NCBI RefSeq assembly: GCF_036669915.1
Contig: NC_089320.1
Span: 2,479,129-2,543,128, forward strand
Source: Pocillopora verrucosa
Taxonomy: Eukaryota > Cnidaria > Anthozoa > Scleractinia > Pocilloporidae
Reading direction: 5' to 3'
Length of the DNA stretch: 64,000 bases
Shown here piece after piece: positions 1 through 64,000 of the stretch (position 1 is the stretch's first letter; every line of letters begins with the position of its first letter). Made by a program: the position numbers and the translations under genes. A model generated the notes under the pieces. That model had not been told where the DNA came from, did no database searches, and saw nothing but the letters and a program-made list of their open reading frames with translations.

Positions 1-16
1 AATTTTTGAAACTTAC

Positions 17-1257
17 CGGGTTGTATAGGAATTTCGACGTACAAAATCCACCACCTCTACCGTATTGGATATACCTCCATCAGTAAGCATGAATACAGTT
101 CTCCCCACACCGAGCTTTGTCGGCTTTTCAAAGATGAACTCCAAAGGAAGAAGGAGATTCGAGCCACCCAAATCGGCCCTCATTTTGTGCACGTAAGCGC
201 AGGCTGTTCCTAGGGTCGCCTCGTTGTATTGCTGGCTGTCTTGAAAAAGACTTCTATAGTACGAGCCGAACCCAATGACATTGAAGTAACAATTAGTTGG
301 CAAACTCTTGAGAAACAAAATCAATGTTTCTTTGACGTGGAATATATGATCTCCGCTCATACTTCCACTTCGATCCACTAGAAATATGTACTCGCCAATG
401 CCGCTTACAGAGGGCAGTCTTGGTGTGTAGTTGATCATTATAGCGGCATTTTTGTGAAAATCTTCCAGTGTTTCTGACTGGTTGGCACAGTTGTCCATTT
501 TCATTTGAGTGTGCGTTGAGTTAAAACTTTTCTTTCCTTCCTCGATCAGAACATAGGGGTCAAACGGATGTGAAAGATGAAGAACAACTTCGAGTTCTCG
601 ATCGTAAGTGTGCGCTTCGGCGATCGTGATGTGAATTCGAGAAGCGTTCGTTGCCCGGCAATCGGCGTCAACCTGAATTGCGTGCGTTCGCGAAGAGCAG
701 CCAGCTAATAAACACGGCGCGGCTACTTCTAACTGAAGCTCAAAGCTGTACGGTTCTTGCGTCTTGCGAGGAATGTTGGTAATAAGCATTTGCGAGCCGT
801 ACAGATCCGTTTCTTCATTTTCGTCGTTCGCCAAGCGAGGGGTGAATACAGACGGCAAAATAAACAATGATCCGCCGGTTGCTTCATCTGTTCCCAGCTC
901 TGTAATCAGAGTCACTTGAACAAACACGGAGCTAAGTGGAGGAATTCTCCCCAAACTCAGCGAAAACAGATCATCATCTCGCTCTTCTAAAGCGAAGGCG
1001 TGTTTTTCGGAGTTGCGTGTGATTGTCTCCGAAATTTGTGTTGAAACATGTCTCTCCTCTATGGTCGCTTCGAATTCAACAACCGTAGCCCTTTCATCTT
1101 GCGGGAAAATAAAAAGCCCTTCCACGTCGTATTCGCAATCGTTGTAATACGTTAGTGTTGCTAAAACTCTCGCCGCAAATCCATTCACTTCAGCAAAAAT
1201 ACTCGATGCCTTCAGTTGAAGGCTAGAGTTTGTATGCCGGTTCACAAGTCCGCTCAT
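17..1257 (-). CDS. VIT/vWA domain protein, first coding exon (partial)
   Basis: This is the 5' coding exon of a protein with an N-terminal vault/inter-alpha-trypsin (VIT) domain (residues about 10-140) followed by a von Willebrand factor A domain beginning near residue 287. The metal-ion-dependent adhesion motif DRSGS is at residues 295-299, inside YIFLVDRSGSMS, and is followed by KETLILFLKSLP and then ADLGGSN. This order and these motifs match the VWA5A (BCSC-1/LOH11CR2A) family, whose members are about 780 aa, so roughly half the protein lies beyond the left edge. The exon ends at a clean donor (gtaagt on the minus strand, intron starting at 16), so the TAA read just after it is intronic. 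The ATG at 1255-1257 is the natural start. There is no signal peptide, which favours an intracellular protein. The family's biochemical role is poorly known. VWA5B-type paralogues are an alternative assignment. Confidence 0.82.
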
Positions 1258-4200
1258 GTTTTACTTGTTATCACCTCAAATCGATTCTTTCCGCCGATCA
1301 TCCGAATTACTTTTCAAATAAATTTATTGGCGCTTTCAGCAACTCCTCGAAAAAAAAATTAAACACACCGTCAAAGCGAACGGAATTTTTCAACTTAAAA
1401 TTCCGGCCGCAAATATCAAACGAATTTCATATTCATTTCCATCAATTCCAGATGTGCCTCTATTATTGTAATTTGGTCCGAGTGCTTAGGTTTTTGACTT
1501 AAAAACAATTTACAGGAGAATCGTTTGTTAGTTGAAACATCCGTTTTGTGCTTACCAGCCAATAAATGAAGTAACCCACTACTAAATTTAGGCGGGAAGC
1601 CATTCGCATTGATAATCTTTCCATTACCCAAAGTGAACGGACCGCGAGCTCACAAACTGGCCAATCAGCGCGCGAGGATTTACCGAAATTAACTCCTACT
1701 TTAAATCATGAACCAATCAGATTTCGCGTCATACATCTCATGGTGCGTTCTTTTTGAAACAGACAAAAACGCTTCTAGTCAACAAGTCTCTATTTTGATT
1801 TTGGCGTAGATCTCGTTATAACTTCGAATATTTCGCTTTCTTAAAGCAAATTTTTACGATCCTCGTTTTCTTTCAAAGAAAGGTTTATTTAAATTTGACG
1901 GAGTTAATGAAATAATTAATTTCACGGATGATACTTACATAATTGTCGGAGGTGACTTTTTGCTCGGAATCTTAAGTTTGCACATAATTATCAAAAGTAA
2001 ATTGTAGAATTCTGTCGAAATGTCAAGCCTGCGATTGTACACCATGCATTATGCGGCGAAATATATAACTAAAAAAAAATATTCAGGAAGGAAGAGAAAT
2101 GGAGTTTTAATAATAAGCGATTTTAAAACACGAACCATCGCACCTTTTTTGAGAAGCTTTCAATTTCCTTATCGCGCAATTCGAAGATAGTGCTTATTTG
2201 CAGTTATTTGCAATGAGTTATCTCTAGGGAAAGAATAGGTTTTAGAACGAATATCGCAAATACTTCGTGCAATCTAACACGGAATCGTCTGGCGAGCGCG
2301 CTGGCGTAGCCAAAGAAATGTTTATGCGTTTCGTTTATCTCATAATAAAAACTGACTCTGAGAAAAATCAATCTTACTGCAAATTACTTATCACATTCTG
2401 AAGATATTTGAAAAAAGGCCTGATACCTTTGATGTAGCGATAAGAAAGCTCTAACACCGAGCTTGATGTTAAGCGAACGAAGAAATTAAACAAAACAATT
2501 GCAAACAAAATTGGGCATGCATGCTTAACTTAACTTAAAATCAGCCACATCGCTTTATTAAAACACGTTCTAAAATAAAATCGAAGCTTTGATGGCGTGA
2601 AACAGGCGAAAATCTTATTTCTTCTCATGAGCTTAAAAATTAAGCGTAGATGATATTGGACTGAGTTTTAGCTCAATAAACAAAAACTGAACAATAACAA
2701 ATAAATTAAGAAAAGGCAAATTTCTGAGCGACTTCTCTCGCGTTACTTGAACGAAAATAACGCTTCTTGAAATTTGTTTTATTTAATTCCTGTTCTTTTG
2801 TGGACCTTTAATGCATGATGGAACCAGTGCAAACTTTAAAGCAATTTATAAAAGCCCTACAAATTTTCCAATGCTAAATTTAACACCACAATATGAATTA
2901 ATACATACGTTTTCTGTCGTATTCTGTTTCAGTGTATCTATAAATCAGATATGTCAAATTAGATTAGGCAACGAGTTTGAGGGCTGTCGCATTAAATCAA
3001 GTCCAATTAGAGAACGATTCTAAAGCCGGTATGAATATTTGTCAGCCGTTTCGGTTATTTAAAAAAATACATATATATATCCCTTTAAGATTTTAATGCT
3101 TTTTCTGCATTGAATCAAAGTCATGGAAACATCTGGAAATAAATAAAAAAGATAACGAAAAGATTCTTCTTTAATTCTGACAAGTCCCACACACAAGCGA
3201 AATGATCTTGCGGAAATGATTTGGCAGACAGATTTTCATGGACTATGATAAATTCTACTCTAATCCAATTTCAAAGACATGTAAAGATGTTATTCTTTCA
3301 ATCAGCACAAACTCCATGAATCGATAATCTGAATGTGCATATATAACCACTGTAAGAGATAACAGATTTACACCAAGTTCTTGCTGTAGTAATAATGGCT
3401 AAAAAAACTAACGCATATCAGTCACGTTTCTTTATAAGACATGTCCTTTTTCGAATACAGTTGAGTTCACCGTTTCCAGGTTGACTTAGAGCGATGATAT
3501 CAATTTTCCTTTTCTTCTTATCAGTTCATTGGAGAAAATGCAGAAAGTTGATTTACCAACTTTTAGGAGTCAGTGAAGATCACCGTTACTTGGTTAACGC
3601 AGAAAGATGTTATCAATAGTTTTTAATTTTCATCAGAGAAAATGCAAAAAATCTGATGAACTGATAACTAGGCTACATTATGAGGTGATTTGATGGAACA
3701 CCAACAACTATATCCTCTGAAGGAAAGTGTTTAAAATAGTCTGAATCTTAGTAAAGATTCAAACCAGAGATAATTACGTTTTTAGATTGATATTTTCGCA
3801 AAAATTGTATAAACTGTTTCGATAATCAATGTAGAAAAGCGGTCAGTTTGAAAGACGGTGGATTTCAAACTTGGTCGTCGATTTAAGATTAAACACGCAC
3901 GTTTAAACATCCGAAGGCTTTCCTACTCTTTTTTTTCACGGTTTTAGTACTTTTAAATCTTCATACAACCATGGCCAGCTACTCTATTAATAACGTTTAA
4001 AGGGCGACTACTCTATGTTTTAATACAAAAAAAAGTCAGTTTGAAATACGAATTTTGGAATGGAAATAGCATATAGATTTGTAAGAGGCACGTCAAATGT
4101 TCAAGTTTAGTGGACACGAGCTGTTTATCCCCTCCAAAAGGCCAAAAATTTAACATTTATTAACTTCTCCTTCTTCCCAGCCATCTGTTTTTTGAAAGCA

Positions 4201-5936
4201 TTGAAGGCAATCAACACATCATCATCGCTAGAAAACACCAAACTGAACTTTCCACAGATAATTAAATTATATCTCCTAGGAAGATAAAGGAATGAAGTTC
4301 CGACAAATATTGATCGAATATAATCATTGTTACAGAATTATTAGGCTTTGTTTTAAATAATCCCCACGACGAAAGAAAAATTGTGGAGACTGCTGACAAT
4401 GAAGTGCGGCACGAGAGGAAAATAACAGAAAACAACGGAAAAAATACGCAGCAAGTTGGCGGAAAGAACAGTAATCGGTAATGAACGGTTTTACTCGTAG
4501 CGAAATCCTAAATACATTAAGAGAAAAATAAAAAGCCTTTAATGAGAGATAGTTTCGACGAATAATTCTAAAAATGAATTTGTATTTTGATTTTCTAAGA
4601 AGTTAACCCCTTATTACCGCAAGTGAGCCCCGAGCACGATTCAGTGTTCTTTCTGTATTGTGAGATTTGAAGAATTATGTTTTTTTCGTCTTCTCTCGAG
4701 CGTGTGACAGAGAGGAAAATTCTGAGCTCCCACGAGCAAATGCACCCCAGACCCTCAGATACCGCGCTCCGATGCTCTAGCACTGAACTTCAAAGAACTC
4801 TATAGTAAGCAATGCTATTACACACGTCATTGACACACGTTCTTCATGGCAACTCTGTTGAAGAGTTTCCCGTTTGAAAGACGGTAAATAAAGGACTTGG
4901 TGGTCGTGAGGAAAAGTTAAAAAATTTCTCACGAGCGCAAGAAATCTATGCTGTAGTGCGTTCCGACAATCAAATATTTAAGACCCTTAAAAATATAAAT
5001 TCCACCAACTTTTAACGAAAGACGCAGAGAAAATGAAAAAGAAAATACGAAAATTATGAGATAACAAATTTCTCGCAATTAGCTCTTCCATCACGCGAAA
5101 TTGCTAATCATATTTAAGCAAAATCCTTATTTTAGGTGAGTTATTCGGTAGAAACGTTTCTAGATGTTGCGCCGGAAATATTTAGGTTATCGCGTCATTC
5201 CAAACGCCACCACCAATGTTCAATTTTTGTTCCTATACGAAAAAAAATATATTAAAGAAAAAAGCTTCATTTTTCATCCTACGCAAGCAGGAAGGAAAGG
5301 TGAAAACAAAATTTCAAAAGCTTTGAGAAATGTGACAAATAAGCGAATAAGCATATGTAGTTTTACACGTCGTCGGAAGCTAAGGTCTTACGAGATAAAA
5401 ATTTATTTAATTGCGATAGACTCGTGAAAAGTAAACAGACGAAACGACCCTAATGAGTTTCCGTTAATAATCTCTGCGTGCCTTCTATTCTTCTGTTTCA
5501 CTCGATGTGTCCTCTGAGATAAATTCATATTCAATTATCTTCAATTGATGTTGCTGTAAAATTTATTCGTGATTTCTTTATAACAAAAAGAACGACAAAG
5601 CTGTCATGATCGCATGCACGTGCGTGGTGTGTGAACAACGCACGTGATAATAAGCTTTTCTTTTCGCACGTAGGACATTTCAACGTTCAAAATACCTTTC
5701 CAACTATTAGTCAACCTTTAACCCCTGTTCCCTTAAAAATTTTGGAAATTTTGTTCCTTTGCAAATAAATATTGCTTGTATGACTAATCTAGCAATGAAC
5801 ATTTGAACTCTGGGACTTAGACACACGAAAAGTGCTGGATCTTTGCATACATCATGAAATTTTACTAATTTTCAAATTAATTACTTAAAGTACCATGTTG
5901 AAAGATCTCTGTTCAAATAAAATAAATTTTAATGTT
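1258..5936. other. Non-coding stretch upstream of the VIT/vWA gene
   Basis: No convincing exon seen on either strand. The sequence is AT-rich with only short open frames that lack splice context or a recognisable fold. Just upstream of the VIT/vWA start, CCAAT motifs near 1660 and 1713 could belong to its promoter. Two copies of CACGTGCG-type E-boxes face each other around 5617-5646. Confidence 0.5.
3518..3667. repeat. Short inverted repeat (MITE-like)
   Basis: TTATCAGTTCAT at 3518-3529 is a perfect reverse complement of ATGAACTGATAA at 3656-3667. The inner flanks also share AGAAAATGCA. The 150-bp length with terminal inverted repeats fits a small non-autonomous DNA element; no target-site duplication is clear. 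Confidence 0.5.
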
Positions 5937-5937
5937 G

Positions 5938-6513
5938 GAATAAAGACTCTTCCATTTTAAGAAGCTCTGATAATATTTCTGAACATGTAAAACTTTTTTA
6001 TTATGAGCAATAATTTAAATAGCAGACTACTATCTCAGTAATCCTTGTCGTAGTCTTCTACAATAAAGATTTTATTGTTTAACAAATATATTCCGTTTTT
6101 TAGTATCTGATAAGTAATATATCACAGATGACATTGAAATGAGTTGTGAGAGAAAAAAAATGGCTGATGTTCTGACAACATTTTGATGTGTTCTGTCATC
6201 TTTTACTGTCCAAAATGTGTGTATAATTCAGCTTATCATGTGAAATAAAGACTCTTCCATTTTAAGAACCTCTAAGGATATTTCTGAACATGTAAAACCA
6301 TTTTACTATGAGTAATAATTTGAATAGTTGACTACTATCTCAATAATCCTTGTCAAAGTCTTCTACAATGAAGATTTCATTGTTTAACAAATATATTATG
6401 CTTTTTAGTATCTGTAAATATATCACAGATGACATCAAAATGTGTTGAATGAAAAAACAAAATGGTTGATGCTCTGACAATATTTTGATGTGTTCTGTTA
6501 TCTTTTACTATCC
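5938..6513. repeat. Tandem duplication, two units of about 300 bp
   Basis: Two consecutive units begin with AATAAAGACTCTTCC (near 5939 and 6243) and end with a shared ATCTTTTACT(G/A)TCC (near 6211 and 6513). They agree along their length with scattered substitutions and small indels. The block lies just downstream of the SLC25A35-type gene and could be in its 3' untranslated region, but no transcript end can be set from sequence. Confidence 0.75.
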
Positions 6514-6703
6514 AGAGCCACAGCAATGTGGAATCTATTTGTTTCATATGACAAATAGTAAAATGTTGTTAATAGTGACATCATCCATGCGTCTGTCCTC
6601 CAATAGATTATGCGTAAGAACCAAAATGCGTATATAATTTAGCTTATAAAGAGCAATAACCAATGAAATACTAAAATTATCCACACCAGACATAATGGCT
6701 TCT

Positions 6704-8534
6704 TTAAAAACCATATGAGGCAGACAATACTCTTAGTTGATCCCAGAAGAGTAAACTCAAGATTGTGTGTGGACCAATTCTGAAATAATGTGGTCCAAAA
6801 CCCTTATATAACCCTAAAATACCTTCTTGTTTGAATACTTTGATGAAGCAGTCTGCAAATCCATTATATAACAGTCCCTTACCACTTGCACTGGTGCCTT
6901 GGTTGTAAAGGCGTGTACTTACCACATCAAAAGGTGTCATAAATGTAACCACTGCAATACTGCTTATCATGCTGGCAGAAGCTGGGATAAGCCAGCTCCT
7001 TGCTGGAAAGAAATTTGTTTGCAAAATTCTTTCCTTGGTGGTTGAAAAAGTTGATAACTGAACCGCAGATCCAACCATTACACGGGCAAGAGCACCACTG
7101 ACCCCTCGCCAAAGTCCTTTAATGCCAAACTGCTGGTAAATACCAGATATTGCTTGGAGAAAGCCAGTGTGTCTATGCTGAAATCCAACTGCTATTGTGT
7201 CTGTAGCTTGAGATTGCAGTTGTGTCTTTACCTTACATAATTTAAAAGCATAACACACATCACATCAGCAGCCAGGTAAAGCCACCTATTCCAGAAAAAT
7301 TCTTACAAGTATATGGCCATTGCCTTGATCCCCATTAAATTACAGTTTATTTCAGGGGTGATTTGTGATTCATGAAATGAATTTGACACTTCGACCCTAA
7401 AAGTGACACATTAACCCCTTAACTCCCAAGATCTGATTGTTAATTCCCCTCTCTAGCTGCTACACTTTTCCCTGTGAATAAGTTATGAGAACTTGGTGCT
7501 AGATCAAGATAGCAGCTTCTACCTGATATGTTTGAATATTCTCATTACCTGTTTGCTGAAGAATGTATGGATGTTGTAGGGAGAAGTTTTATGTTAATCA
7601 CTTCTGGGAGTTAAAGGGTTAAGGCCATGGGAATAATCACTAAGTAAAGCAGCTCTTGATTATTTAACAAATTCTCCCTGTTAACACCTGAAGAAATGTA
7701 TGGTGAACAGTATGGAGAATATGCATTCTGATAGTAAGGTGTTAAGGGTGAAGACACAAATGAAGCAAAATTTAAGGTGCAAGTTTTTAATGGCTGATGA
7801 GGAACCAAGAGTGGAGACAAATAAATAAAGGAGGTAAGTTTCTGAAGAAACTGTGGTGCTGTCTTGGTGGGTGGGGAGAGAGATTACAAGATAATTTGAT
7901 TTTATCCACTGAGTTGATAGCGTAAATTGGTCACCGTAAAAGCTTCTAAAGCTGACATGTTGAGCGTCACCCCTTGGTCAGAGCGTCTGAACATTCAACA
8001 GATTTGGAACTTGTGTGACAGTCACGCTACGTGATAATGATTTGTCCTTTCCAAAATTCTTTATCAATGTTGAACGTAGCGTGATACATCATGAAATCTA
8101 AAAGCTTACGTATACAGAGTATCTTTTTACAGCTAAGTACTTACCATGTATGCCGGACTCGCTAAAAAAGCTCCTGTGGCTCCCGAAATGCCACCGGCAA
8201 CTAGGCAACGCCAAAACACAATTTCACCTTCGCTGTCGGCAGTCAGTTTTAAGTTTGTAAAGACCTGATAAGAACCGAGCCGGCAGCCGTTCATCACAGC
8301 TTGGTAAACTAGAGCAGGAACAAGTCCGCTCTGCAACGATCTGAGGCCGTCGTATCGACCGATCGTGTAAAACGCGTGGAAAGCATTCTTGTAATGGACC
8401 GCGTACGTTCCCCGCGCCTTCAGTTCTCCTTGAAGTTGCATCCGTGTTTTGGCAACTTCGAGAGGATTTGTGAACAGGCAAGCGCCACTGGCAGCTGTAG
8501 CACCTAACCCAAATTCTTTTAACTGTTGTTGCAT
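6704..8534 (-). CDS. SLC25A35: Mitochondrial carrier, SLC25A35-type
   Basis: Two exons, 8145-8534 and 6704-7231, join in phase 0 to give 305 aa, the usual length for the family. The intron has gtaagt and an AG acceptor, and the join restores the second carrier signature across the splice (SPAYM|VKTQLQ). The three tripartite signatures are [22 protein letters not shown] and [11 protein letters not shown]. The departures from PX[DE]XX[KR] in repeats two and three are the same ones I recall for SLC25A34/35. LWRG, LYNQ and the C-terminal [15 protein letters not shown] strongly recall SLC25A35. Six transmembrane helices in the inner mitochondrial membrane are expected; the transported substrate of this subfamily is not firmly established, with oxaloacetate-type carriers the nearest characterised relatives. 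The intron (7232-8144) holds a TTAA-flanked MITE. The gene shares a promoter region with MRPL9. Confidence 0.93.
7411..7622. mobile_element. TTAA-flanked MITE in the SLC25A35 intron
   Basis: The element is bounded by TTAA at 7411-7414 and 7619-7622, with imperfect terminal inverted repeats: TTAACCCCTTAACTCCC at the left, and GGGAGTTAAAGGGTTAA at the right. Related copies occur at 18369-18555, 41647-41857, 45499-46744, 50860-51063 and 51240-51450. TTAA duplications are characteristic of piggyBac-type transposition, so this is probably a piggyBac-mobilised MITE; the assignment to that superfamily is inferred. Confidence 0.75.
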
Positions 8535-8753
8535 TTTTGGGCAATGTGGTGGAGGTGGAACTAATCTTGTTTGCGCAAAACTTGATCTTTCACGTCCCGG
8601 GTTTTACGGCTTTTAGGATCAGCGGTGAAACGCAGAAGCATAGATTTTACGTTCTCTGTCAGTGGTCATTTTTTAAACAACCAATCAAAGTGCTTGTTTT
8701 ATCGATTTAGTGCACCATGCTTGATTCTTCGAGTACATCTATAGCGGTGAAAT
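8535..8753. promoter_or_regulatory. Divergent promoter between SLC25A35 and MRPL9
   Basis: Only 219 bp separate the two start codons on opposite strands, and both genes encode mitochondrial proteins. The interval contains an ACCAATCAAAG CCAAT motif near 8680 and no evident TATA box at a useful spacing. It is likely a bidirectional promoter driving both genes. Confidence 0.6.
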
Positions 8754-9446
8754 ATGTTGCGTATCTCTCGTCAAATTTTACAAATCCAGAACGCATCCAA
8801 GACATGTGTGAGGACTATGGCAAAGAAAAGAGAATACACGAAGAAAACTATGAGGAAAATGAGAGAGGAAGGGTGGGTTTTTGACGATAAAGGACAGCCT
8901 AAAAAGAGACTTACAGATATTAAAATCCCTTCTAGATTGAATGTTATTCTGTTGGATGAGCACGAGAAGCTTGGAAATGCAGGACAAATGATTTCTGTGA
9001 AAGCTGGATACGCCAGGAATGTTCTGGTACCTGAAGGAATCGCTATCTATGCAACGGAGGAAAACAAGAAACGATTTCTTAGCTTTGATGCTGTGGACGA
9101 CAGCCCTGAAACGCCTGTGTGTCCGAGATTTTTAAAGTTTCTGCAAAGTACTCAATTGAAAATTCAACGAAAGGAGGGGAGCGAATTTTTCGAGGTGAAT
9201 GAGCATCATATAGCTTTGGAATACGAATCACAGTTTGAGCTGTTCGTGCCAGTACACTGTGTAAAACTAGAAGAGCCCATAACAACATTTGGAGACTTTG
9301 AGGTCAATATTGCAGTCAGGGATAATGTTCTGGTGCCTATGAAAGTTACCGTGGAACAATGGAGCCCTGATTTGCCAGACTGGGTTGAAGCAGCCTTGAA
9401 AACTGAGAGTGATGAAGAGGAGAAAGTGCAAGCTAAAGGCGACTGA
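8754..9446 (+). CDS. MRPL9: Mitochondrial ribosomal protein bL9m
   Basis: Intronless 230-aa protein. Residues about 61-108 carry the ribosomal L9 N-terminal domain, with the family signature around VILLDEHEKLGNAGQ and VKAGYARNVLVPEG, then an animal-type C-terminal extension rich in acidic residues. The first ~25 residues are basic and hydroxylated without acids (MLRISRQILQIQNASK), as expected of a mitochondrial targeting peptide, which favours the ATG at 8754 over the internal Met at residue 22. It would bind 23S-like rRNA in the large mitoribosomal subunit. Length is slightly shorter than the vertebrate protein as I recall it (about 267 aa). An AATAAA at 10110-10115 is the nearest plausible poly(A) signal. 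Confidence 0.95.
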   Translation: MLRISRQILQIQNASKTCVRTMAKKREYTKKTMRKMREEGWVFDDKGQPKKRLTDIKIPSRLNVILLDEHEKLGNAGQMISVKAGYARNVLVPEGIAIYATEENKKRFLSFDAVDDSPETPVCPRFLKFLQSTQLKIQRKEGSEFFEVNEHHIALEYESQFELFVPVHCVKLEEPITTFGDFEVNIAVRDNVLVPMKVTVEQWSPDLPDWVEAALKTESDEEEKVQAKGD

Positions 9447-10873
9447 CGTTTGGGAAACACAAAAGGGAAACACTTTGAATTATGAAGCTTGAACACCCCC
9501 CCCCCCCATGGGCATTTGACACTAAAGGCCCTCCTGGGGTGGGAAATTTGAACCTTGGCTGTGTGGGGGGTGGTATTCAAGTTTGATATGGAGAAGCTTA
9601 AATAATTGGTTTAGTAACAGAATGGTTTAGAAAGACAATTGTTTTCATTGAGAATGATTCTTATTGGCCAAAAACCCAACGGCAGCATTAAAACCACTTT
9701 GTAATGTTGATAAATTCTACCACATTTGTTGATCACAAATAATCCCTCATCAAAAAATGGTGGTGAAGTAGGGCATTCAATGCAATTTTGGTCCAAGAGG
9801 AAAGGAGAGAGGGATGTTGAAGTTTAGAATTGATTGATGCACTCTCATGGGCTTTTGACTTTTTAGACACAATGCAAAGAAAGGTGCTGGGCTAGTTGTC
9901 CAGATTCAAATTTTGGACATGAGCCAGAAGCTACAACAAGTAGAGGCTTATACCTGAACCACTCCACACGTAATATGAATTAACCCTTTCACCTTACATG
10001 GAGAATGTGTCTACCAATCAAGAGCTTCTTGTGTTGGGCATCATTTCCCTTAATCTCTAATTCAACAGTGAAAATTTAACAAAAAAGCTTTTCTAAGGGT
10101 TATATTGTTAATAAAGAATGCAAAGTATGTGATTTCAATTTGTATTCTGTAGGGTGTTCCTTTTTTTGAATAAGTTCCTACAAGAAAATGTTCTTAACCC
10201 TTTACACCCCAACATCAGTATGCATATTCTCCATACTGTCCTCTATACGTTCCTAAGGTGCAGACAAGGAGAATTTGTTTTTATACGTATAACATAAGAG
10301 GAAGTTTGAAGGGTACACGATATCTCAAATCTGACAGTTATGCCGATGATTTTGCAACTCTTCAAAGCAATATGAGGCTTCCAGGTTAAATTCTCGTCAG
10401 TTAGCACTCCTAACTGGACTGACTCTCCTCAGCAAGGTTATGACAATCCTGTGTTTATCTGGCCTCCCAAGGAGGAAAGATGAGACTTATCTGCCACCTC
10501 TTGTTTTCATTTTGCTGTGGCAAAAGTAAAATTAAGGGGTAGAAACTCTACTATGAGCAGGATGAAATAACAAAATTGAAAATTTTGACTTTTTTTTTTT
10601 GAATGAGAAGTGGGGAAAAACGAAAACTAAAAAGAGACAAGAAAGAGGAGATTAAAAATTAAAAAAAAAAAGAAAAATCTTTCAAGTCTTGGTACATTAT
10701 ATTTACCATACATGACCCAACTACTGAGATTGAGGCTGAAATCTGATTGGCCCAGTGTAGCAAAAATGGCGGAAATTCCAAAATGGCTGAACGTAAAGGC
10801 ATGTCACTTTGAAAACAAACAAGATAGGCGAACAAATATGGTTTCAAACTTAAATGGGGATTAGTTCAGTTAG
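9447..10873. other. MRPL9 3' flank and CCDC150 upstream region
   Basis: No gene seen. It holds a poly-C run at about 9496-9507 followed by a GC-rich repeat with GGGCATTTGAC and GGGAAATTTGAA words that recurs at about 33645-33790. A possible AATAAA for MRPL9 lies at 10110-10115. A fragment of a TTAA-type repeat (TTAACCCTTTACACCCC) begins at 10194 and runs to about 10290. Confidence 0.55.
10803..10816 (+). promoter_or_regulatory. Weak RFX X-box candidate upstream of CCDC150
   Basis: GTCACTTTGAAAAC matches the X-box consensus RYYNYYATRRNRAC at all but one specified position (T for A). It lies 58-79 bp before the two candidate start codons. A one-mismatch hit of this kind is expected fairly often by chance, so it is listed only because ARMC3 further along has a perfect match. 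Confidence 0.2.
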
Positions 10874-13800
10874 ATGATACTTTCAGTGGAGAAAATGAGT
10901 CGTAAAGTCATTTCTCCAACGATGCGATCGAGTTCGAATTCATCGCCACAACACACTTTTGAGGTGATGCAGCGTCGGTTACAAATGGCTGAAGAAGAGA
11001 CGAAAAAGTTAGTGGATCAACTGGCCGATTACGGTTTTAGCAGAGATCGCCCCGAGAATGAAGAAAATGGTAAAAGTGGGAGAATTAATCCCGTTCAACC
11101 ATTCAAAGCCACGGGATCGATCTCCCCAGAAACAGAAATTCTTCAACGAAATTATGAACAAATGGTTTCAAGAGTTTGTCGCGCTGAAAGTACAATTCAA
11201 TCATTAAAACTTGCAATGTGTAGTCTTGAGGCCGAAAAGAATCTTGCCATGATAGATAAGGAGCCAGATATGGCGCCTCTTCCTAAAGATACGTACGAGA
11301 ATGAGATTAAAAAACTTCGAAAGGACTTGCATCGGTACAAAAAAGAATTGGAGACTTGTGAGAAAGAGAAAAAGGAAAGCCAGACTGTGGTGAAGCGACT
11401 TGCTTCGGAGCTGGACACATCTACTCAAATTAACGAACAGAATAGATTGAAAATGGAAGAACTCAAGCTAAATAAACAAAAATCAATCAAGAAAATTAAC
11501 GAGGTAGGTAAAGACCTCAACGATGCCTCTTTGATTTTTTGGTGATATTTGCCGATTCCAAGGCGGCAAAAGAACTTAGCAAGCTTTAATTTGAACTATT
11601 CTTGTGGGCCTGTAAAAGTTCAAAGCTATGCTTTTTTCCATGCAGTTTTTTAGCAGTCAGCCATGATGACAGTATTTCCAGCTCCACTTTTAACCTTAAT
11701 CCCTAAGATCTGATAGTTAATTCTCCCCCTTAGCTGCTTGACATTTCCTTGTAAATGACTTTACTTTTTTACAATTTAATGACAAGAGAGACTAAGAAAC
11801 ATAAAGAATGCCATAAGGATGGTCAGCAAAAGGGTCACAGACCCCATACAAGATTGACCACCTTAAACTTAAGAAAAAAGAAAAAAATTAGAAAAGGGAG
11901 TTATGGATATAAAAAAGTAAAACTGATAAAAACTGATAATCGGCATATAAAAATGTATAGAAATATTCAAGAGATTATGAAGCAGCCAAGAAATAAGCTA
12001 CATGTACTCCCTTCTTAGAACTGAAAAATACTTGGAGCACAACATAATTAGTTACAAGAATTTGATGCACAATCAAGATAACTTCTACCTGATAGGTTAG
12101 AGTATTCTCATTAACCGTTAGCTGTATGATTTGGGAATATCATAGAGAGAAGTTACATGTTAATCTCTCCTGGGAGGGCTAAACAGCTGGAGTTGAAGCA
12201 TGCAAGTCAACATGAAATAATTTTTTTTTTCTCCCTTAGCTTACAGATGAATTAAACAGAGAAAAAGATCTTCGATCAAGTCTTGAAGAATCGCATCTCT
12301 CTCTTCTTCAAAGAGTATCAGATATGGAAAAGATTGTAGAGTCTGGACGGGGGGATGTTCAGACATTAGCGCAGGACTGCCAAACACTGAGGAGGGAGGC
12401 TGTGTCAGCCAGGGAAGAGTTGGAGAAGGTGCAGCAAGCTAAGGGGCAACTGGAAGTCCTTGTCACTCAACTTCAGGAAGATACAGGTGTAGTATATCCA
12501 ACTAGATCAACAATGAAATTTTCATCAGCTTGCATTACAAAGCACTGGAGAATTTTCTGTTTCATTGGCAGATTTTTACATAATGTAATTCTCTGATTCA
12601 TTGATTAAAAAATGAGAAAAGGGTTACAAAACAGTATTCAGCACTTGAATCAATTAGCTTATTCAGCCAGAGCTTATCGCAGTTTCCACTATGATAACAT
12701 GAAGCAACAAGGAGTATTACAACTCCCCCCTGGATGGGATGCAAGTCCATCCCAAGGTTACCCCCAGCATTTCATCAGGCTTCCCTGACAGTTAGCCACT
12801 ATCCTTTTGTACTCATGATGGAGAGAGAGTCACTGTGAGAGAGAAGTGTTTTGCTCAAAAACATAACACAATGACTTGGCAAGATCTTGAGCTTGGACCT
12901 CTCAATCTGAAGTCCAGTGCACTGACTGCAGGGCCATCAGGTTACTCACTACTAAACAATATTGCTGAATAATTTGATATCATATTATATCAGTATACTG
13001 GTTTTCTAACTATTCATAATAATTATGATATATTATTTTGTCTTCTTATTTTACAGTAAACTCTGATTCTCAACTTGCTACTCTGACAGTGGAGAGAAAG
13101 GTTTGTCTCACTTTACCAAAGACCAAATTCTCAGAACTAGCATTATAAGAAGTGTTTATCACACAGTAAGGAGAATTACTTATTCATGAGTAAATGGGAG
13201 TGATTGGGAGGATGGATACAAGTTAGTGATGATTTAGATGCAGACTTATCAATCGAAGATCTGTTTTGCTCCTATAGACTTTAAATGCAGATGTAACAAA
13301 ATTCAGGAATGAGAACAAGGAACTGAGACAACAATTTGAAGTTCTTCGCAAGAGTTATGAAGATCTTAAGGTAAAAAGCTGGCTCTTGTAGAATCTGTAG
13401 ATGTCATTCTCAATATCAACTTGCTTTTCAATGTGGAAAAATTTTGTTAATCAGCATATTGAAGTCAGTTATTGAAAGTAGTACTAAATTAAGCTCGTCT
13501 TTCTTTTCATTTAAATTTTAACCAGTTTTCTTGCGCTACAATTTCAGGGAGCTCATGAGAAAATTCTTATGGAACATTATAAAACCAGTGATACACTGAA
13601 GACAATGACTGCAGACAACAAAGTGCTTGTCTCACAACACCAGGGTGCTTTGCAACGAGAACGAGACCAGTGGAATAATCGAATGGCTGAACAGGAGAGA
13701 GAATTGGAGAGATACAGACATGAAATAGCACAAGAAGTGGCCAGAGAAAAAGAAAAACAAAATCACATGGAAAATGAAAGGTAAACATGAGTTGTCTGCA

Positions 13801-16800
13801 AGTATTGTGCTTACAATGTCACGTGTCTGTATTATAATATGTCATGCAATTGATAGGATTTGATTTTCCCTTTGATGCCTAAGATTGATTGGTTTGCAAT
13901 TTCTCCTTACAGATCCTCTTTTAATCAAAGGTCATGAGAATAAAGGAAATGATCACCAAATAAATCCTTTAACTCCCAGAAGTGATAAACATGTGATTTC
14001 TTCCCTAAAACATCTATATTTAATCCAGCAAACATGCAGCGAGAATAATCAAACTTGTCAGGTATAAGTTGTTCTCTTGATCTAACACCAAATTCTCATG
14101 ACTAATTTATAAGGAAATGTGTAGAAGTCAGAGGGAAGAATTAACTACCAGATCTTGAGATTTAAGAAGCTCCTGATTGTCAAATAAATTCACCTTGTCA
14201 ACACCATTTGGAGAATGTGAATACTTATACTAGGATGAAAGGAGTTACAGTCCTGCATCTAAATGTATGAATTTTTGTCATTCACCTTTTGTTAACCTTT
14301 ACTTTTATCCAGATATACTCTTAAAGAAGAGATCAATAAGCTTCACAGGCAGCTGTTAGATGATAGAGGGAAGACTGACAGACTGAAACAGGAATTTGTA
14401 AGTTTTTAACTGTAAAAAAAGAGCTATTAATTCTATATTTTCTGTATTTACTAGCTTAACTCTTTGCCACCTTAGAGCGACTAGCATCTAATTTCTCCCA
14501 AAATATTTCCCCTGAATCCCACAGTAGGGTGAGAAGAACAGAGGAAATGATCACCAACTAAAATGATTGTCAAATAAATTCTCCTTATCAGCACCTTAGG
14601 AGATGTATAGAGAACAGTATGGAGAATATAGGGGATGGCATCTTCTGACGTTTCTGCTCTCAAATGAGGCACATACAGTAATCAAGAGTAGTGCTCTTGA
14701 AATCAAGTTAAATACGGTGCCTGGATGTTTGATTTCTTTTAATTGTGAGCTGACTTAGTTCTTTATGGCACTTTTCAAGATTTTCTCTCTTAGTGCAACT
14801 CCTGAAGCTTTGAGTAAAGTTAGCTTCATATCGCTAATTTTCAGGACAGAGAGGTATTTACTCTACAAGCCAAGATAGAGGAATTGACCAGGGAAAGAGA
14901 GAATTTGACCAAAGAAAATGATGTCGTAAGAAATGAGGTACACTCACATGTGCATTTAGAACTTATTATCAGTGTGTGAAAATTAGGCACCAAATAATGG
15001 CTGTGTCTTCATAAATTGTCATTGATATTTCAGGTGAACCAAGCTGTTAGCGACTTTTCAAATGAAAGGGACAAAGTTGTTGGAAAACTGAAAGATGCTG
15101 AGGTAATTAAACATGAAACTTCAACTTCAGGCTTTTGCTCATCGCTCGCATTTTTCCGCGCCCACAGGGGGCTCGGAAAAATAAAATGCAACTCGCAAAA
15201 TAACCGCCCCTATTTTATGTTAAACCACCGATCGAATGAGGTGTGTCCCTGGCAATTCAGTGGTACCTATTGTCACAGAGAAAGTGTTATCTTTTAACTT
15301 AGAACTTTATTTACACTACTAACACACACAAGCTGGTTTAAGCAAAAAGCATAGATAAAAGTTAAGTTAACCGAGATAAAAAATTATCAACAAAAATGAA
15401 TACAAACGAAACTAAAGTAAAATACTTACACTGGTTATGCCTAATTACAATCGCGAATAACTTCTATGTTGAAGAAGACTTTCGGACAGAGAACTGCGCC
15501 AAGCGCGACTTAAGGTAAAAGAGACTGGCTTTAAATCTAAGAGGACTGCGTTATTACGTGCGGTATGAAAACGCACGAAAACGTTGTAACTGACGAAGAA
15601 AAACGATAGCAAACTTAACAAAAAACACCGAGGAGGAAGTATGATAAAATAAAGGGCGAAATAATTAGAAAGCGGTTTAGATCTGACACCTATCGTTGTT
15701 CTTGATAGTGGTGAGTTAAGTGTCCTACACAGACACGGAGTCAAGCGCTCTAACCGCTTGGCTACCGCGCCTCTCATGGACCTGTATTTGCACAACTAAC
15801 GTATTATCGTCTTCTTATTTGCTAAATTTATTTTCTAATCAGGGAGAGATCCATGGTCTGGAAGAATCAAAGAAGTTGCTTGAAGAGGAAAATGAGAAAC
15901 TACTGGAAAGAATTTGTGCCCTTGAAGAAAAACAGGTACTAATGCAGTCAGGATCCGCCTCACTGCGACATACGAAAACGTGAAGTTTCAAAGAAGTTTC
16001 TATGCTTCATCGGATGCGCTCTCGTGAACGATCATCATTTGAGTGCATAGAAGCACTGTGAAAAATATTGACTGACGTTTCGTTTCTCGAGCATTGATTT
16101 ACATGAAGAACGTTGCCAAGACTAAAATTCTGGTTGCCGTTGAGTGGTCAATTTTTTATTCTCATTGGTGACAAACTAGTCGCAATTTTGGACCTTTGCA
16201 TTTAATCTCATTGGAGAGTTTCTAGATCAGTATCAATATCTGAGCAAGCAACGCACCTACCCCTCCCCTGACCCAACTACAGTCAACTGTTAACAAGCTA
16301 GGTTAATGTTGGGCTAGGGGAGGGGTAGGTTCGCAGTTGCTCAGATACCAACATTGATCCGAGTTTGTGATATTAAACAGGAACAACTCCTCCATATTTT
16401 AAAATCTTGAATTATTTTACATTAAAGGTCAGCCAAGGCCAAATTGAGGAAGCTATGAAAGGCATGATGGAGTCGAAGAACAGACTAGCTTTTGAGAAGG
16501 GAAGCTTACAGGTAACTGAATATCACGATTGTAAATTATTTAAGCAATTTCTGGTCACTACAGGTTAAAATATGTTCAATGATAAATGTTTGTTACATCA
16601 TTTGATGAATTTAAATCTTAAACGTTTGCAAGTACATTCCGATTTACTGAAACTCTTAGTTTTTTACTCTATGTTCTTCTTTTACATTCTTCAGTCTCGG
16701 GTCGAACATCTTCAGCAAGAATTAAAGTCGTTTGGATCTATAAAGGTACGGGTTACAAATTTGTGTATTAAAAAAATGCAGGGCTCTTCTAAACACTGAC

Positions 16801-19800
16801 GTGTTTAGCCTCGAGCATTTTTTTTGTTGAAGCAGAAAAATAGGACTACGTTCAAAATACTGTGTTTATTATTCAGTTACTGTTTTGTTACAGGCCGAAG
16901 CTGAACAGCTCAGAAAGATCAACACTAACTTACAAAACCAACAGAGCAAGGTATTCTGTTAACCTTTAAAAAAAATTGGTTTTTTTAATTTTATTAATTA
17001 TTTATTAATGTTATTAATTGTTCTGCCCTGTTTGTCCTTCGCTCTTGTCACAAAAAAAATTTTTTCCTTGGACAATTGTCTCTAACTCTCGTAAATGTTG
17101 ATGTTTTCAAACATTTATTACACCTTGGCTTGCAGAACAGAAGGCGATTTTTGGCTTATTTCAGGCAAGTGGAGGGAGCGTGAGACGAGCGCTAAGAGCG
17201 ATAAACGCGCGAGTAAAGGAACGCGAAAATTGAATACTTTTCACGCGCATGCCGCGCCCTTCGCGCTCGTTTCACGTGTGACACTCCGCTCGCTCTCGTC
17301 ACAAACTAACGCCAGTTCAGTTGAAAAACGCACAAAAAAGACATTCTTTGATCTCCTTTGTCTTACTTTTAGAATTTAGTCGAATTGCAGTCATATAAAA
17401 GCACAATAAAGAAACTGGAATCGCAGATAAGAGAGGTAAATTAATTTTCGCTCTGATTCTTAGAAATTGTGTACTATTTTTAACAACACACTAAAATGCA
17501 TTTTCGTAGAATTTGGCATATGATAGATAGCTTATTAAAAATCTTGCAAAATTTTCGTGAGTTTGCAGGGAAAGGGGAACAGTAAATCTGGCTACTTACC
17601 ACGTTTTTCAGCGATTTTGTGAATCATCAACCCAGTCAAAGGGAGTTATTTGACTGCTTATTATATTTTCAGTCAAAATTGTGAGATTTTGTTTGGGGAA
17701 TTACAGATTCTATTTTGTGGAGACAATTATATTCGAACATTTCCGAGGACGCTACGGAGATTTCCGGAGGCAATTAGAATACTTCTAACACTACTACCTA
17801 TTCATTGCTCTGCTTATCGTGGAGGCTTCGCGGAAAGTACGATCTTTCACGAGAATTAAGTTTCCTCGTATTGGCTCTGGTAAAAATCGCTTTGGACAAA
17901 ACTGTTACTTAAAGCTGTAATGGCTAATTTCCTTTTGTCGCTTGGAATAAGTCGGCGGACATGAGCTGACGTGAGATGGTGGATTTTTCGTTCTTGCAGG
18001 GTCAATCAGCACATAGCAGGAAGGATTCTGATCTACGGTCAGTGATCCAGTCCAGAGAGAACGCTTTAAGAGAAGTGGAAAAACTTGTACAACACGCAGA
18101 GAGTTTGGAGAGAAAGTACAATGACAAGGTATTATTGAAACAGTCTCTAATGATTCAATTCAATTTTATTTAATGTATAGGAAATGAGTTCAAAAACATC
18201 GACGGGTATGCAATCTATAATTATCAGTGCGTTTAGTTAGAGTTCTAAATTAAAACTTTCTGGTCAGATCTATTAGTATTAAAGTTTCATGTAGTCTTCT
18301 GAAGGAATCCAGTTTTTTAATTATTGTGGAAAGCGTCCCGAAAAATGAATGGCCTGTTGCGACTAACGTTAACCCTTGAACTCTTGAACAGAATCACCGT
18401 TGAATCAAATGTAAAGGTCATGAGAGAAAAAGTAAATGATCACCAATTTAACAGACTCCTGATTGTCAAACAAATTCTCCTTGTCATTACCACAGGAAAT
18501 TTAAAGAGAACAGTGTGGATAATTTTAATACGTTTGTTGGGGTGTTAAGGGTTAAACGCCCTGAGATTCTCTGGGGCTTCTTTTTTGTTTCATTACTTTG
18601 TACTTTGCTTCTTTCCAGGTCGACTCATTGCAGCGGTCGCTGAACGATGCGCGGGAAAACAGTGGGCGGCTGTCCAGCACGATTGAAAGTTTGATGAAGT
18701 CACACGCAGAGCTACAGGAAGCTATGGAACGGCTTCAAACTGAAATGGGACAGAAAGACAGCGAGGTTAATATACTTCGGAGGGATAAGTGAGTGTTGTT
18801 TAAAAGACGTTAAAGACGCGTTTATACTTCGCAAGTTTTTTCTTAGCAGTGCAGATGGAAATAAATATGACGTGATTTTGCCTGGCAACTTTATAATTTC
18901 TGAAAAAGGACATGCCGGTTTTTGAGGATATAAAGTAGCCAAGGAAAATGCACTGTATTACGATTATCATCACTTTGGATGGCATTGAGAAAATAATAGC
19001 TGACACAATAATAACAAAACAGTCTAAGAAATCACGCAGGCGTGCAAGCGGGCTAAAATACAGTCTAGCCCTTCCCAAATCTCCATTTTAGCCCTAAGAT
19101 AGTCGTGTCTGTTGCTTGGCAGGATTTCCTCTCAGGAGCTCATCAAACAACTACAGTACGAGAATGATGCCTTGCAAAGTAAAATCATCTCCATCGAACA
19201 AACAGAGCTACAAGAGGTGAGTAGGAGGAACTTTAGCTTAAAAGGTGAAAAACTATCCAATCTAGTTGGAAACATAACTCCTTAAAATATTTTTCATCGC
19301 GTTTCTCGCCTATGTAGTCCAGTACATCACCAAAAATTTCTATGTTCACAAAAAATTTAAGAAATTACGTTTGGCTGATAAAAAGGCAAGGCAACTGAAA
19401 GCGGTAAAATCATGTTAGGCACAAGACATGAGAATTGTTTCTGATTGGTTAAGGACGTATCTGATAGGTGATTGGTCAGGATGAAGCCCTCGTTCTCATA
19501 ATTACGCTCTAATCATCATCCCATTTCACGAGCCTCCCCTCTCTGATATGCCTCCCGTCCGTAACTTCAAGTTTCTAATGAACCCTCCCCCCCTCTTCCA
19601 CCCCTTTCCAGTAAGCTCCTCCCCCCTTCGTTCCCTCTAGTTAACAACTTTAACGTAATGGTGTCTGGAATTTTACAGCATCCTTTTTAAACAAATAAGG
19701 CTTTAAGCCAAAGAAATGTGTACTGCATGTGACATTCAATAACTCTGGGCGATCACTAAGGAGAAAATTTACTCTAATTTTAGTTTCCAGGAAATTTCCC

Positions 19801-22800
19801 CCTCACTCCATCGAGTTACCCTAGTCCCCTGATACATTTCTTCTCTGGTAGCCAGGGGAATTTTCAAGCCCCTGGACACCTGTTTGAGTGTTTTTAGAGA
19901 GCGCGTTTTATTTCCCGGTCCTTTTAGTTATTTATCTATCTGATACCGAATAATTTTTTAGCTTAGACCGTTACGTGAAGCGCTCTCCGATGCGCAAGTT
20001 GATCGCGAAGGAATGTCAGTCCAACTGGAAAGACTATTGTCAGCGAACAAAGAACTGCAGGATAACATAGAGGTGCTACAGACAGAGTTAGGAAGAAAGC
20101 AAGTGGAGTTTGAAAAATTGCTGGAAGGAAGGTGTTTTACAATAATTTTCTCATAGTTCCCTGATCGAAGTTTTCATAGGTAGTGTCAAACTTAGAATCG
20201 TCATTTTATTTATGCAAAAGATGTAGAATAATTTTGCTTCTAGGGTCATTCAACTCATAACATTCTCTGTTGCCAGAGATCATCAAATTCGAGAGTCCCG
20301 CGAGCAGAAGGCTGCAGAGGTCGAGGAAAGAGTGGAAGAAGTACTTCGAAGAGGACAAAAGGACTTACAGGAAACTCGGGTGAAACACAAGAAAGAAATG
20401 TCCAAGGTAAAATTATTTTAACAGGATTCTGTGCAATATTGTAAAACCAAAACCAACGTAACCACAACAACAAATCAGAGCTAAGGAAAATATCACAGCG
20501 AGCCAATGAGGATTTGAAGTCAAAACAGACAAAGTGCTCAAGCGCGGGAAAACTGAACGCGGGTAACCAAGTCGCGATTGGTTGTAGTTTTGTACTTGAT
20601 CGGTCGAGAACGAAGCGTGAGCTTTCTGGACCAATCATTTAATCAAAAGACTAGCCTGCTTAAAGGTAACTCAGAGGATGGTGTCTTTAAAATTTATGTT
20701 TCTTTATAGCTAAAGAAAGATCTGGAAGACGCAAACAGTTACAAGAGCAAGTTGAAAGAATCAAACAAAAATCTGGAAGACAAAGTCAAGGAGCTGGAAG
20801 AGCAACTTTCCAAGAACAAATCCAAAGTAAAATCACAGAAAGTGCAGCTGGAACAGCTACGAAAATCTCACAAAGCTAAAGATATGGAAGAGGAGAGTGC
20901 AAAGAGTAAAACTGAGGTAAAAAATATTAAACTCTTTTTTTTTGGAACTGCCTAAGCGCGGGAAAACGCGGGTGCCCAAGTCACGTGTTGGTTCAGTTTT
21001 GCATCTGATTGGTCGAACGGTGGCGAAAGTTTTAATGACCAATTACAGAGCGAAGTAAGGAAAACGATTTTGATGCTGCTCTTTGTTCATTTGTTTGTAA
21101 CATGCAGAAGTACCTTCAATTTGTAAGAGACGATAACATGTTTACAATGTCTGTATCTGGGACCTGAGAAAAACACAAAAAAAGGAGCTGATAAGCTGGG
21201 AAGGAACAAGTAGAGTGTAAGAGATTAAAACGGTCTGCAAATTATGAAATTAAGAACTTTAGGCTAACGTAGGTGCGTGATTGGTCGAACGGAGGCGCAA
21301 GGTTTTTTAAGACCACTCACAGTATGGAGTTAGCATAAACACTTCCCTACGATACAATATTAAATTTGCGGCGTACGTTGAAGTGACGACATTCATGTCA
21401 TCAGGGTTTTGATAATTAATCATAGCTAATTTACTTTTAAGCTATTCAAGAAAGAATTGAACAATTTGGAGCGTGTCAAGAATGAATACATGCGTAAGAA
21501 CAGTGAACAGGTATGCAAGTCTCATATATGTTATACAAATCGTCCTACCAGAATAACAAATACTGCTAAATAACAGTTTGCGAGTTTGCTGCTAGATAAG
21601 GCCACACATGTGCTTGAGTTTGAGTGGTTACTTATGCCCGTAAAGGTTCTTTGAGTTGTGTTTTGTGGTAAAGCAAAGTGGCCTTTTTTATTTGTTAGCA
21701 GTGAATTAACTTAAACTGCACCTAAAGTTCATACTTGTTTCGTCGGAAAATCCAGTATCGTTTCGCTAAATTTTCGTGAAAGTCTCGTAAGCGCGACTAA
21801 AAGAGAGTTTTCCGACTGAAATTTCGGCTATGGGAGACAAATTCGATCTGACATCACATCGGAACTAACAGTTTCGTGCTAACTACACTATATTGTTGGC
21901 TGTTTTTTTAAGTATCTGATTCGATCTCTTTGATTTTGTTGTCGTAGGCCAAAACAATCGGAGAGTTTGTCTCAAAGTTTGCTGATCTACAGACAGAGCT
22001 AGATACATTGATCCAAGCACAAAGGTAAGTAAAAAGAAATCAGATCAAGCTAGGCCCGAAAAACTTCAATTCATTTTGAGTGCATTTTTGTTGCGTGTTG
22101 GTGAACCAAACCTGAGGTAGTCACAACGGCCAATGCTACAACGAACCACTGAGAAGAACAAGGAACGGATTCAGTAACGCGCAGGAAAACGCGAGTTCCA
22201 GAGTTGTAATTTCAGTTTTGAATCTGATTGGTTGAGAATGTAGCGTGAGTCTTCTAGACCAATCACAAAGCGAAGAAGTTAATCAAAGCTCAAGCGTTCC
22301 CGATAGCCAATTGAAAACTGCACAAAATATTGTGGTAACCAAGTGCTTGTTATCTTTGACAGAGAAAAGGATGAAGAACTTGAGCAAGAAAAGAGCCGAA
22401 GAAAAGAGCTGGAACAACGCTATAAGGTGAGTAATGGAAAAAATTAATTCGAGTAAATTTCTCTTTTAAGATCACAAACTTCAAGTGCCTCTCTGAGATA
22501 CTTTGCTCGCTCTGATTGACCCAGATGCAACTGAACATGAGCGTTACTTTTTTAAGTTTTCTTGACTGCAATTTCTTCAATTTGTAGTTTACTAGTGAGG
22601 TTAATATCACCCTTCAGTCAAAGTGTGGTTTACTTCCAAACAAGTAACAAGAAGGCTTCTAAAGTTTGCCCTGTTCGCTTGACAGATGGCTTCCTTGTTC
22701 AGAAGTTAATAGCCCCCAACTAGTTTCTAGTGGAAGTCAAGGGTCGAATCTCGTCAAAACCTGGTCTTTTGTTTGATCGTTTTGGGTGTGCTTTTGAGGA

Positions 22801-25534
22801 TTAGAGTTTGCCGACAGGGATTTGATTTCTAGACACGTTTCATTTGAGTTTGTTGCGTTGATCATACTATAGAAACTTCAAGCACGAGAAAAGGATTTGG
22901 AAACATCCAGAAAAGATACAGAAAGGAAACTTGTAGAGGCCAATTTTGAAACAAAACAGGTATGTTTGTCCCTCCACTGATCAAATTTTTTGTAGTTACT
23001 TTGTGGACTGAATAAGAGAAATGGCTTGTGCACTGTGTATGTGTTTCATCCTTAGCGCTATATGTACCATTTACGGTTTCTATAATGGAAAGTCTACCAA
23101 CCCTCTTTTTGTGGAAGATCCACTGTCAAATTGGCAGGGCGCTAGATTTTGATCAGGAGGTCTGGGTTCGAAATCAGGCCGGGTCATTGTGCTGCAGTCT
23201 CGGGCAAGACACATTACTCTGCAATGTAACTCTTCACTAAGAGTATGAATAAGAACTGGTGAATTGTCGGGGAAATCCCCCTGGAAATGCCAAGGGTTGG
23301 TGAAGTGGAAGGGAGAGAGGGGTAACTTTCACTGGACTCGAACCCACTCAGGAGAAGCATCCATACTATTCGTTCCTTCATGCTACAGAAACATGACTAA
23401 GTTCAGGCAACCCTGTGAATCAGATCCTTAAGCAAACGTTTCTTCTTTAACTCGTTAGTGTTATGTTGTAGGTAGCTGCTGGTGATGTTTCTGTTCTTTA
23501 CAGAAACTCCCTATGGGTTGTTCAAAGTAAGAGCGCCCTCTTAATGATATTTTCTGTTATTCAATGTCTTGTTTTTTAGGTTTCTGAGAATTTGCGCGAA
23601 GCTCAAGAATGGTTCAAATCAAAATTTGGAAGCCTACAGGCTGAGTTAGTACGATCAAGGTACGGCTATCAGATGTACAAATAAAATTAAATGGATCTAT
23701 CTATTTTACTAAGGCTACAAACTCGCTGCGTCGTTTTGTGCACAGTTTACCGTGACCTTCTACCGTCGTAAAATATACAAGAAAAATGCGCTCCAGTACC
23801 CTCCCTAAAACGGGAGGAAAATTTTGAGCGCATTTAGATCGAGTGTCTTCAATCAATCAATCATTTGTTTTAACACGTTTCGTCGAGGAGCTAAGAACTC
23901 GTTCAAAATACGAACGTGTATAAATAAGATCTATAGTACAACATCATTCCATCTTAAAACAACTCAGTAAATATATAAAAACTAGCAATAAACACATAGA
24001 ACGTAAAAAGCTAAATCCTAAACTAAAAAATAGCTGTAAAATGTGACCAGAAGACCATAAGACACGTTCTAAAGAGCCGCAATCTTGCAATTTACTTTTG
24101 AAGTTATTGACATCCCTTGAAAGACGTACTTGAGAGGGCAAATTGTTCCATAACTTAGTGAACAAGTAAGAGAAAAAAAATGCCTTTTTAACGTTAAAGT
24201 TAAAATTAGGCAATTCCAAAGACAAGCCTCACCTCTAAGCCCATACGGTGTATGCCTGTAATTAAAAAGGTTTCCAAGATAAGAAGGTTCCATACCCTTT
24301 AAGCATTTAAAAAGAAGCATCAGCGTCTGATTTAAGCGCTGACGATATAAGGATTTCATGCCAGCCATAGTGAGCGGCTCGTCGTATGACATTGACCTCT
24401 TATGCCTTATAAAAACAAAACATTGACTCATTATGCTTCTTCAAGGGAAAACCTAATAAATCACAATTACAAATCAGAACAAAGAAGCCAATGAGAACTC
24501 GTAAGAAAAAACATAGAAATTGCCGGACGCGAGGGAAGGGCGATTGATTAAAGGTACAATTCGCGTAACTTTTACATCTGATTGGTTGAGATGGTGGCAC
24601 GAGATTCTTTAGAGCAATCAGAGAGAAAAAATCAACGCAGAAGTCTGAATCTTCTGCAAAGTGTCTTACCATTTGATACGTTTCTTTTTCTTTCGCAGAA
24701 AAGTACAGGAGGCGCTCGAAAAAGAAAACAAAGAAAACTTTAAGAAAAGGGATGAGGAAAAAAGAAAAGTTGACGAAGCCACGGAAAAAGCCAAGGAACT
24801 TATGAGAGTAAGAAAGGAAGGAAGGAAGGGTTGTTATGATTTTGCGCTATGTTCTGAGATGTTTGGTACCTCAAGCTGCAGCGCAGTCTGCGAGTGCTGT
24901 GCGCAGAAGCGTGGAAATTGACTGGCCTTGCTTGATAGCAAAACGCCAGTTCAACGAGACTCAGTTTTGTCACTTCTTATAACTGTCATGTAACATTAAC
25001 GGACGGAAATGTTTAGCTCTAACAATTGGAGGAAGGCCCAAGTGAGCTCGACTTCAAGACACCTGTTGCTGCATTAGCTGATCCATGTTTCTCTCCGCAG
25101 GCGAGCCGAATGACCATCAGCAAACTGGCCAGTGACGTGGCTGAAAATCACTGGGAAACAAAAGGAATGAAACATGCTTTACAGGCCGAGAGGGACTATA
25201 ACCTAATGACGACACAAAAGTTGGAAAGACTTAAGGTAAGAACGATTCACATACTGGAGTAGGAACGGGGTTGCGAAGTGAAAGAACATGCAAAAGCAAT
25301 GTAAGCCGGTGATAAATAAAAACTAATTCTGGCGTAAGAAGAGGAGTTGTCGAGCCTTACCGAAGGTGTTGCGCATGTCTTTTTCTCTCAAACAATCTAC
25401 ACTTCACTTACTGAGTCACCTGTTATTTCTCTCATCTATTCTTATTGTTTCTAACGCCACAGGAATCTACTTCACGGCAGATGGAAGGCTTAGCGATGGA
25501 GCTGGACACCTTGCGTCGGTCAACACGAAGATGA
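10874..25534 (+). CDS. CCDC150: Coiled-coil domain-containing protein 150
   Basis: Twenty-seven exons keep one frame through every junction and encode about 1144 aa, close to the vertebrate protein as I recall it (about 1100 aa). Coding exons: 10874-11503, 12240-12486, 13057-13100, 13278-13370, 13548-13780, 14313-14397, 14845-14937, 15034-15102, 15843-15935, 16428-16511, 16695-16745, 16894-16950, 17373-17435, 18000-18128, 18619-18788, 19123-19216, 19962-20131, 20277-20406, 20710-20916, 21442-21510, 21948-22024, 22363-22426, 22873-22959, 23580-23659, 24699-24807, 25101-25235, 25463-25534. The product is almost wholly coiled coil with no catalytic domain. Landmarks that recall CCDC150 are EILQRNYEQMVSRVCRAES, ESKNRLAFEKGSLQ and EAQEWFKSKFGSLQAEL. 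The CCDC150 role is little known; expression in ciliated/testis tissue is reported for mammals. A second ATG at 10895 has a better context and may be the real start. Exon 26 could alternatively begin at 25032, in frame. Introns carry many repeats. Confidence 0.88.
12697..12950 (-). mobile_element. tRNA-derived SINE in CCDC150 intron 2
   Basis: On the minus strand a tRNA-like head (GTGCACTGGACT then a B-box-like GGTCCAAGCTCAAGATC) is followed by a body with CTGTCAGGGAAGCC, GGGATGGACTTGCATCCC, CCAGGGGGGAG and an end near TTGTTGCTTCATG. The same head-body order occurs at 23110-23400, 44868-45095, 49655-49920 and 63715-64000, which defines one SINE family in this window. Confidence 0.65.
15719..15780 (-). 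repeat. tRNA-like fragment (A-box half)
   Basis: The minus strand reads GCGGTAGCCAAGCGGTTAGAGCG, the shape of a tRNA D-arm/A box, followed by CTTGACTCCGTGTC. No B box or acceptor partner is found, so this is a truncated tRNA-derived repeat rather than a tRNA gene. It sits just before CCDC150 exon 9. Confidence 0.4.
18369..18555. mobile_element. TTAA-flanked MITE in CCDC150 intron 14
   Basis: TTAA at 18369-18372 and 18552-18555 bounds an element with ends TTAACCCTTGAAC and GGTGTTAAGGGTTAA. Internal sequence (ATTGTCAAACAAATTCTCCT) is shared with partial copies near 14560, 29600 and 42765. Confidence 0.7.
20485..20640. repeat. Dispersed GC-box/CCAAT repeat, copy 1
   Basis: Contains GCGCGGGAAAAC, a run ending ACCAAGTCGCGATTGGTT, TTGATCGGTCGAGAACG and GACCAATCA. 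The same order of words recurs at 20953-21060, 22165-22285 and 24520-24650, and at 38640-38770, 57960-58085 and 62300-62405 in one or the other orientation. Length is roughly 110-160 bp. The TE class is not recognised. Confidence 0.65.
20953..21060. repeat. Dispersed GC-box/CCAAT repeat, copy 2
   Basis: Same family as 20485-20640: AAGCGCGGGAAAACGCGGGT, then CAAGTCACG, TCTGATTGGTCGAACGGTGG and GACCAATTACAGAGCGAAG. It lies in the intron after CCDC150 exon 19, only 500 bp from copy 1. Confidence 0.65.
22165..22285. repeat. Dispersed GC-box/CCAAT repeat, copy 3
   Basis: Words AACGCGCAGGAAAACGCGAG, TCTGATTGGTTGAGAATG and GACCAATCACAAAGCGAAG in the same order as the other copies. It lies in the intron after CCDC150 exon 21. 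Confidence 0.6.
23110..23400 (+). mobile_element. tRNA-derived SINE in CCDC150 intron 23
   Basis: The head has TTGGCAGGGCGCTAGA and a good B box (GGGTTCGAAATC). The body runs to TTCCTTCATGCTACAGAAAC at about 23375-23394, the same terminal word as the other members. Orientation is the same as CCDC150. Confidence 0.65.
23940..24425 (-). mobile_element. 3' remnant of a non-LTR retrotransposon reverse transcriptase
   Basis: Two overlapping minus-strand frames together read like the C-terminal end of a CR1/L2-type reverse transcriptase ORF: LLFKCLKGMEPSYLGNLF, then about 45 residues later TKLWNNLPSQVRLS and NNFKSKL. The frame shifts between them near 24220, so it is dead. It is antisense to CCDC150, in intron 24. 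Only the tail of the ORF is present, as expected of a 5'-truncated insertion. Confidence 0.75.
24520..24650. repeat. Dispersed GC-box/CCAAT repeat, copy 4
   Basis: Carries GACGCGAGGGAAGGGCG, TCTGATTGGTTGAGATGG and AGAGCAATCAGAGAG, the same word order as the other copies. It adjoins the retrotransposon remnant in CCDC150 intron 24. Confidence 0.5.
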
Positions 25535-25866
25535 CAGCGGTATGCCATCTTTGTTGTCAGACATGAATAACGTAGCGTGATCTTACGTGATCAACTGGAA
25601 GGCGTTATCACGCGTTACTTAAGCGGAAATAGTTCGTTGCCAAAAAATACTCATATATTTATTCAGCTAAACTGTCTAAAAAGTAAAACACAAGTTTGTA
25701 CAGTTTTTGTCTACAGTTTCAACGGAACAGCAGTGTGTACTTATCAACTTGTATCTCATACCTGGTAATGTGTAAATATATTTATTTTGATAAACAGCGC
25801 AAGGTCTTATTTTTATATCGGAGAGACTACTTAACAAGGTTTAAAACGTCGTAACCAGTCATAAGA

Positions 25867-25872
25867 AATAAA
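25867..25872 (+). terminator. CCDC150 poly(A) signal
   Basis: AATAAA lies 333 bp past the CCDC150 stop codon and is the first canonical hexamer found downstream in this orientation. Confidence 0.55.
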
Positions 25873-26608
25873 GCCTTTGCTATTTTTAGGTAACTGAACT
25901 CGAGATATGTAGGTAAGAAGTGGTTTCCGAAATATTTATTCTTCTATCTGATTTTGAATTAAAACTAAAATGTTTCCAATGAGTTTTCACCATGTGCAAT
26001 TTTTTTAAAGTACATCCTCAACCTATTCGTCAAAGACCTTCCTCATTCACTGTACTGACCCAGTCAGTATTTCTATCTGATCTAAAGTAACTAAATTGAT
26101 ACAATCGTCACTGATTCTCTTTGGTTATTCTCGGAAAGGACAGAGTCGTGTGCCAAAAATTCCTAATAAAATCTGTGCGGAAAAAGTAGAATACTTTTTC
26201 TCGCATTGGTGTGACACAACGATTGGCTATTGACACCATTGAGGTTTTGGATTCTCTCTCGAAATGCGCTCTTTTGAAAATATTTGAATCTGAGGTTGTG
26301 TGACAAAAAGTCTTTTGAATCCAGAAATTCCATACCCCAAGAGGAGTTAAGGAATAATTGTGAATCCGATTCTTAGGAAACGCAATTAAGTAAAAGAAAA
26401 AGAAAAAAAAAAGGAAGCATCGAATCCCTAAAGAATATATGCGCAGCGACTGTTTCTCTCGCAAATATCTGGTCGATATAAAACCCCGCGAAACCATGTA
26501 ATCCCCAAACTCCTACACTTCCGCCCTCCCCCCCCCCCCCCCCCCGTCCCTAAATTACCTTTAATATACAGCCATTTTGGTAAACTACACACCCGAATAA
26601 TACTTTGT
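25873..26608. other. Tail-to-tail spacer between CCDC150 and the GPCR gene
   Basis: No gene seen. It contains an 18-base poly-C run at 26528-26545, which may be length-variable. On the minus strand a TTTATT at 25935-25940 reads as an AATAAA that could serve the GPCR transcript, about 670 bp from its stop codon. Confidence 0.45.
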
Positions 26609-27535
26609 CTAACTAGAATAGCAACATCGTTTGACAGTGTCTTTCACTGCTTGTCTGACTTCTCTGATCTTCCAACAGTAAAGAAACGGGTTGAGACTGG
26701 AATTGAAGAGCACAAGTGTGCCTGTGTACAGCTCCCCAGCAAAAGCTGCCGATCTAAAAGTGTAAGTGAAAGCTCTCGGAAGATAACATGCAACTAATGT
26801 TATTTGGATCCAGAGTGCTGCAGAAACTGTCTTACGGTATCGAACAATGTTCAAAGGAGTTCCTTCTCCGTTTGGCTGCCAGGAGTTGGCTGTCATTTGC
26901 ACTTGGTGACGGTGCAGACGAATGAAGATCTTCGCGTAACAAAAAAATGAAGTTATTAAACACAGCCCTATTACTCCGGTCTTCACGTTGGTGAAAATTT
27001 CGAAATTCCAAAAACGTTCTGCGAAAGCGACTGCAATAGCCACAACGCAGAAGCAGGTTAAAATTGAACCAACTCGTGTTATTGTTACAGTGTGTCTGTA
27101 TCGCAGGCCCAGTTTCAGCGCAAGAAGTCTGTCCACACTCACAGCTGTTACTGTCAACAAAGACACTCCACCGAAAATTACGCTGAGGAGGCTTTCCCAG
27201 ATATTAAAGGGCGAGCACAAATTTCGCACTTCGTACATCTTGAATAGCAACTGTGCGGCAAACATCGGGTGAGATATCAAACCAACGCAAAGATCTGTAA
27301 TTGCAAGGCAACGAAGCAAGAGCTTGGACGGCGGATGCAGCGAAGACTCCTTGTGAAGAGCGAAGAGGATCAGGACATTCCCTAAAGTTGCAGCAACGGA
27401 AAGGAAAATGTTGACTGATGCAAGAACTATGTAATGAAATCCTTCGAGTTTATCAGCTTCACAAAAATCCTGCGTCGTTGTGGGCTGCCTTTGTTCAGTA
27501 AAGTTTGTCATCTCTTCAATAAGTGAAAACGACAA
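26609..27535 (-). CDS. Class A (rhodopsin-family) GPCR, intronless
   Basis: 308-aa seven-transmembrane protein in one exon. Class A landmarks in order: NFT glycosylation site near the N terminus; GNVLIL in TM1; LAITDLCVG in TM2; VDRLLAL as a DRY variant after TM3; CYLPRAF in the TM6 CWxP position; and SLNPFLY, the NPxxY motif, in TM7. The TM4-TM5 linker is very short and lacks a cysteine, so the usual TM3-ECL2 disulfide cannot form. That feature is known in melanocortin, cannabinoid and related receptors, and intronless receptors of this type are abundant in cnidarians. It is expected at the plasma membrane coupling to G proteins; the ligand cannot be told. The tail ends KRCCYSS, with possible palmitoylated cysteines. 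No close paralogue lies in the window. Confidence 0.9.
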   Translation of the reverse strand: MSFSLIEEMTNFTEQRQPTTTQDFCEADKLEGFHYIVLASVNIFLSVAATLGNVLILFALHKESSLHPPSKLLLRCLAITDLCVGLISHPMFAAQLLFKMYEVRNLCSPFNIWESLLSVIFGGVSLLTVTAVSVDRLLALKLGLRYRHTVTITRVGSILTCFCVVAIAVAFAERFWNFEIFTNVKTGVIGLCLITSFFCYAKIFIRLHRHQVQMTANSWQPNGEGTPLNIVRYRKTVSAALWIQITLVACYLPRAFTYTFRSAAFAGELYTGTLVLFNSSLNPFLYCWKIREVRQAVKDTVKRCCYSS

Positions 27536-30500
27536 TGTTGCCCTATCGTAAAAATTTAGAGACTGAACGCGAAGTCTCGGTGCCGCGTAATAAATGACTC
27601 AGCAAAAACAAAAGAAAACCGTTAATAATTAGCGTAATATCAGGGCAAGGTTTATGAGCATTCATATCCCCTAGCAAAATTATTTATAACACGGCTAACT
27701 TAGGAAGCAGGTGATATGAATCGAATTCTGTGTTATGGTTGGTGACCCGAGCAGGTACTGTCTAAACTGGGTTATATCTATCACGATTTTATCGCAATGG
27801 AATTGCAATGAAATCGCAACCAAACAAAAAAAAAGTAAAATACAAGCAGTATTTATCTAACAGTTTTGTGGCGTAAAGTTTGTTCTGCATATCGACCTGT
27901 TCTTGGCCAATATCCAGCACTTTCACTTCCCGCGTGGTCAAAAACACTCACATATTGGACGCACATTTTACCCTAAAATATCCTGGAAGCATCCGCTTGT
28001 AAACGTTTTACAAGCAGAATCATCGAGAAAAACTTACGAGCGCCTACATAAATACATGGTGCATGGAACATTACGAGTCCAGTTTAAAATGGTTTTCAGA
28101 ATCCGTATCTTGTACCAAGAAAATCTCACAGAGTCTAATTTTTTCGTGAATTTTGCGGATTATCCTTGATCAGCTACGATAATTTCGCACAGAAAAAAAT
28201 AAAACAGCAAAATAGAGTGCCTCCTAAATTTACCACGTTCAATTCACATGGACAAAAAACATCCGCTTTTAATGAAATTTGTTACTGAGGCCATCTATGT
28301 CAAACGAAAACAAAAGCATCAAACGGAGAAAGAAATGTATTGTACTGGATAGGCAAAAATTAGTTCCCAGCGGAACTTTCAATGATCTTGAGCCATAAAA
28401 GTGTCTTACTGCAAACACAAAAAATTCACACTTACAAAAGATCTGTAGCTCCTGTAAGATTTCTTCGCTCGCCGTATCTGCATTCAGAAAGCGTTCGCTT
28501 GGGAGAGCTTTGAGAGTACGATCTTTTAGTTACTATCCTGTTTACAATTACATTGCTTTTGCTATATTTACTCTAAAAGAAAAAAACACATCAACTGGGT
28601 GCTAATGTTTCCTGTTATTTTACTGACTCTGATATAAAAAGTAACATACCGAGGTTAAAAGGCCCATAAAAATGTTATATAAGACTTATTACATATGTCT
28701 TTAAGCGCTCTCGACCGGAAAAACACATTTCAGTGCCACTTTTAACAACGTTGGGCCAATAAAACTTTAGCCGTCTGAAAAGGTATATATTTCATCTCGT
28801 GCAACTGCGAACAGATACGTGACGGTTCTTTATAAAGCTTCAATAGCTTCAACTGCATAATTTCGAATTGGAACAGTATCCTGTTTTCAAATCCATTGTT
28901 TGTGCTGAATGCATCACTAACACAATTTCCCGCAAACTTGCTTCGCTCAAAGCTTTTAAAGGGCGCTCTCCTGCAATAATTTTGAACCTTCGAGCACAAG
29001 ATGTTCAATTTTTATCTTGTTTACAGATAGTTTCTGCAATGTCTACTCCCCAAAAGCAAAAATACAAAAAGTATCTACTGCGTGATTATGATTCCCGTTT
29101 TTTCCTGACTCTGAAGGAACAGTAACATACCCTAGTTAAAAGGCCCGTAAACATATTACATAACACTCATTACATAACATGCATGACCCTTTTAGTGTTC
29201 TCGACAGGAGAAACGTACTTGGCACTCCTAACAACCATAAACTAATTAAACTCCCAGCCGTCTGAAAAATTATATATTTCCTATCATGCAACCACAAACT
29301 GATAAGTGACGTTACTATTCAATGGTATCCACTTTCAGAGAGCATTTGCCTTCAAGAGCTTCAACTTAATAATTTCTCATCAGTACTTTATGATCCTGTT
29401 TACAGAACCATCTGCTCGCTGCTTAAGTTTCCCCTATTATTACCCCGACTTCAAAGGAAAGCGTGCGCAATTACGTAACCTGATTAACCTTTCAACTCTT
29501 CATAGTGACTAGTATCTAATTTCTCATTGCAGTGTCATTGCTGAATCAAACACAAGTCATGAGAATTAAGGAATTGATCATCCTTGTAAGATGCTTTTCA
29601 TTTTCAAACAATTTCTCCTTGTCAGCACCAAAGGAAATGTATGGAAAACATGTATACTGATGTTCGGTTCACGCTGATGAAGCTTTTGCAGATTACCCAT
29701 TACACGATACACATGAAACTGCGCCATTTTCTTAGATGAAGGAACTGCAGTGTGCCACTTTTCACAATAATAAGCTGATAAAATTATCAGGTTTGATTCA
29801 CTTATAATATTTCTCGTATCATTTTGAGAATTGACAGCGAATTGTCCGAAAACACAGAACAGATAAACTGTAAGTTGTTGTTAAGTCTGATGATGTAAAC
29901 TTGTAAAACGTCGTGGCAAAATTGACAAGAAGCTGCAGTAACGAAATTTCCACAATTACCGTATTTTAATTAACTCATTTCCATGTTCTCACCTTGCAGT
30001 GCCGAGAAAAAGCACAAAAACAAAGCGCTACATTAGTGGAAGGAAGGAGGTCAAATTTAGGACAAAGCGTGGTTTTAAATAAAATAATTAAATAACGAGC
30101 TAGAGATTTCTATCGCGCGATAGTTGATGTAGGGCCCCCGAATCAACTATTAATCAAAGAAGGTGAGAGTGAGTAGTTCATTTCTTTTCGTACAAATCTA
30201 CTGGTCTTTCAAAACGTAAGTACAAGACGAGCTGGTTTTTTTGTCATTTTGAAAAAAATTGGTTTTTCTTCTCTGATAACACCTGTTTAATCTACCAAGG
30301 TTATAGTTGGCCTGCATGCCCACTCATGTCTACCGTTACTGTAGTAAAAGCTATGATTAGAATGAACCACAGAGAATCAGGGCAGGAGCCAATCAGATTC
30401 GGTTAGAGACAAATAGTCAAGTTGGAGATAGTCAGTCAGACAGTGGCCAAAGAGAAGGGAAGCGAGAAAAGTTAATGCACTGCCGGTAGAACTGATGCAG

Positions 30501-31007
30501 ATAGCAGGGAATAAAAAGACCAATGTCAGGAGCCATGCTGCCTTCTGCTTAGCGTGGCACTTTCTGCAGCTTCTTTCCTTCCAACCAAAGCTCTAACAGT
30601 GTTTTGTAAAATCCACTCTAAATATAAATTTTTTAGCATTAGAACAATCGTTCTGAGATGAATGCAAATATGAAGTTTTTATGATACACTATTTACAACG
30701 AGAACACTTCCACAAAATAAGAACAAACCTCTAAAAAGCACTACGAGCTTCTCAGCTTTACACAAAACTTAGCAACATACACTTTGTATAAATCCATCGA
30801 TACAAATTAACAAAAACAGCAGAAAAGACTTAGAGGTGGAATTTCGTGACGGTACTTCACTGACGGAAAACATTTCATCAATTCCCTGATCTACAAGGCG
30901 ATTTCCTCAAGTGTTGTTGAGAGTGTGAAGAGCTTTGCAATGTCGTAAGCCATTTCAAAACTTCTTTGTGAAGTCCTCTTCAGTTTTGACTGAACTTGAT
31001 TCTGAAG
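27536..31007. other. Gene-free stretch between GPCR 5' end and ARMC3 3' end
   Basis: No exon recognised on either strand. The part nearest 27536 should hold the GPCR promoter but no clear core motif stands out. The middle is taken up by the diverged tandem duplication at about 28490-29420 and a TTAA-type MITE fragment at about 29486-29670. The right end should include the ARMC3 3' untranslated region. Confidence 0.5.
28490..29420. repeat. Diverged tandem duplication, unit about 480 bp
   Basis: Words repeat in the same order in two adjacent units: CTGTTTACA, then TGACTCTGA followed by AGTAACATACC, GGTTAAAAGGCCCATAAA versus AGTTAAAAGGCCCGTAAA, TCTCGAC(C/A)GGA, then AGCCGTCTGAAAA and TATATATTTC. 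First unit about 28500-28880, second about 28985-29380, with the start of a third (GATCCTGTTTACAGAACC) at 29391. No open frame is kept between units. Confidence 0.65.
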
Positions 31008-34000
31008 CTAAAGCCTTTGGTAGAGAGTGGCCTCGGGCGAGTCAGTACTCATTAGTCGTCCAGGGATGTGCATAAGATCGACGATGTAACTCTTTGGAGG
31101 GAACTTAGGTTGACCATCCTAAATAACAAAGGAAAAAAAAAGGAATAGGAGTACAGGGCGTGCAATTAATTTTTATTTTTCTGATAGCCACTTGGTTCCT
31201 AAATTTTTCAAAGTGGTAGCCAATTCGAAAAAAGTTGGTCGCCATCTTTAAAGATTAACAAAACCCTTTTTTTCCGCTGTCAGCGTTCTAGATAGGCCCT
31301 CCAAAATTAAGTTAGGAAAAAGATCTTTCACTTGCCACAAAGTGGACACTAGGATGGATGATATACAACGTTCAAGTTCACCTTAATCCAAGATGGCGTA
31401 TAGTCATCGATCGAGATGCACGTGCTGCGTTTTGGAAACAAACTTAACGAGGAAGTTTGCCGCGGATTTATCTTTTCAAATCGTTTAAACTCAGTATATC
31501 TCTAGGTAAGGTTATGATGAAGCATTCTGGTCGCCAATTTGGCGACTAATTTTCAGGATTTGGTCGCCAAAGAAAAAAATTCAGTCGCATTGGTGCCTGT
31601 ATTAGGCGCAAGTTTACGCTCCGCATTAGAAAATGAAATCTTCCATAACAAGACCGGATCCCGTTTAAGCAATAGGAGAACTTTCAATTGAGAGTCGAAC
31701 GTTATCCGAGACTCAAGATGATTTGCTCCATAGTGCTCCATGATTGGTCTAAAATCTCCTGCTATCATTTTAACCAATCTGATGCAAGATTAAAACGAGC
31801 GTGACCTGGCAACTACAATGTTCTCGCCTGTGCACTGAGTTATCATTGCCCTGCTCTTTGATATTTCCCGTTGTCACGACTGATCGTTCTCATTATTTTT
31901 AACCCGGCCTTACACACTCAATTGAACGGCGTGCACTATCACCGGAAAGCCGTCGCTTAAGTCTTTCAGTTAATTATCACAGTTGTTGTTTCAGTATACA
32001 TATCCTTTCCTTGCATTTCACTTCAACTAATAGCGTTAGTTTTCTCACCTTCACCTCGTCACAGAGCATCACCTCGTTCCAGGCCCTGTTATAATCTCCT
32101 CGGACCAAAGAACAGCTCAAAGCAATGCGATCAGCAAGAGCCTGGAGAGAGAAGTACTATTAATTAAACAAACCGAAATACATCACAACAGACTACACAA
32201 GTCTCAGAATGCAAGAGAACAAAAGCTTTCCTTTCAAAGCTAGGGTTCCATATAAAAGCTTAACGTCGCTTCTCACTATTACAGTTTGGCCGCAGAAGAA
32301 CCCTCAACCATCGCAGAATTTCATGATTTTCAGTATCGCGCAGATCTCGTTAGTGTCAATAATCACCATCTAACAGCTTAGAAAAGCCGGGCGTCAATTT
32401 TTAAAGTGGAGCCTGGACACAACTTCACGAGCGCAGCATAAACGGCACTACGCATAAGCAAACTATTAAAACTACTGAGTTTTCTGAGGTCATGTAGCGG
32501 ACTCTCGACCGACCAATGAAAAGAGAGAAACAGTTCATCGAATGATGTATGATATTCTTTTTGTCGGGAATATTGACTGATTTATGGGCCACAATTACCT
32601 TAAAAAGCAAAGCTCTGTGATAATATATTCCAGTCTGTATCTTGCCGATGGGAATAATGTTGGAGTTGAGCTCCACCTTCAGTTGACCGATTGGCAGCTC
32701 ATAGCTGAAGGTGGAGAGGGATTCTCTGTCGACCGATCCCCCCATCTTATTACTGACAAAACTGCAAAGAAGGAAAAAAACGTTAAGTAGACATTATGCT
32801 GAGATGCCTTTGCCACTTTGCTATACATTGGTGAGTTGAAAAAGCCATTGGCCTGTTTCTGGAATGTCCCGATCTCTTCAGAAATGAAGACATATTCAAA
32901 ATCTTTATCAAAGGAATATTAGAGTAGGTGTTGACTCAGAAACCAGTCCATTTGTTTCCTTATATATTCAGTGTCTGAATTCCAAAACTACCAGCAATTC
33001 GATTTTAAACACGATAGACGAAAAAACAGTTGTTAGGGACTGGTAACAAATGGGACTTCTAAGTGACAGGCTTGAAGGCGCGAGAGTTCAATTTTTTTCT
33101 TCTTATTGAGGCAGCGCGGAGTTAATTTTAACGTAAAGGAAACTAAAAATACTGTTTCTGTAAAATAGAGAAACACAAAAGAGGCAATAATGAACCTAGA
33201 AAGAAAAATAAGTTTAAGGATAGAAAAGATTAACATAGATACATGATAAGAGGTACGAGCTGTTTACCTTGCAAGAGCCTCTACTTGTTCTGTGGTCGTG
33301 TTCAACGGCTGAATAGTGTTTCGAACCTCCTCAATGTACCCCTGAAATACCTCATCCATGGGGGGCTGCCAGTTAGGCGCTTCATCTTGTTGCGTGGTTG
33401 AGACCTCCGATGAAGCGGCCTCTTCTTCCCTTTGTTTCTGTTCTTCTCGTTCGCGCATGATTTTACTTTTGCTTCATCGAAATAGAAAAATAAACTTGTG
33501 GTCTTGTTGACAAAAACATTATGGAGAAAAATCTCCGAAGTTAACGGTCGCAAAAGGTTTGTCACTCTTTATTTAAAACTTCTATGATACCGAGTGGCAT
33601 TCAATCAGGACATCGTTATGTCACAAGGCACAATATTCCCCCCGTTCCCCCCGCGGGGCAACCCAAGGGCATTTGACTGTCGTCCGTGCATGGGGAGGTG
33701 GGGAATTTGAGCATTGCCTAGCGGGAGTGGGGAACTTGAATTAGAAGTGTCAAGTCGTTCCAGCGGAATACAAAGAGGGGGAAAGTGCCGGTGAGGGGAA
33801 GAGGGGTTGTTGAAGCTTTATATATCATTATCATTCATTAATTTACTATAATTACTTCAAATAGAACGGTATTTGTATGGGTATATTTTTGCGACAACGT
33901 TTTCCCATAACACCTATGGCAAACATCTCGATTATGAAATCACAGCCAAAAGATTTCTACCTTCTCAAGTCTTTGTTAGATTTGCTTCCTTTTGCCAATT

Positions 34001-37000
34001 TTTCCAAGCTCTTCTCCGGCTCCTTGGGTATTAGAAGGATGGGCGAAGGAGTTTTCCTGGATGAAAATTAATAAAGGAAGACGTTCTTAGTTTTGTGACG
34101 AGCGTGGAGAAAATATGTTTTCTACGCTATCGGTCACCTTCCTGTATACTCCAAGAAGTCATCGGTTGCTTGTCATTCTAACCTTTGTTCTGACTGGCCA
34201 TTGTGGTCACCCTGCTTTTGGTTTGAAGAAACTCAATTAAACTGCTCCAAATCCTGGCCGAACTACACACAATCCATGCTTTGTGAACAAAGCTTTACAT
34301 CCATTAGTGCTCATTAAAAACCCTTTTCAACCCTTCTCAACCTTACCTGTCCGCGTTCTTGGAGTTAACAAGAAGAATGGGCCTATGTGCGTCTGTTGGC
34401 AACGAACTAAGTTCCTCCAGAGTTAGGAACTTGCTGTCAGGACGCATCTGTACAAAACAGAAACCGAACACGTATTACGCTCTGTAAATAAGTGTGCTAG
34501 CCTATGAAGCAAGCGGAATTGTTTATAGGATGGCACACCGGCTCTAGCTCTACAGCTTAAGAACTCTGTAGGGTTTTTATTAATAACATTTTGAACTTGT
34601 AGTTTTCACCGACCTTCCCTTCGTGGTGTTTGGGAATCACGTGCGACGCACCTGATTTTATATCTCCAACCAATCACGATCAAATAACCGTAAATTCAAC
34701 TTTAACATGAATTCAGTTTGAAGTTGACGCGTGAAGGGTGCATCGACTTCATGATAGATGTCTAACCTTTTTTCGTCGCACTCCACTGGATCTATTTTCT
34801 TTTTTGAAAATGATTTTACAACAAAAAAGGTCGAGCTTTTCGGAGCTTAAGTCAAAAAGTAGGCATTCATAGTTTCTTTCTGTTTGGATCTCCCTTTCAA
34901 TAATGTTGCCTTTTCCTTTTTCATCTAATGATGCATCTATCTCAGTATTCATCTATTCTTTATTTTTTCTTTTTTTTCTTTTCTCTTACTTAAAATAGCT
35001 AGCCAGAAAAGAAAGAAAAACTATCAAAAGCAGGTATCTGTTAAGAATCTAATGTGCTTGCGCGTGCTGCACTGCATCTGCACGAGCAAGTTTCAAGCCA
35101 CTCTTAACTGATTATGACGTCGCATCAATTGCTGACGAGTGACTTTTAAACTTTTGTAACGTGATACGTGGTTTTTGGTAAGTAATTCTCCACGTAGGTA
35201 TTCAAACTTGTCGTTAGTAGTCAATAGAAACAAGTCATTGCATCGCACAGATACCGATTCTTTCCGTTCTAATTTACCACGTTTGCATCTGAAATTGTAA
35301 GTAGTCATTTGCTTGTTATCTGAGCCTTAATTCACGGGAAATTTCCGACCGACCGACCGACCGACCGACTGGCTGATTGACTGGTTGATTGGCCAACTGG
35401 CTGACTGACCGACTAACTCAATGACCAACTTACTCACTGACTAACTGACAGACTGCCTGCATGACTGGCTAAACTGCCTGACTTACTGACTGACAGACAG
35501 TGAAACAGACGGTCAAACGGTCCGACATACAAACGATCTGACGAACATCTTAAAAAGATTCCTTACCGGTCCACAGTCATAAAATCCATCTTGAATGATG
35601 TTATTAGATCCCAGTGTGCCGGTCATGGCGTACTTGGCCGGTAGGTTGCTATCCAGCAAACAATCCATGGCAGCCTTAGCGAAGCCGGACTGACGGGTGT
35701 TTGATAGAGAAACCTCTCCTAGAATATCCAATCCCCTGTAAAACACAATCAAGTTCGGCTCTTAGCACAAGTAGATAAGAGAAATTCATTTTAATGGTAG
35801 TTTTTGTGAGGATTTTGGATCTCGGCCCTTAGTCACAGAGATGCGTCGGAATAAATAAATAAAAAGCATATTTGGATAAAACAAACGGAAAACAATGAAA
35901 TCAAAGACCACAGTATCTACGCTTCTTTCATTATGAACTCACCCCAGTCTGCAAATCTCAGTCGCAGTGGGCAGGTCATTGCCGCACTGTAACACGGCCC
36001 AGGCCACGCTCCGCCGTACGTCATCATTGCCTGACCGTAGTAGCTCTACCAACCGAGGAAGGCCGCCTTCGGCACGAAACTATTGAAGAATCAAATGACC
36101 GTGTGATTAAAGGAGCTGTAAAAGGTGTTACATGTAGAGTATTTTACCCCCCCTAAACTCTAATGTGGCTAAAGCCCTAAATTGTTCAAATCTGAAATTT
36201 GCAATCTGTAGCAATCTTCCCCATCCTGAGACATCCCCGTCCGTTTTCAGTTAATTTGATGTTTTTCTACTCCATCAAAACAGTAGTACACAATGCAATG
36301 CCACCTGACGCTAAATATTTATGGCGTGGCTCCTATAACACTTTGGCTCCCAGTTCTCAGTAATCATTATGCATCTTTTCTTTCACACATCAATCAAAAC
36401 ATATCAGGGTTGTGCTGTATCAGAGCCCGAGTGCTACTGGCGACCGTATTTTGTCTTTAGGCGACTTGTATACGTTACTTGTATGAACGCTTTTAAGAGC
36501 TGGGCAAACAAGATTTTTGAGGCGAGAATCTTTGGGCACCTAAAGATTCTCCGAGGTGTGCAGTTTTGCAGATGTTGGAAAAGTCGACTTTAATTTCCCA
36601 TTTGTCCCTGAGTTTTCCCAGACCCATTCCTTAAAACAAGTTACCTGTTGTTGATTAACGACTACTTATAATCATTAAATGCTGGGGGAGCGGCGTTTTA
36701 TGTCTCTGTGCGATGTCATAAAAAAAACCCTTCAAATGTGACTTGGATCATCTGTTGAGACGTATTAACTTCATTAAGTTGTGAAACTTTATATCTTTTA
36801 CCTCGTTTCTTGAGTCTGCATCACACACAAAGGCTGCCACTGCTATTCCAGCTTTACTCTGCACTATTGCCGCACTAAAAGAAAAAAAAACATGCACTGA
36901 GCTTTCTACACGTGGCAGACTTTTCTCAACAGAGAAAACTACGGGCAAGAATGGTATTCACTTCGGAGCTATGGTTCGTGATGTCACCTGATGCCTTCCT

Positions 37001-40000
37001 GGCGCATGCCCTGTACCGTAATGACTACTTGATTTCATATTGTCTTTACAACTACGTCTGTTTTATACTTATACTCCTCTTCTACCGTGACGATACAATC
37101 TTTGTTTGACACAACTGCGCATGCACGACTAGCTCCGGTCCCCTAACAGGTGGGGGAAGTTTCCCACCAAAACGAGGTTTTTCCTCGTTAACTCGATACC
37201 GTTGCAATATTTCTTAACAGAATGACACTCGCTCTGGTACGGCAAGCCAACTGCTGGTGAACTCGGGCCGGTATGATTCGCACCAGTATGACAATTTCTG
37301 TTGGTATCAACAAATTAATTACAGAGCAAAAAGCCCTGGGATGTGCTTGCATCGATACTTAAGTCGGCCTGGTATCTTGTTATCAAACTTTAATAAAGGA
37401 ATGAGTCAAATTATAAATTTATTACTTGGATTGTAAAGCTTGTACAAGGGCAGGCACTACACCTCTTTGCTGCACCTCTGATCTCCACGACTCTGAAATA
37501 AAGAACCAGAATAAAAATTACCAAACAAGCAGAGAAAGCATGGATCGCCAAAAAAAAAAAAACCTGAAACTCAAGTTTATAGAGATAACTAAACCTAGTG
37601 AAAAAAATAACAGCCTAAGTTTAAAGCAAGCTCAAAGAGCTCGCACTAGGCGCGGAAAAACTTCCTATAAGGAACAGGTCCAGGTCATGGAAACAGGTGT
37701 GACGCACACTAAGTTGTCAAAAACACACAACGTCGCAAATCGTGGGAAAGCATGGAATGGATGCTACAAGGAAGCGCGGCAGAAAGTAACCAGACGTCAA
37801 GTGTGAGGGGGGAGGGGAGGAAAGTGCCTACGCCGCTAATTCACACTGGACTTTAAAATTACATTCGACAGTTTGAAAATAAAGCAAGTTTATGATGTTG
37901 TATTGCCAGATGTGTTGCACAGTTTCACGTCTTTTAGCGATAAACGAGGGATTATCTAACGATGACTAACGAAAACAAACAAATAATTTTGCCATAAAAT
38001 CAAAACTAGTTGTTTATATGTTCTCTACAATAGAAAGGTATAACATTGGTTTTACCTTCTGTTGCCAGGTTGGTGAGGCAAACAGCTGCATTAGCCTGAA
38101 CCGAAGGCTTAACGTCATTGAGCAGTGTGATCAGCGGATCAACTCCTCCCTTGTCTACCACGTCACTATAATTGCACGAAATCCCATAAATTTATGCTTC
38201 ATGCATGACAATAAGTGTTTCATTGCAAAACAATGAAAAGAAAAAGAAAAGTAATAGGACCAAAAAAAACAAAAAGGGAAAAAGCACATCAAAAGCGAAT
38301 GAATGACGTTAACACAAAAATAGTGCGTGTGTTTTGTGTGAGTTGGCCGCTGATCTTTGACATGTACTGTGCTCAACGAGAGCGAGTTAAAAGATCATGA
38401 AAATTCCCTTTGCAACTAGACTTGACAAGATTTCCACCTTCCCACACTTCATTATACACACAGTACTTTGTCAAAACAAATCTTACATCAGAAAATTCTG
38501 GCCACCGACACGAATGAACTACAAGAACAAAGAACTTAAAACGGAGAGGAAACATTTGTATTGTACTTGTAGGTAACGTGGCGGTTAGGAAAGCATGGAT
38601 AGGCAATATTAAGGAAGACTGGATGAATAGATTTTCACGTTTAGCGCCACTCTCAATCAGATGCAAAACTAAGACTGATCACGACTTAGTCACCCGCGTT
38701 TTCCCGCGCTTTGGGCAATTTGGTTGTTTTATCTTTGAGTTCTCATTGACATTTTCCCTACTTCTTAACGACTGTTGTAGTAAATTTTATTTGGTTTCAC
38801 GACACTCTATCGAAAAGCGCTGTAAGTAATTCCTTTCTATTTTAAAACAAGCTGTAGTCCCAAATGTAATTTACTGTTTTACTATGGTTTTCATGAATTC
38901 AAGGACCGTAAGCATAATGAAGCATGGGTTACAGTCCAACCTGTAGTAAACAGTCACCCATGGGGAATAACGTAGTAACTTACCAGAACGTTTTTGTTTT
39001 ATTTGAACTACACATTGTCTTACCCGCAGTTTGTACTGTTAGCAGTGGTGATATTTGCTAGTGCCAGAGTCGCTCCTTCTCTCACGTCCGGGCTGTCACT
39101 GGTAAGTAGATTAATTAATGACGGTATACCTTCTGCAAAAGGAAAGACAAGGAATTTTCAGGTCTTTCAGAACAACGTGTGGTTGAGGCTGCAAGTTACT
39201 GGACCAAAATTTCCAATTGAGTCCAATTTGCCATATGCGACAAAGATAACGCGAGCTGAAAGAGATCTTTATCAAAATGTTCCAAAATAAGTTACATTTT
39301 CATTTGCTAATTTTATAAATGTAAAGCACTGATCCTTGCAGAAGGGCTGCAGTTACAAATTGTATCATCTTTCCCTGAAAAATCGCCTTACTAATATATT
39401 CTTCTTGGTGAAGAGAAGCACTGAGAAAGTAAAGTGAGTTGCCATAATACACAACATCATGATTCGGCGGGAGCTGGGACCCAGACCTCTCAATGCAGAG
39501 CCAAGCGCGCTTACCATTTGTGCGCAGTAAATCAACTTTTTTTATTGGTTCTTACCAAGTTTTCCAATCACATCTCTGCTACTAAGGTTCTCAGACATAA
39601 CTGCAAGGGCTAAGGATGCCGAGGCCTGGACACCAGGGCTCTAGTAAAAAAATTGCAGCATAATATTGATATCAGGATGTTTAAACATACACATTTTTTA
39701 GGTGTGAGGGGAGGTCAGAAGTAGGGGGTTGTTTTACGTGGCACTTATTAATGATATTAGTAATAAAATACAATTTTTAAAAAGAGGTGTTCATCACTTG
39801 ACGTGACTTTCAGGGGACTCCTTGCAAGACTTCCCAGTAGATTGGTTGATGTCAAAGCGCACTTGAAGTAGTCGTATTTCCCTTCTGGTCGCGCATAAAA
39901 ACACATCTGTATCTAAAATTCCTATTACTGCACAAGTTAGTACATAATCATTGCAAACAGATTGATCGCAGCCGATTGATCTGAGTTTAATTTATCTATA

Positions 40001-43000
40001 TGCTAAATTATATTCGTTGATTTATTTTTAAGCATTATTAACAGTAGAAAGCAAGAAAATACATTATAAATTATTTAATTTTTCTGTTTGATGATAACAT
40101 ATAAAAAAGTGCCGCCAATTGCCAGTATACACCAAGCATTCTGTGGAAAGAATTTTCGTTTCTTGCCATCTTGGCGTGCAGGGCAAGTCTCCGATTTAAA
40201 AGGCGCAAGTGCTGCAGACTAGCGCACGCGATTATACGAAGTCGCGTTTTCGCCTGGTGCTTACTAAGACAGCTATGGTTATATTTATATAGAAAAGCAG
40301 TTTTTTAAATATAGCAGTTTTTGTAGGGATGATTTATGCAGAAGGCGTTTCTAAGAACACACGTACCTAAACCTGACCCAAACGAAAACCGTAACATGTG
40401 AAAAGTTTTACAGTGCGTACTCGCCGTCTTGACGGCCAGAATTGAAAAATAAAGAAATTCAGCTTACCTCTATGGACAGTAGGATTATCAACGTCTTCTC
40501 GCATTCCTGCTCGTGGAAGATTTTACGATTTTCTCCTACAACAAAATATCAAAAAATATTCATCATGAACACGAAATACGCAAAAAACTTAGACGTAAAA
40601 ATGTAATTTTTACTATAAGTGATTTTTGGCCACGCAGATTGGTCAAAACGCTTCACATAGCCGAATTCACTCCAGCAAAGACTATGCACGTGACCGTTTC
40701 CTAGCGGGGCGGCCCGCATTAAACATCAGGGCCACTTAAGGGGAATCCCCGCAGGTCCGAAGGTGACTTCATCTACTTGGTAGCTTGATAGTCAGAACCA
40801 TGTTTCTAGTCGCTATAAGCACCAAGAAATAGATTAGATTAGATTAGATTACCATTTTTCGCAGCGAGGGCAATGGCTTTCGCCTGAAAGATAAAAGGAT
40901 ACAAAAGATACAAGTGAGAGAAATAACGGTAGCTCTGTAATCAGGTGCGAATGAACGATAACAGATGAAGTCATGCATTTATCTCCATACGGCTGTGAAA
41001 TTGGGTTTTGCAATTTCTTACCGCATGTTGTTGCACCTCAGGAACATTAGATTCAGCGGCAAAAGCAAGAAGTTTCTGTAATCCTCCAGACGTCTGAATA
41101 AGCTAAAAAAAAAAAGGATTAACTTATCGCTTTAAAAACATTTTCAGTAAAGGTGTATGTCAATCGTTGTTTTAATGACAATTTATTGAGAAGTGTGCAA
41201 TGATACAATCTATTTCCCATTGGCAACTCAAAGAATTTTAAGGCACACAAGCACACTCTGAGGGAAGAAAAGTTTGTTACCTGCATGCTGTCTACATCTT
41301 GAAGACAATTTGACAGCACTTGCAATGCTTGCACATGTAAATCCTCGTATTCCTGCAATGAAAACGCATCAGTCTATTAAAATAACAGGAGTAAACAACA
41401 TTGCTGCAATAACTTAATTCACAATAAAAAACGATGTGGAAAGATGGTGTAAAAACACACTAGTTACAAGCAACCGTACCTTGTTTCCAACAAAATCAAC
41501 AAGTTTTTCAAGTCCTTCCAGATCTCGCAAAGCTCCTCTGTTGTCAGCTGTAAAATACGAGGTATGATTTCCATAGTTGAGTAACGCTAAGAGGCCGTGA
41601 CAATTATCTGAAGTACATGTACTCTTTCTACATTTCTACAATCAAGTTAACCCTTTAACTCCCATGAGTGACTAAAACAGAATTTCTCCTTACAATATCA
41701 ATATAATATCAACCAGATAAGTGATGAGAATAAAGAAAAATATCAGTTTGGGAACAATTAGTTGATCCAATACAAAATTCTCTAGACTAGCATTGTAAGA
41801 AGTGTATGATTGACGGTGAGGAAAATTACAAATTTGATCTGGGAATTAAAGGATTAAATTAAACTCTGTTGCTAGGTATTTACAGATCAATATAAAGTGG
41901 ACAAGATATGGGTCATTTTGCCATAGCCAATCAGATTGTAATTATTTTTTCATCCTGCCCAGCTATATAAGGCCATCCCAATAGTATCTATTATTTCCTA
42001 TCACCCCAATCATCCAATTTTTAAGGTAAAAATGAAAAAAAATTACAGATTCACCATCAAAATTTTACAACCAAATCAAATACACTCTCTCAGTTTTACA
42101 TCAAAGCATGACATCAAAATTTTATTTTGTATAGAGATTAATTAAATCTAGTTATGTAATAAGAGTAACATGAGAAAGTACTCATTTTCTACCAAGCAGA
42201 GGTGTGTAACTTTTTCATGTACATGATTGTATCCAAAATGTATGCGTTAGGCTTTTTTGAAGGGGAGGGGAGGAAGGAATAGCCAACTGATTGACAAACC
42301 CACTTCTGGGAGGAGTATGATGAGAAACTATATATTTTTTAAGGCATGGCTCAAAAAAATAACCAATAAAATCTGTATTTGATGCTTGTTGTCTAACTTT
42401 TATTACATTGAATAAGATGGCCATAAGTCATTACCATCAAGTGTAATTTGAATCAAACACTCCAGTGCAAGCTGCTGGATGATGGCATACTCTGAGTCTA
42501 ACAGAGCCAAAAGTGGCTGCAACCCTGAGAAGAAATCAAACAAGTGTAACATAACTTGGTCTCTGTAAGAGTTTCAAAGCTGATGTTTCAAGCATTAGCC
42601 CTTCATCAGAGCAAGTGTACATGAGTATCTAGTATGCAATTACTTCACTATGTACAAGGCTTCTCAAACATCAAGGTTTCATTGAAAAAAAATTATTGTT
42701 TAAAGAAGAAGAGATCTGAAGAATAAAGGAAATGATCAACAGCTAACAAAGCTCCTTATTGTGAGACAAATTCTCCTTGTCAGCACCTTAGTAAATGTAT
42801 AGAGAGCAGTATGGAGAATATGCACGCTGATGTTTAGGGGCATAAAAGGTTTAAGGAACACTGTGATAAATTTACCATTTAGATCTTTTACTGCTGATCT
42901 ACTGTGATAATCCTGAACTAATAAAGAGACAGCCTCAACAGAGTTTTTCTGTGAAAACAAAAAATTGAAAAAAAAAAAAACATTTAATTTGATATATATG

Positions 43001-46000
43001 CTAACAAAATTATAAGACAACTATAAAACTATTAAATAAGTCCTCATTAGCATGTACTAAATGTAATTACACTCATGGTTTTGGTTTTATGACAGTCAAT
43101 AAAAAATGATTAATGCTCTCTTTAATAAACCTGTTGTAAGATAGAGTGGAACTGCAATACATACAGTGAACAACCTGTATGTGCTACTGGATTGAAAGAG
43201 GTGCAAAGAAACAAGAAATACCAATGCATATAAAAATATAGTAGAAAAGGTTGTGGTTTGTCATCATGCAAAAGAGCACTTTCCAAAGGGAAGTATAATC
43301 TATTGCCTCATGATGTGGTCACTTTGGATGTGGATCACGACATTTCGACTGCATACTGCTAGTCTTATTCACATGATGTGACTGATTAAGTACACATCAG
43401 CTATAGATAATTTTTTTATGCTGTTGTGCTCAGCTGTGATTGGATGGAATTCAACCACTATGGTTGGTGCATCTTTGAAATAGGTTCCCTCTGTGTATAT
43501 ACCTGCACATCACAATCAGGAGATGACAGAAGCTTTACAATTGCCTCAAGGCCTCCTTGTTCGAAGATCTCCACTTTGCAAGAAAATTCAGCTGTGGAAC
43601 AAGATTAAATTAGTTACAACTTTAGCAATCAACATGTATTGATAATACACTTCAATTAATAAATGCAGTTTTTACTTCCAAATTACTGTATGTAGTATAT
43701 AATTACCTGCCATTGATACCAGAGCCAAACTTGCAAATTCATGGCACAAAACATCCTCTGGAAAATTATAAAAATAAGTGATTGTCAATGATAAAAATAT
43801 TTCAAAAGTTTGGAAAATAATTTTCATTCTATTTACCTAATGAATAAACATCAGTTACCCTTTAACATGGTTATAAATCAAAATTCGTCATTTCAGATTT
43901 AAGTTTTATTTTAATTAATTATTTCAAACTCACCATCGGGTCCCAATAATGTTACCAAAGGCTGAATACTAGACAGCTTTCGAAGTTCTTTTTTGACATT
44001 TGCTGAAAACAAATCAAGTTTTTAATATTCACACAAATTTAGCACAGTCAGCATCCTACCAATAACCCAAAAACACTCTTCACCCTTTCCTTGATCATAC
44101 CAGCTTAAAATGTTAACACATTAGTGGGATAGTAGGAAAAATCATATGGAAATTTAACAAGTAACATTTTTTTTCCACTCAGATTAACAACATGCAAGCT
44201 TTGAGCTTGGGCAATAAATTGGAATATGAAAAAAAAATTATGATTCAGAGCCACCTTATACTTGAATGAGAAACACTTTTTCTGTTCATGCAAGACTTAC
44301 CATTCTGAGCCATGGTCCCAAGGCACATGGTAGCATTTCTCCTCACCACTTTGTCTTCAGACATGATTTGTTTAAGCAAAGGTTCTAAGGCCCCCAGGTT
44401 CAACAATTCCTGTCTGTTCTCATCACCTGCACAACCATAAAAGGATGTAATTTACATCACAGTATACTCGTCTGCAGCTTTGAGAATAGGGGAATTGACA
44501 GTGTAAAAAGGAAATCAACCTTTTTAAACCCAACCAGTATTAGGGCAAAGCCTTCAATACCAGTGTACTCAAGTAAAAGTTTCAGCCCAAACATTAGCCC
44601 AAATTTTATTCTTGGTGCTGTTCCACCATCAGCTGGTTGATAGCTAACCATTGGCCAGCTATTAAAAGAGGACACTGATCCCTCTATCAATCAGTTATTC
44701 CAGGGCTGTCTATGTATGCCTGATTTCCACATACATGTAAGTGTCATATATACAAATTACTCCTTTGAATTCTTAATTTACCAACCTAAAAAATACAGTC
44801 TCACCCCCATAAAAGAAATTCTGTACTGTACTCAAAAGGTGCAACCAGCCAGAGCTGATCCTGGTTTCCTAATTAAATGAGGCAACTAGGAGTATTACTA
44901 CTCTCCCCCTGGATGGGATGCTTGTTTATCACAAGATTTCCCCTCCCTAGCATTTAATCACGCTTTCCTGACAATTCACTAGTATCCATTTTTACTCCTG
45001 CGTGGAGAAAGGCGCTGTAAAATCCCATCCGGTCTCGCACCTGGACATCTCTACACACAGACCACAGGGTACTATAGCCTTCTAACCATCCATGTAAGAT
45101 ATGGTTAAATTACCCCCCTAATTTTAATCCCAAATTATAGACACATTAATTAAGTAACCAAAAACTCTGGGCTACATGTAGTTTCAGTGGCAAATTAAGC
45201 ACTGACGGCATGTGTATTGCCAGCACTCAAAATTATAAATTAAAAGAAATCACTCTAAAGTTTAATATTTTCTGTCGCAGTGTTCTGTTGGAGGAAAGTA
45301 AATAACAAATAAAGAACACTAACACTTTTCTGCAAACTTGTGCAGTGCTTCACAAGCTGATTGAAGAACATGTTCCTCTGGAGAGTCTAGCATCAAAACA
45401 ACTGTGTGGGGCTTCTTGCTGACAAGTTCCAGAGGGTCAAACTGTCATACAGAAACAAGCACATTTATCAATAATTCCTGTCAACAACAAAACAGGTTTT
45501 AACCTTTCAACTTCAAAGATCTGATTGTTAATATTCTCCCCTCTAGTTGCTACAAATTTCATTGTAAATTGGTTACAAGAACTTGGTGTAAGATCAAAAT
45601 AAAAACTTTTACCTGATAAGTTTTAGTATTCTCAGTACATGTTTTCTGGATAATGTATGGATATTATAGGGAGAAGTTACATGAAATTAGAAGATCCTCG
45701 CAGCTAAGAACACTACTGAAACTAGTAGTTGTAAGTAGGACCTGAAAAAAATTTCAGGCCCGTACGGGATTTGAACCCATGACCTCTGCGATACCGGTGC
45801 AGCGCTCTACCAATTGAGCTAACAAGCCAACTGGGAGCTGGTCAATGAATTGGGTACAAATAAACATCCGGGTGAATGAAGATTTAGATATATGAAAATT
45901 CACATATTTGCACTGCGGTGGAAAGATGAAATTAGAAGATCCTCGCAGCTAAGAACACTACTGAAACTAGTAGTTGTAAGTAGGACCTGAAAAAAATTTC

Positions 46001-47867
46001 AGGCCCATACGGGATTTGAACCCATGACCTCTGCGATACCGGCGCAGCGCTCTACCAATTGAGCTAACAAGCCAACTGGGAGCTGGTCAATGAATTGGGT
46101 ACAAATAAACATCCGGGTGAATGAAGATTTAGATATATGAAAATTCACATATTTGCACTGCGGTGGAAAGATGAAATTAGAAGATCCTCGCAGCTAAGAA
46201 CACTACTGAAACTAGTAGTTGTAAGTAGGACCTGAAAAAAATTTCAGGCCCGTACGGGATTTGAACCCATGACCTCTGCGATACCGGTGCAGCGCTTTAC
46301 CAATTGAGCTAACAAGCCAACTGGGAGCTGGTCAATGAATTGGGTACAAATAAACATCCGGGTGAATGAAGATTTAGATATATGAAAATTCACATATTTG
46401 CACTGCGGTGGAAAGATGAAATGAGAATTTTCATATATCTAAATCTTCATTCACCCGGATGTTTATTTGTACCCAATTCATTGACCAGCTCCCAGTTGGC
46501 TTGTTAGCTCAATTGGTAGAGCGCTGCACCGGTATCGCAGAGGTCATGGGTTCAAATCCCGTACGGGCCTGAAATTTTTTTCAGGTCCTACTTACAACTA
46601 CTAGTTTCAGTAGTGTTCTTAGCTGCGAGGATCTTCTAATTTCATCTTTCCACCGCAGTGCAAATATGTGAATTTTCATATATCTAAATCTTCATTCACC
46701 CTGAGAAGTTACATGTTTATCACTTCTGGAAGTCAAAGGGTTAAGAGGGGTATCTATCGAGAATGGGACAAGTAGTTTCTATCCAAAAATTTTAAAGAGC
46801 TTTGCAAAATTTACATTTTAATATGAGTTGATAAGCTATTCAAACAATCAGTATCAAATTGTAACATAACCTCGTATGAAGAAGAGTTCTAATTTAATCT
46901 GATAAATAGCTTCGAGGCTATCCAGTACCTAATTATCATTAAGTTTTCTAACCATTTAAAAATAGTACCCAAACAAATAAAACTTAGATCTTAATTATCA
47001 CCACTTGGGTTGCAGTAATCTACTGCCTGCATAATTATGTATTAATAAACCAATCACAACATTTACAACAGTTGACGTGTGACTTGAATATGATGAGAAA
47101 GTGTGAACATTTGTTAACACTAGCTAATAATGAAGAATATAAATCATACAAACTTATATGAATTAATGCATGATACAGAAAACTAAAACCAAATAAATGG
47201 AAAACTTAAGAAACTTAAGTAACTACTGAGCTACACTTTACGCTTTCAGCTAGATTTTAAGTCAATTTCTGAGGTGCTGTTGATGAGAGCAAAAATAAAG
47301 TCTTCACAACTTACAGTTTTGAATCAGTACAATATAACAAGCATTCGCATTTTTGGAAATACCGACACAGCGCTCAGAAATAAAATTTGTACACGTACAG
47401 TCCATGAATTCGAAGGGAAAATTTGTTTAACAAACAACGCCTTCCATCTAAACGCCACGTTCGTAACAAGTTTGGATGAAGAGAGAAATTAAACTCGAAT
47501 AATAACTCAAATTTGTGTCACTCTGACAATCGTGGAAAATAGAATCGAAGTAGAATTCCACTTCGCTTATGTTTGAGTAGTATACCTGACTAAAATGGAC
47601 CATAATGCACGCGTTTACCAAAATAGTCCTTCACAACAGCTGGAAAATTTCGGATTAAAGAACCCTCTCGGTACTAGGCCCTGTTATTTGATCGCGGATA
47701 CCGCAGATACCATGGATTATTTAAAAAAATTCTTAAGTTTCCCATAAGTTCATGAAGTCAACTTTTTCCATTACATCGATTGGTGAATTTCATGTTCGCT
47801 TTTATGCAAAATAACCCACCTCGTCTTTAGCTGGAGTTTCTGGTTCTTTCGCCTTCTTCTTCCCCAT
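31008..47867 (-). CDS. ARMC3: Armadillo repeat-containing protein 3, complete
   Basis: Twenty-five exons join in frame to 801 aa. Coding exons in transcript order: 47820-47867, 45324-45441, 44301-44426, 43934-44002, 43707-43757, 43503-43591, 42876-42948, 42435-42524, 41480-41547, 41281-41352, 41022-41102, 40853-40883, 40468-40535, 39556-39640, 39024-39132, 38056-38165, 37426-37492, 36802-36874, 35943-36079, 35567-35735, 34347-34447, 33268-33471, 32599-32761, 32049-32141, 31008-31118. After MGKKKAKEPETP come tandem ARM repeats to about residue 520 (for example KVEIFEQGGLEAIVKLLSS, SLINLLTSDSPDVREGA), a linker with NNIIQDGFYDCG and an acidic stretch, and a C-terminal EDR1/CTR1/ARMC3 peptidase-like domain with IYYHRALLFKALADRIAL and SLVRGDYNRAWNEV. 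It is shorter than the human protein as I recall it (about 870 aa), mainly in the linker. ARMC3 is linked to sperm flagella and cilia. The exon 2 donor had to be set at T|GTTAGT to keep frame. Confidence 0.93.
33640..33800. repeat. GC-rich repeat in ARMC3 intron 21
   Basis: CCCCCCGCGGGGCAACCC then GGGCATTTGACTGTC and GGGGAATTTGAGC, similar to the block after MRPL9 at about 9495-9580. It is an unclassified dispersed repeat. Confidence 0.4.
35345..35520. repeat. Degenerate tetranucleotide microsatellite
   Basis: A clean (GACC)n run at the left decays into (GACT)n variants for about 175 bp. It lies in ARMC3 intron 20, ending some 47 bp from the exon 20 donor. Confidence 0.85.
38640..38770. repeat. 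Dispersed GC-box/CCAAT repeat, copy 5 (inverted)
   Basis: CAATCAGATGCAAAACT, then GACTTAGTCACCCGCGTTTT and CCCGCGCTTTGGGCAATTT: the reverse complement of the family seen at 20953-21060. It lies in ARMC3 intron 15. Confidence 0.6.
40831..40850. repeat. (AGATT)4 microsatellite at an ARMC3 donor
   Basis: Four AGATT units end directly at the donor of the 31-nt ARMC3 exon 12 (40853-40883), so repeat-length change alters sequence within 10 bp of that splice site. Confidence 0.7.
41647..41857. mobile_element. TTAA-flanked MITE in ARMC3 intron 8
   Basis: Bounded by TTAA at 41647-41650 and 41854-41857, ends TTAACCCTTTAACTCCC and GGGAATTAAAGGATTAA. Internal CAGAATTTCTCCTTACAATA and TTAGTTGATCCAATAC are shared with 50860-51063 and 51240-51450. 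Confidence 0.75.
44868..45095 (-). mobile_element. tRNA-derived SINE in ARMC3 intron 2
   Basis: On the minus strand a B-box-like CCAGGTGCGAGACC is followed by CTGTCAGG-like and CCAGGGGGAGAGTAGTAATA words, matching the SINE family at 12697-12950. It is diverged and the head is incomplete. Confidence 0.55.
45757..45828 (-). tRNA. tRNA-like, anticodon GGT (Thr), unit 1
   Basis: 72 nt folding as a cloverleaf: acceptor GGCTTGT/ACGGGCC, D arm GCTC-GAGC with AATTGGTA loop, T arm with TGGGTTCAAATCCCG. The anticodon stem has one A-C mismatch (CTGCA/CGCAG) and the 7-nt loop is CCGGTAT, giving anticodon GGT. C replaces the almost invariant U at position 33, so function is doubtful. Confidence 0.5.
46002..46073 (-). 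tRNA. tRNA-like, anticodon GGT (Thr), unit 2
   Basis: Same 72-nt cloverleaf; here the anticodon stem pairs fully (CTGCG/CGCAG), so this unit is the best preserved in that arm. The first base pairs near the 3' acceptor differ by one base (ATGGGCC). Position 33 is again C. Confidence 0.5.
46247..46318 (-). tRNA. tRNA-like, anticodon GGT (Thr), unit 3
   Basis: As unit 1, but the D stem is altered (GTAAAGC for GTAGAGC), which breaks one pair. It carries the same A-C mismatch in the anticodon stem. Probably a pseudo-tRNA. Confidence 0.4.
46498..46569 (+). tRNA. tRNA-like, anticodon GGT (Thr), inverted unit 4
   Basis: Same 72-nt cloverleaf on the opposite strand, intact A box (TAGCTCAATTGGTAGAGC) and B box (GGTTCAAATCC). 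Anticodon stem mismatch as in unit 1. It faces unit 3, making a palindrome of about 245-bp arms. Confidence 0.5.
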
Positions 47868-48096
47868 AATTCTGGAAGCTTACTATGTAGTCTTAAGGCT
47901 AAATTATAGACTTTTTGACGAGGGAAAAGAAATTCAAAATTCTACTACAAACACACTGAAATGTACCGCCATTTTGCAACTAACTCTTGTTGCTATAGTA
48001 ATCGGACACCTTAGTGCTCAGATTCCAGCTCGGTGATCATCGAAAAGAGGCTCGATCCAAGCCTTGCGCAATCAAAATAAAAACTGATTCACCAAA
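47868..48096. promoter_or_regulatory. Divergent promoter between ARMC3 and SELENOK
   Basis: 229 bp separate the start codons of ARMC3 (minus) and SELENOK (plus). The interval contains a GCCATTTTGC word near 47969, similar to a YY1 site, and the X-box at 47989-48002. No TATA box is evident at a useful spacing. Confidence 0.65.
47989..48002 (-). promoter_or_regulatory. RFX X-box upstream of ARMC3
   Basis: ATTACTATAGCAAC on the minus strand matches the X-box consensus RYYNYYATRRNRAC at every specified position. It starts 122 bp upstream of the ARMC3 ATG, the range in which RFX factors act on ciliary genes. The consensus carries about 16 bits, so a perfect hit in a 229-bp promoter is expected by chance in under 1 percent of cases. 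Confidence 0.65.
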
Positions 48097-51000
48097 ATGG
48101 TGTACGTTTCTGGAAGTAAGTGAACTTTGGAAATCAAAAATGGTTGTTATATTTTATGTATTGTAACTCTTTCGTCCTCCGATTTCTAGGTAACGTCTTA
48201 GAGAGAAGATCGATATGGAGATTATCCATATTCTCCGACGTCTTCTGGGGAATTATCAACTTCGTCATTTTATTGTAAGCAGATGATATGATTTTCCTTT
48301 GTGGACATTACACGTAAAACCATAACGTTTCTGCGATCTGCGGTTCTAACGTTTTTTTTCTTTCCTCCCTTTTGTCTTCAATGTGCAAACAGCTTCCACA
48401 CTATGTTTTCGGTGAGTATTTTTTTCGCTTAAAAGCATCATCCACCGCCATTTTATGATCTGGTCTACGTAGGCATCACAAATGTCGTGTTAAGAATAAG
48501 TTGAATTTATTAAATCATGCTATAATTGGGATTTTTCTACAATTTACTTGAATTTAATGCCTAAAAAATCGAAGACAATTAAATCTACGAGCACTTGCGA
48601 TTGATGTTTTAGCTACGCTTGATGTTTTAGTCCACTGTGGTGTGGAGCTGTCAGTGATACATAGCGAAACAGGAAGTGATAATGGAAATCAATTGTGCAT
48701 TACAATTCACTAGCTTCTCAAAGATGTAGCTGCTCCTTTCAATAGTAGTGGATTTTTAATCTCGTAACATACATTTTGAAACCACTGGTATCCTTGCAAT
48801 CTGATTGACTATCTGCAGTGTGATTTATTCACAAATCATGCTATTTTTTTGCTCTAAATCTCATTTTTCTCAGCTAATGAGAGCAGCATTACAACAAAAC
48901 AACCAGTCAGATTCCAAGGCTTGATTAAAGTAACCAATCAATTTGTAGGGGAAAAAAGACAAAGAAGCAAATTTTACTACTTTTGTTCCAAAAACTTTTC
49001 TTTGGTCATTTGATATTTCTGTCTAAGTTCCACTTAGTTTTACAAACTGGCTTAGTGCTACTGTGTACTTGTTTGATTTTGAAATCATGCATATAATTTT
49101 AGACCAAATTGTACTATATTACCTTCATAACATGTTGATGAGACCAATGACAAAAATATTGAAACACACTTGTAATACAAAGTGCTTATAGTTGAAATTG
49201 AATGTGTTATGTTTTCAGCCTGGACTTACAAAACATGGTAACTCATATTCTAATTCAGAGTACAGACCTGGTGGAGGGTGAGTTTGTTTGTTTTTAACAA
49301 TGTTTCTTTAAATGTCCTTATTTGCTTGTGTGACCAGAGGTGTGTGATGGCTAAGTAAGTCTCATGCAAGTTTAGCCGGAAAATACCCAATTTCACCCTG
49401 AACTTTGCTTTCAAGATAGGGACTGGTGACTTTTAATAGGAAATTATTCTCTAAAGAGGGAAATCAATAGAATACCTAGCTCTTAACAGCAACAAGATAG
49501 TGGCAAAGATTCATGAAAATTTTGGTGCCAGCGAGACTTGGCAATAAACTTTCCTTAGACAATATCATGATGGGTGAGAGCTATTGAAACTGCCAAGGCT
49601 TAACTGACATAAAAATACTGTGGAGAATAAAACTGCCTCTTCTGCACATTCATGGGAGAAGGATGGACCAGTGATTGGTGCACTGGACTCTGAGTCGAGA
49701 ATTCTGTGTTCAAGACCTGGCCAAGTCAAAGTGTTGTGTCCTCTGACAAAAAAGTTTACCTTTAGAGTGCCTCTCTCCAACCGTAGTATAAATGGGTACT
49801 GGCAAATTGTCAGATAAACCTGATGAAATGTAGGAGGAAGGGGGGGGGGGCATAACCTTGTGATGGACTAGCATCCAGGGGGGAGCAGTGGTACCCCCAG
49901 TTGCTTCATGCTATCGATACCAAGATAAGTTCTGGCTGGCTGGGTCATTTTGCTTGAGTAGAGACTTTGCCTTAACCTTTTTCACAATCAAAATTAAATC
50001 TCTGATTAAAAAAACATGATAGAAAAATTCCATTATAAGGGTGCAGGTGATGGGGCAAGCAGGCCTGGGAAAAATGCAAGATACAAGATTGTGGTTGTTG
50101 TGATCAGATTTTAAATTCTCATTTTAGACCTCCAAGACCGCCTGGTAGAAGATTTGGAAGAGTTGGTAGAGGAGGTGGAGGTAATGAAATAAGTTAATGA
50201 TCCATCAAATATATTTGCTTGTGCGCAACTAGTCAAAATTCAGTGTGTGACAGAATATCCCCCAGCTTAAATGGGGTGAACCCAGGTTTGACTGAGGCAA
50301 GTCACACGCCAAGTCCAATATTACCAAGTCCAATATCACCAAAGCGATATTCCCCAATTTTTAAACCTTATGTCCACTACATTAAGTCTTCATTTCAAAT
50401 TTAATTTAAGATGAGAGAGGGTTTGTGGTTGTTACAGAGGAAGGGAAATCTTTTTTTGTTCATTAAGTCATACCAGAGAACACTCCAAAGAAAACATCCC
50501 ACACTGCAAACATTTTTACACAAATATTTGAAGGGTAATGATCACAATAGTCTCTATTTTGCGCAAAAATATGTATGGGGTATTTGTCCTTAGACATTAT
50601 CTTTTCCTGGAAGCTCACAGTTTTCCAAGAGCTTCACTCTCAGAAAACTGTTTGTATCTTCGAGGAGATAATGTGCACAAACAAATATCCGCACATATTT
50701 TTGTGCCAAATAGATACTATTGTACATCTATGTATGTATGTTAGAGTTATTCTAGCTATTTAAACATTTATTCAGAGTAGTCTGGTGATCAACCAGTTCC
50801 CAGCACGATGCTCTTGTTAGAACTGGGAAATGTTCTTATCCCTTTGTTCAATTATTTGCTTAAGCCTTTTACTCTCACAAGTGACAGAGACAGAATTTTC
50901 CTTACAATATCATGACAATGTCAAGCAGACAAGTGATGAGAATAAAGATTATTAGGGGATTATTAGTTGATCCAATACCAAATTCTCTGAATTAACATCA

Positions 51001-52040
51001 CAAGAATTGTATGGCAGATAGTAAGGAGAATTGCCAATGTGATCTTAAGAATAAGAGGGTTAAATTTTTAATGAATTGCTCTCTTTTAAGAGTCACTCTC
51101 TTTTAACAGGTGCTCCTTACAATCCAGGTCCTCCCATGGGTGGATGAGGAAGGTACTGTGCATGAATTACAAATTCCTTCCATTTCTCGATCAGTTTTTT
51201 AAAATTAATTAATTAACTAAGTGTTGTTGAATGGTTAATGAACCCTTTAACATCCCAGGGGTGACCAAGACAGAATTTCTCCTTACAATACCAATGCAAT
51301 GTCAAGAAGACAAGTGATAAGAATAAAGAGAAATATCAGTTGGGCAATTGTTAGTTGATCCAATACCAAATTCTCCAAACTAACATTATGAGAATTGTAT
51401 GGCAGACAGTAAGGAGAATTACTTACGAGATCTGATGGTGAAAGGGTTCATATGATACTGTCCTTAAAAATCTGAAAAATACAGGTCCAGCTTCAGTAGG
51501 AAGAAAGGATGATACATCCAATTGCAAAGCAGAAAGATAGCAAGAGGCATGGTTTTTAAGGATTGCTGATGTTTTCAATTGTGTCAATTCTTCCTTATTC
51601 CCTACTTCTTTGTATGCCTGTCATGGTAAATTAATCTAGAATTTTGAGATGAATCTTTCTTTTAAAGACAAACTTTTCATCTATATCAGACTTTTCCTTA
51701 TTTCAGAAAAATAAATTATGTATTCATAGTTCTCTAGGTCTTGTACCCCAATCAGAGCACCAAAGCATGTTTAGTGAAACCTGGTGAATAATGGAATGAA
51801 ACCCAAACAGAAAATTGAAAAGCTGAATTTTCCATAGGATCCAAGAAGTAACCAACTCAATTTCATTTTCAATGTGCTGAATTTGAATTAAAATTTTAAA
51901 CTCTGTTCAACAAAACAGCATTAAATCTGGTTTAAGATTTGGTGTGAATGGGGTATTAGTGTAGCTACGGTTTTTAATGCAAATATAAAGGTAATTAACT
52001 TTCCTTTGTTCTGTTTTGATTTTGTTTGACCCTCAGGTAA
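48097..52040 (+). CDS. SELENOK: Selenoprotein K
   Basis: Seven coding exons, 48097-48115, 48190-48274, 48393-48411, 49219-49277, 50128-50180, 51110-51152 and 52037-52040, join in frame to 93 aa with an in-frame UGA at 51145-51147 as residue 91. The protein starts MVYVSG, has one membrane segment (VFWGIINFVILFFHTMF, about residues 22-38), a Gly/Pro/Arg-rich cytosolic tail, and ends MGGUGR, the hallmark of SELENOK. The last splice places AG|G then TAA, giving Arg-stop exactly as in other SELENOK proteins. SELENOK is an ER membrane protein involved in ERAD (with p97/VCP, Derlin) and in DHHC6-dependent palmitoylation. A SECIS candidate sits 82 nt past the stop. If the last donor were not used, the frame would add Tyr-Cys-Ala and stop at a second UGA at 51163. 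Two 19-nt exons are unusual. Confidence 0.93.
49655..49920 (+). mobile_element. tRNA-derived SINE in SELENOK intron 4
   Basis: tRNA-like head with GTGCACTGGACTCTGAGTC and a B-box-like GTGTTCAAGACC, then a body with GATGGACTAGCATCCAGGGG and an end at GTTGCTTCATGCTA (about 49900-49913). It is the clearest plus-strand member of the SINE family. Confidence 0.7.
50860..51063. mobile_element. TTAA-flanked MITE in SELENOK intron 5
   Basis: Bounded by TTAA at 50860-50863 and 51060-51063, with the CAGAATTTTCCTTACAATAT and TTAGTTGATCCAATAC words of the 41647-41857 subfamily. It ends about 46 bp before exon 6 of SELENOK. Confidence 0.7.
51240..51450. mobile_element. MITE copy in SELENOK intron 6
   Basis: Same subfamily as 50860-51063 (CAGAATTTCTCCTTACAATA and TTAGTTGATCCAATAC, then GTAAGGAGAATTACTT). 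Ends are GAACCCTTTAACATCCC and GGTGAAAGGGTTC; the TTAA flanks have decayed. Confidence 0.6.
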
Positions 52041-52111
52041 ATGCTTGTCAATCTGGTTCCACTGGTATGACAAGCAGAATACAAAGAGACAGCAAAGAGA
52101 TTCTGTGTTCA

Positions 52112-52180
52112 CCTGCAGATTAATGACGTCATCTAGGGAAAACTTCATCAGGAACCTGGATTGTGGCTGATAATTTTTTT
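52112..52180 (+). promoter_or_regulatory. SECIS element candidate in the SELENOK 3' UTR
   Basis: Core quartet ATGA at 52123-52126 faces TGAT at 52168-52171. Twelve nucleotides separate ATGA from the apical AAAA at 52139-52142, the canonical spacing. The intervening stem pairs GTCAT with GTGGC and CTAGG with CCTGG, with a 3-nt bulge; a small CTT/AGG helix above the A-rich loop gives a form II shape. The lower helix pairs ATT with AAT. It lies in the last exon, about 90 nt of mRNA past the Sec UGA. Confidence 0.8.
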
Positions 52181-52222
52181 GCTGACTTTGCTATAATTTT
52201 GTATTTAAAGATCGTTGTAGAT

Positions 52223-52228
52223 ATTAAA
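52223..52228 (+). terminator. SELENOK poly(A) signal (ATTAAA)
   Basis: ATTAAA, the common variant hexamer, 43 bp after the SECIS candidate, so the mature 3' UTR would keep the whole SECIS. Confidence 0.55.
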
Positions 52229-52307
52229 ATTTACGTTTACCTGTCTTCTTGGTTCAACTTTGTCAAATGCTTTAATCCTAAGGATGTAAAAAAATAATGA
52301 TTTTATT

Positions 52308-52393
52308 TAGCCTGCGTAACAAGCGGTTTTGTGGGTGCTTTGAAGCATCATGGAGATTTTCCAACACACGTCTTCACCGCTCATCGCAGGCTA
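52308..52393. repeat. Small inverted repeat
   Basis: TAGCCTGCG at 52308-52316 is the reverse complement of CGCAGGCTA at 52385-52393, an 86-bp foldback just past SELENOK. It is probably a small MITE. Confidence 0.45.
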
Positions 52394-52629
52394 GATTTTA
52401 CCTAAAGAAGTTCATTATATAATAACACTGAATTATATGAGAACTTCATTATATAAGAACGCTGCATGCCATATCGGCTGCTGATATTGGGAAAGTTGCC
52501 AATAATCGTCGCTTTCAAATGGAAGCTGCACCCAAGCAGAAGAATGCGCCATTTTTTCCCGAGGATCCACAGCGAAAATAATCGGATCGATGCCAGTATC
52601 AAAGCAACTGTGCGCCTACTCCTCCCCTA

Positions 52630-53080
52630 ACCCGATTTAATCCGTACCTAAACTTTATTGGCTCGGTCAAATCTGGGTTCTATTATGCGACATTAGGTGA
52701 TCGGGAGGGACTTCGCACCTCTTACCAGACCTCACGCAGACAAAGAGGCAAGAGAAAACACTCAGCCAATAAGCTGGTCACACGCTCATTCAAGAGTGCT
52801 GAAGGGGAAAAGTTTCTTTAGGCTCCCTTGAGGAATTATAGCTAATTAATGCAAACAATTTGTTGTGAATTCCCACATTTAATTGCAAGGGTGTGGTCGA
52901 CTAGGAATAGAACACAATAAGGCTCAGTTGAAAACCAATCATAGGACTCGAATTAGGTCACATGATCAGTAGATAAAAAATTTTTTTCTTAAACGCTAAG
53001 CACGCTCCCGATTTCCTCTTTGATCAGCGTTCTACGTATTCGAACAATCTTTTTCAATCGTAGCTTTTTATTAAGTAAAT
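52630..53080 (+). promoter_or_regulatory. Upstream block duplicated with the 134-aa gene
   Basis: This 450-bp block matches 54780-55261 in word order: CTTACCAGACCTCACGC, AAAGAGGCAA, a CCAATCA box, then GGTCACATGATCAGT at 52956-52970 (identical at 55133-55147), CGCTCCCRATTTC and TAAATATGTCAAAAC at the start codon. Conservation of whole words in otherwise diverged sequence suggests promoter elements. TCACATGA matches the M-box bound by MITF/TFE-type bHLH factors. Confidence 0.5.
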
Positions 53081-53485
53081 ATGTCAAAACTGGTCCAAAA
53101 TACGACTGATACCAAAAGCTGGCTGAAAGCGAAGTACCAGGTTCTTGTAGGTAAGAGTTTCCTAGGATGCTATGACGGTGAACGCACTATGCCGCAGACA
53201 GAAAAATCAAGGGAAGTTATAATTGTACAAGATTCCCTCGATGAAACATTGTCTGAAATTTCAAGTGACGTGCTTCAGGAATACGGTGACACAGTTTGGA
53301 AAGGAATTACTGGACCAGAAGACAGTAGACGCTATACCGAGTATTGGCTGTGGGTCGAACCGGTCTTTAGTTCAGTGCTGCCGATTGGAACAGATTACAA
53401 TTTCAGGATCGATCGCTGTGAGCCCTTCCAATGCAGTGGTGGTACTTTCTCCTATGGCGTCAGTATCAAGGTCAGCCGTGCTTGA
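53081..53485 (+). CDS. Unrecognised 134-aa protein, intact copy
   Basis: Single-exon frame starting ATGTCAAAACTG and ending at TGA. I do not recognise the family. The product has no signal peptide or membrane segment. Its C-terminal half looks beta-rich with conserved-looking YWLWVEPVFSSVLPIG, RIDRCEPFQC and GGTFSYGVSIKVS, while the middle (DSLDETLSEISSDVLQ) is acidic and likely helical. There are three cysteines. That the frame is real is supported by a second, decayed copy downstream: differences between the copies leave YWLWV, P(V/A)F, SVL, IGTD recognisable, and the start codon context is identical. It could be a lineage-restricted gene or part of a mobile element's cargo. A duplicated upstream block precedes both copies. 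Confidence 0.6.
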   Translation: MSKLVQNTTDTKSWLKAKYQVLVGKSFLGCYDGERTMPQTEKSREVIIVQDSLDETLSEISSDVLQEYGDTVWKGITGPEDSRRYTEYWLWVEPVFSSVLPIGTDYNFRIDRCEPFQCSGGTFSYGVSIKVSRA

Positions 53486-54779
53486 GAGTTCTTCACCGAC
53501 CAAACAAGGAGCTCCTAGAACTAATTAACGCGAGTTAGTTAACCCAATGACAAACTTCATATGATTTTATGCAGACTGTAGAAGAGTTCAACTCCACAAA
53601 TTTACTTTTGATGAATAGTTTTTATTTAGGTATAGGACGGTAAGCAATTCAAACAGAGCTAAAGCACTGTTCGTAGTAGCTTCCAAACGGGCAAGCGGCC
53701 CGCAAGTGCTTAACTGACTTCCGTTTTCTCTTTGTCTTCGTCCAGCTTCGTAGCAAATATATCTAATTGTGTTTTTCAGCCTACAATGTCCCTATGATTT
53801 GCTACTTGTTCCTCCTAACGCAAGGGCTGAAACTTCTTTCAAATGAGAGCCCAAACTTCTAAACTCGGCAAAGCAGTTTACTTTTAACATAACACGAGAC
53901 GAAACATGTGCTCCACTTACCACCAACGGCGCACAACAGCTTCTTTTACACCTCCTTATTAGTTAATAAATTCATCACATTTCCATTTGCGAGGGTAAAC
54001 TGGTCTCAAGCTCACTGCGGCGTTTGTTTCAATCGTTTCGATGTTTGATTTTCGTACAGTCAAGATAACCTTCTGAGATGAACATTTTTGGCTGAAAGAC
54101 ACATAGTCCCTGAATAGAAGAAGGCAACTTACGTCTAGAGTAAAGGCTTCTGTTGTAAAGTAATGTGCACCCATGCGGACGATGATTAGAAACGCACTAT
54201 GACACGAAAGAGTTTTATAAAGTTTGTTTGCGTATCACTGCTTCATTCTCCGCTTGCATTTTGTGGGAAGCTGTCCAATAGTGAACGAATACTTTCCCAT
54301 ATTGGACATCATATTGTCAAGTACGCTGTTAATATAAGGAAGAATTAGTAAATAACGCTCTAAAAATAGTTTGACTTCAGACTGATTTATTGAACCCAGC
54401 AGGGTTGTAGAAGCAATAATCTTTTCCGAGAAACAACTTGTCGTTTCCGGGATATGATATCAGAGGGGGTGGCTGCATGGCCATAGAGTTACTGCCTCGT
54501 TTCCAACCTGAAGTTTTTCTTTTTTCTTTGGATATGGCGGAAATGGTGCGGAAAAGGGCTGAGTACAACGCTGGGCTCTCCCATATGCAATTTTTAGATT
54601 TGTTTTATAAAAAATGAGGCCATTAATGACATAATGCTGTCGAAGGAAAGTCCGTTTTAGAGACGATGACATGACTCATTTGGCATCATATTGTTGTGCC
54701 AGCCCCAAATTGATGACAAGAAATTATTCTCAAATAATGAAACACAACAAAACCTGGCCTAAGTTCCGTCCGGTCAACC
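53486..54779. other. Spacer between the two duplicate copies
   Basis: No exon recognised. Short frames here lack splice context and family likeness. I see no clear repeat family apart from low-complexity runs. Confidence 0.4.
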
Positions 54780-55261
54780 TATCTGTAACACAGCGATATC
54801 TCATCCAATCAGAAGACAAGTTTTGCTCGATCAAACCTGGGTACTGCTATGCGACATGACGTCATCGAGATAGACCTACCACTCCTTACCAGACCTCACG
54901 CGTTTGAAGAACCATAAAGAGGCAAAAGGGAACATTACGGCTGCTACTAAAGCTGCTTGTTCAAGATCACTGGAAAGGAAAGATTTCCGCCAGGCTTCCT
55001 TAAAGGAAATTTAACCTATTTATGCAAACAGATTCATTGTGTTCACTCTCACTCCAATGCGAGGGTGCAGTCGATCGACTACGAAGTAAACGTAACATTG
55101 CTCAACTGAGAACCAATCAAAGGACTTGCTTTGGTCACATGATCAGTTATTTGTGATGTTATTAGACGCTAACCGCTCCCAATTTCTCTTCTTGTTCAGC
55201 GTCTTACGTGTAAGAATGATCTGTTTGATTTGTAGCTTTTGATCACGGTAAGTTAGTAAAT

Positions 55262-55650
55262 ATGTCAAAACTGATCCAAAATGCGATTGATCCCACCATA
55301 GCTTGACTTAGGAGACCTACCAGGTTCTTGTAGGTAGGAGTTTCCTAGGATGCTATGAAGGTGCACACACTATGTCGCAGACAGAAAACCCAAGGGACGT
55401 TACAACTGAACAAGATTCCCTCGATGCAACACTAGCTGGAATTTTAAGTGACGCGCTTAAGTCATACGGCAGTACCGGACCAGGAGGCAGTGTCCTCTAT
55501 ATCCAATATTGGCTGTGGGTGAAACCGGCCTTTCGTTCAGTGCTGACGATTGGAACCGATTAAATTTTCAGAATCGATCACTATGTGCCTTTTTAATGCA
55601 GTGGTGGTACTTTCCCTTACGGTGTCAGCATCAAAGTCAGTCTTGCTTAA
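55262..55650 (+). pseudogene. Decayed second copy of the 134-aa gene
   Basis: Starts ATGTCAAAACTGATCC like the intact copy but meets a TGA after 14 codons (ACCATAGCTTGA), with a small length change next to it. Downstream the frame resumes (TEQDSLDATLAGILSDALKS, YWLWVKP, IGTD) and is again stopped by TAA at 55561-55563, where the intact copy reads TAC. The following Cys-rich segment is recognisable but out of coding use. At least two nonsense changes and indels make it a pseudogene, unless an internal ATG at 55372 is used for a 63-aa fragment. Confidence 0.75.
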
Positions 55651-55769
55651 TAGTTCTTCGTGTTTACGCAGAGTCTTTAAAACTTTCTTACGTAAGCAGA
55701 AATTTACACAAGCGACTTAGTTAACCCAATAACAAACTTTATACATGGTACGTCTAATACGTCTAGACA

Positions 55770-56995
55770 TATATTGTATACGTCTAATATGAAGCAGGTC
55801 TTCAAGCTCGTTGATAGTACGTTCAGCGTAAAGTCGTCTCCAACTCTACCGACACACGACTCTCTTGAACACCTAGTTGAGAGTTTTGACGACTTCTTCG
55901 AATCTAAAATCATTGATATCAGACGTTCTCTCTCTCAACAACCTTCCTCTCGGCCTAAATGTGTGACTCATGTATCGTGCTCTACCTCTTTCAGTCAGTT
56001 TGAACACGTCTCTCTTAATAGTCTCAAGAGTATCATTCAGTCATCAAAAAGTAAAAGTTGTGCTCTCGATCCAATACATATTTGGTTGTTAAAGGACTGT
56101 ATTGATGTTCTGTTGCCCACTCTAACTGATATCATGAACGCGTCTTTGGATCAGCGCATTTTCCTCTCTTTCTTTAAGAAGTCACTAATTTGCCCTCTCA
56201 GTGATAAAAAAAGGACAATCTTGATGCTGATGTCTTTGCCAAATATTCATCCATCTCTAATCTATCGTTTCTCTCTGGGGCATTAGAAAGAACAGTGGCT
56301 TTCCAGATTGAGGGATAATTCACCACCAATGGCTTATTTACTAAAATGCAATCAGCATACAGAAAGCATCACAGTACTGAAACTGCCCTTCTACGAGTTG
56401 GTAATGATATACCTCTGGCCCCGGTTGTTCGAAGATCGGATAGCGCTATCCATTGGATAAATCTCTATCTGGTGGATAACGCTATACGTTTTGCTATCAC
56501 TTATCCGCTGGACAGCGATTTATCCGTTGGATAACGTTATCCACCCTTTATACAACTGGGCCCAGGCCATTGACAACAAATGCGAAGCTGCTCTAGTGTT
56601 GTTAGACTTATCTGCGGCTTTTGACACAACAAACCACGCTATCCTTCTCGATAGGCTTCGGGAACGCTGTGTTTTTGCAAAACGGTTCTTCGTTGGATTG
56701 AATCATACATTAAAGATCTTCCTCAATGCATTGCCCTCGATAAGATTCTTTCTCGACCAAGATACGTCTTGTGGTGTCCGTGAAACTGGGAATTCAGAGA
56801 TTGCAAAATACCGCGACAAGTTTAACTGTGTGAATGAAGAAGACTAATCACATTACTCCTGGCTTCCTGTTAATGACAGAATAATTTTAAGTTACTTTTG
56901 ATTACGTACAAATCTCTTAATAGCCTTGCCCGGGCCCAGTGTACATTGATGAAGTTTTGCTCTCTACTGAAAGAACCATCTGAAAATACATTGTA
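55770..56995 (+). mobile_element. Decayed non-LTR retrotransposon (reverse transcriptase region)
   Basis: Reading frames on the plus strand follow the order of a CR1/L2-like ORF2: a pre-RT segment (SLEHLVESFDDFFESKI), KSCALDPIHIWLLKDC and DVLLPTLTDIMNASLD, then MQSAYRKHHSTETALLRV, AALVLLDLSAAFDT (RT catalytic block A region) and HAILLDRL. A trailing LITYKSLNS-like segment follows near 56895. The frame shifts near 56210 and again after 56650, and the YADD-type block and endonuclease are missing, so it cannot be active. It follows directly after the 134-aa pseudogene. A MITE interrupts it at about 56417-56567. Confidence 0.82.
56417..56567. mobile_element. MITE nested in the reverse transcriptase
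   Basis: About 150 bp between GGCCCCGGTTGTTCGAAG and TATACAACTGGGCCCAGG, which are imperfect inverted repeats; the interior has several GGATAACGYTATCC-like palindromes. Removing it rejoins ATACCTCTGGCC to ATTGACAACAAATGC in frame, restoring the reverse transcriptase reading. The flanking GGCC on both sides may be the target duplication. Confidence 0.75.
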
Positions 56996-57299
56996 ACTGT
57001 AAAATAAAACTAATTAAACAAGAGGCCAACATACGAGAGACAGGAGAGTTATTGAAGACGGCGAAAATCACCACAAATTGCAAATAAAAGAAATTTAAAA
57101 ATTATGACAAATCTTTGAGCGAATGATGGGCAAACTTAACATTCAAATGTTGTAGAACATGTCCAGGATTGACCACCGATGAGATTTATTTTCTGCACAA
57201 AAGACATCAAAAAGTGTCCTCATGACTAAACTTCTAGCGAAACATATATAATTATGTCACAAAGGTGGACATAAGTGGTGTTGTATCCAAAAGTGATCC

Positions 57300-57585
57300 A
57301 GGTTTGAGATCATTGCTGGCAGCATGGTCGGGTAAAGAGCGCGCTGGATCTTAAATCGGGTGATTTAATCAGGTTGGAATCCCGCTCTGAACATCAGCTA
57401 AATATCTTTCTTTGTAATTCTTGATGTACTCCTCGGCAACGCTTGTGATGATAATAATAACAATACTAACAAAAAAAAAACAAAAAAACAAAAAAACAAA
57501 ATAATAATAATAATAATAAAAGTAATAATAATAACAATGATAATTACAAAAATAATAATGTTGATGATGATGATGACACTAAAAA
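57300..57585 (+). mobile_element. tRNA-derived SINE with (AAT)n tail
   Basis: A tRNA-like head, CAGCATGGTCGGGTAAAGAG with a B-box-like GGTTGGAATCCCGC, is followed after about 60 bp by a long AAC/AAT simple-sequence tail (57470-57585), the usual anatomy of a SINE. It ends 25 bp before the stop codon of the next gene on the other strand, so it may lie in that gene's 3' UTR. Confidence 0.6.
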
Positions 57586-57610
57586 CAAAAAATGCCTGCG
57601 ATGAAATCCT

Positions 57611-60600
57611 TTAATCAGGTGAAGGAAGTCCTCTTGTTCGTGGTCCACCATCAAATTCTTCGTCATCAGAGATATCTGGTGACTTGAATGACACCCTGCG
57701 TCCTAAGGGAGCGTTTATTTTGTGATAGTCACGATAAATTTGTCCGGATCCTCTTTTTCTGAGTAAGTTCTTCTTCCATTCTGGCATGCCAACCCAACGC
57801 TGCTCTTCCTTAAGCCTAAAAAATGTAGAATTGGAAAACATGATCGGCTATTTTCTCACTCGCATTACTGGTCAGAAAAGTTTTAAGTAGGTCACAATAG
57901 AATCCAAAGTAGTGTCAAACTAACGGCTATGGAGAAGTAATGAAACATGACCACGTAATCACTCTAAGCACGCAAAAACGCGGATGGCCAAGCTGCAGTT
58001 AGATTTGGTTTTGAAATTGATTGGTTGACAAGGAGGGGCGGGAGATTTTTTTAAGCCAACCACAGCGTGAGCTGAAGCAGAATCAAAGGAAACAGTTCCC
58101 GATATTCTTAAAGTTCTTGAAGTTAAACCCGTTCACACACTTAATAGAGTATACGAAAACACCCAACAGAAAGATGTCTCACAAACCTTTCTTCTTCCTT
58201 CTTGCTGATTAAAGGAATTTTCCATGAAGGTACAAAAGACCACTTTCTTTGCTCAATCTCTCTCTGAAATAAAAAACAACTCATACTATCGACATAAGGT
58301 TAAACCAGTAATGTTAAGCCTATAATTTTCGGAATCGTCTTTTGCAGTTCGTTGTAATCTTCTTCACTCCTAGCCACGGACAGTCCTAATTAGTCTTTTT
58401 TGGTGTTTCCCTCAGTCGGAGTTCTGAGTTTTGCATGACGCCAAAAATTTCCTAAGAATATCGTGATGTTATAATTCCAGAACAAGACAACAATTTGAAA
58501 GATGTTATTCAGTGAATGACAGGCATACTCAGTGGGAAAGAACTTTGAGCGCTCCAAATAGGAGTCAAACCTATAACCTTCCAACCGATTAGTACTTCGG
58601 ATGCTCGACCACTAAGCAGCTATAGAAGACTGGTGGCACGCTTGGTTATTTAACAAGGTCCATGATAAAAGAAAAATTCTATTTACATAATCATTGCACA
58701 GAAGACAACGATTTGTTCCGAAATGGCCTAATTAATACTTCATAGGAAAACTTTGCCATTAATTAGGCCCAAAAGTTGTTGGACAGAATCTTACTTGATT
58801 GATTACTTCAATCCTTCGTTCAACTCAATCAAGTTTCAATTTTTGGAATGTAAAGTTTGTTCTGAGATTGCATAAATGCATTGTTTTAAATACGAAGATC
58901 ACAAGGGACTTTACCAAACGAATACTCCTTACGCCCTAACCTTTTCCCGCTCTACTCTTTCTCGCGCCTTTTCTTTGATGACCCGATTCATCAAGATCTG
59001 TCGCTTCCACAGCGGCAGCACATTCACTAGCTCCTCGTGCAATGATTGGACGTTCCCTTCATGACGACCTTCGCTAGTCTCGTTCTGATTCTTGTATCCT
59101 ATTGGTTGGCCACTAATGCCGTTTCTAACAGTCGTCTTCGTGCGTTCATCTTCAGACTCGCTGATTGCATGACTCGAAGTGCTGGCCTTGTTCGACAAAG
59201 AATCAACCTTTACGATAACGCTGCAGTCATCTTGATTTGTAACATTTGCACTGAACTCAACAGATGTAGATTCAAAGGGTCCGCTTAGGTGGGAAATTTC
59301 ACTGTTGGCTTCATTTTCGTTCAAATCGACCTGTTCTTTCGGCTTTAATGATTCCTCACCTTGCAGAAAAATAAAAGAATGATTGTGACGTTAGAGTAAC
59401 TAATTTCAGCTAATTGAAAGCGAAAACATCTTTTCTCGTATTTTTAAGATAACACGTGAAGTCATTTTAGTGTGATTACTTAATGACAGATGATTTTAGA
59501 GATGCACACGCTAATAATTGTCAAAAATTACGTCATATCGCACCCTACACGAGGTGATTAGAATACAGAAACAATGGTTGCCCCTGAGTTTCTTGATGAT
59601 GAAAGCTTTCATACTGAAACAATTATTCGACGATATTCACTTCGCCTTCGGTGATTCATTGTTATTTCCAGGGGTATGGATAATTCTTTTTTGTCTCTAA
59701 AGAGAATAGGTTTGAGCTGCACTTATATTGCTACGCAAGCATGCAATGAAAACAGTTAACCCCTCCCCCGAAAGATGAATACTGACGAAAACTATTCTTG
59801 AGGATAAAAGGTGCAAATTTCGGAGAAATTGTACGTTGAGACTGCTAAATTGTGATCGTTAAAACAACGATGTCCATGCACGGCTTCAGTAACTGCATTG
59901 ATACATTTTCAGTAAATTCAACCAAAGCCGTTGGATAACGTGAAGTTTGTAGGGCGTTCGTTCGAGATATTTAAGTTCGACTCCAACACTGGTGTATACT
60001 CTTATTACTAAAGAACAAGTGGACAGTAATATTTCCAAAAGAAATCAGTACGGTGGAAGAAACTCAGAGATGTACTAACAAAATAAACAATGTTTTGTTC
60101 TCCAGCATCAACCGATGTCGAACACTTTATTACGCTAAGTGAAAATAGATAGATGCTATAGAAAATATTGAATAAGTAAATGCTGTTAAAATAAATGTTG
60201 CTCTTTAGAGCAGGTAACTGTTAAGTCTGCCCTCGAGCCAAGAAGCCCAATGCGCGTCGATCAACTCGCTCGCTTTTCATAACATCGACGAACAAGGAAT
60301 ATTGCAAGATTCCCCAGGTGGAATGCAATTCCATTGCAGGTGAGCGCCATGCATTTTCTTAGCCTTCTCTCGCATTTTCTATCACGAATTTCTTTCACGC
60401 ATTGTGAGAGTGGGGCATCTTGCCAAAATAAATGATACAAACTAGCTATTTGGCCGGAGCTTTAAAACCCGGATATCTCGTTCGGCAGTCGAGCGCAATG
60501 ACCAATTGGCCAATGTGTCGTCCACGCAGAAAACCAATTTTATTATTGGTTTACTTATAGTATGGTAGCTTACCTGTGACTTCAGAAAACTCTGGCGGAG

Positions 60601-61000
60601 GAGGAAGGATATCCAGTAAAGGCGGTGAAGGAAGGAGCTGTTTTTCTCTCACGGGCTTTTTTGTAAACGGCGAAGGAAGGACTTTAGAAACCGTCGCTTG
60701 AGTGCGCGGCGGGAAAGGCTTTGTGCTCTCATTCAGATCTCTAGTGTTAACAGATGGGGGTATAATAATTTCTTTTAAAACTGCAGGTTTGTTTTTCTTG
60801 TCGTTAATACTTAGTTGTAAAGAAGCTCGTTCGGGCCTTTCTCTCATATGAAAACCAGGTTCCAATGAAGTTTTGAAACTGGCCTCTCTCTTAGTTGGAA
60901 ATGCTAAACTTTTCCCTGGATATTTCATCGCTGGCTTCAGGTTCTCTGTAACCGCCTGACGTTCCTTGGTATCCGTCAGTCTCTTTTGTGCTTTGGCTTG
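57611..61000 (-). CDS. Protein with three P-x-W-K motifs, 3' four exons
   Basis: Four coding exons in transcript order: 60574-61000, 58941-59359, 58187-58263 and 57611-57815, phases consistent, giving the last 375 residues. The upstream exon ends in phase 0 and was not found in the window. The first exon is basic and proline-rich, with PSPPLLDILPPPPEF. Then come three similar helices: LPLWKRQILMNRVIKEKAR, VPSWKIPLISKKEEE and MPEWKKNLLRKRGS, each about 20 residues and each preceded or followed by charged coiled-coil-like sequence. The C terminus (APLGRRVSFKSPDISDDEEFDG) is acidic. Motifs of the type P-x-W-K-x-x-L-L-x-[RK]-[KR] occur in actin-associated proteins such as taperin, phostensin and espin. 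That likeness is by eye, and I do not recognise a specific orthologue. Actin binding is inferred only. Confidence 0.7.
57960..58085. repeat. Dispersed GC-box/CCAAT repeat, copy 6
   Basis: AAGCACGCAAAAACGCGGAT, TGATTGGTTGACAAGGAGGG and AGCCAACCACAGCGTGAGC follow the family order. It lies in the last intron of the P-x-W-K gene. Confidence 0.5.
58550..58625 (-). repeat. tRNA-like repeat (SINE head)
   Basis: The minus strand has an A box (TAGTGGTCGAGCATCCG) and a B box (TAGGTTTGACTCC) at tRNA spacing with GGAGCGCTC at the 3' end, but the acceptor arm does not close. Best read as a tRNA-derived SINE head within an intron. Confidence 0.45.
60295..60430 (-). mobile_element. Diverged SINE fragment
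   Basis: AACAAGGAATATTGCAAGATTCCCC and GGTGGAATGCAATTCCATTGC align by eye with the body of the SINE at 12697-12950. Head lost. It is in the intron between the first two known exons of the P-x-W-K gene. Confidence 0.4.
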
Positions 61001-61991
61001 CTGCAAAAAAAAAAGGCAAATATATATCTGAGAACAGGAGAACCTTAATTTAAGGGGCACCCTCGGATCTACAAAAAGAGTGCCTAAGTTGAGAAGCCCC
61101 TTCATTGAAGGTAACAGGGGCATTTTTCAGTCGGCACAAAGCTGAATAGAGGTGTTCTAGAAGACACTTCATAGTACAAAATTAATCTACAGACAAGAAC
61201 AGCGACATAAAACTGAACTGAAAAATTCCTGCCCACATAAGTATGTGTGATACTGCTTATTTTTTCTCTAGAAATCTCTTTTTCGATGGAAAGTATGGAA
61301 ATTGGACATTTAAGCACTTGCAGGCAACAGAAATGTCAGTTCACAATTGGGGCAAACAACGAGTAAAATTAAGAATGGTGGAATAAGCCATTAAAGAAAA
61401 TTCGCGTCAGTCACACTAACTTTGGTGCAAAACACACTGTTATAAGTGATTAACGTTCAAAAGTAACTAACAATCAGAAGCACTACTTCAAGCCAGTCTC
61501 GCCCCAGGTAAAGTTTGTGAAGAAAGCTGAAATGTAAACATATATCTGAGAGAATAACTTCTCTTTGTTTCAAATAAACTACTTTCATATTGGGGATGTT
61601 CGTTCAGTGTCTCAAAGATCTTCTTTTCCGTAGAAATACAGGATATTGCGTAGCCGGGGCCATTCAACAAAACGACCAGGTAAATCGAGACTTATTTGAA
61701 GCTCCTTCAAGTTATGGATGTTCACTGTTCAGCATTTGTTCGATTTAACAGTATTTAAGGTAAGATTATGCACTTTTCAGGCTTCGTGAGCCACAGGCAG
61801 ACCAACTACAAGGTGTTTGATACCCGTTCGTTGGGTTTATAGAAGGTGTAACACTGCAAAAAAGAGAAAAAGCCACCATCCTGTGATTCGGCCAAATTTA
61901 CATTCCAACCTGAAAGACTGACCGGTCGATTTTTTCCTTTGTCACGAAGTAAGTAACGAAGAGTAGGATTCTTAATCGTAAACTAATATGT

Positions 61992-62011
61992 GGGGGGGGG
62001 GGGGGGGGGGG
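61992..62011. repeat. Poly-G run (20 bases)
   Basis: Uninterrupted G tract, then AGGGG. Length is likely to vary and to be prone to assembly error. Confidence 0.85.
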
Positions 62012-62299
62012 AGGGGCCGAGATAGTAATCTTGTTTTTATTTGGTTTATGAGGATTCTTTTTTCAGTAAATTACCTTCAAAAGTATAACTTTCTTCTGAA
62101 AAAGAGGAGCGTCAAATTACGCCAAGTCCTGCTTGTATCCTTGATAAATCTCAGTACAGTTAAACTTTGTGTAAGAGCGCTTTTCGACTGCAAGCCTTAA
62201 AACCAAAAGCAGTTGAAAGTAGGCAGAGCACGAAAATCGAAACGAACCAAAATGTCATAAAAAGTAAACAATATTTTGAAGTAAAAACAAGCAAACTGC

Positions 62300-62405
62300 C
62301 GAAAGGACGGGAAAACGTGAGTAACCAAGTCATGATTAATTCTATTTTCGCATATGATTGGTTGAGAAGATATAACAAGTTTTCTGAACCATGCCGCTGA
62401 GTCAC
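62300..62405. repeat. Dispersed GC-box/CCAAT repeat, copy 7
   Basis: ACGGGAAAACGTGAGTAACC, AGTCATGATTAATTC and ATATGATTGGTTGAGAAG in the family order. Confidence 0.5.
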
Positions 62406-62943
62406 ACAACCAGGTAACACGAACCCAAAGCAATCTGTGTTACTTCTAGCCCTTGATTAAAAATCGGTCTACATTGATTTTAAAGTTTATTCACGTGGTT
62501 TTCACGATTTACCAATGACACATTTAATAGTTACCAATGTACTTATTTAGTTTTGTATTCTATTAATTTAATAAGCATGCTTTATAATTTTCTTACGTGC
62601 TTTAACTGAGTTTTTATCACTGAAAACTGTAGTTTTAATATAATAATTGTGAAGCATAAATAGAGAGTTACCTTCTTCTTAAAATACAATTGTATCAGTT
62701 AGTAATTTTTCTTAATTCTATTCTTCGTACAACGAAACTGCCATCAAAAATATACAACTAAGAGCTAAGAGGCACTAAAGAGTTCCAATCACTATCTAGA
62801 AAACGTTCTTACAAGTGAAATTCCAATAAGTGACCACAGAAAAAAGCCTTTCAAATCATATATTTAAAAATTATCTGCCGCAATTTAGTTTTTGCACTAC
62901 TTGTGTGCAGTAAATCAAATTATTATCACAAATCAAAATGATT

Positions 62944-63141
62944 GCACATGGTTTGTGGCTACTCAGGTTTAAAGATTTAATAAATGTAACCGAGAAGTTA
63001 CAATTCATAGACCCAACGTTTCGACACTCCTGTCTAGTGCCTTCATCTAGGCAGGAGTGTCGAAATGTTGGGTCTATGAATTGTAACTTATCGGTTACAT
63101 TCATTAAATCTTTAAACCAGAGTCGCAACAAACCGTGTCTG
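62944..63141. repeat. Long foldback (hairpin) element
   Basis: Two inverted arms of roughly 90 bp meet at a loop of about 16 bases (TAGTGCCTTCATCTAG). The inner 40 bp are almost perfect: CATAGACCCAACGTTTCGAC pairs with GTCGAAATGTTGGGTCTATG. Outer parts (GGTTTGTGGCTACTCAGG with CCAGAGTCGCAACAAACC) have a few mismatches. Both strands therefore show the same short open frame. Probably a foldback MITE. Confidence 0.85.
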
Positions 63142-63714
63142 ATTGTCCACCTGGTTGCCATGTGAACTTATTAAATATATTTTAAAATAATTGACATTGT
63201 CTTATAGAAAATGCTCATTGTGACAACGATCAAAGCCTAACATTATAGAAACTTAACTTTGTTGCCATGCTTTAACAGCTAATGTTGTTTGCTTTCATGC
63301 TATTGTTGAGACGTTGGCATCTGTTGAAAGTTCAAAAATGCGTTTAAATTTAAGTTTTAAAAGCTTTTGAAATTATCTAAGTGCCAAAAGGCAAAGCAAA
63401 GTGACAGAAGAAAAAAAAATGTTAGAGACAGATGAAAAGAGATCTGACCTGCTGAATGTGAGCACAGAAGCACAGATTGCTTTAGAAAATAGAAGAAATT
63501 TTGCTGCAAGAAACACTCTAACACTCCAGTTAACATGTATAACATTGAGCATTATTGCTGCAGAAGTAAAATGTATGAAACTCAGGACATTGAAACATTA
63601 AGATCTGCAATTTATGAGGGCAATAACAATTTTCTGGGTTATTATATCAAATGAAGGTAAGATAAAAGTTTAGTCTGTATTCAAGCCAAAATGACCAATG
63701 CTGCCAAAGCTTAT

Positions 63715-64000
63715 TCTGGTTTCCTTAGCATGAAGGAGAGAGGCACTCCACTCCACTCCTTTGGCCATACTGGGGAAATTGGCCCTTGTTCATTTTTGTA
63801 CAGACCTCACTGCACTGGGTCCGTACTGCCACAACTTTGGGTCAATATTCCCCAGTACAGCCCTAAAGCCTGGTTAGTTAGAAGTTAATAGACCTGGTTG
63901 GAGAGAGACACTGTGATAGTAAAGTGTTTTAGCCAGAACACAACACATTGATCCGCCCAAGTCTCAAACCCACACCTTTAAACCCTGAGTCCAGCACACT
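63715..64000 (-). mobile_element. tRNA-derived SINE cut by the window edge
   Basis: On the minus strand AGTGTGCTGGACTCAGGG and B-box-like GGGTTTGAGAC, then ACACTTTACTATCACAGTGT-type body sequence shared with 12697-12950, ending near TTCATGCTAAGGAAACC (about 63720-63735). The 5' end of the head probably lies past the right edge. Confidence 0.6.

Follow-up and report, generated by a model that had tools for sequence, protein, structure and literature searches.

The window analysed here is a 64,000-nucleotide stretch of the genome of the coral Pocillopora verrucosa (contig NC_089320.1, positions 2,479,129 to 2,543,128). Pfam matches place two host genes in it, one for a protein with VIT and von Willebrand A domains (13-1260, minus strand) and the other for a rhodopsin-type receptor (26609-27598, minus strand). 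The subject of this analysis is a block of 245-bp units (Table 1), three on the minus strand and one on the plus strand, with a tRNA-like domain in each. The original prediction of four nearly identical units of about 245 bp, three direct and one inverted, was borne out: the direct copies (45681-45937, 45926-46182 and 46171-46427) have a spacing of 245 and 99% identity, and the inverted arms (46112-46395 and 46421-46704, 284 nt each) are 99% complementary across a spacer of 25 nt. The unit count could be refined, as the minus arm has 12 nt of an additional unit at its end and the plus arm amounts to about 1.16 units. A tRNA-like part is indeed present in every unit, but ARAGORN, which finds four tRNA-Thr(GGT) in the block, gives each a length of 73 nt and not the proposed 72 nt. 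The GGT anticodon of tRNA-Thr is unusual in animals. In sister units of the family, the Rfam tRNA model scores 57.6 bits.

The perfect 13-bp target-site duplication that had been predicted to flank the block, GAGAAGTTACATG, is real (45671-45683 and 46703-46715). When the flanks are joined at this duplication, they match a repeat elsewhere in the window (7411-7623) in one piece (215 nt, 80.9%), and they also match 13963-14156 and 12046-12176. The empty site is thus visible, in agreement with the proposed location of the block inside an older repeat. This host repeat is present in the window in several copies, namely at the three places just given and at 45499-46745. No frame lies over the block in the list of open reading frames of the window (at least 110 aa); the unit is only 245 nt long. 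The block contains neither the reverse transcriptase (RT) nor the endonuclease of an autonomous Penelope-like element (PLE).

Table 1. Features of the block of 245-bp units (positions in the window).
Feature	Position	Strand	Remark
Left copy, 13-bp target-site duplication	45671..45683	.	perfect repeat of 46703-46715
Minus arm, three full units and a 12-nt piece of a fourth	45681..46427	-	outer end at site B (u244/245), at 45681-45683
tRNA-like domain, unit 1	45756..45828	-	ARAGORN
tRNA-like domain, unit 2	46001..46073	-	ARAGORN
tRNA-like domain, unit 3	46246..46318	-	ARAGORN
Centre joint of the two arms	46416..46430	.	stops at u234 (minus arm) and u25 (plus arm), with 3 nt in common
Plus arm, about 1.16 units	46421..46704	+	outer end in the A zone, about u57-59
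tRNA-like domain, plus arm	46498..46570	+	ARAGORN
Right copy, 13-bp target-site duplication	46703..46715	.	perfect repeat of 45671-45683

In the assembly searched (353 Mb, 52 contigs), a 21-nt core of the tRNA, with at most one mismatch, has 1032 matches, 540 and 492 on the two strands, and its reversed control has 0; a 12-nt motif of the unit has 1342 matches and its control 1. The first 100 core matches listed form 71 loci, 50 of which have a single core. All nine both-strand loci among these matches run minus then plus, as do all 16 both-strand loci among the first 100 places of the 12-nt motif, and both pattern lists are unbiased. We read 60 loci, of which 40 (the ranked set) were chosen by their similarity to the window block, whereas the other 20 were taken in genome order on contig C1. 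The ranked set consists of the window locus and 39 others from a search with the window block in which 40 of 1305 candidates were scored; since the block was the query, this set is biased towards multi-unit, two-armed copies. The genome-order set comes from the first 24 loci of C1, from which four multi-hit loci, one already present as L044, were omitted. L048 and L049 appear to be copies of a single duplicated locus.

A diverged relative of the unit (L028:4667-4986, about 80%), which has kept the tRNA-like domain and represents a second family, was dropped before fixed variants, ends and duplications were counted. A tRNA-less unit of 177 bp had been suspected from spacings, and was rejected as the only such locus read, L085, is an old decayed copy with a deletion. 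Pairs with this 177-bp spacing at 12.03-12.14 Mb of C1, L085 included, were apparently multiplied within a larger duplicated region. Scans of viral contigs yielded 0 relatives, and no published description of the tRNA-bearing element was found in the literature searched, the scope of which leaves out most subscription journals.

We numbered the unit u1-u245 in the direction of the tRNA and classed the outer ends of the arms as A (u33-60) or B (u234 or more). Two arms are present at 41 of the 60 loci, and at all 41 they are arranged head-to-head, with the 3' sides of the tRNA strand outward. The palindrome and inversion noticed in the window are thus present, but they are the usual architecture of the family and not a peculiarity of this locus; the genome-wide searches with the tRNA core and the 12-nt motif revealed a common family with the same array order at other loci. 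An A end is paired with a B end at 33 of the 41 two-armed loci, B with B at one (L047) and A with A at none, and an internal end takes part at seven. The ranked loci contribute 28 of these (23 A/B, 1 B/B, 2 A/internal and 2 B/internal) and the genome-order loci 13 (10 A/B, 1 A/internal and 2 internal/internal, the last two probably one duplicated locus). If each side chose freely between A and B, the chance of at least 33 unlike pairs out of 34 would be, by our own arithmetic, about 2 in a billion. Of the 19 one-armed loci, 10 end at A, 7 at B and 2 elsewhere.

The positions of these ends are narrowly defined. Among the 33 A/B loci, with target overlaps counted, 23 A ends lie at u47-51, after ..ATCTAAATCTTCA, in a tally that misplaces the A positions of L042 and L055, and 26 B ends lie at u244-u1, after ..GATCTTCTAATTTCA. 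The distance between A (about u49) and B (u244/245) is 49 nt, and the A-side end of the window block lies some 8-10 nt past the usual A point. Over the 60 loci, the 5' stops are scattered over the unit and the 3' ends are fixed at the two internal sites.

Duplications of 9-15 bp directly adjacent to the block, the occurrence of which at other sites was a question raised by the window locus, were found at 44 of the 60 loci (31/40 ranked and 13/20 genome-order) by an adjacency rule that omits candidates at L027 and L036. In a test that ignores the part of a duplication overlapping the element, 40-nt flanks share at least 10 nt at 23 of 60 loci when taken from the same locus and in 0 of 1500 pairs from different loci, the longest match there being 9. 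The duplications of the 33 A/B loci are AT-rich (GC 0.29 vs 0.38 for the window) and in most cases overlap the unit by 0-3 nt; TG is found at the end of the primer at 10/33 on the A side and at 13/33 on the B side. This geometry suggests that both 3' overhangs prime. A single duplication around the whole block supports the proposal that a multi-unit block was inserted in one event, perhaps from a circle. The assembly of long inverted arms is difficult, the material analysed here was assembly sequence, and the whole structure might be put down to an artefact of repeats and palindromes. The chance of this is negligible for practical purposes, as one rule holds at many unrelated loci, short ones included, with different flanks and with duplications that match locus by locus.

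Head-to-head arms within one target duplication are a PLE-type feature, and so is a short tail at one outward end, which is found here at 33 of the 41 two-armed loci as A against the 49-nt-shorter B. Typical Penelope inserts are described in PMC3846280 as having an inverted pLTR and a target duplication, with a tail of about 31 bp attached to one inverted pLTR. A PLE protein studied in vitro in PMC11167929 cuts and extends both strands, with two internal start sites and the tail between them. PLE frames are present in the same assembly: L069 has a frame of 582 aa with RVT_1 and GIY-YIG, and L070 has RT and GIY-YIG frames. There are at least 16 GIY-YIG matches (150 of 476 candidates scored) and at least 150 matches to one PLE RT (150 of 468 candidates scored). 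Among the matches listed, six pairs of RT matches that lie on opposite strands no more than 3 kb apart, picked out by eye, all run minus then plus; rows covering only query residues 1-54 were set aside for this reading, because that stretch of the query is antisense to the 3' arm. A 40-bp tandem repeat array (L069:4272-5300) lies beside the Penelope-like frame.

Some of these PLE copies follow the same plan as the tRNA-bearing family. At L070:936-2869 there are head-to-head arms of 366 nt, one of them 33 nt longer, with a 12-bp duplication, and at L072:1236-2104 head-to-head arms, one of them 41 nt longer, with a 13-bp duplication. L071:1519-2599, with a 12-bp duplication, combines the long end with an internal one on the opposite side. 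The seven stretches fetched by their GIY-YIG matches (L068-L074) include two with the full pattern and one with a partial one; L074 has inverted arms with no duplication found, and the remaining three are without inverted arms by the arm test. The two end points seen in such copies recur at L076. The tRNA-bearing family therefore resembles the Penelope/Poseidon PLEs in its head-to-head arms, the duplication round the insert, the tail at one end, the tandem units and the AT-rich targets (PMC3846280, L070, L072). It differs from them in its unit, which is 245 nt long, has a tRNA-like domain and is without an RT reading frame, and in its A-to-B distance of 49 nt, compared with 33 and 41 nt in the L070 and L072 copies. 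No sequence similarity was detected between the unit and the 17 PLE stretches read. Furthermore, no difference in start site between the strands is reported for the PLE protein of PMC11167929, whereas the tRNA-bearing family uses one site per side of the insertion.

The later local expansion considered in the original prediction would have a short element inserted once and then multiplied by unequal exchange or replication slippage. Uniform units fit such a single founder, and L023 repeats a three-unit pattern for which local duplication is possible. However, both arms and A/B ends can already be seen in insertions about one unit long, the two arms share their variants (see below), and changes private to one unit are mostly absent from the neighbouring units. 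We therefore disfavor local expansion as the main cause and hold it to be quite improbable, while local changes may have occurred in single arrays, e.g. in L023.

The variants also bear on the nature of the template. The full units of 40 arrays, 175 in number, were compared. In 21 of these arrays a variant located outside the T run is fixed in all full units, and several such variants are found again in other arrays. With the T run (u167-185) masked, 15 variants (12 arrays) are fixed in one arm and can be assessed in the other, and all 15 prove to be fixed there as well. Averaged over 21 arrays, the number of differences is 1.27 within an arm, 1.69 between the two arms of one array and 2.69 between arrays. 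In L030, two unit types, distinguished by four and three diagnostic changes, follow each other in an ABAB pattern, which is what a two-unit circle would give. The uniform units and the ABAB array are indirect signs of an RNA circle, and the variants shared by the arms suggest that one molecule may have served as the template for both.

Alternatively, the template of the same two-sided Penelope-type insertion could be a linear multi-unit transcript of a source array. PLE loci themselves have a tandem arrangement, and transcripts of multiple copies are part of the published model (PMC11167929). Six arrays (L029, L033, L034, L036, L039 and L041, with L036 and L039 visibly older) are mixed, against a strict one-template rule, and the mixed variants within L033 and L034 would be inherited from such a transcript. 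On the other hand, a mutation in one unit of a multimer would stay unfixed, and the variants fixed in all full units of 21 arrays speak for a bottleneck through one unit. A linear template is conceivable but, in our estimation, unlikely.

Two further kinds of variation were observed. At u83 (alignment column 99), G>T recurs in some units of L014, L016, L023, L031, L034 and L041, and G>A in L030, like a misreading hot spot of a reverse transcriptase, perhaps at a modified base. The length of the A/T run that follows the tRNA (u171-u185) varies from unit to unit within many arrays, as in slippage, and is greatest in L029 and L031.

The centre joints were analyzed at the 15 two-armed loci of the first batch, out of 41. 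Six joints have a microhomology of 1-3 nt, one is blunt and eight contain inserts of 1-17 nt, and in 14 of the 15 the stop positions of the two arms are at least 22 nt apart on the unit. Such unequal stops are predicted by the joining of two independently stopped cDNAs and not by self-priming, in which a cDNA would fold back and copy itself into an inverted arm. For Penelope, palindromes at inverted junctions have led to a proposal of self-priming (PMC3846280), and two cases that look more symmetrical would suit it, L023 with stops at u84 and u86 and L058 with both arms stopping near u165. However, the second outer end, 49 nt from the first, is fixed in position and bears the target duplication, and we consider self-priming improbable as the main route.

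The tRNA-like domain and the dispersed copies with target duplications are reminiscent of tRNA-derived SINEs. Movement by a LINE, with the inversion created by twin priming, would also be in keeping with the intact tRNA fold, target duplications of 12-15 bp and the microhomology at the joints. A tRNA-derived SINE, however, has a fixed 5' end at the tRNA head and occurs as single units. The copies described here are multi-unit and two-armed with whole units repeated, their 5' stops are scattered away from the tRNA head, they have two fixed internal 3' ends, and the inverted arm starts at a fixed site and not at a random internal one. A SINE in the usual sense is thus unsupported, and this route appears very improbable. 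As to a host tRNA-Thr gene, the tRNA fold is good, yet the copies are mobile with target duplications. The tRNA is followed by seven consecutive T, and we therefore doubt that RNA polymerase III transcribes the whole unit. The covariation of the predicted fold of the unit is weak (both sides changed in 2 of 73 pairs among 7 units, with a covariation term of +1.32), and this fold was therefore kept out of the evidence.

Metazoan non-LTR retrozymes, according to PMC7229834, are non-coding tandem units of 170-400 bp with low GC, many copies in corals and target duplications of more than 4 bp, and PLEs have been proposed to move them. The small tandem non-coding units of 245 bp, the low GC, the target duplications and the high copy number of the present family agree with this description. 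No hammerhead was found, however, among Rfam matches to E 5 on the arrays L014 and L016, at the gathering score on L056 and L057, or as a core motif on either strand of the circular unit. These searches revealed no other known ribozyme in the unit either. Extension of the hammerhead search to the whole genome gave 0 matches and was uninformative, as the control genomes were also silent. Two weak matches to RAGATH-32 in L014 were rejected, being outside the array and below the gathering score. Identity with hammerhead retrozymes was dropped on the basis of the Rfam and core-motif searches of the unit and arrays, and the family is retrozyme-like, but not a retrozyme by definition. It has a tRNA-like domain instead of the hammerhead, and its circle is one that we infer and do not see.

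Taken together, the most probable explanation, to which we assign a probability of roughly 0.6, is that a non-autonomous retroelement produced the block in a single insertion, through two-sided Penelope-type priming carried out by the RT and endonuclease of a PLE on one 245-nt template. In such an insertion, a staggered cut of the target would produce 3' overhangs of about 12-15 nt, each of which would serve as a primer on the RNA of the element. Reverse transcription would begin at fixed internal sites, namely A (after ..ATCTAAATCTTCA, about u49) for one strand and B (after ..GATCTTCTAATTTCA, u244) for its partner. Each reverse transcriptase would then circle the same 245-nt template, in the simplest case an RNA circle, and thus generate tandem units. 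Both cDNAs would stop at variable points and their ends would be joined centrally, resulting in head-to-head arms inside one target duplication.

A more far-reaching version, which we put forward tentatively and with less than even confidence, is that both strands of the cut target are primed at two fixed sites of one small RNA circle, with two reverse transcriptases, which may be the halves of one PLE dimer, rolling round it together. This would explain the tandem, inverted and tailed Penelope inserts. The circle itself would be made without a hammerhead, either by some ribozyme or through tRNA-processing enzymes that recognise and act on the tRNA-like domain.

Elements of this kind are known in outline; the new aspect is the pairing of A with B on a single template copied again and again, in units where no hammerhead was found. 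The insertion route of PLEs and the cause of their tandem, inverted and tailed copies are unsettled, with two start sites described in PMC11167929 and self-priming proposed in PMC3846280. The many small, young insertions of one unit type are a record of this reaction, in that they preserve the start site used on each side, the number of rounds copied and the joining of the cDNAs. The A/B pairing and the shared template variants provide a specific and testable model. They also suggest that retrozyme-like elements may be able to do without a hammerhead.
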